Origin: an uncultured Acidobacteriia bacterium
Lineage (GTDB): Bacteria; Acidobacteriota; Terriglobia; Bryobacterales; Bryobacteraceae
Length of the DNA stretch: 64,000 nt
Direction: 5' to 3'
Assembly (NCBI GenBank): GCA_903828455.1
Contig: CAIKMJ010000046.1
Span: 1 to 64,000, forward strand
Shown here: in pieces, positions 1 through 64,000 of the stretch
Layout of the letters: each line of letters starts with the position of its first letter
Numbering within the stretch: the first letter of the stretch is position 1
Notes under the pieces: model-generated
Database searches by the model: none
Seen by the model: the letters and a program-made list of their open reading frames with translations, nothing else
Told to the model about the DNA's origin: nothing
Position numbers and translations under genes: made by a program

Positions 1-3000
1 ATCTGACCCACGTTCATACGGGAAGGCACGCCGAGCGGGTTGAGCACGATTTCCACCGGCGTTCCGTCCGGCAGATACGGCATATCTTCTTCGGGAAGAA
101 TGCGCGCGATGACACCCTTGTTACCGTGGCGGCCGGCCATCTTATCGCCCACCGAAAGCTTGCGCTTCATGGCGATATAGACCTTGACCAGCTTGATCAC
201 GCCGGGAGGCAATTCGTCGCCCTTGCGGAGCTTGGCGGTCTTTTCGTCGGTGATCTTTTCGAGAACGGCAATCTGACGCGACGTCATCTCTTCGATTTCG
301 TCGATCTGCTCGTTCACGCGCGGATCTTTGTTGGCGTAGCGGATGCGCTTCAGGTCGCGCGACCGCGTCTTTTCGATGGAATCGCGATCGACGAGGGCGC
401 CCTTGGCGAAGAGGCGCTTGTTGGTCTTTTCATCGTGCAGGTCGGCAAGAACTTCCTTGCCTTCGAGCAGGGCGGCGAGACGCTTGGCGCGTTCATCGGT
501 CAGGATGCGGATTTCGTCGGCGAGGTTGCGCTGCAGACGGGCGATCTGCGACTCTTCGATGCGCCGCGAGCGTTCGTCCTTGTCCTGTCCCTTGCGGGAG
601 AAGATTTTGCAGTCGACGACGGTGCCTTCGATGCCCGGCGGGCAGTAGAGGGAGGCGTCTTTTACGTCGCCGGCCTTTTCGCCGAAGATGGCGCGGAGGA
701 GTTTTTCTTCCGGCGTGAGCTGCGTTTCACCCTTCGGCGTGACCTTGCCGACGAGGATGTCGCCCGGCTTCACGGTGGCGCCGATGCGGATGACGCCCGA
801 TTCATCGAGGTTGCGCAGGAAGGAATCGGCGATATTCGGAATATCGCGGGTGATTTCCTCCGGCCCGAGCTTGGTGTCGCGGGCTTCGATTTCGAACTCT
901 TCGATGTGGATCGAGGTGTAATAGTCTTCCTTGATCAGCTTTTCGCTGACCAGGATGGCGTCTTCGAAGTTATATCCGCGCCACGGCATGAAGGCCACCA
1001 GCACGTTGCGGCCGAGAGCGAGTTCGCCCATATCGGTACAGGGTCCGTCGGCCAGCACCTGGTGCTTGACGACGCGCTGTCCCTGCTGCACGATCGGCTT
1101 CTGGTTGATGCACGTGTTCTGGTTGGAGCGCTTGAACTTCGTCATCTGGTAGATGTCGGCGCCGACTTCGCGCGACATCTGACCTTCATGCGCCGTGCCT
1201 TCCACGCGCACGATGATGCGTTCGGAATCGACCGAGTCGACGATACCGGAGCGGCGGCAGAGCACGACGGCGCCGGAATCGCGCGCGGTCACGTACTCCA
1301 TACCGGTTCCGACATACGGGGCGTCGCCACGCAGCAGCGGAACGGCCTGCCGTTGCATGTTCGATCCCATGAGGGCGCGGTTGGCGTCGTCGTTTTCGAG
1401 GAACGGAATCAGGCTGGCAGCGACGGAGACGAGCTGCTTGGGGCTGACGTCCATGTACTCGATTTCATCGCGGCCCTTGAGGACGAAGTTGCCGGCCTGG
1501 CGGGCGTTGGCGAGATCGGGAACGATGCGGCCTTTGGGGTCGAGCTCCACGTTCGCCTGGGCGATGATGTACTTGTCTTCTTCCCACGCGGAAAGGTAGT
1601 CGCAGTGGGCCACGTACTCGGCCTTCTGCTTGCCGGCGGCCAGCGCCGCGTCGGCCTTTTCGAGGGCCTCACGCAGGATGACATCGCCAACCTTAAACGG
1701 TGTATCGCCGGGGTTGAGGATCTTGACTTCGTCCACCACCGCGCCGTTCACAACGCGCTTATAGGGGCTCTCAATGAAGCCGTAGCCGTTGATGCGGGCG
1801 AAGCAGGAGAGCGAGGAGATCAGACCGATGTTCGGACCTTCCGGCGTTTCGATGGGGCAGATGCGGCCGTAGTGAGTCGGATGGACGTCGCGGACTTCGA
1901 AGCCGGCGCGCTCGCGGGAAAGACCGCCCGGTCCAAGAGCCGACAGACGGCGCTTGTGGGTGATTTCCGAGAGCGGATTGGTCTGATCCATGAACTGCGA
2001 CAGCTGGCTGGAGCCGAAGAATTCACGGATGGCCGCCATGACGGGCTTGGCGTTCACCAGGTCGTGCGGCATGGCCGTCGACATTTCCTGGTAGACCGAC
2101 ATCTTTTCCTTGATCGCGCGCTCCATGCGAACGAGGCCGATGCGGAACTGGTTTTCGAGCAGTTCGCCCACGGCGCGGACGCGACGGTTGCCGAGGTGAT
2201 CGATGTCATCAACGACGCCGATACCCTTGCGCAGCTTGAGCAGGTAGCGGATGGTGTCGTGGAAATCTTCCGGATGCAGAATGCGGACGTCGTAGGGCGT
2301 GCCGTCTGCCTTCTTACGGGCGGGCGACTCGGGCGCGTCGTAGATCTTGATGGAGAACTTCATGCGGCCCACGCGCGAGAAGTCGTACTTGCGCGAGTCG
2401 AAGAACATGCCATCGAACAACTGGGTGGCGGTGTCCACGGTGGGCGGGTCGCCCGGACGCAGCTTGCGGTAGATTTCGATCAGAGCGTCCTTGCGCGTCT
2501 TGACCGGATCCTTCTTCAGGGTGGCGGAAACGACAGTGCCGACTTCGTCGCGTTCCGGGAAGAAGATTTCGAAGGAGGCGATGCCGGCCTCAATGAGCTT
2601 GCTGATGACGCTGGGCGTCAGCTCCTGGTTGGCATCGATCATCACTTCGCCGGTCGACATGTCGACGACGTCGGCTGCGATGAAGGCGCCATCCAGATCG
2701 TTGGCCGAAACTTCGACCTGGGTGATCTTGTTCTTGATGATTTCCTTCATCAGGCCGGAGGTCACCTTGCGGCCCTGGGGCACGATGGTCTCGCCGGCCT
2801 TGTTGCTGATGGCGTGCGAAAGCTTCAGCCCAACGAGATTGTCGTCGACGGTCCAGCTGAGAGTCGAGTCCTTGACGGAAATCTTCGAGATTTTGTAGAA
2901 CGTGCGGAGAATCTGCTCGTCGGACTCCAGACCCAGCGCCCGAAGGAAGACCGAACCGTAGAACTTGCGCTTGCGATCGATCCGGACGTACAGCAGATTC

Positions 3001-3755
3001 TTGGTGTCGTATTCAAATTCGACCCAGCTGCCGCGATAAGGAATGATCTTGCCGAGATAGTAGCCCTGCGAAGCGACGCGCTCGAAGAAGACGCCCGGCG
3101 AACGGTGCAACTGACTGACAATGACGCGTTCGGTGCCGTTGATGATAAACGTACCGTTGTTTGTCATCAGCGGAATTTCGCCGAAGAAGACTTCCTGTTC
3201 TTTAATGTCGCGGACGCTCTTCTGGCCGGTTTCCGCGTCCTTGGAGTAAACAGTGAGGCGGATCGTGACCTTGAGCGGAGCCGCATAGGTCATCCCCCGC
3301 TCTTCGCATTCGGCCTGATCGTATTTCAGCTGGAGACCGACGGGGTCACCGCACTTATTACAGAAAGTGACGATATTGCGGTTGAAGGTACCGCAATGAT
3401 GACAGAGGATGTCGCCGGGATGGAACGGATCGGTCTGGATAGTGGCGCCGCAGGAGGGGTTCCGGCAGGTCGACCGGAGGTGATGCAAACCCTTGAGATT
3501 GCCGCACTTGCACTCCCAGTTGCCAATGGAATAATCGACGAATTCGAGCTGACTGACGCCGCGGAAGTCGGAGATCGGGAAGACCGAAGTGAAGACGGTC
3601 TGCAGTCCGATGTCGTCGCGCTCGTTGGGGAGAAGGTCCATTTGCAGGAACTTCTCGTAAGAATTTTTCTGGACCTCGATCAGATTCGGAATCGGAATCG
3701 AAGTTTTGATTTTGGAAAAATCAACTCTATCTGGGGCCAGACCGTTTTCAGACAT
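1..3755 (-). CDS. rpoB: DNA-directed RNA polymerase subunit beta (3' end outside window)
   Basis: Catalytic-core subunit of RNA polymerase. The reading frame is open from an ATG at 3755-3753 (N-terminus [16 protein letters not shown]) to the left edge, giving about 1251 codons. The last residues visible are [13 protein letters not shown], a hallmark of the C-terminal part of RpoB, so the remaining C-terminus lies outside the window. The rifampicin-pocket region at roughly 1900-2030 reads [20 protein letters not shown] followed by [10 protein letters not shown], with wild-type Asp, His and Ser at the usual resistance positions. A GGAG lies about 10 nt before the start. It is the last visible gene of the rplA-rplJ-rplL unit, separated from rplL by 615 bp. 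rpoC would be expected just beyond the window. Confidence 0.98.
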
Positions 3756-4370
3756 AGGTTCAGGAACTCCGTAACTACAGGTAGAGACGCCTCGGGGCGC
3801 CCATTACCAGGAAACCAAAAACGTCGGCGGACCGCCCTCTCCCGCATAAGGAAGATGGCGACCCGTCATCCGGGGACAACTGAAGCTAAGACGCAGACAC
3901 TGAAGAAGCGAGGCACCCCGGACAGAAAATGCCGGGGAATCGGAACAGCCGCGCGCCGCGCGAAGGACCGCCGAAATGCCGGCGGGGATCCGCAGCACGG
4001 ATTGCACCGCACTGCGAAGGGGAGACTTTATGGAGCCAGCCAAAAAACCTGGAAAACCGGCCGGATATTGTATAGGATTGTGAGACTGAGGGGCAGGTAC
4101 ACGCGTAGTATCTCCACCCAGAGACAATAAGTCCCCACGCGAAGGGCTGTTCGGCATGCAATTTGATTGCCAGAAGTTCAGCGCCACCGTCACCAATCCG
4201 GGAATACTCCGGCCGCTACCAACGCCAACTTACTACGTTAGCAGCAGCCGTGCAACCCGTCAACCATAAAGAGTAATAGCGGCATGGGAGCACGAGCTCC
4301 CTTGCCGCCCTGATTCGCCCCTGGCGGGCACCGCAATCGCTTCAGATCGAAGTAGTTAGTCGAAAAACGA
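3756..4370 (-). other. rplL-rpoB intergenic spacer (615 bp)
   Basis: No convincing gene lies here. Short open frames on the minus strand have low-complexity, Arg/Ser/Pro-rich translations and no ribosome site. In enterobacteria the equivalent gap carries an attenuator and an RNase III site that lower rpoBC expression relative to the ribosomal proteins; the spacer here is about twice that length. One clear stem-loop (4281-4306) is listed separately. I see no strong sigma-70 promoter in it. Confidence 0.6.
4281..4306 (-). terminator. Stem-loop after rplL, candidate attenuator
   Basis: GGCATGGGAGC pairs with GCTCCCTTGCC across an ACGA loop (11-bp stem with one T/T mismatch), 64 nt after the rplL stop codon. 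The sequence that follows on the minus strand is only moderately T-rich (CTATTACTCTTTATGG), so complete termination is unlikely. A partial terminator or attenuator between the ribosomal-protein and polymerase genes fits better. Confidence 0.45.
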
Positions 4371-4754
4371 CTATTTGAATTCGACCGTGGCGCCGGCTTC
4401 CACGAACTTCTTCTTGATGGCTTCGGCTTCGTCTTTGCTGACGCCCTCTTTGACGGGCTTCGGAGCGCCATCGACCAGTTCCTTGGCTTCTTTCAGGCCG
4501 AGGCTGGTGACTTCACGCACCGCTTTGATGACATTGATTTTGTTGGCGCCGGCCGAAGCGAGAATAACAGTAAATTCGGTCTTCTCCTCCGCCGCCGGTG
4601 CTGCCGCGGCAGCAGCTCCGCCGCCGGCAACCATAACCGGGCCCGCGGCCGCAGCCGACACACCCAGCTTCTCTTCCAACATCTTTACGAGCTGCGACGC
4701 CTCGAGCAGCGTCAGGCCCTGAATCGATTCCGCAATTGCGTTAATGTCCGCCAT
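4371..4754 (-). CDS. rplL: 50S ribosomal protein L7/L12
   Basis: The stalk protein of the large ribosomal subunit, present as dimers bound to L10, which recruits and activates translational GTPases. The 127-residue product is of normal length. It has an N-terminal dimerisation helix region (residues 1-32), an Ala/Gly-rich flexible hinge (about 34-56) and the conserved C-terminal domain ([20 protein letters not shown], then [17 protein letters not shown]). The start codon is preceded by AGGAG at good spacing. It lies 74 bp after rplJ and is surely cotranscribed with it. The hairpin downstream may tune readthrough to rpoB. Confidence 0.98.
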
Positions 4755-4828
4755 GATCTCTTAACTCCTCAAACCCTTTCAATCGAATATTTGCCGCCGC
4801 GCAGGCTTTATCTCAATCCGCCGCGCGA

Positions 4829-5353
4829 TCAGGCCTGAAACTTGTTCTCTTTGACGCCCTGATCCACCACAACGGCCAGATTGCGTCCCACCGCGTTCAT
4901 CGTCGTCACCAGCCGCTGGGCAGGCGCATTGATGAGATACAGCAACTTCGAGAAGATCTCTTCCTTCGAAGGCATCGTGGCCAGATCGCCAATCGCCTTC
5001 ACGTCAATAGCGCGCCCTTCGACAAGGCCAGCCTTAAAAGTAAACGCCGGATTCGTCTTCGCGTAGGCCGTCAGAACCTTGGCCAGCGCAACCGGATCGC
5101 TGGTCACGGCGATCGAGGTCATGCCCTTCAGTCCCTTCAGCACGGACTCGGAAGGAGTCCCTTCGGAGGCGATCTCGGCGATGTTGTTCTTCACCACCTG
5201 ATAGCTGCCGCCGGCGCCGCGAACGGTCTTGCGCAGGTTGTAATCCTGATCCACCGTGAGCTTTTCAAAGCCCGTCACGAAAACGTTCTGCGCGCCCTCA
5301 AGGGCCTTGCGCAACGCTTCGAAATCTTTTTTCTTTTCGTCCCTGTTTTTCAT
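4829..5353 (-). CDS. rplJ: 50S ribosomal protein L10
   Basis: L10 anchors the L7/L12 dimers to 23S rRNA to form the ribosomal stalk and, in well-studied bacteria, represses its own operon. The 174-residue product has the family N-terminal RNA-binding domain ([27 protein letters not shown]) and a C-terminal L7/L12-binding helix. GGAGTCTGAA precedes the ATG. It follows rplA by only 24 bp. Length and sequence are ordinary. Confidence 0.97.
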
Positions 5354-5377
5354 TTCAGACTCCGGAATGCAAACCGC

Positions 5378-6097
5378 TTACGCGTTCGCCGCCGCTTCCT
5401 TTGCGGTCATGTCAGCGACATCGATGGGAATCCCGGGGCTCATGGTGGAGCACAGCGTCGCGCTCTTCACGTACTTGCCCTTGGCCACCGACGGCTTCGC
5501 CTTAATGACTGCCGTAATCAGGCTGGTTGCGTTTTCGATCAGCTTAACGGGAGTGAAGCTGAGCTTGCCCACCGGGGCGTGGATAATGCCGGTCTTGTCG
5601 ACACGGAATTCCACCTTACCGGCCTTGACTTCCTGCACAGCTTTGGCCACATCCGTAGTAACGGTGCCGGTTTTCGGATTGGGCATCAGACCGCGCGGAC
5701 CAAGAACCTTGCCGAGCTTGCCGACCGAACGCATCATGTCCGGCGTGGCAATCACGGCGTCGTAATCGGTCCAGCCTTCCGACTGAATCTTGTTGACCAT
5801 GTCGTCGCCACCCACGAAATCGGCGCCGGCTTCGGTGGCCTCGCGGAGCTTATCGCCGCTGGCAATCACGAGCACTTTCTTCGACTTGCCGAGCCCGTTG
5901 GGCATGACAACCGTACCGCGGACCATCTGGTCGGCGTGCTTCGGATCGACACCGAGGCGCATATGCACCTCGACGGTCTCGTCGAACTTGGCGAATTTGA
6001 TTTTCTGGAGAAGCGGGACAGCCTGGTCGAGGGAATATTCCTTTGCTTCGACCTGCTTGAGCGCAGCCTGATACTTTTTGCCTGGTTTTCTTGCCAT
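5378..6097 (-). CDS. rplA: 50S ribosomal protein L1
   Basis: L1 forms the mobile L1 stalk of the large subunit and helps release deacylated tRNA. The 239-residue product contains the family signatures: [18 protein letters not shown], the [16 protein letters not shown] loop and [14 protein letters not shown]. The ATG at 6097 has a perfect AGGAGG 5-6 nt upstream (6101-6108). It is the first gene of the unit. The usual upstream partner rplK (L11) and nusG are missing; the divergent gene at 6392 belongs to another family. Confidence 0.97.
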
Positions 6098-6195
6098 TTA
6101 CTCCTCCTGGTACAAACGGTGGCGACATTTCCCGGTCGGATCATCCGGCGGTATGCGCACACCTCCCACAGAGCCCTGCTTGAGGGTACCAACGA

Positions 6196-6225
6196 ATCCT
6201 ACCACGTCAATTCACGAACGCGCAA
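6196..6225 (-). promoter_or_regulatory. Possible promoter of the rplA operon
   Basis: On the minus strand TTGCGC (6225-6220) is followed after 18 nt by TAGGAT (6201-6196), about 100 nt before the rplA start. Both boxes match the sigma-70 consensus only partly, so this is a weak call. Confidence 0.25.
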
Positions 6226-6353
6226 CCAGCACCCGCGGCCGATGCCGCGAACATTTCGCGAGGCTGGATACGATCTGATTTGCATTCAATTACTTAGCAG
6301 GGTGAAAGATTTTCTTCCGAGGCGCTGCGGTGGACGACGCCTGCAATTGTCAT

Positions 6354-6382
6354 TTTACTCGAACGAAACAGGCTGGTAATCT
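6354..6382 (+). promoter_or_regulatory. Promoter of histidine phosphatase gene
   Basis: TTTACT (6354-6359), 17 nt, then TAATCT (6377-6382) with an upstream TG that would make it an extended -10 (TGG-TAATCT). The -10 box ends 9 nt before the ATG at 6392, so the predicted transcript starts almost at the start codon. No Shine-Dalgarno sequence is present. Confidence 0.45.
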
Positions 6383-6391
6383 CGACGGCAG

Positions 6392-7012
6392 ATGTCGAAG
6401 CCGACCACAATTCTTCTGATTCGCCATGGATCCAATCCGCATGTGGGAGTGAACGTAACGGGCTGGCGGCCCGGAGTGCATCTGAATGATGCCGGCATGG
6501 CGGAGGCGGCGGAGTTGGCGGAGTTTCTGGAAGGCGTGCCGGTGGCGGCGATCTATTCGAGTCCGCTCGAGCGGGCGCTGGAGACGGCGGCGCCGCTGGC
6601 GCGACGGCGGTCGATGGAAATCGCACAGAGGGCGGAGTTCGGCGAGGTTCGGTACGGAGACTGGCAGGGCCGGAGCTATGAATCGCTGCGGAGCGATCCC
6701 GAGTGGCAGCGGTTCACGGGTTTTCGGAGTTCGACGCGCCCGCCGTCCGGAGAACTCATGCTGGAGACGCAGGCGCGAATGGTCGCCGCGCTCTGTGAGG
6801 TTGCGCGGTGGCATGAAGGGCAGACGATCGCGGTATTCAGCCACGGGGATGCGATTCGCTGCGCGGTGATGCACTTTCTCGGGATCCCTCTCGATTTTCA
6901 TTTGCGAATCGAAATTCAGCCCGCCTCCATAACGATCCTTCAGCTTTTCGCCGATACAGCAAGTGTGCGCGGCATTAACATTCGTCAGGGGCTGCAGTAC
7001 TACACGGACTAG
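6392..7012 (+). CDS. Histidine phosphatase family protein (phosphoglycerate mutase-like)
   Basis: A 206-residue cytoplasmic protein of the histidine phosphatase superfamily. The N-terminal TTILLIRHGSN carries the RHG motif whose His is phosphorylated during catalysis, YSSPLERALETA supplies the second arginine, and VFSHGDAIRC near residue 150 supplies the second catalytic His. EVRYGDWQGRSYESL is the usual GxWxG region. Small proteins like this dephosphorylate varied substrates (phosphosugars, alpha-ribazole phosphate, phosphoglycerate); the substrate cannot be read from the sequence. It stands alone, divergent from rplA, with a promoter immediately before the ATG. Confidence 0.9.
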   Translation: MSKPTTILLIRHGSNPHVGVNVTGWRPGVHLNDAGMAEAAELAEFLEGVPVAAIYSSPLERALETAAPLARRRSMEIAQRAEFGEVRYGDWQGRSYESLRSDPEWQRFTGFRSSTRPPSGELMLETQARMVAALCEVARWHEGQTIAVFSHGDAIRCAVMHFLGIPLDFHLRIEIQPASITILQLFADTASVRGINIRQGLQYYTD

Positions 7013-7051
7013 CCGGACAGAAACGGAAGGTGACTACCGGGACTATTCGCA

Positions 7052-7072
7052 GTGACACCGTGTCACACCGGT
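7052..7072. promoter_or_regulatory. Palindromes upstream of the secreted protease, possible operator
   Basis: GTGACACCGTGTCAC (7052-7066) is a perfect inverted repeat with a one-base centre, immediately followed by the palindrome CACCGGTG (7065-7072). It lies 86 bp before the protease start and 40 bp after the stop of the preceding gene. No T-tract follows, so an operator is more likely than a terminator. Confidence 0.35.
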
Positions 7073-7157
7073 GTCCGGAGGAATCCGGGCGGCTGGTGAA
7101 TCGGAACGAGTTAATCCGCCTGGAATCCTGGCATTCGCGTTGCACATTACAGGGAAC

Positions 7158-9095
7158 ATGGACATGCTAACGAAGTCCCGATTATTGTCAAAAGCAATTC
7201 TATTATTTTTATGTGTCCCGGTACTGGGTAGCGTGGCGTTGGCTGGCACTCTGGCACCGGATTTCGAGAACCTGCCCACGGAGGGCCCGGTTCAGGTCAT
7301 CATTCAGACCAGCCAAAGAGGGACGACTGGCAGCTCTGGCTCGTGGTCTGCCACGGTGGGCGGCACGAAGCTGGGCAATGTCGACCAGGGTGAAGTTGGG
7401 GTCCTGACGAAGACGCAGGCGCAGCAACTGGCGGCAAACCCGGCGGTCGCGCACATTTCGCTCAATCATTCCCTGACGGCCACCGATTATCACGTGCAGA
7501 CTGTGAGCGGTCCGGCGTACGACTACCTGCCGCAGACATTGCATCCGCAGTCCATCGCAAAGGCAGGACAGCCCGATTTCTCGGCGGGCGCGGCGACAAG
7601 CCACGAAGGTAAGCCAATTGGAGTGGCCGTAATCGACAGCGGCATCGACACGACGCAGCTCGATCTGATTACGGGCGGACATTCGGTGGTGGCGTACTCG
7701 CAGAATTTCGTTCTGGACAAAGGCGCGGCCGAAATGACGACACATGACCTGTTTGGACACGGGACCCATGTCGCGGGCGTAATTGCCGGTAATGGTGCCA
7801 GTTCCACGGGGCCGGGGTTCTTCCATACCATCCACGGCATCGCTCCCGGGGCGCAGCTGATCAATCTCCGTGTGCTCGACTCAAAAGGCTCCTCCGACGA
7901 TGCCACGGTGATTGCGGCGATCAACTGGGCGATCGCAAACAAAGACGCGTACAACATCAAGGTCATTAACCTCTCGCTCGGCCGCGGCATTTTTGAAAGT
8001 TACAAGCTCGACCCGCTGTGCCAGGCCGTGGAGGCCGCGTGGCTCAGGGGCATTACAGTCGTGGTGGCGGCAGGGAATGGCGGCCGCGACAACTCGGCGG
8101 GCACGAACGGTTACGCCACCATCGCTTCGCCGGCCAACGACCCGCTGGTGATCACGGTGGGCGCAATGAACACGATGTCGACGCCGCAGCGCAGCGATGA
8201 CATCATGACGTCTTACAGCTCCAAGGGGCCGACGCTGGGCGACCACGTGGTCAAACCGGATTTTGTGGCACCCGGCAACAAGATCTTTGCGGCGCTGGCG
8301 CCGAACTCCGCACTCGCCCTGGCGGCGAATCCGAATCCGGATATTGTGCCGCTGGCGTCATATGAAGCGAATTCGCCATCCGGGGCGGTCTCCCACTATT
8401 TCATGATGAGCGGAACCAGCGTTGCGGCCGCGGCTGCCAGCGGAGCGGTAGCCGCGCTGTTGACCAGTTCGCCGGACGGCCAGACGCTGAGCCCCGATCA
8501 GATAAAAGCCCGCCTGATGCAGACGGCACAGAAGCTTCCGCAGAAAACGATTACGATCACGGACACCACGACGACGCCGGCACAGAACTTCGTCGTGACG
8601 TACGACATCTTTACGGTTGGCGCAGGCTACCTCGACCTCGATGCCGCGATCGCCAGCAACAGCAGGATACCGGCGAGCATGAATGCGGCTTCGCCCATCG
8701 CAGTCCCCGGTCCGGCCGGGGCTGCCGGCAGCCCTTCGGTGGTGTACCTGCAGGATGTCCAGGGATCGTTCACCGTTTGGGGCTCATTTACGGTCTGGGG
8801 ATCGGGCGCCCCCTGGAGCTTCTTTACCGTCTGGGGTTCGTCTACCGTGGTGAACTCGTCCACTCCGGCCGGGCTCTTCACCGTTTGGGGCAGTTCGCTG
8901 CCTGCGAGCGACTTCACGGTCTGGGGCTCGTCAACCAATCACGCCTACTTCACGGTTTGGGGAAGCACGACGAGCTGGCCCAGCTTCACGGTTTGGGGAT
9001 CGTCGATGCCGTCGACCGACTTTACCGTGTGGGGTTCGTTTACTGTGTGGGGCAGTTCGCTTATCGGCGATCCGGACCCGACTGGCGGCAACTGA
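7158..9095 (+). CDS. Secreted S8 (subtilisin-like) serine protease with C-terminal FTVWGS repeats
   Basis: A 645-residue exported endopeptidase. The start chosen (ATG 7158, AGGGAA upstream) gives a signal peptide with hydrophobic core AILLFLCVPVLG. The catalytic triad is visible: Asp160 in VAVIDSGID, His201 in FGHGTHVAG and Ser421 in MMSGTSVAAA; the oxyanion Asn307 is in AAGNGG. After the peptidase domain, residues about 538-634 contain nine FTVWGS(S/G/T) units separated by 0-11 variable residues. The units are encoded by different codons, so this is a protein-level repeat. The tail may bind a surface or polymer or be a sorting element; that is inference. A strong terminator follows. Translation from 7071 is possible but would bury the signal peptide. 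Confidence 0.9.
   Translation: MDMLTKSRLLSKAILLFLCVPVLGSVALAGTLAPDFENLPTEGPVQVIIQTSQRGTTGSSGSWSATVGGTKLGNVDQGEVGVLTKTQAQQLAANPAVAHISLNHSLTATDYHVQTVSGPAYDYLPQTLHPQSIAKAGQPDFSAGAATSHEGKPIGVAVIDSGIDTTQLDLITGGHSVVAYSQNFVLDKGAAEMTTHDLFGHGTHVAGVIAGNGASSTGPGFFHTIHGIAPGAQLINLRVLDSKGSSDDATVIAAINWAIANKDAYNIKVINLSLGRGIFESYKLDPLCQAVEAAWLRGITVVVAAGNGGRDNSAGTNGYATIASPANDPLVITVGAMNTMSTPQRSDDIMTSYSSKGPTLGDHVVKPDFVAPGNKIFAALAPNSALALAANPNPDIVPLASYEANSPSGAVSHYFMMSGTSVAAAAASGAVAALLTSSPDGQTLSPDQIKARLMQTAQKLPQKTITITDTTTTPAQNFVVTYDIFTVGAGYLDLDAAIASNSRIPASMNAASPIAVPGPAGAAGSPSVVYLQDVQGSFTVWGSFTVWGSGAPWSFFTVWGSSTVVNSSTPAGLFTVWGSSLPASDFTVWGSSTNHAYFTVWGSTTSWPSFTVWGSSMPSTDFTVWGSFTVWGSSLIGDPDPTGGN
8769..9059 (+). repeat. 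Nine FTVWGS-coding repeats
   Basis: Nine copies of a TTY-ACN-GTN-TGG-GGN-WSN coding unit, two pairs directly adjacent and the rest 5-11 residues apart. Synonymous sites differ between copies, so they are not a recent slippage product. See the protease entry. Confidence 0.9.
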
Positions 9096-9120
9096 GCCGG
9101 CTCAATTGGCAATGTGACGA

Positions 9121-9158
9121 AAAGCGCCCGGTTACCGCCGGGCGCTTTTCTTTTTTTG
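9121..9158 (+). terminator. Rho-independent terminator after the protease gene
   Basis: AAAAGCGCCCGG and CCGGGCGCTTTT form a perfect 12-bp stem around a TTACCG loop and are followed by CTTTTTTT. It begins 25 nt after the protease stop codon. The stem also has A-rich flanks that could serve the opposite strand, where the VWA gene ends at 9181. Confidence 0.9.
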
Positions 9159-9180
9159 GTGAAGCGTTCTTAGTGAACCG

Positions 9181-10410
9181 TTAGTGAACTGTGCGGGATT
9201 TGCGGTTCATGTAGTCCATCAGAAGGTATTGCCCCAGCGTGTGCGGCGTCGTGAAGTAGGCCTTACCGCGACACAGTTGCGTCACTTTCTGAACGAACTG
9301 AACCAGCCCGTCATCGCTCGCCAGCATGAACGTATTGATGAGAATTCCCTGTTTTTTGCAGCGATTGACTTCCTCGAGGGTGCGGCTGATGACCAGCGGA
9401 TCGAGACCGAACGCATTCCTGTAGATCCGTCCATCGTCGAGCGTGAGGGCCGAAGGCTTGCCGTCGGTAATCATGACGATCTGCTTCATATCCCTGCGTT
9501 CCTGCTGGAGAAGCTTTTGCGCCAGAATCAGCCCTTCGCGGGTGTTGGTGTAATACGGGCCTACCTGCACACGCGCCAACTGGCTGATATTCAGCTCCTC
9601 GGCGGAATCGTGAAACAACACGCAGCGCAGACTGTCGCCCGGATACTGGGTCCGGATCAGATGGGCCAGCGCCATGGCAACGCGCTTGGCCGGCGTGAAG
9701 CGGTCCTCCCCATAGAGGATCATGCTGTGGCTGCAATCTAGCATCAGCACCGTGGCGCAGGAGCTCTGGTACTCGGACTGGTGGACGTGGAGGTCGGAAT
9801 ATTCCAGATCGAGCGGCACCTTCACGCCTTCGCGCTGCATCGCTGAAAAGAGAGTCGCGCTGATATCGAGGTTCAGGGTGTCGCCAAATTCATAAGGCTT
9901 CGACGCGCCCGAGGACTCGATGCCCGTGGCGAGATCGCGCGTGTCGTGGCGACCGAAGCTGGCTTTGCCAAGCGATCCCAGCAGATCCTTCAGCGTTTTG
10001 AAGCCGAGGAAGTCGAGCGACTTGTCGGTCACGTCGAAGCGCACCTGGCTTTCCGGGCCCGCGCCAGTTCCCTGCCCTCCCTCGGGCGGCTGCTCAATGG
10101 AGATCAGCCCTTCATCGGCAAGTTTCTGCACCAGGTTGTCGAGCAGGCGATCCATCTGCTCGGGCGAAAGGCCAGCGAGGCGTTCCAGCATTTCCTGCAT
10201 CTGGTGGTCGGGGAAAAGCTGTCCGCTGGCGAGCGCTTCCTCGATGGCGCGTTTGAGTTCGTCCAGCGTCTGCTCATCGAAGTCGCGAAACTGCATGTAG
10301 GGATCGTGGAAGCCGCTGCCGAGCAGATACTCGGAAAGGGCCTGCATGAGCGAGTTGGCGTCGATGCCGAAATCTTCGCCGGTGTATTTGGAAAATTTGA
10401 CCCACTTCAT
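9181..10410 (-). CDS. VWA-domain protein, partner of a MoxR-type AAA ATPase
   Basis: A 409-residue protein without signal peptide or membrane segment. The C-terminal half is a von Willebrand factor A domain with an intact metal-ion-dependent adhesion motif LMLDCSHSM (Asp225, Ser227, Ser229) and a downstream MITDGKPSA segment. The N-terminal half is helical and charged, with a Gly-rich linker near residue 111. The ATG at 10410 is preceded by AGGGGA; the frame is open further upstream but reads into the neighbouring gene. It follows the ATPase gene by 43 bp. MoxR/VWA pairs act as chaperone-like assembly or activation machines; the target is not evident here. Confidence 0.85.
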
Positions 10411-10453
10411 TACGTAGTCCCCTGCGGGAAAGGCCGCTGCTGCCGACTGCCGG

Positions 10454-11950
<1,497 letters not shown>

Positions 11951-12012
11951 GAGTGGGCACCGTCGGAATCTGTCTCGATCTTAGCAGGGGCTGAAGATGG
12001 TCCGGGACGAGT

Positions 12013-12651
12013 TCAGTCGGGATTGAATTCGAAGGTTTCGCCGGCCGAGCGGAAGACTACCCGCCCGCCGCCCAACGATTTCATATCGTGGGCCATCGGA
12101 ATAAACACCGAGCCATCGGTCGACTGGCCGGGTGCGAGGCGCGCCCTGGTCAGAGCCAGCGCCGACGCGGTGGCTGCCGCCTTCAGTTTTGAATTCACGC
12201 CGAAGGCGAACGCGCCCTGACGGCGTTGTTCGTAGCCGTTGGTGGTTCGCATGTTGGGAATACCGTAGAGGTTGGTTTCGTAGGAGTTCACCAGCTTGGT
12301 GACGTCCGAAGCTGAACCCTTGCTGAGCAGTACATCCACGAATTGCTCGGCGGAGATGCCGTTGGAAGCCTGATCCCCGATCACGTAGGAGAAGCCTTCG
12401 GGCTGCACGACCCAATAGATGTCGGATCCATTGGAAACCGAGACCTGCAGAACGCCGAAGCCGGCGATGCGATTGGGCAGGCGCGTGACGATGACCGTCA
12501 GCCCTTTATGGGTGAGTGTTTGATATTTTTTGCCGTTGTTTTCGTACTCGATGACCTGCGCCGGGACGGCGAGCGCGAAGAGGAGTGAGAGCAGGAGCGC
12601 GAGCCCTCCGAACAACAGACGTCGTGGCTGGCGCGCAGGCATTCCCTTCAT
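12013..12651 (-). CDS. Secreted hypothetical protein
   Basis: A 212-residue protein of no family I recognise. The ATG at 12651 gives MKGMPARQPRR followed by a hydrophobic stretch LLFGGLALLLSLLFALA and an AQ cleavage site, a good signal peptide. The mature part is mixed alpha/beta with few Cys and no catalytic motif that I can point to. A GATAAT box lies 9 nt before the ATG and there is no Shine-Dalgarno sequence. It may be transcribed ahead of the ATPase/VWA pair, but the spacing to the ATPase gene (62 bp) does not prove it. Confidence 0.65.
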   Translation of the reverse strand: MKGMPARQPRRLLFGGLALLLSLLFALAVPAQVIEYENNGKKYQTLTHKGLTVIVTRLPNRIAGFGVLQVSVSNGSDIYWVVQPEGFSYVIGDQASNGISAEQFVDVLLSKGSASDVTKLVNSYETNLYGIPNMRTTNGYEQRRQGAFAFGVNSKLKAAATASALALTRARLAPGQSTDGSVFIPMAHDMKSLGGGRVVFRSAGETFEFNPD

Positions 12652-12660
12652 AATACAGGC

Positions 12661-12666
12661 ATTATC
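12661..12666 (-). promoter_or_regulatory. -10 box of secreted hypothetical gene
   Basis: GATAAT on the minus strand, ending 9 nt before the ATG at 12651. No matching -35 box was found. Confidence 0.35.
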
Positions 12667-13038
12667 GAAACGCGACGGGGCCGAACTGCCGGTCTCTGGC
12701 GACGGCAAATGTCCCGGCAGCCCCGACGACGGCAAAGTCGCCCGGGGTGGAAGTTCCCGCGGCGTCGAGCGTTCCACTGTACGTGAGTTCATAAAGTTGC
12801 GGGCGCCGAACCGACCTGTGGGCCTGTGCCAGTGGCACTCACCTGATCGATGGCCTGGGTGAAGGCGCGCTTCATTTTTAAACGCTGTTGTCTAAACGCT
12901 GTTGCAGACCACGTTGCCGGTGACGGCCGATGTGGCGGAAATCCCGGCCGCCTCGACGGGGAGGGCAAAGGCGGCGCACGTGGCCGCGAGCAGCAGGACG
13001 TGCTGCAAGAATCGACGGTAGCTCGTAGCGGATGGCAC
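12662..13038 (-). pseudogene. Possible decayed secreted-protein gene
   Basis: Two fragments in different frames on the minus strand look protein-like. Nearest the 5' end (GTG at 13038 to a stop at 12892) is a signal-peptide-like stretch, SYRRFLQHVLLLAATCAAFA then LPVEAAGISATSA. Downstream (12838-12662) is LYELTYSGTLDAAGTSTPGD then FAVVGAAGTFAVARDRQFG. Between them the sequence CAACAGCGTTTA is duplicated (CAACAGCGTTTAGACAACAGCGTTTA), which could have caused a frameshift. This may be one broken gene or chance; neither fragment has a ribosome site. Confidence 0.25.
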
Positions 13039-13233
13039 GTGGTCAGGACCAGCGGGTTCGGGGATAATTGCTGTGTTCGGACCGCGCCCGCCCGGTCCGG
13101 CATGCGGGCGGACAAATCCGCACGGACGGGGAAGGTAATCTCGTGAGTGCGGCCCTGCGCAGGGGCGGCGCACGCTCCGGCCGTTGCGAGACGCTCTCGC
13201 GGGACGCCGGCCTGGAGACGGGAGCAGAACGAA
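12839..13233. other. Intergenic region upstream of tolC-like gene
   Basis: Apart from the possible gene remnant listed separately, this stretch has no convincing coding sequence. It contains GC-rich inverted repeats around 13080-13100 (GGACCG...CGGTCC). The promoter of the TolC-like gene should lie here, but I cannot pick it out. Confidence 0.5.
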
Positions 13234-15177
13234 ATGAAAACACGCAGCATAGCCGGGGCGATCGCGATCACTTTATGCTGCCTGGCCGCACAGCCGGGCG
13301 AGGCGCAGACCGGCGACCGCGCGCCGCAGATGAAACTCAATACGCGCCGCTTTCAGGTCTACGAACCGGGCTCGCTGTCGGCGCCCGATACCCGCAACTC
13401 CGGGCGGCTGGGAGATCTGATTCGAGCCGGGCAAATTTATCTTTCGCTGCAGGACGCCATTGCGCTGGCGCTCGAAAACAATCTCGACCTCGAAATCCTG
13501 CGTTACGGGGTCCGGATGGCGGAAACCGATGCTTACCGGGCCAGCGGCGGGGGAACCCTGCGCGGCGTCCAGCTCACGGTCAACGAAACGGCGGCCGGGG
13601 TGGGCGGGCCGGGCAGCCCGCTGCTGACTTCGGCGGCTACGGGGGTTACGCCGCAGAGCAATGTTTCGGTCAACTTCAGCGATTCCCAGTTCATCAATTC
13701 GTCCGTCGGCAATCTGGCGGTCAACGGAACTTTCGCGTTTGCGGCCGGCCCGGCAATTCCGTTGTTCGATCCACAGCTTTCCGCGCAGCTTCTGTACCAA
13801 CGGGCGGAATCGCCACAGGCGGCCCTTTCGAGCAGCGGCACCACCGATTTCGTCGCCACCACAGTCAGCGGCAATGCAGCTTTGGTGAGGGGCTTTGAGA
13901 GCGGTGCGACACTGAGCGCCGGCTACCAGAGTTCCTACAGCAGCCAGAACAGCATCAAAAACCTGTTTAATCCGTACAATACGGCGACTGTGGGGGCGAC
14001 AGTTACACAGCCGCTCATGCGCGGATTCGGTAAGGAATTGAACCGCCGTTTCATCACAATCGCGAAGAACAGCGAGCGGATTACCGATTACGTGTTCCAG
14101 CAGCAGGTGACGAGTACGGTCAACGGCGTGATCCGGCTCTATACCGATCTGGTGGCGCTGAACGAAGATCTCAAGGTGAAGGAGCAGACGCTGGCGACAG
14201 CTAAGCGGCTCTTCGAAGACAACCAGAACAAGGTGGAGCAGGGCACCATCGCGCCGATTGAAGCCACGCGCGCGGCAGCGCAGGTCGCCGCCGCACGGCA
14301 GGATGTGATCAATGCGGATGGTTTTGTAAAGCAGCAGGAACTGATCTTAAAGAATGTCCTGACACGGGGCGGAGTTTCCGAACCGCTGGTGCACAATGCC
14401 CGCATCGTGCCGACCGATGCGCTGTCGCTCGATGCGCTTCCCACCGAGGAGGCCGCCGATTTCGTGGCCCTGGCGCTGGCCAACCGGCCCGAACTGCAGG
14501 CGGCGAAACTGCAGGTCGATAATGCGCAGATCAGCCTGAAGGGCACACGGAACGGCCTGCGGCCGGAGCTCGACCTGGTGGGCAGTGTGCAGAATAACGG
14601 CCTTGCCGGCCCAGGCAATCCGAACCTCACTCCGCCCGTCACCGGCGGACCGTATACGGGCCTCGGCGGCGGTTACGGAAGCGCCGTGGCGCAACTCTTT
14701 AAGTACGACTACCCGACCGTCAGCGTGGGGCTGAATCTTACGGTGCCGTTGCACAACCGCGTGGCGCAGGCCGACGCGGCGCGTGACGAGATCCAGCTTC
14801 GCCAGACGGAAATCCGCTTGAAGCAACTGGAAAACCAGATTCGCGTGGAAGTGGAGGACGCGGTGATTGCGCTGCAGCGCACGCGGGCGGCTTATGAAGC
14901 GGCAACGGAGACGCGCAAGCTGCAGGAGCAGTCGCTCGAAATCGAGCAGGAAAAGTTCAACGTAGGGCTTTCCACGAATTTTCTCGTGATTCAGTATCAG
15001 GGCTACGTGGCGCAGGCGCGGTCTACGGAAGTGGCGGCTCTTGACGCATACGCCAAGGCGAAAGCGCAGCTGGAACGAGCTGCGGGCCTGACGCTGACGA
15101 AGCACAATGTGTCGATTGAGGAAGCGTTCCGGGGGCAGGTGTCGCGAGTGTCAACGCCGCCCGCGGCGGTGAGGTAA
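13234..15177 (+). CDS. TolC-family outer-membrane efflux protein
   Basis: A 647-residue outer-membrane channel component of tripartite efflux or type I secretion. The ATG at 13234 has GGAG 9 nt upstream and gives a signal peptide (KTRSIAGAIAITLCCLAAQP, cleavage near GEAQT). Two outer-membrane-efflux repeats are evident: LSLQDAIALALENNLDLEIL starting near residue 73, and a second helical hairpin with VEVEDAVIALQRTRAAYEAA around 540-560 ending in FLVIQYQ. It is longer than E. coli TolC (493 residues). No membrane-fusion or inner-membrane pump gene is adjacent, so the exported substrate is unknown. Confidence 0.9.
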   Translation: MKTRSIAGAIAITLCCLAAQPGEAQTGDRAPQMKLNTRRFQVYEPGSLSAPDTRNSGRLGDLIRAGQIYLSLQDAIALALENNLDLEILRYGVRMAETDAYRASGGGTLRGVQLTVNETAAGVGGPGSPLLTSAATGVTPQSNVSVNFSDSQFINSSVGNLAVNGTFAFAAGPAIPLFDPQLSAQLLYQRAESPQAALSSSGTTDFVATTVSGNAALVRGFESGATLSAGYQSSYSSQNSIKNLFNPYNTATVGATVTQPLMRGFGKELNRRFITIAKNSERITDYVFQQQVTSTVNGVIRLYTDLVALNEDLKVKEQTLATAKRLFEDNQNKVEQGTIAPIEATRAAAQVAAARQDVINADGFVKQQELILKNVLTRGGVSEPLVHNARIVPTDALSLDALPTEEAADFVALALANRPELQAAKLQVDNAQISLKGTRNGLRPELDLVGSVQNNGLAGPGNPNLTPPVTGGPYTGLGGGYGSAVAQLFKYDYPTVSVGLNLTVPLHNRVAQADAARDEIQLRQTEIRLKQLENQIRVEVEDAVIALQRTRAAYEAATETRKLQEQSLEIEQEKFNVGLSTNFLVIQYQGYVAQARSTEVAALDAYAKAKAQLERAAGLTLTKHNVSIEEAFRGQVSRVSTPPAAVR

Positions 15178-15191
15178 ATCCAGGTTCTTCT

Positions 15192-15431
15192 ATGCTCAAA
15201 CTCGGAAGTGTTCGCTGGCGGGGCAAGTGCTCCAAACATCCCGGATTCGACCCTCGGTCGGACGGCCGCGGCGCCATCCGCGGCGGTTGCGAAAAATGCG
15301 AGGCGCTGGCGGACATTCACGATCTGCACGTACGCATGCTGGCGCTGATGCGGACATTCGTTCCGCCCGCACCACCGAAAAAGCGGCCGGAGACGCCGGA
15401 TCTGCAGGCCAGCCTTTTCGGCGAAGAGTGA
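15192..15431 (+). CDS. Small hypothetical protein with Cys motif
   Basis: A 79-residue protein in the same direction as the TolC-like gene, 14 bp after it, and 18 bp before purS. It has CSKHPGFDP and later GGCEKCEALADIH, i.e. a Cys-x2-His plus Cys-x2-Cys arrangement that could bind one zinc ion, then an amphipathic helix. It has no recognisable family name. Its charge pattern and placement support it being real, but it lacks a clear ribosome site. Confidence 0.5.
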   Translation: MLKLGSVRWRGKCSKHPGFDPRSDGRGAIRGGCEKCEALADIHDLHVRMLALMRTFVPPAPPKKRPETPDLQASLFGEE

Positions 15432-15436
15432 TTATC

Positions 15437-15442
15437 TAAACT
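15437..15442 (+). promoter_or_regulatory. -10-like box before purS
   Basis: TAAACT ends 7 nt before the purS GTG. No Shine-Dalgarno sequence is present and no convincing -35 was found. Confidence 0.25.
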
Positions 15443-15449
15443 GGTTGCA

Positions 15450-15674
15450 GTGAAAGCACGCGTCTACGTTACCTTCAAACCGTCGGTCCTCGATCCACAG
15501 GGCCAGACCATCCGCGCCGCACTCAACGGCCTCGGGCACCAGGGCATCCATGATGTCCGCCAGGGAAAGTTTTTTGAGATCTCGCTCGAAAAGGGCGAGG
15601 ATCTCGATGCCATCGCGCGCGATGTTCTGAGCAATCCGGTCATTGAGGATTACCGGATCGAGTTTCTCGATTAG
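15450..15674 (+). CDS. purS: Phosphoribosylformylglycinamidine synthase subunit PurS
   Basis: A 74-residue subunit of the multi-part FGAM synthase of purine biosynthesis. PurS dimers bridge the glutaminase PurQ and the synthetase PurL. The sequence is typical: KARVYVTFKPSVLDPQGQTI, then GHQGIHDVRQGKFFEISLE and NPVIEDYRIEF at the end. The start is a GTG. Unlike the usual purS-purQ-purL order, no other purine gene is nearby. It ends in a 4-bp convergent overlap with the deacetylase gene. Confidence 0.92.
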   Translation: MKARVYVTFKPSVLDPQGQTIRAALNGLGHQGIHDVRQGKFFEISLEKGEDLDAIARDVLSNPVIEDYRIEFLD

Positions 15675-16552
15675 CCGCGGCGTTCGGCGGCGGCCGAGGC
15701 TGCGGCCGCGGCGCGAACCCGCGTCACCAGATCGATGTACTCTTCGCGCGGGACTTCGAAGAAACGCTCCGCGTAGCGGCACGTCCCGGCGCCCAGCATG
15801 CGCGAGTGGAACATGTTGAGTCCCTTGGTGCTGTTGGTGTAATCGAGAGCGCTGTTGGCAAAAACGAACTGCTCGAGCATGGCGATCTTGGCGTCCATCA
15901 CGTCATCGATCACCAGAACGACGTTCGGCACGCAGAGCCCCCACACTTCGTACTGAAACACGCGCACATTCCATTCAATGTCCTTCAGCGCTTCGGCAAG
16001 GATGAAGTTTGCCGTGCGGTGATCGGGATGGCCGTCCAGAACAAAGGGGATAAAAACGGCGTCGGCGGTGCGACGCAGGATTTCGTTGCGCACGCGCGTG
16101 ACGGCCTCATCGAAATGCGCCGCCAGCGAAGGAAGGCCGAGAAATACCGGCGGCTCCATGTGGATCACCTCGGCCGCGCGGCGGGACTCTTCGTTGCGCA
16201 GTTCCATCATGGCCTGCCGGGTCATGCCGAGATCTTCGCAGCCATCGGCGCCATCGGTCAGCAGCAGGACGGACGCCGCGGAGCCGGACTTCACCTGCAG
16301 CGCCAGCGCGCCGCCGCAGCCGATGGTCTCATCATCCTGATGCGGCGCAACCACAAGCATTGAGTGACCGAACGGCGCGGTCACCGGGACCGGGCGGACG
16401 AAACCGGAAAAGTAATCCGTTGCCGATGCCAGCGCGTGCATCCGCAGATCGATGTCACGCAGCGTTACGCCAAGGAAGAGCTTAAACTGGCTCCGCGAAT
16501 AGAGGAGCGGATACAGCATGCGGTAGAGGGCTCGCAGGTAGTTGCGGATCAT
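15671..16552 (-). CDS. PIG-L / LmbE-family deacetylase
   Basis: A 293-residue metal-dependent de-N-acetylase. LVVAPHQDDETIGCGG carries the zinc-binding PHxDD motif (Gln replacing the usual Pro) and VLDGHPDHRTAN carries the second HxxH-type ligand set. These enzymes remove N-acetyl groups from GlcNAc-type sugars in glycolipids, mycothiol/bacillithiol precursors or antibiotics. Upstream are gmhA and hldE in divergent orientation, so a role in envelope glycan maturation is plausible. The ATG has GGGAGG at good spacing, and TACAAT lies just upstream as a -10. The Ala-rich C-terminus overlaps purS by 4 bp. Confidence 0.88.
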   Translation of the reverse strand: MIRNYLRALYRMLYPLLYSRSQFKLFLGVTLRDIDLRMHALASATDYFSGFVRPVPVTAPFGHSMLVVAPHQDDETIGCGGALALQVKSGSAASVLLLTDGADGCEDLGMTRQAMMELRNEESRRAAEVIHMEPPVFLGLPSLAAHFDEAVTRVRNEILRRTADAVFIPFVLDGHPDHRTANFILAEALKDIEWNVRVFQYEVWGLCVPNVVLVIDDVMDAKIAMLEQFVFANSALDYTNSTKGLNMFHSRMLGAGTCRYAERFFEVPREEYIDLVTRVRAAAAASAAAERRG

Positions 16553-16695
16553 ATTCGCGTTTCCTCCCGATTGTAACGGGCCGCATGGCCCTCATTCGGG
16601 GAACGGTTCCGGGCATCGATTCGGGAAATGACACGAACTTCCGGCGCGGTATAACAGTACTGTCAGGTCTTTATCATGCAGACTTCGGGATACTT

Positions 16696-17298
16696 ATGAT
16701 CGCTCCGGCAGACGGCCGCAGCCCCGGCACGGCGATCTACCGGGATTGTTTCCGGGAACATGCGGAGTTGCTGGATGCGGTACTGTCCGACTGTGCCGCC
16801 CCGCTGGACGCCCTCGCCGAACGTTGCGCCACCGCGCTTCGGAACGGCGGCAAGATCCTGTTTTTCGGCAACGGGGGAAGCGCCGCCGATGCGCAGCACC
16901 TGGCCGCCGAACTGACCATTCGTTTTGTGGCCGACCGGCGGGCGCTGGCAGCCATCGCGCTGACAACGGATTCTTCGGCGCTGACTGCGTGCGGGAACGA
17001 CTTTGGTTTTGAGGCGGTCTTCGCCCGGCAGATCGAGGCCCTGGGGCGGCCGGGAGATGTCGCGATCGGTTTTTCCACCTCCGGCACCAGTCCTAACATC
17101 GTACGGGCCGTGGAGACAGCGCGCGACATGGGCCTCACGGCGGCGGCCTTTTCCGGAAGGACCGGCGGCAAGTTGCGCGGGATCGCCGACCCGATTCTGC
17201 TGATTCCTTCGGCGACAACGGCAAGAATTCAGGAAATGCACGGACTGCTGGGACACATCCTGTGCGCGGAAATTGAATCCCGTTTGGGACTGGCGTGA
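16696..17298 (+). CDS. gmhA: Sedoheptulose-7-phosphate isomerase
   Basis: First enzyme of ADP-heptose synthesis, converting sedoheptulose 7-phosphate into D-glycero-D-manno-heptose 7-phosphate. The 200-residue product (ATG 16696, GGGA six nt upstream) has the SIS-fold phosphate-binding signature FFGNGGSAADAQHLAAELT and GFSTSGTSPNIVRAV, plus the C-terminal RIQEMHGLLGHILCAEIE with the catalytic His. It overlaps hldE by 4 bp, so the two are translationally coupled. TATAAC and a possible leader lie upstream around 16649. Confidence 0.93.
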   Translation: MIAPADGRSPGTAIYRDCFREHAELLDAVLSDCAAPLDALAERCATALRNGGKILFFGNGGSAADAQHLAAELTIRFVADRRALAAIALTTDSSALTACGNDFGFEAVFARQIEALGRPGDVAIGFSTSGTSPNIVRAVETARDMGLTAAAFSGRTGGKLRGIADPILLIPSATTARIQEMHGLLGHILCAEIESRLGLA

Positions 17299-18797
17299 CG
17301 GGCAGAAACGTGAATAATCCGCAGCAGATTGTGCCGGTGATTGAAGCCTTCCCGCAGGCGGTGATCGCGTGCGTCGGCGATGTGATGCTGGACGAATTCG
17401 TTTACGGCGATGTGGGACGGATTTCGCCGGAAGCTCCGGTGCCTGTGCTGCATGTGCAGCGCAGCCGGTCCATGCTCGGGGGCGCGGGGAATGCGGCGCG
17501 GAACCTGAATGCGCTCGGTTGCGGTGTTTGGTTCTTCTCGGTGACCGGCGATGACGCCGAAGCCGAACAGATCGGAAAGCTGCTGGCGGAACTGCCGCGT
17601 ACGGAAAAATTTCTGGCGCGGGACGCGGGACGCCAGACATCGGTAAAGCGGCGTTACATCGCGCGCGGGCAGCAGTTGCTTCGGGCGGACCGGGAGACGG
17701 CGGGCGGGGTGGGGGCGGAGGCGGCAAAAACACTGCTCGATGCCTTCCGCGATGCCCTGCCGCGCTGCTCCGGCGTGCTGCTGTCAGACTACGCAAAAGG
17801 CGTACTGAGCGGCGACGCGCCACAGGCCTTCATCGACCTGGCTCGCGCGGCCGGCAAGCCGGTGGTGGTGGATCCGAAAGGGCGCGACTTCCGGCGTTAC
17901 CGCGGCGCGACCGTGATCAAGCCGAATCTGAAGGAACTCGAAGAGGCGACCGGCTTCGCGGTGCACGACGATGCGTCCCAGGAGGCTGCCGCGCTGCGAC
18001 TGCTCGCCGACACCGGCGCCGAGCATATTCTGCTCACGCGCGGCGCGGCCGGAATGATGCTGGTCTCACGCGCCGGGAGCGGAGCCGGTTCGGTGCTGCG
18101 ACTGCCGGCGCTGGCCCGCGAAATTTACGACGTTTCGGGAGCGGGCGATACGGTCGCGGCGGTTCTGACGGCGGGGCTGGGCTCAGGCGCGCCGGTGCGC
18201 GACGCCGTGGAACTGGCGAACGTGGCGGCGGGCATCGTTGTCGGCAAGACAGGCACCGCGGTGGTGGAACGCCATGAGATCGTTCACGAGGTCCTGAACC
18301 GTTCGGCGCTGCGGGCCAGTGACAAGATCCTGCTGGCGGCCGAGGCGGCGGAACTGGCGCGCGGCTGGAAGCAAAAGGGCTGGCGCATCGGCTTCACGAA
18401 CGGCTGTTTCGATCTGCTGCATCCGGGTCATCTGCGGCTGTTGGAGACGGCACGAGGGGCCTGCGACAGGCTGATTGTCGGACTCAACGCAGACGATTCG
18501 GTGAAGCGTGCCAAGGGCCCTTTGCGCCCGATCCAGGGGCAGTTGCCGAGGGCGTTGGTACTCAGTTCACTCAATTGCGTGGACGGCGTGGTGATCTTCG
18601 AAGAAGATACGCCCCTCGAACTGATCCGCGCATTGCAACCGGCCGTGCTGGTGAAGGGCGGCGAATACGAACCGGCGGATGTCGTCGGCGCTGAGCTTCT
18701 TGCCGGATGGGGCGGTAAGCTGCTGCTGGTTGACATGCTGCCGGGGTGGAGCACGACGGCGACCGTCGCAAGCCTGACCGATTCCGCCGGCCGGTAG
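17295..18797 (+). CDS. hldE: Bifunctional heptose-7-phosphate kinase / heptose-1-phosphate adenylyltransferase
   Basis: A 500-residue two-domain enzyme that phosphorylates heptose 7-phosphate at C1 and later adenylylates heptose 1-phosphate to ADP-heptose. The N-terminal PfkB-type kinase domain shows MLGGAGNAARNLNALG and the catalytic DVSGAGDTVAA (near residues 277-287). The C-terminal cytidylyltransferase-like domain shows FTNGCFDLLHPGHLRLLE with the HxGH motif. Start is GTG, overlapping gmhA by 4 bp. A phosphatase (GmhB) acts between the two steps and is not in this cluster; one could be elsewhere. The product feeds LPS core or other heptose-containing glycans. Confidence 0.93.
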   Translation: MTGRNVNNPQQIVPVIEAFPQAVIACVGDVMLDEFVYGDVGRISPEAPVPVLHVQRSRSMLGGAGNAARNLNALGCGVWFFSVTGDDAEAEQIGKLLAELPRTEKFLARDAGRQTSVKRRYIARGQQLLRADRETAGGVGAEAAKTLLDAFRDALPRCSGVLLSDYAKGVLSGDAPQAFIDLARAAGKPVVVDPKGRDFRRYRGATVIKPNLKELEEATGFAVHDDASQEAAALRLLADTGAEHILLTRGAAGMMLVSRAGSGAGSVLRLPALAREIYDVSGAGDTVAAVLTAGLGSGAPVRDAVELANVAAGIVVGKTGTAVVERHEIVHEVLNRSALRASDKILLAAEAAELARGWKQKGWRIGFTNGCFDLLHPGHLRLLETARGACDRLIVGLNADDSVKRAKGPLRPIQGQLPRALVLSSLNCVDGVVIFEEDTPLELIRALQPAVLVKGGEYEPADVVGAELLAGWGGKLLLVDMLPGWSTTATVASLTDSAGR

Positions 18798-18860
18798 CAG
18801 GAGCTGAAATCCCTGCACCGTTGCCATTGGTAATACACCACAGACGATCCGCAGCGATGC

Positions 18861-18866
18861 GATAAT
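18861..18866 (+). promoter_or_regulatory. -10 box of methyltransferase-like gene
   Basis: GATAAT ends 6 nt before the GTG at 18873, which suggests a transcript beginning at or near the start codon. No clear -35. Confidence 0.4.
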
Positions 18867-18872
18867 TCAGAG

Positions 18873-19856
18873 GTGAGCGCGTATTCGGACGTATGCGACC
18901 GCGCCGCTTCCGCCCATCAGATAAGAATGCTCACGCTCGGGATCTACAAAAAGGAACAGTACCAGCGCCTCGGCAAAGAGCGCCGTTTTGCCGGCCCCCG
19001 GGCGGCCTACAACCTGCTTCGGCTGGACGAAAATCCCACTGCGGAAGATATTCGCGCGTTCGAAGATATTTACTTCACGATGCGGACTTCCAACGGGACG
19101 TTCCGCACCACGTTTCGGGACCGTTTCCGGGATGTGGATGCGGCGGCCATGCGGTGGATAGCCGACCTTGTGGCGGACGGACGGACCGACGCGCCGATAC
19201 GGATCCAGGACCGGGCGGTTTCGAGCGGCCTGACGTCGGCCGAGTGGGCGCAGAGCCTGTACGATCGTTTTCCGAACGTGGAGTTCGAGGCATCCGATCT
19301 GTTGACCGAGTTGCGGGAACTCGCGGGCAACGGCGAAAGCTGGATGCTGGAGCCCAACGGCACGCTGCTCCAGTACATTCGACCGCCTTTTGTGGTCTCG
19401 ATGCATCATCCGGAATCGTGGCGCAATCCGCTGCTGCGCTGGGTTGCCGCCAGAGCGAAGAAGCGTTTCTCCGCGATCCGGGTCTCCGATTACGAAATGC
19501 GCCGGATTTCGTGCATTCATCCCGAGGCGCAGGCGCTCGTCCGGATCCGGCCGGGGTTCCGTTTCGAAGTGCGTTCCATCTTCGATCGCACCCCCGGTGC
19601 GTGCGATGTGCTGCGCACCATGAACATCCTGAACCGGTCGTATTTTTCCGCGGAACAACTGGCGGACGCGATTGATGCGATCTTCGACAGCCTGCGGCCG
19701 GGCGGTATCTGGATTGTGGGCCGCACGATGGAGGACAATTTCCGCAACCACGCCACTTTCTTCCGGCGCGGCGAAAGCGGCTGGGAAGTGCTGGAGCGGA
19801 TCGGCGACGGCTCTGAGATCGAGGAACTGGCGCTGCAGGGCCAGGTTCCTGCATGA
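18873..19856 (+). CDS. Class I SAM methyltransferase-like protein
   Basis: A 327-residue protein. The C-terminal half has a layout like CheR-type or related Rossmann methyltransferases: FRFEVRSIFDRTPGACDVLR followed by MNILNRSYFSAEQ and IFDSLRPGGIWIVGRT, the last being the usual beta-strand after motif III. The canonical glycine-rich SAM loop is not obvious, so activity is uncertain. The N-terminal half is unrecognised. Start is GTG. It overlaps the following glycosyltransferase gene by 4 bp, so it probably acts on the same glycan or carrier. Confidence 0.6.
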   Translation: MSAYSDVCDRAASAHQIRMLTLGIYKKEQYQRLGKERRFAGPRAAYNLLRLDENPTAEDIRAFEDIYFTMRTSNGTFRTTFRDRFRDVDAAAMRWIADLVADGRTDAPIRIQDRAVSSGLTSAEWAQSLYDRFPNVEFEASDLLTELRELAGNGESWMLEPNGTLLQYIRPPFVVSMHHPESWRNPLLRWVAARAKKRFSAIRVSDYEMRRISCIHPEAQALVRIRPGFRFEVRSIFDRTPGACDVLRTMNILNRSYFSAEQLADAIDAIFDSLRPGGIWIVGRTMEDNFRNHATFFRRGESGWEVLERIGDGSEIEELALQGQVPA

Positions 19857-21043
19857 CCGCCGGCGAGAAATCCGGCAAAGCCAGGAAGAAAAGCATTCTG
19901 CTCATCTCCGACTCGTATCCTCCCGTGGTGGGCGGCTCGGAGGTGGAGGCTCAGCGGGTCAGCGCGGGTCTGATCCGGCGCGGTCATCGCGTGCAGGTGC
20001 TGTGCGCGGGCGGCCCCCCGATGCCAGCGTTGTACGACTGGACGGATCCCGAAGGCACTCCGGTCAAAATTCTGACGCGCCGGCTGCGCGGGCGATGGAA
20101 GGATCTGCAGTTTGCCATCCGCGTCGCCTGGCACATCTGGCGCGAAAGAAATCGGTACGACATCGTTTACTTCCTCATGCAGGGGCTGCATCTGGCGCTT
20201 GGTTTGCCGGTCGCGCGCCTCGCGGGACGCCCCACGGTCGTCAAAATTGCGGGCAGCACGGTGATCCCGCTGATGCGGCGTTCGCGGGCCGGACGGGTGG
20301 AACTGGACTGGATGCAGAAGTGGAAGCTGCCCGTGATGGTACTGAACGACGAGATGATTCAGGAAGGCCTCGATGACGGCTTTTCCCGGGAGCAACTGGT
20401 CTGGATGCCCAACCCGGTGGACGTGGATATTTTCCGTCCGGCGTCGGCAACCGAAGCCGCGGAGTGGCGACTAAAACACGGCATCCCGGTCGAAGCACCG
20501 GTGGCGGTTTACGTCGGACGTTTATCGAAGGAAAAGGGCCTGAACGAACTGTTGCGCGGCTTTGCGGTCGCATTGAGGAGCGTGCCGGATGCAATCCTGC
20601 TGCTGGTCGGCGACGGAGCGATGCGGCCGGAACTGGAAGCGCTGTGCGGGGAATTGAACCTCGGCCCTGCGAATATCCGGTTTGTTGGCAGGGTCGCGGT
20701 AAACGAAGTTCCGTGCTGGCTGCGGGCCAGCAATGTCTATATGCTGACGTCGCCGAACGAAGGTTTTTCCTGCGCTCTGCTGGAAGCGATGTCGGCGGGG
20801 CTGGCATCGGTGGTGAGCGCGATTCCGGCGAACCTGCAGCTGATCGACAACGGAATTCACGGTTCCGCGGTGACATGGAACGATGCCGAGGGGATCGGCG
20901 GCGCTCTCGTCCGCCTGCTGGGCGATCCCGATCTGCGCGAGCGCCTGGGGCGCGCCGCGCGGGCACGGGTGTTGGAAAACTACTCGATGGACAAGGTGCT
21001 GGAGCGTTACGAGCAGCTCTTCGCAAGCATGGATCGAGAGTAG
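19853..21043 (+). CDS. Glycosyltransferase family 4 protein
   Basis: A 396-residue GT-B fold retaining glycosyltransferase. The N-terminal acceptor domain starts ILLISDSYPPVVGGSEVEAQ, the typical GT4 GG loop. The donor domain starts near VAVYVGRLSKEKGLNELLRG and contains LTSPNEGFSCALLEAMSAGL with the conserved E-x7-E. It overlaps the methyltransferase-like gene by 4 bp. With gmhA/hldE upstream and an acyltransferase downstream it probably builds a surface polysaccharide; the sugar added cannot be told. Confidence 0.9.
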   Translation: MTAGEKSGKARKKSILLISDSYPPVVGGSEVEAQRVSAGLIRRGHRVQVLCAGGPPMPALYDWTDPEGTPVKILTRRLRGRWKDLQFAIRVAWHIWRERNRYDIVYFLMQGLHLALGLPVARLAGRPTVVKIAGSTVIPLMRRSRAGRVELDWMQKWKLPVMVLNDEMIQEGLDDGFSREQLVWMPNPVDVDIFRPASATEAAEWRLKHGIPVEAPVAVYVGRLSKEKGLNELLRGFAVALRSVPDAILLLVGDGAMRPELEALCGELNLGPANIRFVGRVAVNEVPCWLRASNVYMLTSPNEGFSCALLEAMSAGLASVVSAIPANLQLIDNGIHGSAVTWNDAEGIGGALVRLLGDPDLRERLGRAARARVLENYSMDKVLERYEQLFASMDRE

Positions 21044-21084
21044 GCTCGGCAGTAATCACCGCGCCGAACAGGTTGGATTGCCGG

Positions 21085-21090
21085 TAGAAT
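21085..21090 (+). promoter_or_regulatory. -10 box of acyltransferase gene
   Basis: TAGAAT ends 6 nt before the TTG start at 21097; no -35 or Shine-Dalgarno sequence seen. Confidence 0.35.
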
Positions 21091-21096
21091 GAGAAC

Positions 21097-21687
21097 TTGA
21101 AAGCGCTGCTGAAGGGTCTCCTCCACGCGATTTTTCTCCTGTCGGCCTTTCCCTGCGCTCTGACGTCGGGGTTCGGACGGTGGGAATCCATCTACCTGCT
21201 CTGGGCACAGTTCGCGGCGGCCATCCCGGGGCTGCCGGGCGACTATTTCCGCATCGCATACTATCGGCTGACTCTGGCCAGCTGCGCGCTCGAAAGCCGG
21301 ATCCAGTTTGGATCTTTTTTTGCGCATCCGCAGGCGCGCGTGGGGCGGGGAGTTTACATCGGCAGCTATTGCGTTCTGGGCCGGGCGTCGATCGGGGACC
21401 GGACGCAGATCGCCTCGGCTGTACAGATTCTGAGTGGCGGCAGGCAGCACGGGCGGGACGCGGAAGGGCGCATTCTGGGATCTGAACAGGGTGTATTTGA
21501 GACGGTGGCCATTGGCGCGGACTGCTGGATCGGGGCGGGTGCAATCGTCATGGCCGACGTAGGCGCAGGCACGACCATCGGAGCCGGCTCGGTTGTCACC
21601 AGACCGGTTCCGCCGAATTCGGTTGCCGTGGGGAGTCCGGCGAAGGTGATCCGAAGTCAGGCGGCCGGAGTTTCCGCGGAAGTCTGA
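21097..21687 (+). CDS. Hexapeptide-repeat acyltransferase (LbH fold)
   Basis: A 196-residue left-handed beta-helix acyltransferase of the WcaF/serine-acetyltransferase-like group. Hexapeptide turns are visible from ARVGRGVYIGSYCVLG through IGADCWIGAGAIVMADVGAG to GSVVTRPVPPNSVAVGSPAK, the standard C-terminal signature. Start is TTG; the ATG 8 nt earlier leads immediately to a stop. Such enzymes acetylate sugars of exopolysaccharides. Its 3' end overlaps the convergent GT2 gene by 31 bp. Confidence 0.85.
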   Translation: MKALLKGLLHAIFLLSAFPCALTSGFGRWESIYLLWAQFAAAIPGLPGDYFRIAYYRLTLASCALESRIQFGSFFAHPQARVGRGVYIGSYCVLGRASIGDRTQIASAVQILSGGRQHGRDAEGRILGSEQGVFETVAIGADCWIGAGAIVMADVGAGTTIGAGSVVTRPVPPNSVAVGSPAKVIRSQAAGVSAEV

Positions 21688-22820
21688 ACGCGCGTCTGCT
21701 TCCAGAGCCGTGTGGGCGGCACGAAAAAGACGGCGACCGAACAAAGCGCGGCAACATTGAGGACGAAAAAAGTCTGGGCCGGCGAGGTGAGCCGGCGAAT
21801 ACGCCACCCGGGCGGGACAGAACCGTTGGCTACGGAGAGGATCATCCAGAATCCGGCGGCAATCAGCAGACCAGCGCGCAGCCGTGAGTGCGGCGGCAGG
21901 GCGATCGTCGCGATCAGGAAGAGGAGCAGCAGCCAGGGCAGCGTCAGTCTCGTGAGTTTGTGCGAGAGAAAGTGAAACCGCATACGATTCCGGGCGGTGA
22001 ACAGTTCCGGGAAACGGGCGTGGACCTGCCACAGGCCGGCCAGGGTGCGAAAACGGCGCTGGAACTCCGTACCCGGCACGGCCGGGTAATCGTACGCAAT
22101 AGCCGCGGGATCGAAGATCACCCGGTACCCCCGGAAGAATGCGCGCAGAGGCATGACCGCGTCATCGGTGAGCGTGTCGGGAGGCAGCGGCGCGGTGAGA
22201 GAACGGCGCATCGCGTAAATGCACCCGGTGGTATTGAACAGCGAGTCAATCTCGGAATGGCGTTTCCGCGCCCAGATCTCGTAGCGCCAGTAAAGGTCCA
22301 TGTCGGCCTGTTCACCGTTGTCGCCACGCCGCAGGACCATCTCTCCGGTGACGGCGCCGACGGCCGGATCGGCGAAATTCGCGACCAGGTGGCGCAGACA
22401 ACTGCGCTCCAGCGGCTGGCGCACGTCGGTAAAGAAGATGACTTCACCTGTGGCCGCCGCCAGCCCGTGATTCAGGGCCGCCGCTTTACCGCCACGGGGC
22501 ACGACCAGGAGCCGCACGCGCTGATCCGCGAATTCCGCAACGATTTCTTCCGTGCGGTCGGTGGAACCGTCCGAGACGACAATAATGTCCATCAGATGCG
22601 CGGGGTAGTCGAGTCCGAGTAAAGTATCCAGCTTCTGCCGGATCATCGATTCGCCGTTATGAACTGCCATCACCACGGTAACCGTGGTCTGGAACGCCAG
22701 GTCCTTGGCCGCGGGGCCGCGCGTTCGCCGGCGCCGGCGAGTCAGCAGCCACGGATAGCCGGCGAGGGTATAGACGATCCCGGCGGCTGAACCGATCAGG
22801 AGCATGTAAGAGAAGTCCAT
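21657..22820 (-). CDS. Membrane glycosyltransferase family 2
   Basis: A 387-residue inverting glycosyltransferase with a single N-terminal membrane segment (LLIGSAAGIVYTLAGYPWLL) and two or three C-terminal ones (LTLPWLLLLFLIATIAL, LLIAAGFWMILSV). The catalytic domain has TVVMAVHNGES, VVSDGSTDRTEEIV and a conserved Asp in EVIFFTDVRQ, with RRFRTLAGLWQV as the QxxRW-like region. It is the last gene of a three-gene unit and its ATG overlaps the previous stop by one base (TGATG). Confidence 0.88.
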   Translation of the reverse strand: MDFSYMLLIGSAAGIVYTLAGYPWLLTRRRRRTRGPAAKDLAFQTTVTVVMAVHNGESMIRQKLDTLLGLDYPAHLMDIIVVSDGSTDRTEEIVAEFADQRVRLLVVPRGGKAAALNHGLAAATGEVIFFTDVRQPLERSCLRHLVANFADPAVGAVTGEMVLRRGDNGEQADMDLYWRYEIWARKRHSEIDSLFNTTGCIYAMRRSLTAPLPPDTLTDDAVMPLRAFFRGYRVIFDPAAIAYDYPAVPGTEFQRRFRTLAGLWQVHARFPELFTARNRMRFHFLSHKLTRLTLPWLLLLFLIATIALPPHSRLRAGLLIAAGFWMILSVANGSVPPGWRIRRLTSPAQTFFVLNVAALCSVAVFFVPPTRLWKQTRVQTSAETPAA

Positions 22821-24112
22821 CAGGGCGCAACTCCGCTGCGCCGGCCCGGAGACGGCAGGAAACTGTCGAGAATGATTTCAGCGTCCAGCCAGACGCACCC
22901 TTCCTTGACGTAAAAAAGATCGTATTCGATCTGGCGGCACTCGTCCGGCAACCGAACGTCGGACGGCGTGTGCAACCTCGCCCAGCCAAGTATGCCCGGC
23001 TTTACCGAAAACCGGTGAGAATAAAACGGCATGACGTCGGTCAGCCAGGCAGCGAACTCCGCACGCACGGGTCGCGGACCCACCAATGCCATGTCGCCGC
23101 GCACCACGTTGAGCAACTGAGGGAGGTTTGTCAGGCGCAGACGGTTTAAGATCCGGCCAACGCCGGTCACTGTTCCCGTCCCGTCCAACCGCGTCGTCCG
23201 AAAGCGCAAAAGGCGGAACGGTATGTACTGAAAGCCGGCACAAACGGAGCCTTCGAGGACCGGCCCGGGTCCACCGAACAGACGCACCGCGAGGGCAGCG
23301 AACAGCATGACCGGAGCCAAAACCACCAGCAACGTGATTCCCACAAGATCGGTGTATACGGACTGAACCGCGATTGTCCGGCTGTCACCGCGCAACGCCG
23401 AAGAGAGGAGCAGTTCCACAGGCCGCAGCCCCTCGCAGCACACGCGGTGAAAAAAGCGCTCGTAAACAGCGGGGGATTCTTCCACTTCAATACCCTTGAG
23501 CCGGCATGCGAGCAGCGCTGAGGGAGATACCTGCCGCTCCCACTCTTTCATACTTACCACGATATTCGTCGGCTGGTGCCGGCTGAGTACTTCCTCGAAA
23601 CGGCTCAAATCGCCGAGGTGGGCGGCACCCGCCGGCAAGGCCGCGGGTTGTCCTGTAATCACGCCGACCAGGGAACCGCGGAACATGCGGAAAATTTTGT
23701 CGGCAACGGAATCGAACCCGACCAGCAGGAAGCGTTTTCGCGAGCGCTCACGGTCCGCCGCGAACTGAACGTGGAGGGTCACCAGTGCCGCCGAAACCAC
23801 CCCGCCGGCAGCAACCAGGAAAGGTGTGCGCCGAACCAGGAAGGCGTACGTGAGGATCGCATGCAACAGAAGGTTGATGCCGGTTCCGAGCGAGAATCTT
23901 TCGATAAAGGCCACCCACCAGGTGGCCGATTCCTGGACCGGATCGTTTCGCAGTTCGGTCGCCGCCCAGAAGGCCAGGATGGAGGCTCCGGAAGTGAGCA
24001 GCATTTCGCTGGATGTGAGGCCCCCGGCGAAAAAATTGTTATAAACGACCAGGGCGGCGGCAAATCCCGCTGAGATCAGCAGAAAATTGATGAGACTGTC
24101 ACGCACGCGCAT
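22820..24112 (-). CDS. Sugar transferase homologue (WcaJ/WbaP type) with degenerate active site
   Basis: A 430-residue membrane protein built like polyprenyl glycosylphosphotransferases: several N-terminal membrane segments, a CoA-binding-like middle domain (KRFLLVGFDSVADKIFRMFR) and a C-terminal transferase domain with LVVLAPVMLFAALAVRLFGG and VRGDMALVGPRPVR. Active enzymes have DELPQ, whose Asp-Glu pair is catalytic; here the segment reads RLTNLPQ. The upstream Lys-Phe-Arg-(Ser/Thr)-Met motif is LLRFRTT. The usual KRxxD start of the domain is YTDLVG. It may therefore be inactive or have changed function. It overlaps both neighbours by one base. Confidence 0.82.
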   Translation of the reverse strand: MRVRDSLINFLLISAGFAAALVVYNNFFAGGLTSSEMLLTSGASILAFWAATELRNDPVQESATWWVAFIERFSLGTGINLLLHAILTYAFLVRRTPFLVAAGGVVSAALVTLHVQFAADRERSRKRFLLVGFDSVADKIFRMFRGSLVGVITGQPAALPAGAAHLGDLSRFEEVLSRHQPTNIVVSMKEWERQVSPSALLACRLKGIEVEESPAVYERFFHRVCCEGLRPVELLLSSALRGDSRTIAVQSVYTDLVGITLLVVLAPVMLFAALAVRLFGGPGPVLEGSVCAGFQYIPFRLLRFRTTRLDGTGTVTGVGRILNRLRLTNLPQLLNVVRGDMALVGPRPVRAEFAAWLTDVMPFYSHRFSVKPGILGWARLHTPSDVRLPDECRQIEYDLFYVKEGCVWLDAEIILDSFLPSPGRRSGVAP

Positions 24113-25512
24113 TATGAAACAGCGGGCTGCTTCCAGTCCTGGCAGCGCTGCTGAAAAGTCTGGCTGAGGATGGAAGCCAGAAGCTGGAGGTCAGGCGTAC
24201 CGATGCCGGCCTGGCCGTCTCCTTCCACCTCGATGGATTCGGCTTCGCCCAACTCAACCGCAAACGACCAGGAGGGCCTGCGCGCAGCGGCGAGGACTTC
24301 GTCGTGAATTCCGTTCGGGCTCTTCGATTTGAGCCGAATCCAGTTCCATTCGCGCGCGGCCGCCACAACGTGCCGCCACCACTCTTCCCGAGTGCCGGCG
24401 CGACCCAGTGCCTGAGCCAGTTGCTCCATGCGTGCTTTGTCGGAAAGGGCTTTCCGGAAATCTCCGCGAAACAATAAATTCACTGCAGCCTTAAATTCAG
24501 CGTACCGCAATTGGTGAATACCCGCGACTACAGCCAAAATTAATCCGGCTGTTACCGCCCACCGCATAGCATCGCCGGCGCCCGGCCAGCTGATTAATAT
24601 GCCCGCGCCACCACCGAGGATGCCGACCGCATACAGGGTCAGGGCGCCGCGCCTGACCGTGAGTCCGCGGTCCAGCAGGCGGTGGTGGATATGCCCTCGG
24701 TCGGCCGAAAATATACCCTGCCCCTTGAGACTACGGCGCACGATCGACAGGCCAAGATCGAGCATCGGCAGACCCAGGGCGAGGAACGGCAGGGCTACGC
24801 CAACAGGCGTCACGTTGTCACCCGTCCAGACAATCCCGAAGCACCCGAGAAGAAAACCCAGCAGCAACGCCCCGGAATCCCCTAAGAAGACCGTTGCCGG
24901 ATTGAAATTAAAGAAAAGGAACCCGAGCAGCGCGCCCGCCAGCGGCAGCACAGTAAAGGCCAGCGACCAGTCGCTGGTCATCCACGCGGCGCCGAAGAAG
25001 GACAGCGTAGCGCAGAAAGCAATCCCGCCACACAAGCCGTCCAGACCGTCGATCAGGTTCAGAGCATTGGTGGTGAGGAGCAGCCAGAAGACGGTGGCCG
25101 GAAGGCTGATCCACACAGGGAGTTCGATGCCGCCCAACCGGTCAATGCTGAGTCCGCTGTTGTAAGCGACGACGGCGGCCACAATCTGACCGAGCAGTTT
25201 GATTACCGGCTTGAGGTTGAGGAAATCGTCGATCAGGCCGACAAGAAAAATGACCAGGGCACCCGACAGAATCGTCTGCAGCCAGTGGACCGGAAATACC
25301 GAACCGGTTCCACGCAGAGTCGTAAGGGCGACGACGTAAGCAATGGCAATCGGGATTCCGCCCACGCGGGGGATCGGATAGGCATGGACTTTGCGCCGGC
25401 CCGGACGATCGACGACGTTGTACGAGCGAAAAATATCCCGTATGATCGGCGCGAGAACGAACGAAACGATGAAGGCTCTCAGACAAGCCCACATCAATGT
25501 GGTCAGGTCCAT
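24112..25512 (-). CDS. MraY/WecA-family undecaprenyl-phosphate sugar-1-phosphate transferase
   Basis: A 466-residue polytopic membrane enzyme that starts glycan assembly by moving a HexNAc-1-phosphate from its UDP-sugar to undecaprenyl phosphate. Signature motifs: LVGLIDDFLNLKP, ALNLIDGLDGLCGG, VFLGDSGALLLGFLLG and DRGHIHHRLLDRG. About ten membrane helices end near residue 320. The remaining 145 residues form a soluble extension absent from plain WecA, of unknown role. It heads a unit with the degenerate sugar transferase and a GT2, all joined by one-base overlaps. It may supply the priming activity that the degenerate transferase lacks. Confidence 0.9.
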   Translation of the reverse strand: MDLTTLMWACLRAFIVSFVLAPIIRDIFRSYNVVDRPGRRKVHAYPIPRVGGIPIAIAYVVALTTLRGTGSVFPVHWLQTILSGALVIFLVGLIDDFLNLKPVIKLLGQIVAAVVAYNSGLSIDRLGGIELPVWISLPATVFWLLLTTNALNLIDGLDGLCGGIAFCATLSFFGAAWMTSDWSLAFTVLPLAGALLGFLFFNFNPATVFLGDSGALLLGFLLGCFGIVWTGDNVTPVGVALPFLALGLPMLDLGLSIVRRSLKGQGIFSADRGHIHHRLLDRGLTVRRGALTLYAVGILGGGAGILISWPGAGDAMRWAVTAGLILAVVAGIHQLRYAEFKAAVNLLFRGDFRKALSDKARMEQLAQALGRAGTREEWWRHVVAAAREWNWIRLKSKSPNGIHDEVLAAARRPSWSFAVELGEAESIEVEGDGQAGIGTPDLQLLASILSQTFQQRCQDWKQPAVS

Positions 25513-25564
25513 GACTGCTTAATGGGGCCCATTGGGATACCCGGTCCGGTCTTCGGGCGGCCCT

Positions 25565-25861
25565 TTACTGGCCGCTCCGGACGTGCCAGACCTGCCGGAT
25601 ACGAGCCAGCGTTTCGCGATCGAGCGCGTGTTCCACCCCGATTGTCACGGCCGCGCCTCTGCGGTCGCGAACCTCCCCCAGATACATGGTTTTCAGACCG
25701 CTCACCTCCACCAGATCGCCGGCTTTCACATCGGAAGCTGCGGCGGCTGCGTCCAGATCGATCCTCAATGACAGGCCTTCGAGGCCTTGCAGGAGTGCCG
25801 CATGAGAGCAGCCGTCAGGCAATCGGCGAACCGTAACCTGTTGATTCTGATCTTCCGACAC
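25565..25861 (-). CDS. Small PilZ-like protein
   Basis: A 98-residue protein read from a GTG at 25861 (VSEDQNQQVTVRRLPDGCSH). The core LRIDLDAAA...VKAGDLVEVSGLKTMYLGEV then VTIGVEHALDRETLARIRQV follows the pattern of the short PilZ-fold proteins common in Acidobacteria, although the canonical RxxxR and D/NxSxxG c-di-GMP motifs are incomplete. A role in regulating exopolysaccharide synthesis next door is conceivable but unproven. The longer open frame upstream is antisense to the next gene and not real. TATACT lies 10 nt before the GTG. Confidence 0.6.
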   Translation of the reverse strand: MSEDQNQQVTVRRLPDGCSHAALLQGLEGLSLRIDLDAAAAASDVKAGDLVEVSGLKTMYLGEVRDRRGAAVTIGVEHALDRETLARIRQVWHVRSGQ

Positions 25862-25871
25862 GCTGGAATTG

Positions 25872-25877
25872 AGTATA
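25872..25877 (-). promoter_or_regulatory. -10 box of PilZ-like gene
   Basis: TATACT on the minus strand ends 10 nt before the GTG start; no Shine-Dalgarno sequence lies between. The predicted 5' leader is 2-4 nt. Confidence 0.45.
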
Positions 25878-26023
25878 GCATCGATCGCCAGAGGGCCCGT
25901 TCGCAAATATCGCGCGGATGACCGGCATCGGCATCCGTCGACGCCACCCCACGAAACACTGACCGCGCGCCACACCCTGCGCATTGCGGGCAGGCCCGGG
26001 GCATAATATGCTGAACTTTCCCC

Positions 26024-27631
26024 ATGGCAAAGATTCCGAAGCAAAAAGAAGTGGCACGGCAGGATGGCGCGAGGGCCGATCCGGCTGCAATCACGCCCGG
26101 CCTCCGGCAATATCTTTTCGCCACAACGGGAATTTGCGGTGCGGCCGTTCTGATCATTGAGATTCTCGGCGCGAAGATGCTGGCGCCGTACGTGGGCACG
26201 TCGCATTTTGTCTGGACCGCGCAAATTGCCGTTACGCTGATCGCACTGGCGGCTGGCTACGCCTTCGGCGGCTGGGTGGCGGACCGTTCCTCGCAGCTTC
26301 GCTATCTCTACACCTCGCTGCTTGTCGCTGCGCTCTGGATGTGCGGCGCCGCGTGGGCCTGCGAGCCGGTCGCGTTCGCGTGCCTGCATTTCCGGCTCGC
26401 ACTGGGCTCTTTGCTGGCGTCGATGACGCTCTTCTTTGTGCCGCTGGCCCTGCTGGCCACGGTGGGACCGTTGTGTATCCGGCGGCTGACCAGTTCCATG
26501 GAAACGATGGGCCGGAGCGTAGGCACGCTGAGCGCTGTCAGCACTTTGGGTAGCGTTGCCGGAACCGTGCTCATTGCCTACGTTATGATCCCGTTCCTTC
26601 CCAATTCGTGGACACTCTATCTGACCGCAAGCTGTCTGGCTGCGCTGGGCGCCGGGTACTTCGCGATCTGGGAGCCCAGGCAGAAGGCGATAGCAGCCGC
26701 AGGGGTCGGAAGCATCGTCCTGCTGATCGCCGCCGGAGCCAAGCAACAGCCCTTCGCCAACATTCGCGGGCTGACGGAAATTTATCGCGCCAACTCAAGT
26801 TTTGGCCTGATTCAGGTTGTGGACGCGGGAAGCCCGCGGCGCCTCCGCTATCTGGTGAACGATCTGCTTGTGCAAAACGTTTACGATCCGGCCCGGCACC
26901 GGGGCGCGGCCACATTCAGTTTTGTGGAAAACGTACTCACTCACGCTTACAGCCAGAGTGAATTGCGCGATGTTCTGTGCATCGGAATGGGCGCCGGAGT
27001 GACTCCGATGCGGCTTGCGGAAGAGGGCGTGCGGGTTGACGTCGTCGATATTAATCCGGCGATGGTAACGGTAGCGGAACGCTTTTTCGATTTTCGGGCC
27101 GACCGAGTCCGCGTGGAAATTGGCGACGGCCGCTATTTTCTCCACGAAAACGCGAAGAAGTACGACGCCGTGATTCTCGACGCGTTTCTCGGCGAATCGG
27201 CCCCGTCACACCTGATGACCAGGGAATCGTTTCAGGCCGTACAGAGCCGGTTGCGCCCGAACGGGGTTGTTTTCGTCAACTCATGGGGCGAACTCGCCGA
27301 AGGCAAGGACTACGTACCGGCATCGCTGTATAAGACGCTGAAATCCGTATTCCGCAACGTGCGGCTGCATGTATCGCCAGGCGCTGCTTTTTTCGTCGCT
27401 TCCGACCAGCCCAACCTGCGCATGTGGCGTCAGCCCGATCCCGAGGCAATACCGGAAGACCTGCGGGAAGAGACGCAGAGTGCAGTTCAGACGATATCGA
27501 TGCCCGACCCCGGGCACGGAGACATCCTGACGGACGACTACAATCCCGTCGATTACCGGGATGCCGCCTACCGCGAGGATTTGCGGCGCAGAATGCTCCA
27601 TTACATCTGCGGATACTGCGTGGTCGATTGA
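26024..27631 (+). CDS. Membrane-fused spermidine-synthase-like protein
   Basis: A 535-residue protein. The first 220 residues form six or seven membrane helices (TGICGAAVLIIEILGAKMLA, then AQIAVTLIALAAGYAFGGW), and the C-terminal 270 residues form a spermidine-synthase-type Rossmann domain with LCIGMGAGVTPMRLAEEG, VDVVDINPAMV and VILDAFLGESAPSH. Fusions of this kind are widespread but few have a proven function. They may make polyamines at the membrane or transfer aminopropyl or methyl groups to something else. CATAAT lies about 16 nt upstream of the ATG. Confidence 0.85.
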   Translation: MAKIPKQKEVARQDGARADPAAITPGLRQYLFATTGICGAAVLIIEILGAKMLAPYVGTSHFVWTAQIAVTLIALAAGYAFGGWVADRSSQLRYLYTSLLVAALWMCGAAWACEPVAFACLHFRLALGSLLASMTLFFVPLALLATVGPLCIRRLTSSMETMGRSVGTLSAVSTLGSVAGTVLIAYVMIPFLPNSWTLYLTASCLAALGAGYFAIWEPRQKAIAAAGVGSIVLLIAAGAKQQPFANIRGLTEIYRANSSFGLIQVVDAGSPRRLRYLVNDLLVQNVYDPARHRGAATFSFVENVLTHAYSQSELRDVLCIGMGAGVTPMRLAEEGVRVDVVDINPAMVTVAERFFDFRADRVRVEIGDGRYFLHENAKKYDAVILDAFLGESAPSHLMTRESFQAVQSRLRPNGVVFVNSWGELAEGKDYVPASLYKTLKSVFRNVRLHVSPGAAFFVASDQPNLRMWRQPDPEAIPEDLREETQSAVQTISMPDPGHGDILTDDYNPVDYRDAAYREDLRRRMLHYICGYCVVD

Positions 27632-27638
27632 GGCGACA

Positions 27639-28796
27639 CTAATCGTGCCGCGCCTTTACCCGAATCCGCCGGGTGAAGCGTTCGGCCCTCATCACGCGCA
27701 GTCCGCCCCCGATCAGCAGGGCCATGAGGGGATCGGTGACCTCCGGCGTCCTGCCGGGCAACCACACCTGTACCGCTTCAATGGCAGCAAGCACCGCCGC
27801 AACGGCAGCAGCCGCGACGAACCAGCGCAAACCCGCGGCGCGGATCATCCAGATTGCCGTTCCGTAATAAAAAGTCTTCTCGAGCAAAATGTACATGCCC
27901 GCCTGCCAGTTCATGCTCAGCAGGGGTTCAAACGGAATCCAGATAAAATTCTGCGGGCTGGAAGTGGCGAAATAAAACGGCGCCAGTCCGCGGATCAGTA
28001 TCAGCGCGAGGAAGCCGAGCGCCCACCACTTCTCCCGACCGGGTACTCTGCCAATCGAGAAGTAGAGAAGGAAGCCGGCGATGGCCGCGAGGAAGTCGGC
28101 GGGCGCGGGATGGCGGTCGATGATAACGAACTGGGCTGGCAGCACGAGCAGGAGCAAGATCCCCAGACAGAAATCCGCCGATCGCACGCCGGCAGCATGA
28201 AACAGTCTGCCCGTGACAAGCCATGCGACAACCGCTGAGAGAAACGGGATCGGCGGGAGCCACGGCCCCTGGACAAACAAGGTAGCCTGGTGCAAAAGTG
28301 CTGGCAATGACGTAATCGGAAACAAGGGAAACAGCAAAGAAGCAGCGCGGCAGAAGAGCAACGCGAGCGCGACGCGGTCCACGGCCTTCCATTTCCCCAA
28401 CACCTCCAGTTTCGGCCGCGCGAGCCGTTCGAAGAGGCGTCCGCAAAAAACTCCGGCGCCCGCGCCGAGAGTATTGTTGACCAGATCAACCGCGCTGCAT
28501 ACGCGGCCTGGCGTAAAGAGCTGAGTCATCTCAATGGCCGCCGAGAGCAGCAACCCCATGAAGACCGGGCCTGCGAACCGGTGCCTGCGGAAACTCAGAT
28601 AGCCAGCCATGCCGAGCGGAATGTAGAGCGCTACATTGACGCAAAAGTCGGCAATATCGCGGCGTGAGAACTCCAGGTTCCAGGAATGCAGCAGAATCCA
28701 CAGGGGATTGGCCGGAAGTTCGCGAAATGCGAAGTGCCACGGATAGAGAGAGCCGTAAACGATGAAAAATATGACGGCGATCAGAATCTGCGTCAG
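27639..28796 (-). CDS. VanZ-family membrane protein, non-ATG start
   Basis: A polytopic membrane protein of the VanZ family. Starting at the first ATG (28610) would remove the family's N-terminus. The frame continues upstream through YGSLYPWHFAFRELP and NLEFSRRDIADFCVNVALY to IPLG, exactly the conserved opening of VanZ domains, and is closed by a TAG at 28818-28816. The only plausible starts are CTG at 28796 (preceded by AGGGA) or ATT nine nt later. With CTG the product is 385 residues. About ten hydrophobic helices follow, including a second VanZ-like half ending near IEAVQVWLPGRTPEVTDPL. VanZ proteins affect glycopeptide sensitivity; here the role is unknown. Confidence 0.75.
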   Translation of the reverse strand: MTQILIAVIFFIVYGSLYPWHFAFRELPANPLWILLHSWNLEFSRRDIADFCVNVALYIPLGMAGYLSFRRHRFAGPVFMGLLLSAAIEMTQLFTPGRVCSAVDLVNNTLGAGAGVFCGRLFERLARPKLEVLGKWKAVDRVALALLFCRAASLLFPLFPITSLPALLHQATLFVQGPWLPPIPFLSAVVAWLVTGRLFHAAGVRSADFCLGILLLLVLPAQFVIIDRHPAPADFLAAIAGFLLYFSIGRVPGREKWWALGFLALILIRGLAPFYFATSSPQNFIWIPFEPLLSMNWQAGMYILLEKTFYYGTAIWMIRAAGLRWFVAAAAVAAVLAAIEAVQVWLPGRTPEVTDPLMALLIGGGLRVMRAERFTRRIRVKARHD

Positions 28797-28960
28797 ATGG
28801 CGTTCCCTGTATCCACTCTAACTGCTCACCCTTTCGCCACAAAAACCGCCGCCGGAGTGAAAGCCATTGCCGGCCGGGCGCGACAGACCACCGTTCGTTA
28901 TTCTCGTGTATTGATTTGTTGGAGCTCACTCGATCAAAAGATTCTCAGCGGGCAGGGCCG

Positions 28961-31210
28961 ATGCTGAAAAGCCTGTTACTGGTGATGATTTTCGCCAGCG
29001 TCTCCTGGTCCCAATCGGTAACGATTGAAAAGGTTGCCAGGCCGCCGAAGCTGGAGGATTTTCTCGGGGGCGGCAACGTGCCCGGTTTCGCCCGAATCAG
29101 CGGTTTCCGCCAGAACAAGCCCGATGACGGGAAACCGGTGAGCCGCGAAACTGTCGCATGGGTCGCCTACGACGACGAAAATTTCTATGCCGCGTTCTTT
29201 TGTAAAGCCGACCCGGCCAGCCTGCGAGCGCACATGGCCAAACGCGACGACATCGAGACCGACGATTTCGTGGGCCTTTTCCTCGACACCTTCCACGACA
29301 AACTGCACAACTTCAGCTTTTTCGTTAATCCGCTGGGCATTCAGGCCGATGAGTTCGGCACCGAAGGGCAGGAAGACGATTACACGTTCGACGCGGTCTG
29401 GAAGTCCGAGGGGCGTATCACTTCCGACGGATACGCCGTTCTCATGGCCATTCCATTTCGCAGCCTGCGCTTTCCGAAGGCGGACATCCAGACGTGGGGC
29501 ATTGGACTGGGCCGGTTCATCCCGGAACTGAGCGAAGACTCCTTCTGGCCGTACAATACGTCGGCCAAGGAAGGCTTTGCGACTCAACTCGGCACGCTGG
29601 AAGGCCTCCGAGGCATTTCCCCGGGGCGGAACGTTCAGTTCATTCCTTACGGTGTATTCGGTGCATCGCACTTCCTCAGCGATCCGGATACCGGTCCGCC
29701 ACAGTTCCGGCAACGGTACGACCACCGCGCCGGGCTCGACGCCAAGATGATTCTGCACGATGCCTTCACGCTGGACGTCACGGTGAATCCCGACTTCAGC
29801 CAGGTGGAATCGGACAGCCCGCAGGTCACAATCGACCAGCGCTTTGAAGTATTCTTTCCTGAAAAGCGGCCTTTCTTTCTGGAGAATGCCAACTATTTCC
29901 ACACACCGGAAATGCTCTTCTTCTCGCGGCGCATTGCCGACCCCGAGTTCGGCGTCCGGCTCACCGGCAGCGCGAATGGCTGGACCGCAGGACTGCTCGC
30001 CATGGACGATCGGGCGCCCGGACAGCAGCCCGGCGCCGCGGAATTTGAGCCCGGAAAGCGCGCTCTGATTGGCGCCGGCCGCCTGCAGCGTGAATTCGGA
30101 AATGAATCGACGGTGGGCGTTCTGTTTACAAACTACGCCTTTGCCGGTAGTGCCGAACGAGTCATTTCGCTCGATACGCGGCTACGTTTGGGATCGAACT
30201 GGGTCTTTACCGGACAGGCCGCGCGCAGCCAGACGAATTATGCCGGCGGAACGCGCCCGCGGGGCTCCCTCGTCCACGGGGAACTGGAGTACGAGGACCT
30301 GCATTTGCAGGTTTCGAGCGCATTCCGCAGCCTCGGCCCCGGTTTCGTCTCCACTTTGTCTTACATTCCGCGCGTGGATATTCGACAGGGCGAGCACTCC
30401 GTGGGCTGGAAATGGCGACCTTCCAGCCGAATTGTGAAATCCTTCGGCCCGGTACTTGAAATGGAGGAAGACTGGGACCACACCGGCGCACTGCAGGACT
30501 GGAGCATTTCTCCCGGCTTTTCCGCCGAACTGATCGGCAACACACGCCTACATGTGGCCCGCGCCGAAGCTCTGGAAGTTTTTCACCATCTGAACTTCCG
30601 CAAGCATTCCACCGACTTCAGCCTCCACAGCGAATTGTCCCGGCTGGTGGAACTGGACTTCAACTTCGGGAGCGGATCGGACGTGAATTACCAGCCGGCC
30701 ACGGGGGTCCAGCCATTTCTCGGATTCGGCCACGAATTATCGGCGCATATCGCGGTGCGGCCTTCGAAGAAGCTTAAGCTCACCGAGTCCTATATTTTCA
30801 GCAACCTCAGCACGCTGGAAAGGTCGCGGATCGCGGCGGAATTCGGAAGCGGCGCCGTGTTCAACAACCACCTGATTCGTTCGCAGCTGAACTATCAATT
30901 CACCCGTGAACTTTCGCTGCGGACCATCATCGATTACAACGGCGTCCTGCCCAACACTTCTCTGATCGACCTCACGCCAGCGAAGAAAGTGACTGCCGAT
31001 TTCCTCCTGACGTGGCTGGCGACCCCGGGCACGGCAATCTATCTGGGCTACACCAATACCCACGAGAACCTTGCGATTTTGCCCGGCGCTTCGCCCGCGC
31101 TTGCCCAGTCTCTGCCGCCGACGCCGGACTACGTGGGCACCATACCCGGACCATCCACCACGACGGGTCGGCAGCTCTTCGTGAAAGTCAGCTACTTGTT
31201 CCGGCGATGA
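28961..31210 (+). CDS. Secreted DUF5916-type beta-barrel protein with N-terminal carbohydrate-binding-like domain
   Basis: A 749-residue protein (ATG 28961) with signal peptide LKSLLLVMIFASVSWSQ. Residues about 20-200 resemble the family 9 carbohydrate-binding / DOMON-like fold seen at the start of DUF5916 proteins: YDDENFYAAFFCKAD and DDFVGLFLDTFHD. The rest is beta-rich with alternating patterns (LDVTVNPDFSQVESDSPQVT, FFPEKRPFFLENA are hallmark DUF5916 phrases) and ends in FVKVSYLFRR, consistent with an outer-membrane barrel. The function of the family is unsettled. It stands alone before the pectin locus and could take part in polymer binding. Confidence 0.85.
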   Translation: MLKSLLLVMIFASVSWSQSVTIEKVARPPKLEDFLGGGNVPGFARISGFRQNKPDDGKPVSRETVAWVAYDDENFYAAFFCKADPASLRAHMAKRDDIETDDFVGLFLDTFHDKLHNFSFFVNPLGIQADEFGTEGQEDDYTFDAVWKSEGRITSDGYAVLMAIPFRSLRFPKADIQTWGIGLGRFIPELSEDSFWPYNTSAKEGFATQLGTLEGLRGISPGRNVQFIPYGVFGASHFLSDPDTGPPQFRQRYDHRAGLDAKMILHDAFTLDVTVNPDFSQVESDSPQVTIDQRFEVFFPEKRPFFLENANYFHTPEMLFFSRRIADPEFGVRLTGSANGWTAGLLAMDDRAPGQQPGAAEFEPGKRALIGAGRLQREFGNESTVGVLFTNYAFAGSAERVISLDTRLRLGSNWVFTGQAARSQTNYAGGTRPRGSLVHGELEYEDLHLQVSSAFRSLGPGFVSTLSYIPRVDIRQGEHSVGWKWRPSSRIVKSFGPVLEMEEDWDHTGALQDWSISPGFSAELIGNTRLHVARAEALEVFHHLNFRKHSTDFSLHSELSRLVELDFNFGSGSDVNYQPATGVQPFLGFGHELSAHIAVRPSKKLKLTESYIFSNLSTLERSRIAAEFGSGAVFNNHLIRSQLNYQFTRELSLRTIIDYNGVLPNTSLIDLTPAKKVTADFLLTWLATPGTAIYLGYTNTHENLAILPGASPALAQSLPPTPDYVGTIPGPSTTTGRQLFVKVSYLFRR

Positions 31211-31241
31211 ACGGCGCGGCGGCGCGCTCGCGCGGTGAAAC

Positions 31242-31769
31242 TCAGTTGCGCGGCGGCAGGCTGCGATCGATCTGCTCCACGACTTCCTCAACGCCTCGAC
31301 CGGCTTCTATCGACAATGCGTCGGCTGGTTCCTCCAGCGCGGCGAACTGGCTGCCAACCAGCGTCGCGGGCATGAAATGCCCTCCGCGCGCCAGCAGTCG
31401 CTCTCGCGACAGGTCCGGACTGATGCGCAGATAGACGAACCGCACGCCGGACGCCGCATCGGGATTTCCCGGCAAAAGCCGCTGCCGGTAACTTTCGCGG
31501 AGAGCGGAACAGGCAACGACAACGTCCTCGCCGGCGGCAAGCTTGTCCGTGATCAGTTCACGCAGGATGTCCAGCCAGGGAGCACGATCATCGTCATTCA
31601 GCGGCTCGCCACGCCGCATTTTTTCGATATTGGCCTGGGGATGATAATCGTCTCCATCGAGGAACGCGCATCCGCGGCGCTCGGCCAGAGCGCGGCCAAT
31701 CGTAGACTTGCCCGAACCGGTGACGCCCATCATGATGACGGCCACCGGTCGCTGGTGAGGCGGGTGCAT
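31242..31769 (-). CDS. gntK: Gluconokinase
   Basis: A 175-residue P-loop kinase that makes 6-phosphogluconate from D-gluconate and ATP. VIMMGVTGSGKSTIGRALAE is Walker A (residues 11-30), followed by FLDGDDYHPQANIEKMRRGE and PLNDDDRAPWLDIL, both diagnostic of the GntK/IdnK family, and FVYLRISPDLSRERLLARGG then HFMPATLVGSQFA. Length is normal. It flanks the galacturonate genes on the opposite strand. Gluconate is the 2-epimer of mannonate, which makes this kinase a logical end point if the LarA homologue at 32780 interconverts them. Confidence 0.93.
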   Translation of the reverse strand: MHPPHQRPVAVIMMGVTGSGKSTIGRALAERRGCAFLDGDDYHPQANIEKMRRGEPLNDDDRAPWLDILRELITDKLAAGEDVVVACSALRESYRQRLLPGNPDAASGVRFVYLRISPDLSRERLLARGGHFMPATLVGSQFAALEEPADALSIEAGRGVEEVVEQIDRSLPPRN

Positions 31770-31810
31770 GAGGATCAGCGGACCATGAATCGCCCCGTCA
31801 AGTCAAGAAT

Positions 31811-31889
31811 TTCAGCCCGGCTACAGAAATTTCAGTCAGGCTACCGGATTTTCAACACCGCTAAAGGTACCGTTCAGGTATTTTGAGGT
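31811..31889 (+). repeat. Degenerate 20-bp-period direct repeats upstream of esterase gene
   Basis: TTCAGCCCGGCTAC (31811), TTCAGTCAGGCTAC (31831) and TTCAACACCGCTAAAG (31851) are spaced exactly 20 bp apart, about two helical turns. The last copy and its 3' flank to 31889 match 29 of 39 positions with 32741-32779 upstream of the LarA homologue. Likely a binding site for a regulator shared by the two genes; inference. Confidence 0.5.
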
Positions 31890-31908
31890 CACTTCGCGGC
31901 ATTGCCGC

Positions 31909-31914
31909 GATAAC
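31909..31914 (+). promoter_or_regulatory. -10-like box of esterase gene
   Basis: GATAAC ends 5 nt before the ATG at 31920. The match is moderate, no -35 is clear, and there is no Shine-Dalgarno sequence. Confidence 0.3.
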
Positions 31915-31919
31915 CTTCC

Positions 31920-32726
31920 ATGGTGGTGTATTTGCGACAACTCCTGCTTGGCGCTTTGGCCGGCGCTGGCATAATGGCGGGGCAAAGCAGCCCGGCGCCG
32001 GTCCGGATTGTTCTCGTCGGCGACTCCACGGTCGCGATAAAGAACGGCTGGGGACCGGGATTCTGCGCTCGTGCGGCGAGCGAAGTCGAGTGCATCAACC
32101 GGGCGCGGAACGGGCGCAGTTCCGGCAGTTATCGCGCCGAAGGGCTGTGGGACAGCGTAATGGAGGAACTTCGCAAACCCGCGGGCAAGACATGGGTCCT
32201 GATCCAGTTCGGGCATAACGACCAACCGGGCAAGCCCGGACGTTCCACCGATTTGAAGACGGAGTTCCCCGCGAATCTGCGCCGGTACGTGGAAGAGGCG
32301 CGCGGGGCCGGCGCGAATCCCGTGCTGGTCACACCCCTGACGCGGCGCACGTTCCGGAATGGCAAGGTCGCTGACGATCTGGGGCCCTGGTCAGATGCGG
32401 CCCGGCGGGTCGCAAAGGAAGCCGGCGTGCCGCTGCTCGATCTGAACGCCGAAAGCCTCGCGGCCGTGCAGACCATGGGTGGCCGCGAAGCCAATACGCT
32501 GGCCATGGCGCCGCCGCCCAAAGTCGTGGAGGATGGGGACCCGGACAATTCCGTTGCCGCGCCCAAAGCGGAGCCGAATACAGCGGAGCCGAACGGCGAG
32601 ACACCACCCGTATTTGACTACACCCACCTCGGGCCGAAGGGTTCGGCATACTTCGGCGCAATGGTGTGGCGCGAACTCACCGCCGCCGTACCTGCCCTGA
32701 TCCCATACCTGAAGCCGCAACACTGA
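31920..32726 (+). CDS. Secreted rhamnogalacturonan-acetylesterase-like SGNH hydrolase
   Basis: A 268-residue GDSL/SGNH esterase with an N-terminal signal peptide (LRQLLLGALAGAGIMAG). Block I is RIVLVGDSTVA with the nucleophilic Ser, block II NRARNGRSSGSY, block III IQFGHNDQPGKPG with the oxyanion Asn, and the catalytic Asp/His pair is in FDYTHLGPKGS. GDST instead of GDSL and the overall layout fit CE12-type rhamnogalacturonan acetylesterases. It would remove acetyl groups from pectin so that GH28 enzymes can reach the backbone. A Pro/Glu-rich insert (about 200-225) interrupts the usual block III-V spacing. It starts the pectin locus. Confidence 0.85.
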   Translation: MVVYLRQLLLGALAGAGIMAGQSSPAPVRIVLVGDSTVAIKNGWGPGFCARAASEVECINRARNGRSSGSYRAEGLWDSVMEELRKPAGKTWVLIQFGHNDQPGKPGRSTDLKTEFPANLRRYVEEARGAGANPVLVTPLTRRTFRNGKVADDLGPWSDAARRVAKEAGVPLLDLNAESLAAVQTMGGREANTLAMAPPPKVVEDGDPDNSVAAPKAEPNTAEPNGETPPVFDYTHLGPKGSAYFGAMVWRELTAAVPALIPYLKPQH

Positions 32727-32740
32727 CGCACGGCAGCGTA

Positions 32741-32779
32741 TTCAGCGCGGCTAAAGCGACCTTTCACCGAATTTGAGGT
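32741..32779 (+). repeat. Copy of the leader motif upstream of LarA homologue
   Basis: TTCAGCGCGGCTAAAG...TTTCA...ATTTGAGG matches 31851-31889 at 29 of 39 positions without gaps. It ends immediately before the GTG at 32780, so TTTGAGG may also serve as the ribosome site here. Confidence 0.5.
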
Positions 32780-34114
32780 GTGATCCGAAGCGCGCTGAGA
32801 TACCCTTTTGAGGGGGCGGATCAGGCTTTGAGCGCTGTCACTTCACCAACGAATTCTTTCGGCGAGGGAGTTGCGGAGGGATTTCTTCCGCAACAACGCA
32901 TCGAATCGCTCGTGCGGGAGGGCCTCGCCGCAATGGACCTCGCCGGCAAACGTGTTCTCGCGGTGATCCCCGACGGCACGCGGACCATGCCGATGCCGCT
33001 GCTCCACACAATTCTGGGACGCGAACTTCATGGGCGTGTCCGGCAACTCGACTATCTGATCGCGACCGGCACCCATACCGCCATGTCGGACGCGCAACTC
33101 AGCCGTCACCTCGGCTGCCAGGTGAGCGGTGGCCGCGCGGGCGACGAGCAGATCTTCAACCATGTGAGCGACGACCCGGCGGCACTGGCAACGCTGGGCG
33201 TCATCCCGGCCGGCGAAATTGCGGCGATCAGCGAGGGTCTGCTCAGTGAGGAAGTCGTCGTCCGGCTCAACCGCGCCATCCTCGATTACGATCACATTCT
33301 GATCTGCGGGCCGGTTTTTCCGCACGAAGTAGCGGGCTTTTCGGGCGGGACGAAATACTTCTTCCCCGGGATCGCCGGGCGCGAAATCATCGACTTCACG
33401 CATTGGCTGGGCGCGCTGGTGACATCGAGCGAAATCATCGGCGTGGCCGACACACCCGTGCGCCGGGTGATCGACCGCGCGGCGGCCATGGTCCCGCGAC
33501 CGCATTCGCTGATTGCGCTGGTGACGCACCACGAGGGAGTCGCCGGCATCTTCTGCGGCGCCACTCACGATGCATGGCGGGCGGCAGCAGAACTTTCGTC
33601 GCGCCGCCACATCGTGCGCGTTGCCGCGCCTGTCCGCCGCATGCTTGCAGTGATGCCGGAAATGTACTCCGATCTCTGGACCGGCGCCAAAGGCATGTAC
33701 AAGAGTGAACCCGCGGTTGCCGATGGCGGTGAGGTGGTCATCTACGCGCCGCACATCAAAAAGGTAAGCGAAGTCCACGGCCATCTGATCGAGGAGATCG
33801 GCTACCACTGCCGCGATTATTTTCTGGGGCAATGGGAAAAGTTCCGCCGCTATCCCGGAGGCGTTCTGGCCCATTCCACCCATGTGAAGGGCAAGGGCAC
33901 CTACGACGCCGCGTCCGGCACAGAGACGCCGCGTATACGTGTGACCCTTGCAACCGGCATACCTGAAGATATGTGCCGGAAGATCAATCTGGGCTACCTG
34001 GATCCGGCAACCGTAAACGCAGATGAGTGGCGCGCCCGCGAGGCAGACGGCTGGCTGGTGGTTCCGAGAGCCGGTGAGATGCTGTACCGCGTTGCGCAAA
34101 AGGAGATTGTTTAA
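32780..34114 (+). CDS. LarA-family nickel-dependent 2-hydroxyacid racemase/epimerase
   Basis: A 444-residue homologue of lactate racemase LarA, whose nickel pincer cofactor abstracts hydride at C2 of a 2-hydroxyacid. The key residues of the family are in place: Asp65 and Arg68 (PDGTRTMP), His99 (ATGTHTAM), His182 and Lys192 (PHEVAGFSGGTK; the Lys binds the cofactor), His208 (DFTHWLG, exactly 16 after the Lys), and Lys304 (WTGAKGM). The position of the LarA substrate Gln before that Lys is Thr301. LarA superfamily members are known for lactate, malate, phenyllactate and gluconate. Its stop overlaps the SDR start by one base and uxaC follows, so a sugar acid such as mannonate/gluconate is the likely substrate. 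LarBCE cofactor genes are not in the window. Confidence 0.9.
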   Translation: MIRSALRYPFEGADQALSAVTSPTNSFGEGVAEGFLPQQRIESLVREGLAAMDLAGKRVLAVIPDGTRTMPMPLLHTILGRELHGRVRQLDYLIATGTHTAMSDAQLSRHLGCQVSGGRAGDEQIFNHVSDDPAALATLGVIPAGEIAAISEGLLSEEVVVRLNRAILDYDHILICGPVFPHEVAGFSGGTKYFFPGIAGREIIDFTHWLGALVTSSEIIGVADTPVRRVIDRAAAMVPRPHSLIALVTHHEGVAGIFCGATHDAWRAAAELSSRRHIVRVAAPVRRMLAVMPEMYSDLWTGAKGMYKSEPAVADGGEVVIYAPHIKKVSEVHGHLIEEIGYHCRDYFLGQWEKFRRYPGGVLAHSTHVKGKGTYDAASGTETPRIRVTLATGIPEDMCRKINLGYLDPATVNADEWRAREADGWLVVPRAGEMLYRVAQKEIV

Positions 34115-34887
34115 TGTTCAAGCCGCTGGATTTGACAGGCAGGGTTGCGGTGGTGATGGGTGGCACGTCTGGAATCGGCAGTGCGCTCTCGGTGGGACTG
34201 GCTGAGGCGGGCGCCGATGTGGTGGCCTGCTCGCGCCGGGTCGATGCGGTCGAACAGACGGCTCTGGCCATCGAACAGCGCGGGCGCCGCACTTTACGGA
34301 TCACGGCGGATGTCGCCGACCGCGGTTCTCTGACGGCGGCACGCGATGCCATCCTCGCGAAAATGGGCCACGTCGATATCCTGATCAACTGCGCGGGGCG
34401 AATCAAGCGGACCCCGGCGCTCGAACTGCCGGAAGAAGAGTGGGACGCGATCCTCGAAACGAATCTGACCGGCACACTTCGTTCCTGTCAGGTCTTCGCG
34501 CCGGCGATGATCGAGCAAAAGTGGGGCCGGATTGTGAACATCGCCTCGCTCAATTCGTTTGCGGCATTTTACGAAGTCGCGGCGTACTCGGCGAGCAAGG
34601 CGGGAGTCGCCGGTTTGACTCGCTCGCTGGCGATCGAATGGGGCCGCCACGGAGTGAACGTGAACGCCATCGCACCGGGGGTCTTCCGCACAGCGCTGAA
34701 CGAAGCACTGCTGGACGGTACGGAACGCGGCAAAGAACTGTTGATGCGAACTCCGCTGAAACGCTTTGGCCGAATCGAAGAGCTGGCCGGAGCCGCGGTA
34801 TTTCTTTCGTCGGAAGCGGCGAGCTTCGTGAACGGCGAAGTGCTGGTGGTCGACGGCGGCTTCCTGGCGAGCGGCGTAAATCAATGA
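34114..34887 (+). CDS. SDR-family oxidoreductase, probable fructuronate reductase (UxuB role)
   Basis: A 257-residue classical short-chain dehydrogenase/reductase. MGGTSGIGSA (residues 15-24) is the NAD(P)-binding loop, INCAG is at 91-95, and the catalytic Ser145, Tyr158 and Lys162 lie in NIASLNSF and AYSASKAG. Its length and C-terminal SFVNGEVLVVDGGFLASG are typical. SDR enzymes are used as D-mannonate oxidoreductase (UxuB) in Bacillus and as KduD in unsaturated-uronate pathways. Overlap with the LarA homologue (1 bp) and uxaC (4 bp) favours reduction of fructuronate to mannonate here; the locus has hydrolases, not lyases, so KduD is less likely. Confidence 0.85.
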   Translation: MFKPLDLTGRVAVVMGGTSGIGSALSVGLAEAGADVVACSRRVDAVEQTALAIEQRGRRTLRITADVADRGSLTAARDAILAKMGHVDILINCAGRIKRTPALELPEEEWDAILETNLTGTLRSCQVFAPAMIEQKWGRIVNIASLNSFAAFYEVAAYSASKAGVAGLTRSLAIEWGRHGVNVNAIAPGVFRTALNEALLDGTERGKELLMRTPLKRFGRIEELAGAAVFLSSEAASFVNGEVLVVDGGFLASGVNQ

Positions 34888-36311
34888 GCACCTTTCTCAC
34901 CGATGATTTTTTGCTGGAAACAGATACGGCGCGGGAACTCTATCACTCCTTCGCAAAAGATCTGCCGATCATCGACTATCACTGCCATCTTTCTCCGGAA
35001 CTGATGGCGGCCGATCATCGCTTCCGCTCCATCACGGAAATCTGGCTGGAAGGCGATCACTATAAGTGGCGCGCCATGCGTGCCTGCGGCGTTTCCGAAC
35101 GCCTGATCACCGGCAACGCTTCGGATTTCGAAAAATTCGAGGCCTGGGCACGCACTGTGCCGGCCACGCTCGCCAACCCGCTCTATCACTGGACGGCGAT
35201 GGAACTGAAGCGCCCGTTCGGCATTTCGGAGGCGCTTTCTCCAGCGACCGCGCGCGACATCTTCGATCGCTGCAACGAACAACTGACCGGTGGCGATCTG
35301 ACGACGATGGGCATTCTGCGCTCGTTCCGCGTGGCCGTCGTGTGCACGACAGACGACCCGGCCGATTCGCTGGAAGCCCATCGCCAACTGGCATTGCGGC
35401 CCGATCCCGTGACGCGCGTGTACCCGACGTGGCGACCGGACAAAGCTCTGGGCGTGGACAACGTCGTTGCCTGGAACGACTGGGTTGACCGGTTGGCCGC
35501 GGTTGCCAACAACGCCGTCGACAGCTGGGATGCGCTGCTTTCCGTCCTCGATCAGCGCCACGCGGAATTTCACAGGCTGGGCTGCCGGGCCTCCGACCAT
35601 GGCCTCAACCGAATGCACTCAGCACCCTTCACTGATGCCGAAGCGTCGACGATCTTCAGCAGGCTGCGTGCGGGGAAGGCGGTCAGCGCAGTGGAGGCGG
35701 AAGTGTTCCGCTCCGCGCTGCTCCATCGTATGGCGATTCTGGATCATGCCCGCGGCTGGGCGCAACAGTTTCACCTCGGCGCGCTGCGCAATACCAATAC
35801 GCGGATGCGAGGGCTGCTGGGTCCGGATACCGGCTACGACGCGATCGGCGATTTCGATCAGGCGGAACCGCTGGTGCGCTTTCTGGATAACCTGGACGCG
35901 ACCGACCAGTTGGCAAAGACGATTTTGTACAACCTGAATCCGGCGTGGAACCCCGTGTTCGCCACCATAGCCGGATGTTTTAACGACGGCGTGACGGCCG
36001 GCAAGATGCAGTTCGGCGCGGCGTGGTGGTTTCTCGATCAACTCGACGGCATGGAAGCACAGATGCGCACATTGGCAAGCGTGGGGCTGCTCTCGCAATT
36101 CGTCGGTATGGTGACGGATTCCCGCAGCTTCCTTTCGTTCCCGCGCCATGAATATTTCCGGCGGCTGCTCTGCCAGATGCTGGGAGAAGAAGTGCGGCGG
36201 GGGCGTCTGCCACAGGACGTGGAGTCCCTCGGGGCCCTGGTGACTGATATCTGCTGCCGGAACGCGCTGAACTACTTCGGGTTTACTCCCGGCGAAGCAG
36301 TTCGGCGGTAA
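34884..36311 (+). CDS. uxaC: Glucuronate/galacturonate isomerase
   Basis: A 475-residue uronate isomerase that converts D-galacturonate to D-tagaturonate and D-glucuronate to D-fructuronate. The metal-binding DYHCHLSPE (His33, His35) is at the usual place, followed by ITEIWLEGDHYKWRAMRACG and later FHLGALRNTNTRMRG, TILYNLNPAWN and FVGMVTDSRSFLSFPRHEYF. The ATG overlaps the SDR stop by 4 bp; the frame is open further upstream but that stretch is antisense-like noise within the SDR gene. The last three codons and stop lie in a perfect stem-loop. Confidence 0.96.
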   Translation: MSTFLTDDFLLETDTARELYHSFAKDLPIIDYHCHLSPELMAADHRFRSITEIWLEGDHYKWRAMRACGVSERLITGNASDFEKFEAWARTVPATLANPLYHWTAMELKRPFGISEALSPATARDIFDRCNEQLTGGDLTTMGILRSFRVAVVCTTDDPADSLEAHRQLALRPDPVTRVYPTWRPDKALGVDNVVAWNDWVDRLAAVANNAVDSWDALLSVLDQRHAEFHRLGCRASDHGLNRMHSAPFTDAEASTIFSRLRAGKAVSAVEAEVFRSALLHRMAILDHARGWAQQFHLGALRNTNTRMRGLLGPDTGYDAIGDFDQAEPLVRFLDNLDATDQLAKTILYNLNPAWNPVFATIAGCFNDGVTAGKMQFGAAWWFLDQLDGMEAQMRTLASVGLLSQFVGMVTDSRSFLSFPRHEYFRRLLCQMLGEEVRRGRLPQDVESLGALVTDICCRNALNYFGFTPGEAVRR

Positions 36312-36320
36312 CCGAACTGC
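36297..36320. terminator. Stem-loop at the uxaC stop codon
   Basis: GCAGTTCGG and CCGAACTGC form a perfect 9-bp stem with the loop CGGTAA containing the uxaC stop codon. It separates the convergent uxaC and TonB-receptor genes. No T-tract follows on either side, so termination is possible but not certain. Confidence 0.4.
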
Positions 36321-36342
36321 CCCTCCTCCGAGAAAGCCGTCT

Positions 36343-39300
36343 CTAAAATACGAGCCGGGCGCCGAACTGGATCTGCCGCGAGCGGTTTGCCTGGGCTGTG
36401 ATCTGCCCGAAGCTGGGACTGCTGGCGGTAGTGCTGGGTGCGCTGAAAGACGCGTGATTAAGAATATTGAAGGCTTCAAACCGCAGTTGCAGCGAGGCTT
36501 TCTCCGTAACGGCAATGCGCTTCAGCATCGACGAATCCACCTGGTTGATGCCGTCGGCCCGGAGGTTCGGGAAAGTCGTTGAGAAGGTTCGAATGTGGTA
36601 AGCGTATGCCTGAGTCGATACGGTGTTGAACAGGGCCGTATTGAACGCAGGAGAGTTGGTGTGGCGAGGATCGACGGTCAGGGCGCCGGGTCCGCCGAGG
36701 TAAACATAGTCGCCCGGCGTAGTCGTGCTGCCGTTCACCCACAGGACCGGCGCGCCGGTCTGGAAGGTGTAGATGGTGTTCATCGTCCATCCGCCAACAA
36801 TCGTATTCGCGACCCGCGAATGAGTGTCAAACATCTTCCCGCGACCGACGGGCAGTTCGTACGTCGCACCAACAACAAATCGGTGTGTGTGGTCGAAGGG
36901 GGAGATGCGCTTCTCCAGCCCGGGATCGGAGGCATTCAGCCAGCTGTCCTTTTCGATGAGCCGCGAGAAGATGTAGTTGCCGGTGAGCGACAGGCCGTGC
37001 GAGAGACGCTTTTCCACGTGGATGGGCAGAGCGTCGAAGTAACTGCTGCCGATCGAAAGATTCTGCTCGATCACGCCGGTTGATCCGCTGTAACCACTGG
37101 ACGAGGTCCCGACCGGGAACTGAGGAAACGGAGCGAGCAGTTGCGCCACGGTGGTGGTGGCGGTATTCAGGCTTGTGTTCAGACCGGCGAAAGGATTGGC
37201 GGCCGAGGCCGACAGCGCCGCATTCACCGCGGCGTCTCGCGTCGGCAACGTGCTCAGATACTTTGCCGGCAGCGCATTCAGCTGCGTGACCGACACGGGC
37301 AGATGCACCGCATGATTGCCGATGTAGCCGAATTCCACCATCAGCGTCTTCGTCAGCGTGTGCTGAATATCCAGATTCCAGCGCAGCGAATACGGGTTCT
37401 TCATGTCCGGATTGAGGAAACTGACCGTCTGCCCTGCAAACGTCCCAAGACCGGCAGATGAGCCCGCCGGGGCCAGAAATCCAGTGGGGAAGGGATTGGT
37501 CAGCGGGTTAGTGGGCGTGACAACGGCGCCGGGGACGGAGAAGTTCGTGCTCGCGCTGAAGCCCTCCTGGTTGATCAGAGGGTTCGTCGAATACGCTCCG
37601 TTCACATTCAGATTGGCCACCGTGAGCGGCGAAACGAACATTCCGAAGCCGCCGCGAATCACAGTCTTTCCGTGAAGCCGTTCGGGACTCCACGCAGCGC
37701 CGAGCCGGGGGCTGAAGGGATGCGAATCGACCTTGTAGGAGCCGCCGTTGCCCGCGCTGGCGAACTGCAGTCCGCCATTTACAGCAAAGGCGGATGCGGG
37801 AAGCAGTGCGGTTGGATTCTTCGCATAGGCTGCAGTCGCAGCCGCCGAAAGCGGATTCGCCGATGTCGTGTCGAATCCGTTCACCGTGCGGCCGAATTTC
37901 TCGGCGTAAGGAGTCTCGGTGTCAAACCGCAGACCCAGGTTGACCGTGAGTGTCTTCGAAACACGCCAGTCGTCCTGCACGAAACCGGCGAAGTAATACG
38001 AGGACATGGAACTGTACGTATTGATGTCGTAAGTACCGCTGGTCGGCAGACCAAGCAGCAGTGACGCAAGATCCTGGCCCTGCGCAAGCGTTGACGATGC
38101 GCTGCTCGAAGCTCGAACGTAGGTATTGGAGAACGAGAACGTGCCCGTGGAGTTGCCGAACTGAATTACGTTCAGGCGATATTGGCGGATGTCGCCGCCG
38201 ACCTTTATGGTGTGCTTGCCGCGTGACATCACGACATCGCCGAACAACTGGAGCGACTGCGACGGAAGCTGGTTGGCCGAGTTGGCTCCAAGGGGCTGGA
38301 AGGTCGTAAGCGCCATAATCGGAAGCTGCAGCGAGTTGGAATTCGCGCCGATGTAGGTCGGAAAACCCAATGTTGTCGGATCGATCCCCTGGCTGGGAAC
38401 GCCATGCCCCTCATTCATTCGGGTGAAGTTCAGGCGGGCGTCGAGCACGGTCTGCGGATTGATGGTGTAGACCTCATCCAGCGTGGCCCCCCAGTTCTGG
38501 CGGATCAGAATAGACCCGTTCGAAACGTTGTTGAAGTAGTTATTCTTGACCTGCGAATAATCCGTACGGCGCACATCGAAGAAAGACCGGCTGCGCTCGC
38601 TCATGTTGTAGTCGAGGCGGCCAAGGAAATTGCGGAAGTCGTCATTTGTTGGTGCGTTGGCGATGAAATTATTGACGCCGGTCGTGCCAACGCCCGAGGT
38701 AACGTTGGGCGCCGGATAGAACTTCATGTACGCAGCCGCAACAGGGTTATTGGCAATCAGGCTCGGCGGGATGATGTTGCCGGAGAACGGTTGGCGTGTA
38801 ACGGTCGACCCGCTTTGCACCGCCGAAAAGGGATTGTACAGCTGGTACTGCGAACCGGCCGCCAGCAGCGCAGAGAAGTCCCCCTGCTTTTCCGCCGCGG
38901 TGGGAACCGTCAAATACGTCGTATTCGGCTGGCTGTCCTTCATGCTCTCCCAGGCAAAATACCAGAACAGCTTGTCCTTCCCGTTAAAAACTTTCGGGAT
39001 CCAGACAGGACCGCCGGCGGTCAGTCCGTACTGGTTCTGGTGCGTGTCGGGCGCGCCAACGCCGGCTTTGTTATTGAAGTACGTGTTGGCCGCCAGATTA
39101 TTCGGCTGATTGAATTCCCAAAGCGTGCCGTGCAGCGCATTAGTCCCGCTTTTCAGAATCATGTTCGCCGTGCCGCTTCCCGTGTGTCCGTAGGCAGCGT
39201 CGTTGTCAAAGGCCTTGACGCGAACCTCGAGGACGGCATCCTGCGGCGGGCTGTACGCGAGGCGCATGTCCCACGTCGCATCAGGCGAGCCATCCATGAG

Positions 39301-39876
39301 CAGTTCGCTGGTTTGCGATGGCAGTCCGCCAATACTCAGTGCGGCGGGCGCTGCGGAATCGAAGGGGTGAACGAGAGAAGGCTGCGTGGTCGAGATAACG
39401 CCCATCGCCAGTTGCGCCAGCATCATCGGAGTGCGCCCGTTGAGCGGCAGATCTTCCACCTGTTTGGTCGTTATGGACTGACCGGTGGAGGCATTCTCCG
39501 CGTTGACGAGCGGCGCTTCCTCCACCACCTCGATCTGCTGCGAAACATCCCCGACTTTCAGGCGGACGTCAATCACCGGATGCTCGCCCGACGCCAGCTG
39601 AATGGCCGGATGCACCGACTGCTGAAAACCATCGGCCTGCACCGTCAGACTGTATTGCCCCGGCGCGAGAAACGGAATCACGTACTGGCCGGCGGAATCG
39701 GTGGTCGTCTGGGAACGGGCATTGGTGCCGGCTTCCACAGTCGTCACTTTGGCATTGGCGATAGCCGATCCCGAAGGGTCGGTAACGCTGCCGCTCACGG
39801 TGCCGCGGAACTCCTGACCGTACGCCGCGGCGGAGAGCGCAATGGCAGCAAAAGCAGCTACAAGGCTGAGTTTCAT
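36343..39876 (-). CDS. Oar-like TonB-dependent receptor with carboxypeptidase-regulatory domain
   Basis: A 1177-residue outer-membrane receptor. Signal peptide KLSLVAAFAAIALSAAAYGQ; an Ig-like carboxypeptidase regulatory domain follows (GTVSGSVTDPSGSAIANAKV ... GQYVIPFLAPGQYSLTVQAD); then a plug (QSITTKQVEDLPLNGRTPMM) and a long barrel ending in RQIQFGARLVF with the terminal aromatic residue typical of barrel insertion. Such receptors are abundant in Acidobacteria. Position between uxaC and the GH28 genes, and divergent placement from a LysR regulator, suggest uptake of pectin oligosaccharides. AGAGG precedes the ATG. No SusD-like partner is seen. Confidence 0.92.
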   Translation of the reverse strand: MKLSLVAAFAAIALSAAAYGQEFRGTVSGSVTDPSGSAIANAKVTTVEAGTNARSQTTTDSAGQYVIPFLAPGQYSLTVQADGFQQSVHPAIQLASGEHPVIDVRLKVGDVSQQIEVVEEAPLVNAENASTGQSITTKQVEDLPLNGRTPMMLAQLAMGVISTTQPSLVHPFDSAAPAALSIGGLPSQTSELLMDGSPDATWDMRLAYSPPQDAVLEVRVKAFDNDAAYGHTGSGTANMILKSGTNALHGTLWEFNQPNNLAANTYFNNKAGVGAPDTHQNQYGLTAGGPVWIPKVFNGKDKLFWYFAWESMKDSQPNTTYLTVPTAAEKQGDFSALLAAGSQYQLYNPFSAVQSGSTVTRQPFSGNIIPPSLIANNPVAAAYMKFYPAPNVTSGVGTTGVNNFIANAPTNDDFRNFLGRLDYNMSERSRSFFDVRRTDYSQVKNNYFNNVSNGSILIRQNWGATLDEVYTINPQTVLDARLNFTRMNEGHGVPSQGIDPTTLGFPTYIGANSNSLQLPIMALTTFQPLGANSANQLPSQSLQLFGDVVMSRGKHTIKVGGDIRQYRLNVIQFGNSTGTFSFSNTYVRASSSASSTLAQGQDLASLLLGLPTSGTYDINTYSSMSSYYFAGFVQDDWRVSKTLTVNLGLRFDTETPYAEKFGRTVNGFDTTSANPLSAAATAAYAKNPTALLPASAFAVNGGLQFASAGNGGSYKVDSHPFSPRLGAAWSPERLHGKTVIRGGFGMFVSPLTVANLNVNGAYSTNPLINQEGFSASTNFSVPGAVVTPTNPLTNPFPTGFLAPAGSSAGLGTFAGQTVSFLNPDMKNPYSLRWNLDIQHTLTKTLMVEFGYIGNHAVHLPVSVTQLNALPAKYLSTLPTRDAAVNAALSASAANPFAGLNTSLNTATTTVAQLLAPFPQFPVGTSSSGYSGSTGVIEQNLSIGSSYFDALPIHVEKRLSHGLSLTGNYIFSRLIEKDSWLNASDPGLEKRISPFDHTHRFVVGATYELPVGRGKMFDTHSRVANTIVGGWTMNTIYTFQTGAPVLWVNGSTTTPGDYVYLGGPGALTVDPRHTNSPAFNTALFNTVSTQAYAYHIRTFSTTFPNLRADGINQVDSSMLKRIAVTEKASLQLRFEAFNILNHASFSAPSTTASSPSFGQITAQANRSRQIQFGARLVF

Positions 39877-39970
39877 CGTCTTGAAAAACCTCTCGGAATA
39901 AAGAACCCCTGCGGAATGATCCGCACTCTACTCGTCCTGGAATATATCGCCCCTTGCCCGCCAAAGCAGC

Positions 39971-40006
39971 CCAAAAGTTTGGAACTAATCCTTTAGGCGG
40001 ACTAAA
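39971..40006. promoter_or_regulatory. Two dyads between receptor and LysR genes, candidate operator
   Basis: CCAAAAGTTTGG (39971-39982; arms CCAAA/TTTGG) and TTTAGGCGGACTAAA (39992-40006; arms TTTAG/CTAAA, 5-base centre) lie 20 bp apart in the divergent region. The second has the T-N11-A form of LysR sites and overlaps the expected -35 of the LysR gene, as in autoregulated LysR loci. Confidence 0.5.
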
Positions 40007-40038
40007 ACGTCCTGATACCATGGAGGCGCAGAACGATC

Positions 40039-40929
40039 GTGGACCTTCGCCAGCTGGAAGTCTTTCTCGGTGTTATTGACCACCGTACGGTCACGCGTGC
40101 GAGCGAAAAGTTATACCTTTCGCCCGGCGCCGTCAGCCTTCAGTTGCAGAATCTCGCGATCGAACTGAAGACGCAGCTGTTCGTCCGCTCCGGGAAAAAT
40201 ATCGTTCCCACGCCCGCGGCCATCCGGCTGGCGACCCACGCGCGCGAAGTCCTGAAGAAGGTGAAAGATCTTCGTCAGGATTTCGGTAATTCCGCGGAAC
40301 TGGACCGGCAGCCCTTCCACTTCGCCTCCGGTGCCACAACTCTGATCTACCGTCTGGCGGGCCCGCTGCGCAACCTGCGCAAGCGCTACCCGAATGCGGA
40401 TGTGCACATTACGGTCGCACCGACCGAGAAGATCGTTGCGGGGCTGCTCGATCTCCATTACGACCTCGGCCTCGTGTCGCTGCCGGTTGAAAACAAAGAT
40501 CTGAACATTTTGCCTCTGTTCGAAGAAGAACTCGTGCTGATCCGCCCGCTGCACGGCGCCGAGCGTGGTGGATCGGTAGAGACGATCACTCCCTCTGCGC
40601 TCAACGGCGTGCCATTTCTGCTTTTTCCGCCCGAGAGCAACATGCGGACGTTGTTTGACCGCTTTTTCGCCGAGATTGGCGTTCAGCCTCGCGTCACCAT
40701 GGAGGCAGACGACACCGAAGTCATTAAAAGGATGGTGGAGGCCGGCTTCGGCTATTCCATCCTGCCGCAGTTTGCGCTCAGCGGCCGCGGCGGCAAGTAC
40801 CGTAAGCTGCGTGTTGCCGGCAAGCGCCTCGTTCGGCACCAGGCCCTGGCGATGGCAAAAACGGAATATCCGCGGCCTCTGGCGACCGAGATCGCCGCCT
40901 TCCTTAACCTGGCGCTCACCACGGCGTGA
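40039..40929 (+). CDS. LysR-family transcriptional regulator
   Basis: A 296-residue regulator. The N-terminal winged helix-turn-helix is clear (MDLRQLEVFLGVIDHRTVTR, EKLYLSPGAVSLQLQNLAIE, then LFVRSGKNIVPTPAAIRLAT). The remaining two-lobed domain binds an effector. Start is GTG with GGAGG 12 nt upstream. It is divergent from the TonB receptor with dyads between, and immediately upstream of the GH28-GH28/CE8-MFS-UxaE unit, so it probably controls pectin use in response to a uronate. The effector is unknown. Confidence 0.9.
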   Translation: MDLRQLEVFLGVIDHRTVTRASEKLYLSPGAVSLQLQNLAIELKTQLFVRSGKNIVPTPAAIRLATHAREVLKKVKDLRQDFGNSAELDRQPFHFASGATTLIYRLAGPLRNLRKRYPNADVHITVAPTEKIVAGLLDLHYDLGLVSLPVENKDLNILPLFEEELVLIRPLHGAERGGSVETITPSALNGVPFLLFPPESNMRTLFDRFFAEIGVQPRVTMEADDTEVIKRMVEAGFGYSILPQFALSGRGGKYRKLRVAGKRLVRHQALAMAKTEYPRPLATEIAAFLNLALTTA

Positions 40930-40935
40930 TGCCAA

Positions 40936-40956
40936 CCGTTCACCCCCGCTGAACGG
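40936..40956 (+). terminator. Stem-loop between LysR and GH28 genes
   Basis: CCGTTCA and TGAACGG form a 7-bp stem around a C-rich 7-nt loop, 6 nt after the LysR stop and 19 nt upstream of the GH28 -35 box. It lacks a T-tract; it may be a weak terminator or an operator. Confidence 0.35.
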
Positions 40957-40975
40957 TCCCTTCCGGAAATTCACT

Positions 40976-41004
40976 TTGACACTCCCGCGGCGGGAAAATA
41001 TAGT
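40976..41004 (+). promoter_or_regulatory. Near-consensus sigma-70 promoter of the GH28 operon
   Basis: TTGACA (40976-40981), 17 nt, TATAGT (40999-41004). Perfect -35, five of six in the -10, optimal spacing. The GTG start codon at 41011 lies 7 nt downstream, where transcription is expected to begin, so the messenger should be leaderless. Confidence 0.8.
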
Positions 41005-41010
41005 TCTGTT

Positions 41011-42393
41011 GTGCCCATAACGCGGACAAGGCGGGAGTTTTTGCGCGCGGCGACGGCTTTGGCCGCTGCAGGGTCGGGAGCGTTGCGCGCGGCCACGGCG
41101 TCCGGAGGCTGGAACGATGTACCCGCTATCCTCGCGCGCATAAAGGCACCGGTATTTCCGGATCGCGACTTCGACATTCAAAAATATGGCGCAAAACCCG
41201 GCGCCGACTCGAGTCAGGCGATCGCCGATGCGATCGCAGCCTGCAGCCGCGCGGGTGGCGGCCGGGTGGTTATCCCTTCCGGCGCGTTTTCCACCGCGGC
41301 AATCCGCTTGTTGAGTAACGTTAACCTGCACGTGACGGCAGGAGCGACGCTTCGTTTTGTCCAGGACCCTTCGCGTTATCTGCCGCTCGTCCATTCCCGC
41401 TTCGAAGGAGTGGAACTGATGAACTATTCTCCTTTCATCTATGCGGAGAACGCGGAAAACATTGCGATCACCGGCGAAGGGACACTGGACGGCAACGCCG
41501 ATAACGAACACTGGTGGCCGTGGAAGGGCGCGAAGGAATACGGATGGAAGCCGGGTCAACCCAAAGACGATGCGCGCGCTCTTCTCTTTCAGATGGGGCA
41601 AAGCGACGTCCCGCTCGCCGAGCGCAGTTTCGGCGAGGGCCACTATCTGCGTCCCGATTTTATTCAGCCGCGCGCCTGCCGGAATGTGCTGATCGAGGGC
41701 GTGACAATTGTTCGCTCGCCGATGTGGGAAATTGCGCCATTCGACTGCACCAACGTGATCGTGCGCGGCGTAAAGATCAACAGCCACGGTCCGAATAATG
41801 ACGGTTGCGACCCCGATTCCTGCCGCGACGTACTGATCGAGGACTGCACCTTCGATACCGGCGACGACTGCATCGCAATCAAGTCGGGCCGCGACCGGGA
41901 CGGCCGGCGCCTCGCGAAACCCACCGAAAACGTGATCATCCGCAACTGCGTCATGAAAGCCGGCCACGGCGGCGTTACGATCGGGAGCGAAATGTCCGGT
42001 GACGTGCGCAACGTGTACGTGGAAAACTGCCGGCTTTCCAGCCCCGATTTGAAATACGCACTGCGATTCAAGACCAACGCGATGCGCGGCGGAACCATTG
42101 AGAACGTCAACTTCCGCAATATCGAAGTAGGCGAGGTGTCCGATGCTGTACTGGCCATCGACTTCAACTACGAAACAGGGGCGGCAGGTCCGGAAAGGCC
42201 CGTCGTACGGAATATCGATATCAGCGGACTGACCGCCAGGAAGACGAATTATGCTCTGTACCTGCGGGGCTTTGCGAATGCACCCATACGCGATGTGCGG
42301 CTCGACCGCTGCTCGATCAGCGGCGTCGCCCGGGACAATGTTGTGGAGCACGTCGAAGGTCTTGTGCTGAATCAGGTCAGTATCACGAAGTGA
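41011..42393 (+). CDS. Tat-exported GH28 polygalacturonase
   Basis: A 460-residue glycoside hydrolase family 28 enzyme cutting alpha-1,4-galacturonan. The N-terminus TRTRREFLRAATALAAAG is a twin-arginine signal. Catalytic motifs are present: NNDGCDPDSCRD and TGDDCIAIKSG (three acidic residues), GHGGVTIGSE and RFKT. The WWPWKGAKEYGWKPGQPKDD insertion is common in exo-acting members that release galacturonate. Start is GTG at the predicted transcription start. It overlaps the next gene by 4 bp (GTGA). Confidence 0.93.
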   Translation: MPITRTRREFLRAATALAAAGSGALRAATASGGWNDVPAILARIKAPVFPDRDFDIQKYGAKPGADSSQAIADAIAACSRAGGGRVVIPSGAFSTAAIRLLSNVNLHVTAGATLRFVQDPSRYLPLVHSRFEGVELMNYSPFIYAENAENIAITGEGTLDGNADNEHWWPWKGAKEYGWKPGQPKDDARALLFQMGQSDVPLAERSFGEGHYLRPDFIQPRACRNVLIEGVTIVRSPMWEIAPFDCTNVIVRGVKINSHGPNNDGCDPDSCRDVLIEDCTFDTGDDCIAIKSGRDRDGRRLAKPTENVIIRNCVMKAGHGGVTIGSEMSGDVRNVYVENCRLSSPDLKYALRFKTNAMRGGTIENVNFRNIEVGEVSDAVLAIDFNYETGAAGPERPVVRNIDISGLTARKTNYALYLRGFANAPIRDVRLDRCSISGVARDNVVEHVEGLVLNQVSITK

Positions 42394-44585
42394 TTGTTCC
42401 TATGGTGCAAATCCGCATTCTTCTTCCCGCATTGATGACGATCGCATTCCTGCCGGCGCACGCGCAGGACCAGCGGCAGGTAAGAGAACCGGTCATCCCC
42501 CCTGTATGCTCGACGCTGAATGCAACGAACGCGTGGCCGCTCGACGAAACCAGGTCCGATACGGCGCGCATTCAGGCGGCACTCGATAGCTGCTCCGCCG
42601 GTCATGCCGTAGAACTGAAGTCCGCCGGCTCCCGCGATTCTTTTCTCTCCGGACCGCTGAATCTTCGCAGTGGCGTAACCTTGCTAGTCGATGGCGGAGT
42701 CACGCTCTACGGCTCGCGGGATCCGGCCGACTACGCACTGCAGCCGGGCGGTTGCGGAATCATCACGGAAAAGGGCCATGGCTGCCGCGCGCTGATCAAT
42801 GGCGAAGGACTGCACGATGCCGGCATCATGGGCGACGGCGTGATTGACGGTCGCGGCGGCGCGAAGATCGGCAGCGGCGACATTACCTGGTGGCAACTCG
42901 CCGATAAAGCCCGCGCGGGAGGAAGCCAGAATAATCCGCGGATTCTCGTTCTGGACAAGTGCACGAACTTCACGCTTTACCGCATCACGCTGCGCAACTC
43001 GGCGAATTTCCACGTCTATTTCAGCAACGTGAACGGCTTCACCGCATGGGGCGTGAAAATCTATTCGCCGAAGCGGGCCCGCAATACGGACGGAATCGAC
43101 CCGGCCAATTCCACCAATGTCACGATTACGCAATCGTGGATCGATACGGGCGATGACAATGTGGCGATCAAAGCCGGCGGCACGATTCCGTCCACCCACA
43201 TGACGATTTCCCACAACCACTTCTATTCGGGTCACGGGATGTCGATCGGCAGCGAAACGGATGCGGGAGCGTCGGCAATCCGTGTTTCCGATCTTTCCAT
43301 TGAAGGCGCCGACAACGGCATTCGCATCAAATCGAACAGCTCGCGCGGCGGACTGGTACGCGACATCGTGTATGAAGACGTTTGCATCCGCGACACCGAA
43401 GCTCCACTGCTGTTCGACACACACTATCCGGGCACGGACAAGCGTGCCGACCTGATTCCACGGTACGAAGACATCACGCTGCGCAACGTTCATATCGACA
43501 GCAGCGGCAAGGCTGGAGCCGGCAAATTCACGTTCGACAGTTTCGATGCCGCACACCCGCTCGGCATCACCTTCGACGGACTTTCCATCAGCCGCACGCC
43601 GACGGCAGCATGCAAAGCGAAATTCCAGCCGTTCCCCGCTCCGGCGACACCGCTACGCGTCGCCGCCGATGGTTCGGGCGACTTCACCACGGTCCAGCAG
43701 GCACTCGATGCGTCGCACCCGGGTGCGACAATTCTTGTCGCGCCGGGGACGTATCGCGAAAAGGTCGTGGTTCGAGCGCCTCACATCGAGATGCGAGGCG
43801 CCGGCGTTCAGGCAGCGGACACCGCCATCGTGCTCGACCAGAGCGCCGGCTCGACTGGCAGTACTTTTCGTTCATCGACTGTCGAGATCCGCGCCGCCGA
43901 TTTCCGCGCCTCCAACATCACCTTCGCCAACGATTTCAACCGAACCCACGAGCAGACCGCGCAGGGTTCTCAGGCGCTTGCACTCTTCACCAACGCCGAC
44001 CGCGGCGTCTATCGCGGCGTCCGGCTGCTGGGCAATCAGGACACACTCTATGCCGCCAGCGAAAACTGCAATCCAGACGGCAACCCCTGCGCCCCAACGC
44101 GCCAGTACTTCGCAGACTGCTACATCGAAGGCAACGTGGACTTCATCTTCGGCGACGGCAAAGCCTATTTCGACCGCTGCGAAATTCACAGCACAGCGCA
44201 CCAGGTTGGGTACATAACTGCTCAGGGCAAGCACTACGCTGAGGAAGAAAGCGGCTTTGTCTTTCGCAACTGCACGCTGACCGCTGCGCCCGGCGTAGCG
44301 AATGTATTTCTTGGCCGCCCGTGGCGCGCGTTCGCCAGCGTGACGTTCCTCGACACAACGATGGGCTCCCAGATTGACGCGGCCGGCTGGCGCGAATGGC
44401 ATCCGGGAGAAACGAATTATCTGCAGACCGTCAGCTACGCGGAGTTCGCTTCGAAGGGCCCGGCGGGAAGCCCGAAGGCTCGGGAGCCGCATACGAAAAT
44501 GCTGACGGCCTCGGAGGCCGCTGCTTTTCTTCCGGAGCGATTCCTGGCGGGGGCGGACGGCTGGAGTCCCTGGCAAATCAAATGA
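42390..44585 (+). CDS. GH28 polygalacturonase - CE8 pectin methylesterase fusion
   Basis: A 731-residue secreted enzyme with two pectin-active domains. Signal peptide: IRILLPALMTIAFLPAHAQ. Residues about 45-415 are a GH28 domain: NTDGIDPANS, IDTGDDNVAIKAG, GHGMSIGSE and GIRIKS. Residues about 430-725 are a CE8 pectinesterase: LRVAADGSGDFTTVQQALDA, GSQALAL, LLGNQDTLYA, GNVDFIFGDGKAYFDRCEIH and FLGRPWR, with catalytic Asp residues and Arg present. The esterase would remove methyl groups so that the hydrolase can cut. It may start at GTG 42390 or ATG 42402. Overlaps with both neighbours are 4 bp. Confidence 0.92.
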   Translation: MIVPMVQIRILLPALMTIAFLPAHAQDQRQVREPVIPPVCSTLNATNAWPLDETRSDTARIQAALDSCSAGHAVELKSAGSRDSFLSGPLNLRSGVTLLVDGGVTLYGSRDPADYALQPGGCGIITEKGHGCRALINGEGLHDAGIMGDGVIDGRGGAKIGSGDITWWQLADKARAGGSQNNPRILVLDKCTNFTLYRITLRNSANFHVYFSNVNGFTAWGVKIYSPKRARNTDGIDPANSTNVTITQSWIDTGDDNVAIKAGGTIPSTHMTISHNHFYSGHGMSIGSETDAGASAIRVSDLSIEGADNGIRIKSNSSRGGLVRDIVYEDVCIRDTEAPLLFDTHYPGTDKRADLIPRYEDITLRNVHIDSSGKAGAGKFTFDSFDAAHPLGITFDGLSISRTPTAACKAKFQPFPAPATPLRVAADGSGDFTTVQQALDASHPGATILVAPGTYREKVVVRAPHIEMRGAGVQAADTAIVLDQSAGSTGSTFRSSTVEIRAADFRASNITFANDFNRTHEQTAQGSQALALFTNADRGVYRGVRLLGNQDTLYAASENCNPDGNPCAPTRQYFADCYIEGNVDFIFGDGKAYFDRCEIHSTAHQVGYITAQGKHYAEEESGFVFRNCTLTAAPGVANVFLGRPWRAFASVTFLDTTMGSQIDAAGWREWHPGETNYLQTVSYAEFASKGPAGSPKAREPHTKMLTASEAAAFLPERFLAGADGWSPWQIK

Positions 44586-45853
44586 AGAACTCCTCCCACG
44601 TTCGCTGGGGTATCTGCGCGCTGTTGTTTTTCGCCACCACGATCAACTACATCGACCGGCAGGTGATCGGACTGCTGAAGCCGGTCCTCGAAAAGGATCT
44701 CGGCTGGCAGGAATCCGACTACGGCTGGGTTGTTTTCGCCTTCCAGACTGCCTATGCAGCAATGATGCCGTTCGCCGGCCGGCTGATTGACCGCCTGGGC
44801 ACGCGTCTCGGTTACTTCATTGCTGTCGGGGTCTGGAGCGCAGCAGCCATGTGCCACTCGCTTGCGGCCAACGCGATGCAGTTCGCCGCCGCGCGCTTTG
44901 CCCTGGGGATCGGCGAATCGGCGAATTTCCCCGCCGCGCTGAAGACCGTTGCCAACTGGTTTCCGGTCCGCGAGCGAGCGCTGGCCACCGGAATATTCAA
45001 CAGCGGCTCGAACATCGGAGCCACTGTTGCCCCGCTGGCGGTGCCGTGGCTCGCCGTGCATTACGGTTGGCGCAGCGCTTTTCTCATCACCGCCGCTTCG
45101 GGCTTTCTCTGGATGGCCTTGTGGTGGATCTTGTATCGCGAACCGCGCGAGCACCCGGGCATTTCCCTCGCCGAGCGCCTGATGATTGAGGAAGGACGCG
45201 GCGCGCCTCCGCCTGCCCTCGCAATTTCGTACCAGCGCCTGCTGAAGGACCGCGTGGCGTGGGCCTACCTGATTGGAAAGTTTCTGACCGACCCGGTGTG
45301 GTGGTTCTTCCTGTTCTGGCTGCCTGGATATCTGAACACGACTTACCACCTCGACATCTCTTCGCTCGGCCTGCCCCTGGTGGCGATCTATCAGGCCTCC
45401 ACGCTGGGCTCTCTCGGAGGCGGGTGGCTGTCCTCATTCCTGCTGCGCCGGGGCTGGACTGTAAACCGCGCACGCAAGACGGCCATGCTGATCTGCGCGC
45501 TCGGCGTTCTGCCGCTCATCTTCATTCAGCAAACGGGCGGCCACCTTTGGCCTGCAGTGGCGCTGATCAGTCTGGCCGCGGCATCGCATCAGGGCTGGTC
45601 GGCAAATATCTTCAATCTGCCGGCGGACGTGTTCCCGCAGACGGCGGTGGCCTCCGTGGTCGGGCTTGGCGGCATGGGCGGGGCCATCGGCGGCGCGATT
45701 GTTGCGCCCGCGGTAGGTTACTGGCTCAGTTTTTCGCATGGGTCGTATGCGCCGCTCTTTATCGTCGCGGGCTCAATCTATCTCATCGCGCTGGGCATCA
45801 TTCAGGTGCTGGCCCCGCGCCTCGAACCATCCACAAATTCACTCTCATGCTGA
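44582..45853 (+). CDS. Hexuronate-type MFS transporter (ExuT-like, anion:cation symporter family)
   Basis: A 423-residue twelve-helix inner-membrane symporter. RWGICALLFFATTINYIDRQ with the NYIDRQ motif, GRLIDRLGTRLGYF and NWFPVRERALATGIFNSGSN are signatures of the anion:cation symporter family that includes ExuT. Family and position between the pectinases and uxaE support import of galacturonate. The ATG overlaps the fusion-enzyme stop by 4 bp; upstream in-frame codons belong to a shadow frame of the previous gene. It overlaps uxaE by 7 bp. Confidence 0.9.
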   Translation: MKNSSHVRWGICALLFFATTINYIDRQVIGLLKPVLEKDLGWQESDYGWVVFAFQTAYAAMMPFAGRLIDRLGTRLGYFIAVGVWSAAAMCHSLAANAMQFAAARFALGIGESANFPAALKTVANWFPVRERALATGIFNSGSNIGATVAPLAVPWLAVHYGWRSAFLITAASGFLWMALWWILYREPREHPGISLAERLMIEEGRGAPPPALAISYQRLLKDRVAWAYLIGKFLTDPVWWFFLFWLPGYLNTTYHLDISSLGLPLVAIYQASTLGSLGGGWLSSFLLRRGWTVNRARKTAMLICALGVLPLIFIQQTGGHLWPAVALISLAAASHQGWSANIFNLPADVFPQTAVASVVGLGGMGGAIGGAIVAPAVGYWLSFSHGSYAPLFIVAGSIYLIALGIIQVLAPRLEPSTNSLSC

Positions 45854-47085
45854 CACTCGCAAAGCATTCACTTGGCACGGGCGACCGTTTCGGCCGGCAG
45901 GCGGCTGCCCAACTCTCTGCCTTTATTTCTGCCCGCAACCAGGGCATCCATCTTGTACCCGTGTGGAACAAGTCGAACCGCGAACACACGTTTATCGGCT
46001 CCGAACCCGCCGCCGTCCGCGCCGCCGCCAATCGCGCGGTGGTGGAACTGGGCTGGAGCGAGCCGTATTACGTGGATGCCGATCACATCAACATCGATAC
46101 GGTGGATCGCTTTATCGCACCGTCCGACTTCTTCACGATCGACGTCGCGCATTTCATCGGCGCCGCGCCCGAAGTCGGGGCCGTGGAGGCCTTCGTTTCA
46201 CGCCATCCGGAGCTCAGTCGGGAATCGGGCGCGACAACGTCCGCCATCACCGCCATCGCAACGAAATATCTGGCCGCGACCGCTGAAGCAGGCAGAATCT
46301 ACCGTCACATCGCGGCCCGCAAGGGAGAAGGGAACTTCATCACGGAAGTTTCCATGGACGAAACCGACTCGCCGCAGACGCCGACGGAATTGCTCGTCAT
46401 CCTCGCGGCGCTCGCCGATGAACGCATTCCGCTTCAGACCATTGCGCCCAAGTTCACCGGCCAGTTCAACAAAGGCGTCGATTACGTCGGCAACCTCGAG
46501 CAGTTCGCGCGTGAGTTCCGGGACGACCTTTCGGCGGTGGCAATCGCCGTCAATCGCTACGGCCTTCCGGCGAACCTGAAGCTCAGCATTCACTCGGGAA
46601 GCGATAAATTTTCGCTCTATCCGATCATGGCGGCCGCGCTGGCGGAAACCGGCGCCGGCCTGCATGTGAAGACCGCGGGCACGACGTGGCTTGAGGAACT
46701 CATCGGTCTCGCCGAAGGCGGTGGTGAAGGGCTTGCGGCCGTCAAAGCAATTTACGGCAAAGCGTGGGCGCAGCGCGAAACATTGTGCCAGCCCTACGCA
46801 ACTGTGATCGACATCGATTTCGCCCGCCTGCCCGACCCGGCGGCATTCGCGGACTGGCCTTCCGACCACGTGGTGGCGGCGATCCGGCACGACCCGGCCT
46901 GCCCGGCTTTCGACCCGAACGTCCGGCAACTGCTGCACGTCGGCTTCAAGATCGCGGCCAAAATGGGCACCGAGTATCTGCGGCTCCTCGATGAATTCCA
47001 GCCGAGTGTTTCGAGGAATGTCACCGACAACATCTTCAGGCGGCATATTCTGCCGCTATGGTCTCCGGTGTTCAAGCGGTCGTGA
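45847..47085 (+). CDS. uxaE: Tagaturonate/fructuronate epimerase
   Basis: A 412-residue member of the UxaE family first defined in Thermotoga, which interconverts D-tagaturonate and D-fructuronate and so replaces the altronate branch for galacturonate. Typical segments: MLTLAKHSLGTGDRFGRQAA, PVWNKSNREHTFIG, FITEVSMDETDSPQTPTELL, QTIAPKFTGQFNKGVDYVG, LSIHSGSDKFSLYPI and VKTAGTTWLEELIGLAEGG. The ATG at 45847 overlaps the transporter stop by 7 bp; earlier in-frame codons are antisense-like shadow. It ends the right half of the pectin locus. No uxaA/uxaB (altronate) genes accompany it. Confidence 0.92.
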   Translation: MLTLAKHSLGTGDRFGRQAAAQLSAFISARNQGIHLVPVWNKSNREHTFIGSEPAAVRAAANRAVVELGWSEPYYVDADHINIDTVDRFIAPSDFFTIDVAHFIGAAPEVGAVEAFVSRHPELSRESGATTSAITAIATKYLAATAEAGRIYRHIAARKGEGNFITEVSMDETDSPQTPTELLVILAALADERIPLQTIAPKFTGQFNKGVDYVGNLEQFAREFRDDLSAVAIAVNRYGLPANLKLSIHSGSDKFSLYPIMAAALAETGAGLHVKTAGTTWLEELIGLAEGGGEGLAAVKAIYGKAWAQRETLCQPYATVIDIDFARLPDPAAFADWPSDHVVAAIRHDPACPAFDPNVRQLLHVGFKIAAKMGTEYLRLLDEFQPSVSRNVTDNIFRRHILPLWSPVFKRS

Positions 47086-47262
47086 GAAGCCACCGCTCAG
47101 CGGAATCGATGAGGGACTTTCCCCGGACCGGGTCCGGTATAGAGGCGGCAACCCATCCCCGATAGCGAAGCCGGATCGGAAAATCCGCGAGCCCCTCTCC
47201 CCGCGGAGGAGAGTTCCCGTCACCACCGCAACAGCAGATGTCCGGCCGTAGCCTGCAGCAGC

Positions 47263-47294
47263 AAAAAACGGCCACCTTTGCCAGGTGGCCGTTC
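47263..47294 (-). terminator. Rho-independent terminator after tRNA-Leu
   Basis: On the minus strand AACGGCCACCT and AGGTGGCCGTT form a perfect 11-bp stem around a 5-nt loop, followed by TTTTTT. It lies 21 nt past the 3' end of the tRNA gene and probably ends the secG/tRNA transcript. Confidence 0.9.
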
Positions 47295-47314
47295 CTTGTA
47301 AACCATTGAAATCA

Positions 47315-47401
47315 TGGTGCGGAGAGGGGGACTTGAACCCCCACGAGATTGCTCCCGCTAGCACCTCAAGCTAGTGCGTCTGCCAATTCCGCCACCTCCG
47401 C
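47315..47401 (-). tRNA. tRNA-Leu (anticodon GAG)
   Basis: The minus strand folds as a class II tRNA. The acceptor stem GCGGAGG pairs with the 3' end, with CCA encoded (47317-47315). The D arm is GGAATTGGCAGACG, the anticodon arm CTAGC-TTGAGGT-GCTAG with anticodon GAG, a long variable arm CGGGAGCAATCTCG follows, and the T arm is GGGGGTTCAAGTCCCCC. The anticodon reads CUC and CUU leucine codons. It lies 20 bp after secG on the same strand. Confidence 0.97.
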
Positions 47402-47421
47402 AATTTGGGGCGTTGTCGAGA

Positions 47422-47829
47422 TTACTTCTTTGCCGGAGCCGGAGCCTGCGCCGCCGGAGGCACCGCGACCTGCACCGGAACTGCCGGTGTCTGGCCAGCC
47501 GGAGCTGCACTCTGCGCCGGAGCCTTGGCCGGAGCCGGGACCGCCGGAGCGTTCTTCGTCGCGTGCCGCGTCAGAGCCGTCCCGTTCACACCCGCGCCCC
47601 GCGTCGCCAGAATCGACAACGAAATGGACGTCAGCATGAACACGATGGTGGAAATCGTGGTCGCCTTGGAGAGCAGCGTCGCCGAGCCACGCGGACCGAA
47701 TGCGGTCTGAGAGCCCATGCCCCCGAACGCACCAGCCAGGTCGGCCGCCTTGCCGCTCTGCAGCAGGATCACAACAATCAGAAACAGGCACACGAGTACG
47801 TGCACGATAGTCAACAAAACCGTAATCAC
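47422..47829 (-). CDS. secG: Preprotein translocase subunit SecG
   Basis: A small membrane subunit of the SecYEG channel. Two helices are visible, TVLLTIVHVLVCLFLIVVIL followed by LLQSGKAADLAGAFGGMGSQ (the family signature loop) and ISTIVFMLTSISLSIL. The tail of about 55 residues is rich in Pro/Ala/Gln and longer than in E. coli SecG. Translation probably begins at GTG 47829 (VITVLLT); an earlier in-frame GTG at 47853 lies upstream of the -10 box. TATACT ends 9 nt before the chosen GTG. Confidence 0.93.
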   Translation of the reverse strand: MITVLLTIVHVLVCLFLIVVILLQSGKAADLAGAFGGMGSQTAFGPRGSATLLSKATTISTIVFMLTSISLSILATRGAGVNGTALTRHATKNAPAVPAPAKAPAQSAAPAGQTPAVPVQVAVPPAAQAPAPAKK

Positions 47830-47838
47830 AACTTCATC

Positions 47839-47844
47839 AGTATA
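47839..47844 (-). promoter_or_regulatory. -10 box of secG
   Basis: TATACT on the minus strand, ending 9 nt before the GTG at 47829. No clear -35 and no Shine-Dalgarno sequence; the arrangement implies a near-leaderless message. Confidence 0.45.
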
Positions 47845-47997
47845 GCAGGCCACCCCAAACGTGCGCCTTCCCCAATTTCAGAGTACGATTTTTTGCCTCG
47901 CCTCCCGCCGCTGCGGCTAACATGAAATCAGAGGGTTCGATGCCGGGGGAACTACGCGCCCCCGGTCTCCGTATCCTCAATCTTCGGATCTCAGAAA

Positions 47998-48849
47998 GTG
48001 CACATCGTAGCCGACAAAACGAATCCCGCCGCGCGGCCCTGCGAACCGCCGCGCTGGCGTCCCACCGTGCGCTACCTTTCGCAGACCGAGGTGCACGTTT
48101 ACGCGCTCTCCATTGGCGCCAGCGTGCTGCTCAGCTTCTTCCCGTTCCTGATTGTGATGCTCACGCTCATCCGCGACGTCTTCCACCTGCCGCTCGCTGA
48201 AAGCGCTCTTGTGTTCGCATTGCGCGACTATTTTCCCGGCGACCTCGGCGGCTTCATCATCCGCAACCTGACCAAGGTGAATCACGGAAGATTTCAGCTC
48301 ACATCGATCGTCCTGCTGCTTTTCACGGCCAACGGCATCTTTGAGCCCCTCGAGGTCGCGCTCAACCGCGCCTGGGGCGTGGAAGAAAACCGGAGCTACG
48401 TGAAGAACCAGATCCTCAGCCTCTTCATGATTCTCCTGTGCGGCGGCCTGACGCTGGGCTCGGTGCTGCTGACCGCAGTGAATGAGCGCTTCGTGTCGGT
48501 CCAGTACGGAATCAGCGTCCTTCCTACGTGGATGTCGCTCGGGATCTTTAAGCTGGGCGCTATCCCGGTCACGATCCTCTCTCTGTTTCTGGTCTACTGG
48601 ATTCTGCCCAACTGCCGCGTTCCGGCGCGGCGCGTGATGCCGGTTGCCGTGATCGTGGGCCTCGGTCTGGAGGCGCTGAAGTATGTGATCCTGTTCGCGT
48701 GGCCCTGGCTCGACAGGAAATTCCAGAACGAATACGGGCCGTTTAACTACTCGGTCGCAATCGTGATCTTCAGCCTTCTGGCGTCTTTTTTGGTGCTGGC
48801 GGGTGCGGAATGGTCGGCCCGCAAGCCGGCGCCGCCGGTTGAAGCGTAG
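47998..48849 (+). CDS. YihY/BrkB-family inner-membrane protein
   Basis: A 283-residue protein with about six membrane helices: LSIGASVLLSFFPFLIVMLT, LTSIVLLLFTANGIFEPLEV, ILSLFMILLCGGLTLGSVLL, LGAIPVTILSLFLVYWILPN and IVIFSLLASFLVLAG. The motif LPNCRVPARRVMPVAVIVGL then GLEALKYV matches the conserved YihY core (PN..v.....G). Molecular function of the family is unclear; envelope-lipid roles have been proposed for relatives. Start is GTG. It is a single gene, divergent from secG. Confidence 0.88.
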   Translation: MHIVADKTNPAARPCEPPRWRPTVRYLSQTEVHVYALSIGASVLLSFFPFLIVMLTLIRDVFHLPLAESALVFALRDYFPGDLGGFIIRNLTKVNHGRFQLTSIVLLLFTANGIFEPLEVALNRAWGVEENRSYVKNQILSLFMILLCGGLTLGSVLLTAVNERFVSVQYGISVLPTWMSLGIFKLGAIPVTILSLFLVYWILPNCRVPARRVMPVAVIVGLGLEALKYVILFAWPWLDRKFQNEYGPFNYSVAIVIFSLLASFLVLAGAEWSARKPAPPVEA

Positions 48850-48870
48850 TGGGACCGCGCCTCCGGATGA

Positions 48871-48876
48871 GATAAT
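48871..48876 (+). promoter_or_regulatory. -10 box of thioesterase gene
   Basis: GATAAT ends 8 nt before the ATG at 48885; no Shine-Dalgarno sequence or convincing -35. Confidence 0.4.
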
Positions 48877-48884
48877 TGCTATCC

Positions 48885-49445
48885 ATGGCAGACGAAACGG
48901 CGGACGAAGCACAAAAGCGCATCCGTGTTGTCACGTGGGCCGATCCGGAAGAGGCGCGCCGTCAGGGGCGGCGCATGTCGGGTTCGGAGCTTTTTGCGAA
49001 AATGCGGCTCGGGGAGATTGCCGAACCCCCATTTGCCCGGCTGCTGGGCATCGAACTGTTCGACGCAAGCGAGGGCAAAGTTACCATGACGCTGCCGCCC
49101 CAGGAACTCCATTACAACCCAATGGGTTGCGTGCACGGCGGCATCCTGACCACGCTGCTCGATTCCGTCATGTCCGCGGCGGTGCACTCCGCGCTGCCGC
49201 CCGGCAAGGCATACCTGACGCTCAGCATAAATGTGAATTTCCTGAAGCCTGTCTATGAACACACCGGAGAGATCATGGCGCATGGCACCGTTGTCTCGAT
49301 CCGTCGCCAGGTAGCGGCTGCCGAAGGCCGGATTGTCGATCCGAAAGGCGATATCTGCGCTACAGGCACCGCCACATGCATGGTTTTTGACATGCCGGGC
49401 GGGCGCAAGCTGACCGCGGATTCCGAAACGGGCGCAGGGTCATGA
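48885..49445 (+). CDS. PaaI-type hotdog-fold thioesterase
   Basis: A 186-residue acyl-CoA thioesterase-like protein. The hotdog core shows LHYNPMGCVHGGILTTLLDS, the HGG motif with the active-site region, and AYLTLSINVNFLKPV on the following strand. The first 50 residues form a charged extension not found in the shortest PaaI proteins. Substrate is unknown. It overlaps the STAS gene by 4 bp, so the two are made together, an unusual pairing. Confidence 0.85.
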   Translation: MADETADEAQKRIRVVTWADPEEARRQGRRMSGSELFAKMRLGEIAEPPFARLLGIELFDASEGKVTMTLPPQELHYNPMGCVHGGILTTLLDSVMSAAVHSALPPGKAYLTLSINVNFLKPVYEHTGEIMAHGTVVSIRRQVAAAEGRIVDPKGDICATGTATCMVFDMPGGRKLTADSETGAGS

Positions 49446-49786
49446 ACGCAACCTTCTCCATCCGCGAGTCTGCGGACGTGACCATTATCGACGTGGCGGG
49501 CCGGATCACGTTTGGCGGCCCGGCTTACGAACTGCGAAGCTCAATCGGGTTGGCGCTGCAGCAGGGGGTAACGAAGATTCTGCTGAATCTTGCTGGCGCG
49601 GAATATCTCGACAGCACAGGGATCGGCGAACTTCTCGCCGGCGTCCGCGCGGCGGGCGAGCACGGAGCGGCGCTGAAGCTGCTCAACGTCCCCCGTCGAA
49701 TCCGGGATTTGCTCCGCCTGACCGGAGTATTTGACGTTTTTGAACAATTCAGCGACGAAGCCGCGGCGGTTGCGAGCTTCGCATAA
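49442..49786 (+). CDS. STAS-domain anti-sigma-factor antagonist
   Basis: A 114-residue SpoIIAA/RsbV-type protein. TIIDVAGRITFGG is strand 1-2 and LLNLAGAEYLDSTGIGELLA carries the conserved D-S-T-G, in which Ser is the phosphorylation site of partner-switching proteins. The C-terminal VFDVFEQFSDEAAAVASF helix is typical. No anti-sigma kinase is adjacent, so the partner is unknown. Confidence 0.92.
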   Translation: MNATFSIRESADVTIIDVAGRITFGGPAYELRSSIGLALQQGVTKILLNLAGAEYLDSTGIGELLAGVRAAGEHGAALKLLNVPRRIRDLLRLTGVFDVFEQFSDEAAAVASFA

Positions 49787-49792
49787 GCGGCG

Positions 49793-50659
49793 CTAAATCC
49801 GGGCGGCCGTGCGGCCGATGTCTTCCCAGATCCGCGGGCTGCTGCCCGGCCAGTCGAGGTGAAGGTCCCGCGATACTTCCTCGATCATGTCCATCGTCGC
49901 GTGCCGACTGGACAGGGCGAACGCTGTCAGCAACACGTTATCGCAGACGGAATTGATCAGTCGCGGAATGCCCTGCGTTCGCAGATGAATTTCCGCGAGC
50001 ACATCGGGACTGAACACGTTCTGCTCACGCATGCCCGCCCGTGCCAGACGAGATGCAATGTACTGCGAAGTTTCCATGGCCGACAACGGGCGCAAATGGC
50101 AGCGCAGGGCGATGCGCTGCTTGAGCTGGCGGAACTCCCGCTCCTCCAGCTTCCGATCCAGTTCCGGCTGCCCGGAGAGGATGATCTGCAGCATTTTGCC
50201 GCGCCGGTTCTCAAGGTTCCCGAGCAAGCGGACCTCCTCGAGAACATCCCACTCGAGGTTGTGAGCCTCATCGATAATCAGAACGGTGGTCTGATTCTGG
50301 TTGGCGCGCTGGATCAGCAGCGCGTTGAGCGCAAAGAGCACTTCCGGCTTCGACTTGCGATCGCACTGCAGGTCGAAATCGTAGGCGATCATCTCGAAAA
50401 ACTGATCCGACGTGAGCCGCGAATTAAACACGAATGCAAACTGGATCCGGGCCTGGGATAGCTGATCCCGCAGACATTCCAGCATGGTCGTCTTGCCGGT
50501 GCCGACTTCCCCCGTCAGGACAATGAAGCCTTTGCGGCTCTGAACTCCGTACGTGAGGCTTGAGATCGCCTCTTCGTGCTGGGCGCTCCGAAAAAGGAAG
50601 GACGGATCGGGGCTCAGATTAAATGGAGAACTGTTTAGCCCAAAGAACGCCTTGTACAT
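49793..50659 (-). CDS. ExeA/GspA-like AAA ATPase
   Basis: A 288-residue ATPase of the ExeA group, which in type II secretion and related exopolysaccharide systems pairs with peptidoglycan-binding partners. N-terminus MYKAFFGLNSSPFNLSPDPS is the family hallmark; Walker A is TGEVGTGKTTMLE, Walker B VLIIDEAHNL, and ILSGQPELDRKL is sensor 1. The C-terminal lid contains RTQGIPRLINSVCDNVLL. The C-terminal peptidoglycan-binding part of ExeA is absent. Start ATG 50659 was chosen on family length; an ATG at 50683 is in frame. TAAAGT lies 10 nt upstream. Confidence 0.88.
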   Translation of the reverse strand: MYKAFFGLNSSPFNLSPDPSFLFRSAQHEEAISSLTYGVQSRKGFIVLTGEVGTGKTTMLECLRDQLSQARIQFAFVFNSRLTSDQFFEMIAYDFDLQCDRKSKPEVLFALNALLIQRANQNQTTVLIIDEAHNLEWDVLEEVRLLGNLENRRGKMLQIILSGQPELDRKLEEREFRQLKQRIALRCHLRPLSAMETSQYIASRLARAGMREQNVFSPDVLAEIHLRTQGIPRLINSVCDNVLLTAFALSSRHATMDMIEEVSRDLHLDWPGSSPRIWEDIGRTAARI

Positions 50660-50669
50660 ACGCAATTCG

Positions 50670-50675
50670 ACTTTA
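50670..50675 (-). promoter_or_regulatory. -10-like box of ExeA-like gene
   Basis: TAAAGT on the minus strand ends 10 nt before the ATG at 50659. Moderate match only. Confidence 0.25.
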
Positions 50676-50769
50676 ACACGCATTTGCGCCAATCCAAATG
50701 CTCCACTTAGGGAGCATGGGCGATACTGGTAGCAGCCCAAGCGGTAGTGCAACGCTCAATCTACGAAAT

Positions 50770-52914
50770 ATGCCGGAAGTCCTTTACACTACGCCGCACG
50801 GCATTCAGGTCGCGCGGACAACATCTAAATTGCCCTATCAAAAGGGTTTAGGCCGATTTCTGCGCCAACTGGACACGCAGCGCGGCTTTTATTTGTCTTC
50901 CGGATACGAATTCCCGGGCCGTTATTCGCGCTGGGATATTGTGTCGGTTCATCCGCCCGTGGAACTGGTGGGCTTTCAGCGGGAAGTCACCTTCCGGCCG
51001 CTCAACGAGCGCGGCGTACTGATCAACCGCATGCTGGCCACGGTTCTGGCTGAACACCCGCACTGGGACGATTTCCGCGAGGAGGCCGGCACACTGCGCG
51101 GCACCCTGAAGCCGATGCCGAAGCTGTTCGCCGAAGAAGACCGCAGCAAGCAGCCGTCGATTTTTTCCGTCCTGCGCGCGCTGACTCAGGAATTCCGCAC
51201 CGAGCACGACGATAAGCTCGCCTTCGTCGGCGCTTTCGGCTACGACCTGCTCTTCCAGTTCGAACCGATTCCGCTGCGTTTGCCGCGCGACGGGAAACGC
51301 GATCTGCAGCTCTACCTCTGCGACGACATTATTTATATGGATCGCAAGCGCGAGCAGATCGAGCGCTTCACCTACGAATTCGCGCAGACCGGCGTTTCCA
51401 CCAGGGGCGTCGCCCGCACCGGCGAACGCGTCCCGCGCGCCGCGAAACGAAAGCCCGCCCCCATCGCGGCCGACCACACGCCCGAAGAGTACATGGCCAA
51501 CGTCGAAACCGTGCGCGAAGGCATGCGGCAGGGCGAATACTACGAAGTCGTGCTGGCCCAGACGTTTCAGACTACGTATTCCGGTAAAGCGTCGGACCTG
51601 TTCCAGCGCATGCAGCGAGCCAACCCCTCGCCGTACGAATTTCTGCTGCAGTTCGGTTCCGAACAACTGGTGGGCGCGTCGCCGGAAATGTTTGTGCGGG
51701 TGGAGGGCCAGCGCGTGGAGACCTGCCCTATCGCCGGCACAGCACGCCGAACCGGCGACCCGCTGCAGGACGAAAAGAACGTTCGCGAGCTGCTTTCCTC
51801 GCTGAAGGAAGAATCCGAGCTCACCATGTGTACCGACGTGGACCGCAACGACAAGAGCCGCGTCTGCATTCCAGGCACAGTAAAGGTGATCGGGCGACGG
51901 CTGATCGAAGCCTACGCGGGCCTGTTCCACACCGTCGACCACGTGGAAGGCTATCTGCAGCCCGGTTTCGATTCGCTCGACGCGTTCCTCAGTCACATGT
52001 GGGCCGTTACGCTCATCGGCGCGCCGAAAAAGGCGGCGGCGATGGCGATCGAATCGCTGGAAAAGAATGCCCGCGGATGGTACGGCGGCGCCGTGGGCAT
52101 GCTTTCCCTGAACGGCGACATTAACACTGGCATCCTCATCCGCACCACCTATTTGCGCGACGGCTACGCCACCTACCCGGCCGGCGCCACGCTGCTTTAC
52201 GATTCCGATCCGGCTTCCGAGGAGCGGGAAACGCGACTGAAGGCCACCGGCTTCTTCCGACTGCTCGGCGAACAAACGAAGCCAGCTGCCGCCGCCGTGA
52301 CGGAGGCGGAGCCGATTCACATGAAGCTGCTGCTCGTCGATAACGACGACTGCTTCATTCACACACTTTCCAACTACGCGCGCCAGACGGGCGCGGAAGT
52401 GGTTACTTACCGGGCCGGCACACCGTTTGAAATCCTCGCGGCGACCAGACCCGACATGATTCTGATTTCACCCGGCCCCGGACGTCCCCACGATTTCGGC
52501 GTGCCGGATTTGGTGAAGAAGGCTGCCGACGCAGGCATCCCGATCTTTGGCGTGTGCCTCGGCCTGCAAGGCATTGTGGAGGCGTTCGGCGGCGAACTTG
52601 GCGTACTGGCGTATCCGATGCACGGCAAGCCTTCGGCCATCCGCCATCGCAATATCGGCGTTTTCGAGGGCCTGCCTGAGACGATCGAAGTGGGCCGCTA
52701 TCACTCCCTCTACGCAGTTCCCGAGCATCTGCCGGAATGCCTCGAAGTGACCGCGGAATCGGAAGACGGCGTGATCATGGGCGTCCGCCATCGGACGCTG
52801 CCGATCGAGGCGGTGCAGTTCCACCCGGAATCGATCCTCAGCGCGCAGGCTGATACGGGGCTGAAGATGATGCGAAATGCGCTGCGAATTGCGCGAGCCA
52901 GTCTGAAGCGCTGA
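50770..52914 (+). CDS. trpE(G): Fused anthranilate synthase (components I and II)
   Basis: A 714-residue enzyme making anthranilate from chorismate and glutamine, first step of tryptophan synthesis. The N-terminal two-thirds is the TrpE chorismate-binding part: VLAQTFQTTYSG, GASPEMFVRVEG, CPIAGTARR and TMCTDVDRNDKSR. From about residue 518 a class I glutamine amidotransferase follows: LLLVDNDDCFIHTLSNYARQ, ISPGPGRPHDFG, the nucleophile in FGVCLGLQGIVEAFGG and the His-Glu pair in AVQFHPES. Such fusions are known from rhizobia and others. ATG 50770 (MPEVLYTTPHG) fits the family; ATGs at 50698 and 50716 are in frame. No Trp-rich leader peptide was seen. The end overlaps the convergent capD-like gene by 77 bp. 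Confidence 0.93.
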   Translation: MPEVLYTTPHGIQVARTTSKLPYQKGLGRFLRQLDTQRGFYLSSGYEFPGRYSRWDIVSVHPPVELVGFQREVTFRPLNERGVLINRMLATVLAEHPHWDDFREEAGTLRGTLKPMPKLFAEEDRSKQPSIFSVLRALTQEFRTEHDDKLAFVGAFGYDLLFQFEPIPLRLPRDGKRDLQLYLCDDIIYMDRKREQIERFTYEFAQTGVSTRGVARTGERVPRAAKRKPAPIAADHTPEEYMANVETVREGMRQGEYYEVVLAQTFQTTYSGKASDLFQRMQRANPSPYEFLLQFGSEQLVGASPEMFVRVEGQRVETCPIAGTARRTGDPLQDEKNVRELLSSLKEESELTMCTDVDRNDKSRVCIPGTVKVIGRRLIEAYAGLFHTVDHVEGYLQPGFDSLDAFLSHMWAVTLIGAPKKAAAMAIESLEKNARGWYGGAVGMLSLNGDINTGILIRTTYLRDGYATYPAGATLLYDSDPASEERETRLKATGFFRLLGEQTKPAAAAVTEAEPIHMKLLLVDNDDCFIHTLSNYARQTGAEVVTYRAGTPFEILAATRPDMILISPGPGRPHDFGVPDLVKKAADAGIPIFGVCLGLQGIVEAFGGELGVLAYPMHGKPSAIRHRNIGVFEGLPETIEVGRYHSLYAVPEHLPECLEVTAESEDGVIMGVRHRTLPIEAVQFHPESILSAQADTGLKMMRNALRIARASLKR

Positions 52915-53905
52915 CGGCGTCGCGCGCGGCCAGGATGCCGTTGAGACGCCGCATCCAGGAGTCAATTTCGTCCCAGGCGCCAGGGCCGTCGGCGATCCGG
53001 TGCAAGCCGGGATCGGTGGACCGCTCAAACTCGGTCTCGTCGTCCTTGAGATCTTCCAGCAGCTTGTCACCGGGCCGCAATCCCACGACGCGCGTTTGAA
53101 TCTCACGGCCCATCGCCTGGCCAAGACGGCGGGCGAAATCGATAATCCGCACTGGCTCGCCCATCTCCGGCACAAAGATTTCGCCCTGGTGGACCAGACT
53201 CACGGTTCGAAGAATAAAATCCACGGCCTCGCCCGAGGTGACGAAATAGCGATAGGTTTCCGGGTGCGTGATCGTCACCGGCAGGCCGGCGCGGATCTGC
53301 TCAACGAACGTCGTCCAGACACTGCCTTCGCTGCCCAGAACATTGCCCAGCCGGATCGACCCGCGATGGTTCACGGGCGCGGCGGCGACGATTAACTCAG
53401 AGGCCCGCTTGGTGCGGCCCATGATGCCCTTCGCATTCGCGGCCTTGTCGGTCGAGATAAGCAACACCGTCCCGACGCCCTGCCGGCTGGCGGCGCCCGC
53501 CACGCTCCAGGTGCCCATCACGTTATTGCGCACCGCTTCGATGGGATGCTCCTCCATCAGCGGCACGTGCTTGTAAGCTGCCGCGTGGATGACGGTATCG
53601 ACACTGTTGCGCGCGATGATTTCTTCAATCAGGCCGGCATCGCAAACATCGCCTACGGTGGCGTTCGCGCGAGGACCGAGTTCGCGTGCCAGCCGGAAGA
53701 TGTTGTTCTCCGCCCGGTCCAGCGCCACGAGACAGGCAACTTCCATTGCCGCCAGACGGGCGCAAAGTTTCGAGCCGATGGACCCCGCCGCCCCGGTTAC
53801 CAGGATCCGGCGACTCAACAGCCCGGGAGGCAGCACCGCGGGCGGTGCAATTGCGCGGTCGAGCACGAAGGCAGCTACGGCATCGGGATCCGGGTGAGCG
53901 ATCAC
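52838..53905 (-). CDS. CapD/FlaA1-like nucleotide-sugar 4,6-dehydratase
   Basis: A 355-residue short-chain-dehydrogenase-type enzyme acting on UDP-HexNAc. ILVTGAAGSIGSKLCARL is the NAD loop, HAAAYKHVPLMEEHP is typical of the family, and the catalytic arrangement ISTDKAANAKGIMGRTK shows the Ser...Met-x3-Lys pattern of the PglF/WbpM group in place of Ser-Tyr-Lys. Compared with full CapD it lacks the membrane N-terminus. GTG 53905 was chosen because it overlaps the previous stop by 4 bp (GTGA). It is the last gene of a four-gene polysaccharide operon. Confidence 0.9.
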   Translation of the reverse strand: MIAHPDPDAVAAFVLDRAIAPPAVLPPGLLSRRILVTGAAGSIGSKLCARLAAMEVACLVALDRAENNIFRLARELGPRANATVGDVCDAGLIEEIIARNSVDTVIHAAAYKHVPLMEEHPIEAVRNNVMGTWSVAGAASRQGVGTVLLISTDKAANAKGIMGRTKRASELIVAAAPVNHRGSIRLGNVLGSEGSVWTTFVEQIRAGLPVTITHPETYRYFVTSGEAVDFILRTVSLVHQGEIFVPEMGEPVRIIDFARRLGQAMGREIQTRVVGLRPGDKLLEDLKDDETEFERSTDPGLHRIADGPGAWDEIDSWMRRLNGILAARDAVSASDWLAQFAAHFASSSAPYQPAR

Positions 53906-54540
53906 ACGGCACCTCTTCCGGCCCCGAACAGGCGCCCCGCCGTGCGCAACAGCAGCCGCGCGTCTTCTGCCGGCGAACACAGACTCAGCCATCGCTGTTC
54001 GACGGCCAGCTTGGCCGGCAGCAAGGTGCTCCGGTAGAACGCAACGGGGTCACTCACGCCGCGCAGTCGCTCTTCTTCGTTGAAATATTCCACGCTCGCT
54101 GCCCCGGTAATGCCGGGCGCAACCTCCAGAATCTCAGTCCACACGGGATCTGCTTCGTCGACGAACTCCGGAACTTCGGGCCGCGGGCCGACCAGCGCCA
54201 TCTCGCCCCGGACAACGTTCCATAATTGCGGCAATTCATCCAGCTTCCAGCGTCTCAGATGAGCACCGACGGACGTAATTCGGGGGTCGCCACCCGCTGT
54301 GATGGAGGGTCCGGCCGCTGTTACGCGGGCAGCCGGGAGCATGGTGCGGAACTTCAGTTGCCGGAAGCGCCTGCCGTGCCGGCCCACGCGCGTCCCCGCG
54401 TAGCACACCGGCCAGCCATCGCCCAGCAGCACGACCGCGGCGCACACCACCATCAGCGGGGAAATCGCCAGCAGCAGCAGGGCCGCCAGTGTTCTTTCAA
54501 TCGCTCTCTTCGCCGCACTGGTGGCATAGGGGCTGACCAT
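53902..54540 (-). CDS. Initiating sugar transferase (PglC/WcaJ type)
   Basis: A 212-residue monotopic phosphoglycosyl transferase that loads a sugar phosphate onto undecaprenyl phosphate. It has the short form: KRAIERTLAALLLLAISPLM (membrane helix with KR start), RVGRHGRRFRQLKFRTM, and KLDELPQLWNVVRGEMALVG with the catalytic Asp-Glu intact. VAPGITGAASVEYFNEEER is normal. This is the intact counterpart of the degenerate homologue at 22820-24112. It lies 6 bp after the methyltransferase and overlaps the CapD-like gene by 4 bp. Confidence 0.93.
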   Translation of the reverse strand: MVSPYATSAAKRAIERTLAALLLLAISPLMVVCAAVVLLGDGWPVCYAGTRVGRHGRRFRQLKFRTMLPAARVTAAGPSITAGGDPRITSVGAHLRRWKLDELPQLWNVVRGEMALVGPRPEVPEFVDEADPVWTEILEVAPGITGAASVEYFNEEERLRGVSDPVAFYRSTLLPAKLAVEQRWLSLCSPAEDARLLLRTAGRLFGAGRGAV

Positions 54541-54546
54541 TTCCGA

Positions 54547-55254
54547 CTAGTTACCGCCCCGGGTGATCACGGCCGCCAGATGCGTTTTGGCGAACGGCAG
54601 GCTCTCCAGCGCGAAGGCCGCGGCCCACGAGTGCGGCGCCACCAATCGGGCCAGCGGCGGCGCGAGTGTCGCATTCTCAAAACGAAATCTGCATCCGGGG
54701 AAGAGTTGGCGGATCTCCTTCCTTCCGATGCCGCGAACGGGCCGCGCGGGATTCGAACGGCGCATGTCGTACCAGAGGATTCTCCCGCCGGGGCGCAGCA
54801 CTCGCAGCATCTCGCGCGCAATCTGCTGCCGCACCGCCGCATCCAGGATGGAACTGAAGACCGTGAACTGCGCCGCGAGGTCGAATGCTGAGTCTGGCCA
54901 GGGCAGCGTCCGCGCATCGCCGCTGAGCAATTCGGCCCCCGCCAGCCGTTCGCGAGCCTGCACGATGCGCTCCGGCAACAGATCGATGCCGTGAAGCCGC
55001 GACACCGTCGCGCCCCACATCAGGAACTCCAGCAGCCAGTGCCCCTGGCCGCAGCCGACATCGAGAATTTGCGCGCGGTTCAGCGGGAACGCACCCTCTT
55101 CGCGCAGCAAGCGCGCACAGGCCCGCGCCGCACCGGCGTGCAGAAACTGGTTTTCGCTGCGATTCGAGTCGTAGAATCCGGCGGGGATCTCGCGGGCCCG
55201 GCGCGCGTACTCCTGACGAATTCGTTCGATTTCGAGGGCGCCCGGATCGTCCAC
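54547..55254 (-). CDS. SAM-dependent methyltransferase (class I)
   Basis: A 235-residue methyltransferase. Motif I is ILDVGCGQGHWLLEFLMWG, motif II includes GIDLLPERIVQAR, then LSGDARTLPWPDSAFDL and VLRPGGRILWYDMR. The GTG start at 55254 is preceded by GAGAGG; the frame runs further upstream but overlaps the GT2 gene in a non-coding-like way. Position inside an exopolysaccharide operon suggests it methylates a sugar or lipid-linked intermediate. Confidence 0.87.
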   Translation of the reverse strand: MDDPGALEIERIRQEYARRAREIPAGFYDSNRSENQFLHAGAARACARLLREEGAFPLNRAQILDVGCGQGHWLLEFLMWGATVSRLHGIDLLPERIVQARERLAGAELLSGDARTLPWPDSAFDLAAQFTVFSSILDAAVRQQIAREMLRVLRPGGRILWYDMRRSNPARPVRGIGRKEIRQLFPGCRFRFENATLAPPLARLVAPHSWAAAFALESLPFAKTHLAAVITRGGN

Positions 55255-55262
55255 CGCGCCTC

Positions 55263-56309
55263 TCAGCGGCTCGCGCCCGTAAACACGCGCGGAACCGTCG
55301 TCTGACCCTGCCGGCACAGCCCCCAGTATACGAGGCCTGCGCAGAACCCCGCGGCGTACCCGAGTTGATAAAGAAAGAATGTCAGCGGCAGCGCCGGCAA
55401 CAGGTCCCAGCCTTCCCGGCTGGCGGCGCGCAGGGTCGCTACGAGGCAAAGCAGCGCGTAAAGCACCGTCAGCGCGCCGAGCGCAGTTAGCGCGGCGGCC
55501 CGGGTCGCGGCCGGAATCGTCAGAAACGCAAAAACGAACCCAATCAGCGCCGCCCCGCCCGGCACGAAATGCCGGACTGCCGCCGTGGCGGGGTGCTTCC
55601 GCAGCACCGCAATCCGCCAGAATCCGAACTGCAGATATTGCCGGAACAGGCCGCGCAGCGTGCGCCGCGGCGTGTAGCAGGAGACGATCGACGCGTCCTG
55701 CCAGATGACGCCGCCCGCCTGACGAATCCGCAGATTCAGTTCATCGTCCTGATTGCGCACCAGCGTTTCATCGAAGCCTCCCAGATCGAGGAGCGTCTGC
55801 CGCCGCCAGCATCCGTAGGGAACGGTGTCCACCGGGCCGGAATAATTGTTGTCGCGGAACCGCGCGCCGCCCGTGGCGAAGGGGGAGTGGAACCCGGCAT
55901 GGATGGCACGGGGCCAATAGCCTTCGGCGCGCGACCGCTGCGGGCCGCCCGCGTTGGCCGCGCCGGTCGCTTCGAGCACTTCGATCGAACGCCGGACGTA
56001 ATCGGGCGAATACACGGTGTGTGCGTCCATCCGTACGATGAACTCGCCGCGAGCGAGCCGGATCGCGTCGTTCAGCCCGGTTGACACGATTCGCGCGGGA
56101 TTATCGATGACGGCCAGCCATGGCCTCGCGCCACAAGCGGCATCGAGAAGCGCCCGCGTGCCGTCCGTCGACTGGCCATCTGCGATGATGACGTCCAGCT
56201 CAAGCCCCGTGCGATCCAGCGCATCGAGGCTTTGGAGCAAGCGCCCGATGTGCCCCGCTTCGTTCCGGCAGGCTGCGACGACGGTGACGTTTACTGGAAT
56301 ATTCGTCAT
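55263..56309 (-). CDS. Glycosyltransferase family 2 (ExoA-like)
   Basis: A 348-residue membrane-associated glycosyltransferase. VTVVAACRNEAGHIGRLLQS, VIIADGQSTDGTRALLD and FIVRMDAHTVYSPDYVRR (DxD-like) form the GT-A core; ARFRDNNYSGPVDTVPYGCW and QDDELNLRIRQAGG are typical of the succinoglycan ExoA group. Three or four membrane helices lie at the C-terminus. First gene of the second exopolysaccharide operon, 8 bp ahead of the methyltransferase start. Confidence 0.9.
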   Translation of the reverse strand: MTNIPVNVTVVAACRNEAGHIGRLLQSLDALDRTGLELDVIIADGQSTDGTRALLDAACGARPWLAVIDNPARIVSTGLNDAIRLARGEFIVRMDAHTVYSPDYVRRSIEVLEATGAANAGGPQRSRAEGYWPRAIHAGFHSPFATGGARFRDNNYSGPVDTVPYGCWRRQTLLDLGGFDETLVRNQDDELNLRIRQAGGVIWQDASIVSCYTPRRTLRGLFRQYLQFGFWRIAVLRKHPATAAVRHFVPGGAALIGFVFAFLTIPAATRAAALTALGALTVLYALLCLVATLRAASREGWDLLPALPLTFFLYQLGYAAGFCAGLVYWGLCRQGQTTVPRVFTGASR

Positions 56310-56332
56310 GCGGGGCCATCCACGAGGTTAGT

Positions 56333-57010
56333 ATGGATGCACGGACCATGAACCGGCGGGCTCTCATTCGGCAATCCGGACTGGCGGGCACGGCAGTCGT
56401 TCTCGGCGCGTGTGGCAGGAAGCGGGTTGCTGTCCCTCCGCCCCCGGCGCAAATTCCCGCTGGCACCACGGAACGCGGCGTGGCTAGTTGGTACGGCCAT
56501 CCGTATCATGGCCGCCCCGCGGCAGATGGCGAGATCTACGACATGGAGCAACTGGTGGCCGCCCACCGCACGCTGCCGTTTCACACGCGCGTGAGTGTCC
56601 GCAACCTGTCGAACAACAAAACGGTGGAGGTTCGCATTATCGACCGCGGGCCGTTCGTGGGCGGGCGCATCATCGACCTTTCGCATAAAGCCGCACAGCA
56701 ACTGGAGATGATCGGCTCCGGCATCGCGCCGGTGGAGATCACCGTGCTCGCGGCGCCTGCTTCCGGCGTGCCCGCAAAGTTCGGCGTGCAGGTGGGGGCG
56801 TTCGGCGACAAATCGAACGCGGACCGGATGGAGCAATCGATGAAAGCGGCCTACGGTGCCGGCCGGCAGGTGCAGCGGGCCGGCGATCCACCGTTGTGGC
56901 GAGTGCTGGCCGGCGCCGAACCTTCGCCCGAAGCAGCGGAGCAGCTGGCGCGGCGCATCCGCGAAGAGCAAAAGGTGCCGCAGGCTTTTGTGGTGCGTCT
57001 CGATCCGTAG
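56333..57010 (+). CDS. rlpA: RlpA-like lipoprotein (septal lytic transglycosylase), DPBB plus SPOR
   Basis: A 225-residue lipoprotein. The N-terminal RRALIRQSGLAGTAVVLGAC gives a Tat-like RR and a lipobox LGAC. Residues about 48-135 are the double-psi beta-barrel: GVASWYGHPYHGRPAADGE, then AHRTLPFHTRVSVRN and VRIIDRGPFVGGRIIDLS, with the Glu, His and Asp of active RlpA enzymes preserved. The C-terminal 75 residues (FGVQVGAFGDKSNADRMEQS) form a SPOR domain that binds denuded septal peptidoglycan. It may start at ATG 56333 or 56348. Confidence 0.9.
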   Translation: MDARTMNRRALIRQSGLAGTAVVLGACGRKRVAVPPPPAQIPAGTTERGVASWYGHPYHGRPAADGEIYDMEQLVAAHRTLPFHTRVSVRNLSNNKTVEVRIIDRGPFVGGRIIDLSHKAAQQLEMIGSGIAPVEITVLAAPASGVPAKFGVQVGAFGDKSNADRMEQSMKAAYGAGRQVQRAGDPPLWRVLAGAEPSPEAAEQLARRIREEQKVPQAFVVRLDP

Positions 57011-57021
57011 TCAGCAACTCG

Positions 57022-57471
57022 CTACAGAACCGCGAGCACTTCTTCGGCGTGGCCTTCGGGCTTCACCTTCTCGAAGATCTTTACGATCTTACCTGCCTCG
57101 ATCACGAACGTTGTTCGCGCCACGCCCATCACCTTCTTGCCGTACATGTTCTTTTCCTTCATGACTCCATAAAGGTTCGCGATCGTCTTGTCGGCGTCGG
57201 CAAGCAGAGTGAAGCCAAGGTCGAACTTCTCCTTGAATTTCGCCTGCGCCTTCGTCGTATCGGGCGAGACGCCGATTACGGTGACGCCTTTCTTCGTGAA
57301 CTTCTTCACGTGGTCGCGGAACTCGCAGGATTCAACGGTGCAGCCCGGCGTATCGGCGCGGGGGTAAAAGTACAGGACGATCTTTTCGTCCTTGTGTTCG
57401 GCCAGACGGAACTCTTCGCCTGCGTCGGTGAGGACAGTGAAATCCGGTGCTTTATCGCCAACTTTGAGCAT
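57022..57471 (-). CDS. bcp: Thioredoxin-dependent thiol peroxidase (BCP/PrxQ)
   Basis: A 149-residue peroxiredoxin reducing hydroperoxides. PRADTPGCTVESCEFRD holds the peroxidatic Cys and, five residues later, the resolving Cys, the E. coli BCP layout. VTVIGVSPDTTKAQAKFKEK and GVARTTFVIEAGKI are family segments. GAGG lies 8 nt before the ATG. It follows gatB by 25 bp on the same strand and may be cotranscribed; it ends 11 bp from the convergent rlpA-like gene. Confidence 0.95.
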   Translation of the reverse strand: MLKVGDKAPDFTVLTDAGEEFRLAEHKDEKIVLYFYPRADTPGCTVESCEFRDHVKKFTKKGVTVIGVSPDTTKAQAKFKEKFDLGFTLLADADKTIANLYGVMKEKNMYGKKVMGVARTTFVIEAGKIVKIFEKVKPEGHAEEVLAVL

Positions 57472-57496
57472 GGTCTGATTCCTCGCCTTCCTTCTT

Positions 57497-58978
57497 TTAT
57501 GAGAGTTTCGACTTCAGCAGTTCGTTCACAGCGGCGGGATTCGCCTGGCCTCGCGACGCCTTCATCACGGCACCAACGAGGAAGCCGATCACCGTCGTCT
57601 TGCCACCCTTATATTGCTCGACCTGCTTCGGATTCGCAGCGAGGACTTCATCCACAATCTTTTCCAGTGCGCCGGAATCGCTGATCGTCCTGAGTCCTTC
57701 GCGCTCCACGATGACCGAGGGAGCTTCGCCGGATTCGAACATCTTCGGCAGAACGTCCTTTGCCAGCTTGCCGGTGAGTTCGCCGCGCACGATGAGTCCG
57801 ACCAGTTCACCGAGGTGGCGGGCGGAGATCGGAGAATCTTCGATCTCACGATCGGCGGCTTTGAGCATGCCGGCAAGGTCGCCCATCACCCAGTTGGCGG
57901 CAATCTTCGGATCGGTCGAAACGGTGGCGACTTCCTCGTAGTATTCGGCGATGGCGCGGGTGGAGGTGAGCACTTCCGCGTCGTACTGGCGCAATCCGTA
58001 GGATTCGACAAAGCGGGCGCGTTTGGCGGTGGGCAACTCCGGCATGGTGGAACGGACTTCACCGAGCCAGCGGTCGCTGATTTTGAGAGGAACGAGATCG
58101 GGTTCAGGGAAGTAACGATAATCGTGCGCGTCTTCCTTGCTGCGCATCCCGTGGGTCTCGCCGGAATCGGGATCGAACAGACGGGTTTCCTGAAAAATGC
58201 GGCCGCCTTTTTCAATGATGGCGACCTGGCGGGCCACTTCGTATTCCACGGCCTGCTTCAGGAAGCGGAACGAATTCAGGTTCTTGACTTCGGCGCGCGT
58301 GCCAAACTTCTCAGTGCCCTTCAGGCGGACCGAAACGTTGGCATCGCAGCGCAGATGGCCCTTTTCCATGTCGCAGGTGGAGACTTCGACGAACTGGAGA
58401 GTTTGCTTGAGATCGGTCAGGTATGCCACGGCTTCGTCCGCCGAGCGCATGTCGGGCTCGCTGACGATTTCGATGAGCGGGGTACCGCAGCGGTTGAGAT
58501 CGACGTAGGTGTAGCGGTCGGAATCGCGGAAGCCTTCATGCTGGCTCTTACCAGCGTCGTCTTCCATGTGGATGCGGGTGATGCCGATGCGCTTGAGTCC
58601 GGTCTCGACAGGTATATCGATGTAGCCGTGTTCGGAAAGCGGCTCATCGTACATGGAGATCTGGTAGCCCTTGGGAAGGTCGGGATAGAAATAATTTTTG
58701 CGGGCGAAGCGCGAGACGGCGCGCACGTTGCAGCGGAGCGCGAAGGAGGCCTTGATGGCAAGCTCCACGGCTTCACGGCTGAGCACCGGCAGGGCGCCGG
58801 GCAGGCCGAGGCAAACCGGGCAGACATTGCTGTTGGGCGCAGCGCCGAAAGAGGTTGGACAGCCGCAGAAAATCTTCGTGCGGGTGCCGAGCTGCACGTG
58901 GACTTCGAGCCCGATTACGGGTTCATATTTGGCGATGAGCTCGGGGGAGGCGAGCTCGGTAAATGCGGATGCAGACAT
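57497..58978 (-). CDS. gatB: Asp-tRNA(Asn)/Glu-tRNA(Gln) amidotransferase subunit B
   Basis: The kinase/tRNA-binding subunit of GatCAB, which converts mischarged Glu-tRNA(Gln) and Asp-tRNA(Asn) to the amides. The 493-residue product has YEPVIGLEVHVQLGTRTKIF, NVCPVCLGLPGALPVL with the zinc-type Cys pairs, FYPDLPKGYQISMYD, and the C-terminal YqeY-like tail ending GQANPAAVNELLKSKLS. gatA and gatC are not adjacent. TATCCT ends 8 nt before the ATG and there is no Shine-Dalgarno sequence. Confidence 0.97.
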   Translation of the reverse strand: MSASAFTELASPELIAKYEPVIGLEVHVQLGTRTKIFCGCPTSFGAAPNSNVCPVCLGLPGALPVLSREAVELAIKASFALRCNVRAVSRFARKNYFYPDLPKGYQISMYDEPLSEHGYIDIPVETGLKRIGITRIHMEDDAGKSQHEGFRDSDRYTYVDLNRCGTPLIEIVSEPDMRSADEAVAYLTDLKQTLQFVEVSTCDMEKGHLRCDANVSVRLKGTEKFGTRAEVKNLNSFRFLKQAVEYEVARQVAIIEKGGRIFQETRLFDPDSGETHGMRSKEDAHDYRYFPEPDLVPLKISDRWLGEVRSTMPELPTAKRARFVESYGLRQYDAEVLTSTRAIAEYYEEVATVSTDPKIAANWVMGDLAGMLKAADREIEDSPISARHLGELVGLIVRGELTGKLAKDVLPKMFESGEAPSVIVEREGLRTISDSGALEKIVDEVLAANPKQVEQYKGGKTTVIGFLVGAVMKASRGQANPAAVNELLKSKLS

Positions 58979-58986
58979 TTTTTCTT

Positions 58987-58992
58987 AGGATA
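58987..58992 (-). promoter_or_regulatory. -10-like box of gatB
   Basis: TATCCT on the minus strand ends 8 nt before the gatB ATG. No -35 box found. Confidence 0.3.
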
Positions 58993-59012
58993 GCCGCCCG
59001 CGGGGTGCGGCG

Positions 59013-59873
59013 TTAGTTGGCGACCGTCAGAAAGAGGCCGCTCTGGGTGCTGAAACCGCCGGTGCTCAGAACCAGCGGCTGGTCGCCGCTGGCGACGTTC
59101 GGCACCGTGATGTTGAACTGGCAGACCCCTGGCGCGACCAGGTAAGCGGCGACGGACGCCGCGACACCGCCCACGGTGGCTGTGACGGCCTGGGTCAGCG
59201 GGTACGCCGAATAGAAGAGCACGCCGACCGGCGCGGCCGGGTTGGAGGGTCCGAAGCCGGTGCCGTAGAGCTGGACGACCTCACCGGGTTTGGCTGGCGT
59301 GGTGGCCACACCCTGCAGCAGGCCGGCCGGGCCGGCGTAAACACCGGTGGAGTTGTGGACGGCCGCGGGGTACCGCGGGGTGAACTCGAACAGCGCGGGC
59401 TGCAGCGGAACCTTGTCGATGTAGAAAAAGTTGCTCTGGAGCAGCTGGATCTTCACCTGCACAGCAACGCTGCCGGTGGTGTTGTCATCCGGCGGAATCA
59501 GGATGTTGAGCTGCGTGGGGCTGTAGTAAGAAATGGCGGTCGGACGCGCGTTGACGGTGACCGAGACGAAGTCCATCTGCGGCGGCAGCTGGCCGTTGAT
59601 GAAATCGGAGTCCTGCCAGGCGCGCGAAAGAACGGAAAAGCCGGTGCCGTAAACGGTAATCCAGCTGCCGGGAGCGGCGCCGACGTGGCCGGCGGCATTG
59701 CTGGCCACGGATTGCCCGCTGGCGCTGCTGGCCACGCCGGTAATGTAGGGAATGGTGGCCTGCGGACGCGCATCCTGTGGCGTCACAATCTGCGCCGCCA
59801 GACTCAAGCAGAAAAGACTCAACCCGGAAAGCCGCACAGTCAACTTACATTTCTCCCTTACGAATTTTGCCAT
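59013..59873 (-). CDS. Secreted protein with Solibacter-type C-terminal domain (TIGR03437-like)
   Basis: A 286-residue exported protein. GSWITVYGTGFSVLSRAWQD and later GPAGLLQGVATTPAKPGEVV then QLYGTGFGPSNPA are the diagnostic phrases of the domain described from Solibacter genomes; two Ig-like repeats are suggested. The role is unknown, probably extracellular adhesion or display. With ATG 59873 the N-terminus is MAKFVREKCKL before the hydrophobic core; a TTG at 59843 (MTVRLSGLSLFCLSLAAQ) has GGGAG just upstream and gives a tidier signal peptide, so it may be the true start. It is 34 bp upstream of gatB. Confidence 0.85.
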   Translation of the reverse strand: MAKFVREKCKLTVRLSGLSLFCLSLAAQIVTPQDARPQATIPYITGVASSASGQSVASNAAGHVGAAPGSWITVYGTGFSVLSRAWQDSDFINGQLPPQMDFVSVTVNARPTAISYYSPTQLNILIPPDDNTTGSVAVQVKIQLLQSNFFYIDKVPLQPALFEFTPRYPAAVHNSTGVYAGPAGLLQGVATTPAKPGEVVQLYGTGFGPSNPAAPVGVLFYSAYPLTQAVTATVGGVAASVAAYLVAPGVCQFNITVPNVASGDQPLVLSTGGFSTQSGLFLTVAN

Positions 59874-59917
59874 GGGCGGCACACGGACGAAGCTCCGGAA
59901 TAACCGCAGGAATCAGT

Positions 59918-59947
59918 AAAAAGGGCCCACCGTTTTGCGGCGGGCCC
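59918..59947 (-). terminator. Rho-independent terminator after molybdenum hydroxylase operon
   Basis: On the minus strand GGGCCCGCCG and CGGTGGGCCC pair (one G-T) around CAAAA, followed by TTTTT. It lies 22 nt after the stop of the large subunit. Confidence 0.88.
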
Positions 59948-59969
59948 GGGTTGCGTGATGTGAAGCGGC

Positions 59970-62477
59970 CTATCGGTCGGCCAGGTTGCTGCTCTTCCCG
60001 CCCGCCTTGATGGCCGCCAGAACGTTGCTTGCGGTGAACGGCACCTGACGGATGCGCACGCCTGTGGCGTCGAAGATCGCGTTGGCGACCGCCGCTTCGG
60101 CCAGCGTGATGGCGCATTCTCCCGCGCCGGTCTGCGAGACGTTGGGATTGTTGATCACCGTCGTCTTCATGACCGGAACAGGCTGGCCCCACTGGTAAAC
60201 AGGGTACGTGTTCCAGTCGGTGGACGTGATGATGCCAGCCGTAGCGTTCCACTTGACCTGCTCATAGAGTGCCCGGCTCATGCCCTGCAGCAGACCGCCC
60301 TCGGTCTGATTCTTCATCCCGTCGGGATTGGAAACCGGACCGCTTTCCACTGCCGTATAGAACGAGGTCACCGTAACCTGTCCGGTTACGACGTTGACCT
60401 GAACATTGCAAACGGTGGCGCTGTAGCCGTTGTTGCCTTCGTACAGCAGGCAGGCAAAGCCGCGTCCACTGGCAATGGTCGTATTGCCGAATCCGAATGC
60501 GCCGATTTTGGAGCGGGGCGAACTGCGGTAATCCCAGTTCCCGAGCTGTGCGGCTGCCTGGACCACCGCAATCAGCCGGGGATCCGAAAGGTGGCGAAGG
60601 CGGTAGAGAACCGGGTCCTGTCCCAGACCTGCGGCAACTTCGTCGATGAAGCTTTCATTGGCGAAAGTGTTCTGCATACGCGAAGGCGAACGCAGCGGGC
60701 CGGTAAAGAGCGGAGACGGTACGGTGTGGGTGATCACCCTGGCGCTGGCGATGTTGCCGGTGCCGCCGGCCGGGTTGTTCTTCACCACGCCGTTCAGATA
60801 TGCCGACGCGGCGTTTCCGTTATTGCCAAACGTGGAAGGCGGCGTAGCCGCGGTGGGCACTACAACGGGCGGGGTCGGAAAGCCGGCCAGCGCGCCACTG
60901 ATGATATTGCCCGGCGTGGTGGCGTTGGGGCGGTTGCCCCTGGTGGCGGTGTAGCTTTCGTAAACCCAGCTCTGCATCTGGCCAGTCTTATCGACGCCAG
61001 CCTGCAGATTAATCACATAGGGCTGACCGAAACTTTCGCCGTTGGCATGTTCGTCGCGGCGGGACCACTGGACGCGCACCGGCTTGCCTACGGCCTGCGA
61101 CATGATCGCAGCATCGTAGGAAACCGAATCGTTGCCGTTGAGCCCGTAGCATCCCGAACCTTCCACGTAAATAACTTCAACGTTGGAGTTGGGAATTCCC
61201 AGCACCAGCGCAACGCTGTCACGTTGCGGATAGACGCCCTGCGTGGCCGACCAGATTTTCGCGGTCGCCTGAGGGCCCGCTCCGCCTCGGACGTCGGCGA
61301 CGGCGCAGGAAGTGGCGATCGAGCCGTGCATCTGGTACGGATGCAGGTACTGGGCGCTGAATGTCTGCGCAGCGGCAGCCATGGTGGCCGCGGTATCGCC
61401 GGAATCCAGCGTGAGAGCATCCGCAGTAGGACCGGTCTGCAGATACGTGTAGAGGCTGTTCGGATCGGGCAGAGCGGCGCCGGTTGACCAGTTGACGTTC
61501 AGCGCGCCGGCAGCCTGAATGGCATGCCACTGGGTATCCGCAACGACTCCGACGAAGTTGGCCTTCACGACGACCTGCACGTTGCCAGGCAGAGCGGCGA
61601 CGGACGATTTATCCACGCTGACAACCGTCGCGCCGACCGTCGGCGGACGAACGACGCGGCCGTGCAGCATCCCGGCAACACGAACGTTGTGGACGTACGT
61701 GAAGGAGCCGACGGCCTTCGCCGGAATATCAATGCGCGGGACCGAGGTGCCGAGGATCGTGTAGGTGTGCGGATCCTTGGGCGTCACGCTGTTGCTGAGC
61801 GACAGATTGAAACGCTGCCCGTTCAACAGTTGGCCATAGCTGATCTGCTGCGTGGAGTCGCCGCCCTTAACCGAAACGATGCCATTGCTGACAGTAAGCG
61901 CGCTGACCGGGACATCGAACCAGAGCGAGGCCAGCTGCAGGATTGCCGCGAGCGCGGTATCCAGGGCCTGACGCAGCCCCCCGGGACCGAACTCCGCGAT
62001 GTGCGACTGGCTGCCCGACGTGGTGCCCTGATCCGGCGTAAAGCCGGTCTGACAGAAAATCAGCCGGACGTTGCTGAGCGGCACGGAGAGCTCTTCGGCA
62101 GCGAGCTGAATCTGGACGGTCCGGATGCCCTGACCGAATTCGCATTTGCCGGAGTAGACAGTGACGATTTCATCGGCGCCGATGGAAACCCAGGAATCGA
62201 CCTTCGATGCGTCTACCAGCCCGGTGGGCTGGAGCGGATCGATCGGAGTCGGCGGAGTGGTGGTTTGAGCCGAGGCATGAGTCAGTGAACCGGCGGCGCT
62301 GAATCCCACGACGAGAGCTCCGGCAGCTTTGGCGGCGGTCTTAAAGAAGTCACGGCGCGAAGGTGCATTTTCATTCAACGCGGCCAACGCATCGGGCGTC
62401 ATGTTCGACTGGTCGAACTGGCCGACGGAACCGGCAAGTTTATCCATTGCGCGTTTTCCAAAGATTGCGGATTTCAT
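59970..62477 (-). CDS. Tat-exported molybdopterin-binding subunit of an aldehyde/isoquinoline-type oxidoreductase
   Basis: An 835-residue large subunit of the xanthine dehydrogenase superfamily (IorB-like). A Tat signal is placed after a 39-residue lead (SRRDFFKTAAKAAGALVVGF). Cofactor segments include KCEFGQGIRTVQIQLAAEE, DQGTTSGSQSHIAEFGPGG, SATQGVYPQRDSVALVLGIP and the catalytic Glu in QTGAGECAITLAEAAVANAI. The enzyme would work in the periplasm and pass electrons through the Fe-S subunit to a cytochrome, because no FAD subunit is encoded. Substrate unknown (aldehydes, N-heterocycles). It overlaps the small-subunit gene by 4 bp. Confidence 0.9.
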   Translation of the reverse strand: MKSAIFGKRAMDKLAGSVGQFDQSNMTPDALAALNENAPSRRDFFKTAAKAAGALVVGFSAAGSLTHASAQTTTPPTPIDPLQPTGLVDASKVDSWVSIGADEIVTVYSGKCEFGQGIRTVQIQLAAEELSVPLSNVRLIFCQTGFTPDQGTTSGSQSHIAEFGPGGLRQALDTALAAILQLASLWFDVPVSALTVSNGIVSVKGGDSTQQISYGQLLNGQRFNLSLSNSVTPKDPHTYTILGTSVPRIDIPAKAVGSFTYVHNVRVAGMLHGRVVRPPTVGATVVSVDKSSVAALPGNVQVVVKANFVGVVADTQWHAIQAAGALNVNWSTGAALPDPNSLYTYLQTGPTADALTLDSGDTAATMAAAAQTFSAQYLHPYQMHGSIATSCAVADVRGGAGPQATAKIWSATQGVYPQRDSVALVLGIPNSNVEVIYVEGSGCYGLNGNDSVSYDAAIMSQAVGKPVRVQWSRRDEHANGESFGQPYVINLQAGVDKTGQMQSWVYESYTATRGNRPNATTPGNIISGALAGFPTPPVVVPTAATPPSTFGNNGNAASAYLNGVVKNNPAGGTGNIASARVITHTVPSPLFTGPLRSPSRMQNTFANESFIDEVAAGLGQDPVLYRLRHLSDPRLIAVVQAAAQLGNWDYRSSPRSKIGAFGFGNTTIASGRGFACLLYEGNNGYSATVCNVQVNVVTGQVTVTSFYTAVESGPVSNPDGMKNQTEGGLLQGMSRALYEQVKWNATAGIITSTDWNTYPVYQWGQPVPVMKTTVINNPNVSQTGAGECAITLAEAAVANAIFDATGVRIRQVPFTASNVLAAIKAGGKSSNLADR

Positions 62478-62950
62478 TGAGTTTTCCCCTGTGCGTAGAG
62501 AGAAAGCGCATTCAGCATGCGCGGGTGCGAGTGGCAGCGGCAGAGCAGCGGAGTCTGGCCCAGAGCATTCAGAATCTGCGCGCTGGTGGCGCCGGGATTG
62601 GCGTCAATGAAAGCCTTTCCGTAAAGCATGGGGCCGCTCAGACAGAATCCGCACTGCATCGCCTGCTGAGAAATGAAAGCCTGCTGGATCGGATGGGGAT
62701 TGGCAAGAGTGCCAAGGCCTTCGATCGAGACGATCGTGCCGCCGGCGGCAGCAGCGATGCCGGTTGTGCAGGAACGGATGGGAGCACCGTTCAGAAGGAC
62801 CGTGCAGCAGCCGCATTGACCGAGGCCGCAGCCGAACTTGGGTCCCTGCAGATGGACGTTCTCCTGCAATATGTAGAGCAGTGGTGTGTTGGGGTCGTCG
62901 ACGTTCACCGAAACGGAGGCGCCGTTCACGGTCATGGTGTATGTGGCCAT
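62474..62950 (-). CDS. (2Fe-2S) subunit of molybdenum hydroxylase
   Basis: A 158-residue protein with two 2Fe-2S clusters. The N-terminal plant-type ferredoxin site is FGCGLGQCGCCTVLLNGAPI plus a later Cys; the C-terminal four-helix site is QCGFCLSGPML and LCRCHSHPRM. Together with the large subunit it forms a two-component hydroxylase. It has no signal peptide and should travel with the Tat-carrying large subunit. The ATG has a strong Shine-Dalgarno AAGGAG. Confidence 0.95.
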   Translation of the reverse strand: MATYTMTVNGASVSVNVDDPNTPLLYILQENVHLQGPKFGCGLGQCGCCTVLLNGAPIRSCTTGIAAAAGGTIVSIEGLGTLANPHPIQQAFISQQAMQCGFCLSGPMLYGKAFIDANPGATSAQILNALGQTPLLCRCHSHPRMLNALSLYAQGKTQ

Positions 62951-63308
62951 TCACAATCTCCTTGAAGACAAAAGCAACGGAACTGACTGTCCGGGGAATT
63001 CCCGGGACATGGCATCCCTCCTGAGAGTTAAGGAAGAAAAGACTGCGGTAATCATATCCCCGGGTAAAGTCTTCGTCAATGATGCATTTATAAGGGGCAA
63101 GGACACGTTTAAAATTCAGACAATCACCGCGCTTCCCCCGCTTGCGGCGTCATCGAACACGGCATGGCACGGCCCTTCCGAAGCCAAAACTGCACACGCA
63201 CAACAATCTGCGCCGAGGTGTGTTCAAGCGGTCGGGAAACATAAGGATCGGGAAGTATGATACGCTCCTTCCTAATCGGGGTACCAGAAATTTATTACGG
63301 GACAATTC
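62951..63308. other. Divergent intergenic region (358 bp)
   Basis: No convincing gene. It contains a good promoter for the molybdenum hydroxylase operon on the minus strand (63051-63079). For the plus-strand gene at 63309 only an isolated TATGAT (63256-63261) is visible, about 47 nt upstream of the ATG. Confidence 0.6.
63051..63079 (-). promoter_or_regulatory. Sigma-70 promoter of the molybdenum hydroxylase operon
   Basis: On the minus strand TTGACG (63079-63074), 17 nt, TATGAT (63056-63051): five of six at both boxes with ideal spacing. The leader is about 90 nt and ends in a strong Shine-Dalgarno sequence before 62950. Confidence 0.7.
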
Positions 63309-64000
63309 ATGCGGAACTTTAAAAAGACAGTCATCCGGGTTGCGCTCGTCGCAGCAGCTATTGCCACGCCGATCATCTATGCGTATGAATACGGGCCGGA
63401 TCCTGGATATACCGGGGCTCCTGGCGACAACAAGAACGGATGTGTCGCCTCCGGATGTCACGTCGGCACGCCGAATTCGGGGCCCGGTTCGGTGACTATC
63501 ACGGCTTCGGGCGGAACCACTTACGTACCGGGTGGGCCGGCCCAGACAATTTCGGTGAAAATCACCGACGCAACCGAGAAGAAATACGGCTTTGAGCTTA
63601 CCGCGCGAGTGGACAGCAACCCCACAACGCTCGCGGCCGGAGTTCTGGCGTCCACGGATGCACTCACACAGGTGGTCTGCACCGACGGTTCCATTTCACC
63701 GGCAGCCGGCTGCCCGGCAAAATCGGGCGGTACCCTGCAATGGATCGAGCATACGCTCGCGGGCTACAACAAAAGCGCCACGTCGCCGAGCTATACGTAT
63801 ACGTTCAACTGGACTCCGCCCGCAACGAACGTGGGCACTGTTACGCTTTACGCCGCAGGGAACGCTGTGACGGGCGCGCTGGTGGTAACCGGAACGCACG
63901 ATTATCTGACTTCGCTGAAGCTCTCGCCGGCAGCTGCGAATCCGAATGCTCCGACGATTTTGTCCGGTGGCGTCAATCCACTGAACAGTTCCGCGACAAC
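63309..64000 (+). CDS. Secreted protein with C-x4-C-H motif (3' end outside window)
   Basis: The first 230 codons of a secreted protein. N-terminus MRNFKKTVIRVALVAAAIAT is a signal peptide. Residues about 33-56 read YTGAPGDNKNGCVASGCHVG, where C-x4-C-H may bind haem like an atypical c-type cytochrome site; the phrase is typical of 'choice-of-anchor V' proteins of Acidobacteria. Beta-rich sequence follows (FNWTPPATNVGTVTLYAAGN), then KLSPAAANPNAP at a probable domain boundary. The frame remains open at the window end. It is divergent from the molybdenum hydroxylase operon; a redox link is possible but not shown. Confidence 0.8.
   Translation, partial: MRNFKKTVIRVALVAAAIATPIIYAYEYGPDPGYTGAPGDNKNGCVASGCHVGTPNSGPGSVTITASGGTTYVPGGPAQTISVKITDATEKKYGFELTARVDSNPTTLAAGVLASTDALTQVVCTDGSISPAAGCPAKSGGTLQWIEHTLAGYNKSATSPSYTYTFNWTPPATNVGTVTLYAAGNAVTGALVVTGTHDYLTSLKLSPAAANPNAPTILSGGVNPLNSSAT

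Follow-up and report, generated by a model that had tools for sequence, protein, structure and literature searches.

The window, which is the whole stretch of 64,000 nucleotides analysed here (contig CAIKMJ010000046.1 of assembly GCA_903828455.1, from an uncultured Acidobacteriia bacterium), carries on its minus strand a coupled cluster of three genes, in which a homologue of the large monotopic phosphoglycosyl transferases (PGTs), here termed A, is encoded between a WecA-like protein and a GT2 glycosyltransferase. The features considered are the following.

22820..24112, minus strand: A, a candidate pseudo-PGT of 430 amino acids (aa) with the architecture of large monotopic PGTs and without the catalytic dyad (PF02397, E=4.6e-32)
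23126..23131, minus strand: codons 328-329 (Thr-Asn), which replace the catalytic Asp-Glu (translation of 23111-23146 and alignment to PglC and WbaP)
24112..25512, minus strand: WecA-like polytopic PGT of 466 aa (PF00953, E=7e-38), with a C-terminal extension that has no Pfam match
21657..22820, minus strand: GT2 glycosyltransferase of 387 aa, third gene of the coupled cluster (PF00535, E=1.5e-24)
53902..54540, minus strand: small PGT of the same superfamily, intact (KLDELPQ, dyad Asp-Glu; PF02397, E=1.1e-46), outside the cluster and 28 kb away

The open reading frame of A starts with ATG and encodes its 430 aa with zero internal stops. The WecA-like gene lies upstream and the GT2 gene downstream, both joined to A by one-base overlaps (TAATG at the WecA/PGT junction and TGATG at the PGT/GT2 junction). 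Reading of the frame and junctions thus bears out the initial annotation, which had described an intact gene overlapping both neighbours by one base, and the three genes may be cotranscribed. The PF02397 match of A spans residues 257-418 and scores 111.4 bits against a cut-off of 27. The second transferase at 53902-54540 is intact, as had been proposed, and the genome of the window encodes six PF02397 domains in total, three with Asp-Glu and three without.

The WecA-like protein matches TIGR02380 with E=2e-35 and 122.6 bits, below the cut-off of 326.05. Ten of its residues (D95, D96, N149, N152, D155, D158, D212, H274, H276 and H277), which we take to be catalytic, are invariant in the 15 aligned rows, that of the window included. 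Based on the PF00953 match and these conserved Asp, Asn and His residues, we assign the neighbour of A as a predicted member of the WecA-type polytopic PGT family.

Active-site residues and predicted fold of A

In monotopic PGTs, the Asp of the Asp-Glu dyad is the nucleophile that forms the covalent intermediate. In A the catalytic DELPQ is replaced, as first read from the sequence, and T328-N329 in NRLRLTNLPQLL align with the Asp-Glu of PglC and WbaP. The initial annotation had also called two further motifs eroded and a third, VRGDMALVGPRP, preserved. The last is indeed retained and KFR(S/T)M reads RFRTT; in KRxxD the Lys and Arg are gone (Q250, S251), and the loss of its Asp depends on the alignment, which places it on T254 or D255.

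To characterize these positions across relatives of A we used an alignment of 14 rows, ten from the genus of the window genome and four from other genera. Neither Asp (position 328, 0/14) nor Glu (position 329, 0/14) occurs at its place in the dyad; the first position holds Thr, Val, Ala, Asn or Glu and the second Asn (10 rows), Asp (3) or Arg (1). Other polar PGT residues are replaced as well: Gln289 is kept in 0/14 rows, Arg291 is Cys and Lys303 is Arg in 14/14, and Arg323 is kept in 1/14. Judged by its spacing from the dyad, position 323 would be the equivalent of PglC Arg88, a residue tied to undecaprenyl phosphate binding in the available part of PMC10519829. Some ligand binding may remain, because Arg305 (13/14), Arg347 (9/14) and the GPRP block are largely kept. 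Fourteen structural positions (P267, G293, F299, G319, P331, G339, M341, G345, P346, P372, G373, D398, Y401 and D410) are retained in all 14 rows.

An AlphaFold2 model of A built from 27 sequences (mean pLDDT 85.6) contains four long N-terminal helices, a Rossmann-like domain, a long helix at residues 244-279 and a PGT domain. A Foldseek search with this model ranked WbaP (8t53) first and PglC second, and VIA-align superposed it on WbaP 8t53 over 367 residues (Z 23.3, 5.0 A) and on PglC (8g1n, 8e37) over 176 residues (Z 21.0, 2.1 A). The PglC alignment and helix 244-279, which is only predicted to be of the re-entrant type, support a PGT fold for A; a fold shared with PglC and WbaP is no proof of function. 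The best NCBIfam matches of A are TIGR03013 and TIGR03025, and A lies under the curated cut-off of EpsB/TIGR03013 with 179.8 versus 393.35 bits, whereas an active relative from genome G003 passes with 404.5 bits.

The covalent mechanism described for the monotopic PGT family in the accessible part of PMC10519829 should fail without the dyad, and A is therefore taken, with high confidence, to be inactive as a PGT, a judgement made from its residues. Catalysis might instead have changed: the pocket of A would still bind a nucleotide sugar or an undecaprenyl-linked substrate and perform other chemistry, such as hydrolysis or modification, through residues outside the dyad. Such an enzyme would agree with the kept fold and GDMALVGPRP block in a highly constrained domain, with the narrow second dyad position (Asn 10/14, Asp 3/14) and with the Asp kept in 4/32 WecA-linked proteins, and the other acidic residues that are invariant in the A alignment (E71, D134, E218, D243, E396, D398, D410 and E412) could form another active centre. 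However, the varied residues at the first dyad position are unlike a new nucleophile, and Gln289, Arg291 and Arg323, polar positions conserved in active PGTs, are replaced too, so that we regard changed catalysis as unlikely.

Linkage of dyad-less PGT homologues to WecA and their descent

Among 151 genomes searched, that of the window included, clear orthologues of A were present in nine other genomes of the genus, at 46-57% identity. All ten copies, counting the one in the window, sit between WecA and GT2 (the WecA gene of G011 is cut by the contig end), and their dyad positions read TN, TN, AN, NN, ED, VN, VN, VN, AD and AD. Three further genomes of the genus (G001, G012 and G013) encode a more distant copy adjoining WecA, with EY, EY and EF.

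We took a census of the 19 genomes of the genus, in which the dyad was read with our own profile in 117 domains at the listed PF02397 places, with stretches ending at 5 kb or at contig ends; fragments L167 and L187, which have no readable dyad, and seven rows from other genera are left out. Asp-Glu was found in 75 domains, and 0/75 of these have a WecA homologue at a distance of 5 kb or less in the stretch. Of the 42 domains without it, 13 are no more than 200 bp from WecA, a further 8 no more than 5 kb, and 21 are not that near; these counts are lower bounds given at least one further weak dyad-less row (the third gene in G003). The 21 distant domains belong mostly to fusion families, together with four second dyad-less PGTs (L054, L140, L186 and L189) from genomes that also have a WecA-linked one. 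The dyad is absent in 13/13 PGT-like genes of the census within 200 bp of WecA, more than expected by chance; the Fisher p of 6.9e-12 for the census takes no account of common ancestry (G014 and G017 are near-copies) and should not be read as a probability of function.

When all loci read are taken together, a PGT-like open reading frame adjoins WecA in 32 genomes (29 from one reading, with G011, G012 and G017 added from the dyad reading), and the two open frames are never more than 142 bp apart; G119, one of these genomes, is from another family of the same class. Asp-Glu occurs in 0/32 of these copies and Glu at the second place in 0/32, and the Asp is kept in 4/32. The substitution is thus conserved beside WecA homologues, and the converse case raised in the initial annotation, orthologues mostly with an intact Asp-Glu, is excluded for this sample of 32.

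Sampling from the PGT side gave the same association. Thirty loci were read of the 53 A-profile matches listed for 298 genomes of the class; 11/11 dyad-less proteins lie beside WecA, and 0/19 with Asp-Glu have WecA in the stretch. Among named loci (the best 80 of 143), 12/12 with a dyad-less main match have WecA (uncultured Acidobacteriia 6, Bryobacterales 4, Terriglobia 2); the other 68 read Asp-Glu in 67 cases and Thr-Glu in one (L129), and WecA is in the locus in 0/68. Because the dyad-less named loci are largely the same records as the genomes above, they are no independent sample.

A tree of 77 domains, computed with the dyad columns removed, has one branch that parts 42 dyad-less rows from 35 rows with Asp-Glu (support 100/98, recovered in 100% of the 200 bootstrap replicates); the fusion families were left out, as were the G014 copies, which differ little from those of G017, and four proteins appear twice among the Asp-Glu rows. 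Many independent losses after linkage to WecA are not supported, as this tree needs one change. A larger tree that includes the fusion families, and in which fragment L167 was scored as lacking Asp-Glu, needs three changes of the dyad label, and a single origin of every dyad-less PGT in the genus is not supported. For the WecA-linked rows and the second dyad-less PGTs beside them (B, below), the loss is best read, from the tree, as old and inherited; because these rows form one group, the link to WecA would be a single inherited arrangement and not many independent events.

Selection was estimated in one close pair (G014 and G017), with dN/dS values of 0.12 (pseudo-PGT), 0.10 (WecA), 0.11 (GT2) and 0.12 (second dyad-less PGT). 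The last 190 codons of the pseudo-PGT, which encode the PGT domain, give a dN of 0.014 and a dS of 0.241 (dN/dS about 0.06), and the remainder a dN of 0.052 and a dS of 0.327 (dN/dS 0.16). In more distant pairs of A, dN/dS is 0.13-0.17, with dS near saturation. In the close pair, the dyad-less PGT domain is under purifying selection.

These values bear on the possibility that A is a sensor, in which the membrane bundle and Rossmann-like domain would adjust WecA allosterically on binding a nucleotide or nucleotide sugar, with the PGT domain as a mere dimer platform. The helical bundle and Rossmann-like architecture are predicted with good confidence, the consulted portion of PMC10942596 states that the study informs on regulation by the equivalent domain of WbaP, and that of PMC12802240 reports that the large PGT EpsZ is regulated via its dimeric form. 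In the pair analysed, however, the PGT domain is the more constrained part (about 0.06 versus 0.16), which argues against the N-terminal part as the sole working module, and we consider a sensor of this kind quite improbable. For A on its own, decay would account for the loss of catalytic residues; nevertheless decay, local mutation and sequencing error can all be rejected with near certainty, given that the dyad is lost in 32/32 genomes with a PGT-like gene beside WecA, that the dyad-less rows are one old group and that dN/dS in the dyad-less domain of the one pair is about 0.06.

Other dyad-less PGTs and the active EpsB-type relatives

Eight of the ten genomes with A proper encode a second dyad-less large PGT, termed B, on the far side of GT2 and no more than 5 kb from WecA; its dyad positions read DR, DT, HR, DA, DA, DS, YR and YR. 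In the genome of the window a relative of B with SW lies on a separate contig, and the G016 contig ends too early for B. G001, G012 and G013 have a different second dyad-less PGT located elsewhere; L140, L186 and L189 form their own clade, and the idea that all second dyad-less PGTs are one orthologous B is not supported. In total, 12 of the 13 genomes of the genus with WecA and A or its near relative encode two dyad-less large PGTs, and neither was found in the six genomes of the genus without A.

The closest clade of active EpsB-type PGTs has the opposite distribution, being present in 5/6 genomes of the genus without A and in 0/13 with A or its near relative. The GT2 family of the partner of A occurs in 19/19 genomes of the genus. 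It is encoded directly downstream of A in 10/10 genomes with A proper (that of the window included) and adjoins the active EpsB-type PGT in G003 and G008, both without A; in G005 and G006 a distance of 12-13 kb separates it from the active PGT, and in G010 the two are on different contigs. In G001, G012 and G013 it is on other contigs, and a strict three-gene unit is therefore rejected. These distributions fit, and do not prove, a shift of priming from an active EpsB-type PGT to WecA in which the PGT fold would have been retained. Strict mutual exclusion between the dyad-less pair and the active EpsB-type PGT is true in the 19 genomes of the genus and is broken by G119, which has a WecA-linked dyad-less PGT and a large PGT with Asp-Glu together, so the pattern of the genus is not general.

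Dyad-less PGT sequence also occurs as a half domain joined to a WecG/TagA/CpsF domain in one protein, in 13 genomes including that of the window, with an intact small PGT adjacent in 13/13. The fusion was identified by Pfam in two proteins and by similarity to one of these in the other eleven genomes; alignment at the dyad is poor in rows L296 and L297, in which Asp-Glu is not seen. The next gene in several of these loci encodes a hexapeptide-repeat protein whose PF02397 match is weak and falls short of the cut-off (21.9-26.9 versus 27 bits), and 1/3 of the hexapeptide-repeat proteins scanned has a nucleotidyltransferase match. In the larger tree the WecG-fused clade stands apart from the WecA-linked clade. 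Among the genomes of the genus without A, two (G003 and G005) have the WecG fusion, and G008 encodes the hexapeptide protein. The fusions lend support, separate from that of the WecA cluster, to the view that a dyad-less PGT fold is useful without catalysis.

Proposed role of A and comparison with known systems

Taken together, we think it probable, with moderate confidence, that A is a pseudo-PGT, an old relative of the EpsB-type large monotopic PGTs that serves as a non-catalytic partner of the WecA that primes. The partner role is drawn from the gene overlap, the conservation and the phyletic pattern. An ancestral EpsB-type relative would have lost Asp-Glu and kept its membrane bundle, Rossmann-like domain, long re-entrant-type helix and PGT fold. 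WecA would put the sugar-phosphate on undecaprenyl phosphate, and the pseudo-PGT, at the same membrane face and possibly as a homodimer or with its dyad-less paralogue B, could contact WecA physically and, as a subunit with no catalysis of its own, position or control it and pass the lipid-linked product on to the GT2 of the next gene. The initial annotation had suggested a scaffold or regulator for the WecA-like enzyme; conservation, selection and linkage fit the non-catalytic partner in that proposal, and scaffolding or regulation itself is what we infer beyond them. Scaffold, regulator and product hand-off are indistinguishable on present data, and the linked genes could just have a pathway in common.

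A requirement of WecA for such a partner is not implied. To our knowledge, known WecA enzymes, for example that of E. coli, function without a PGT partner of this kind. In a sample taken from the WecA side (best-scoring WecA places, the best 30 loci of each of two listings, 41 distinct), 13/40 WecA rows have no PGT neighbour in the stretch read, one of these at a contig end, and G008 and G010 have a WecA-like gene of this kind and lack A. WecA as such thus has no need of the partner.

A broader and tentative reading, which we put forward as possible, is that glycan initiation in these acidobacteria employs the dyad-less PGT fold as a reusable assembly module without catalytic function. A stand-alone pseudo-PGT, often with a second dyad-less paralogue, would organise the polytopic WecA, a half domain on WecG would link the enzyme of the second step with an active small PGT, and a fused tail might connect a nucleotidyltransferase to the same operon. 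If true, pseudoenzymes would form the basis of a priming metabolon that unites both unrelated PGT superfamilies in one complex.

In the literature covered, outside which lie preprints and most subscription journals, we found no described pseudo-PGT or pseudoenzyme branch of the monotopic PGTs and nothing relevant linking WecA, WcaJ, Acidobacteria or Bryobacter to this topic, and on catalytically inactive PGT homologues only PMC6133551, the available part of which concerns site-directed PglC variants. A pseudoenzyme branch of monotopic PGTs beside a member of the unrelated PGT superfamily would therefore, within that scope, apparently be new to print. The dyad-less group contrasts with the statement, in the part of PMC10519829 consulted, that all members of the monotopic PGT superfamily carry the Asp-Glu dyad. 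It follows for annotation that a PF02397 match should not be named a priming enzyme without a check of the dyad, and WecA with its pseudo-PGT offers a testable system for the organisation or control of the first membrane step in surface glycan synthesis.

A resembles the large monotopic PGTs (WbaP, WcaJ, EpsB/TIGR03013 and EpsZ) in its predicted helical bundle, Rossmann-like domain, long re-entrant-type helix and PGT domain, but lacks Asp-Glu, has other active-site residues changed, is encoded next to WecA and scores far under the family cut-offs. PglC, the minimal small monotopic PGT, is like A in the PGT domain, yet has the dyad where A has Thr-Asn. The WecA family of polytopic PGTs (PF00953) is unrelated to the monotopic PGTs; the neighbour of A belongs here and presumably does the priming. 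The EpsW-EpsZ pair of Myxococcus xanthus, as reported in the available part of PMC12802240, is similar in that a non-catalytic protein acts on an initiating PGT by direct interaction, but there the helper, a response regulator, has an active monotopic PGT as its target, whereas the candidate helper here is a dyad-less PGT encoded beside a polytopic one.

Gene-level features of the cluster and its relatives

The WecA-like protein encoded beside the pseudo-PGT (window 24112-25512, minus strand) has more than 100 C-terminal residues (approximately 350-466) that gave no Pfam match, and WecA relatives lacking a PGT neighbour have, with few exceptions, open frames of equal or greater length. The putative start codon of the pseudo-PGT relative in genome G009 (L037:4803-5999, minus strand) is uncertain because homology extends past the first ATG/GTG/TTG, upstream toward WecA. 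A TGA was reported within the matched stretch of two GT2 homologues (G005:C27:210720-211832 and G006:C93:27658-28758).

Further PGTs lacking the Asp-Glu dyad

L054:6864-8201, minus strand, contig C2 of the window's genome (G000): its second large dead PGT, with SW as the dyad
L129:5380-6855, plus strand, an Acidobacteria MAG: PGT with TELPQ

The former adjoins a group-1 glycosyltransferase, and no WecA was found in the stretch of locus read; the latter lies approximately 2 kb from an intact PGT in a locus with no WecA.

Dyad-lacking domains downstream of intact small PGTs

L055:5597-6346, plus strand: intact small PGT
L055:6353-7666, plus strand, G000 contig C5: WecG/TagA/CpsF glycosyltransferase and dead PGT half domain in one protein, directly downstream
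L209:6578-8185, L155:6303-8468 and L171:6930-8399, all plus strand: hexapeptide-repeat proteins with a weak, below-cut-off PF02397 match

The order of intact small PGT then WecG-fused half domain was common to all 13 genomes in which it was found, the fusion being Pfam-confirmed in two proteins and assigned by similarity to one of these in the other eleven genomes. The three hexapeptide-repeat proteins, among which only that of L209 has a nucleotidyltransferase match, lack the dyad, and each lies further along from an intact small PGT, on its downstream side.
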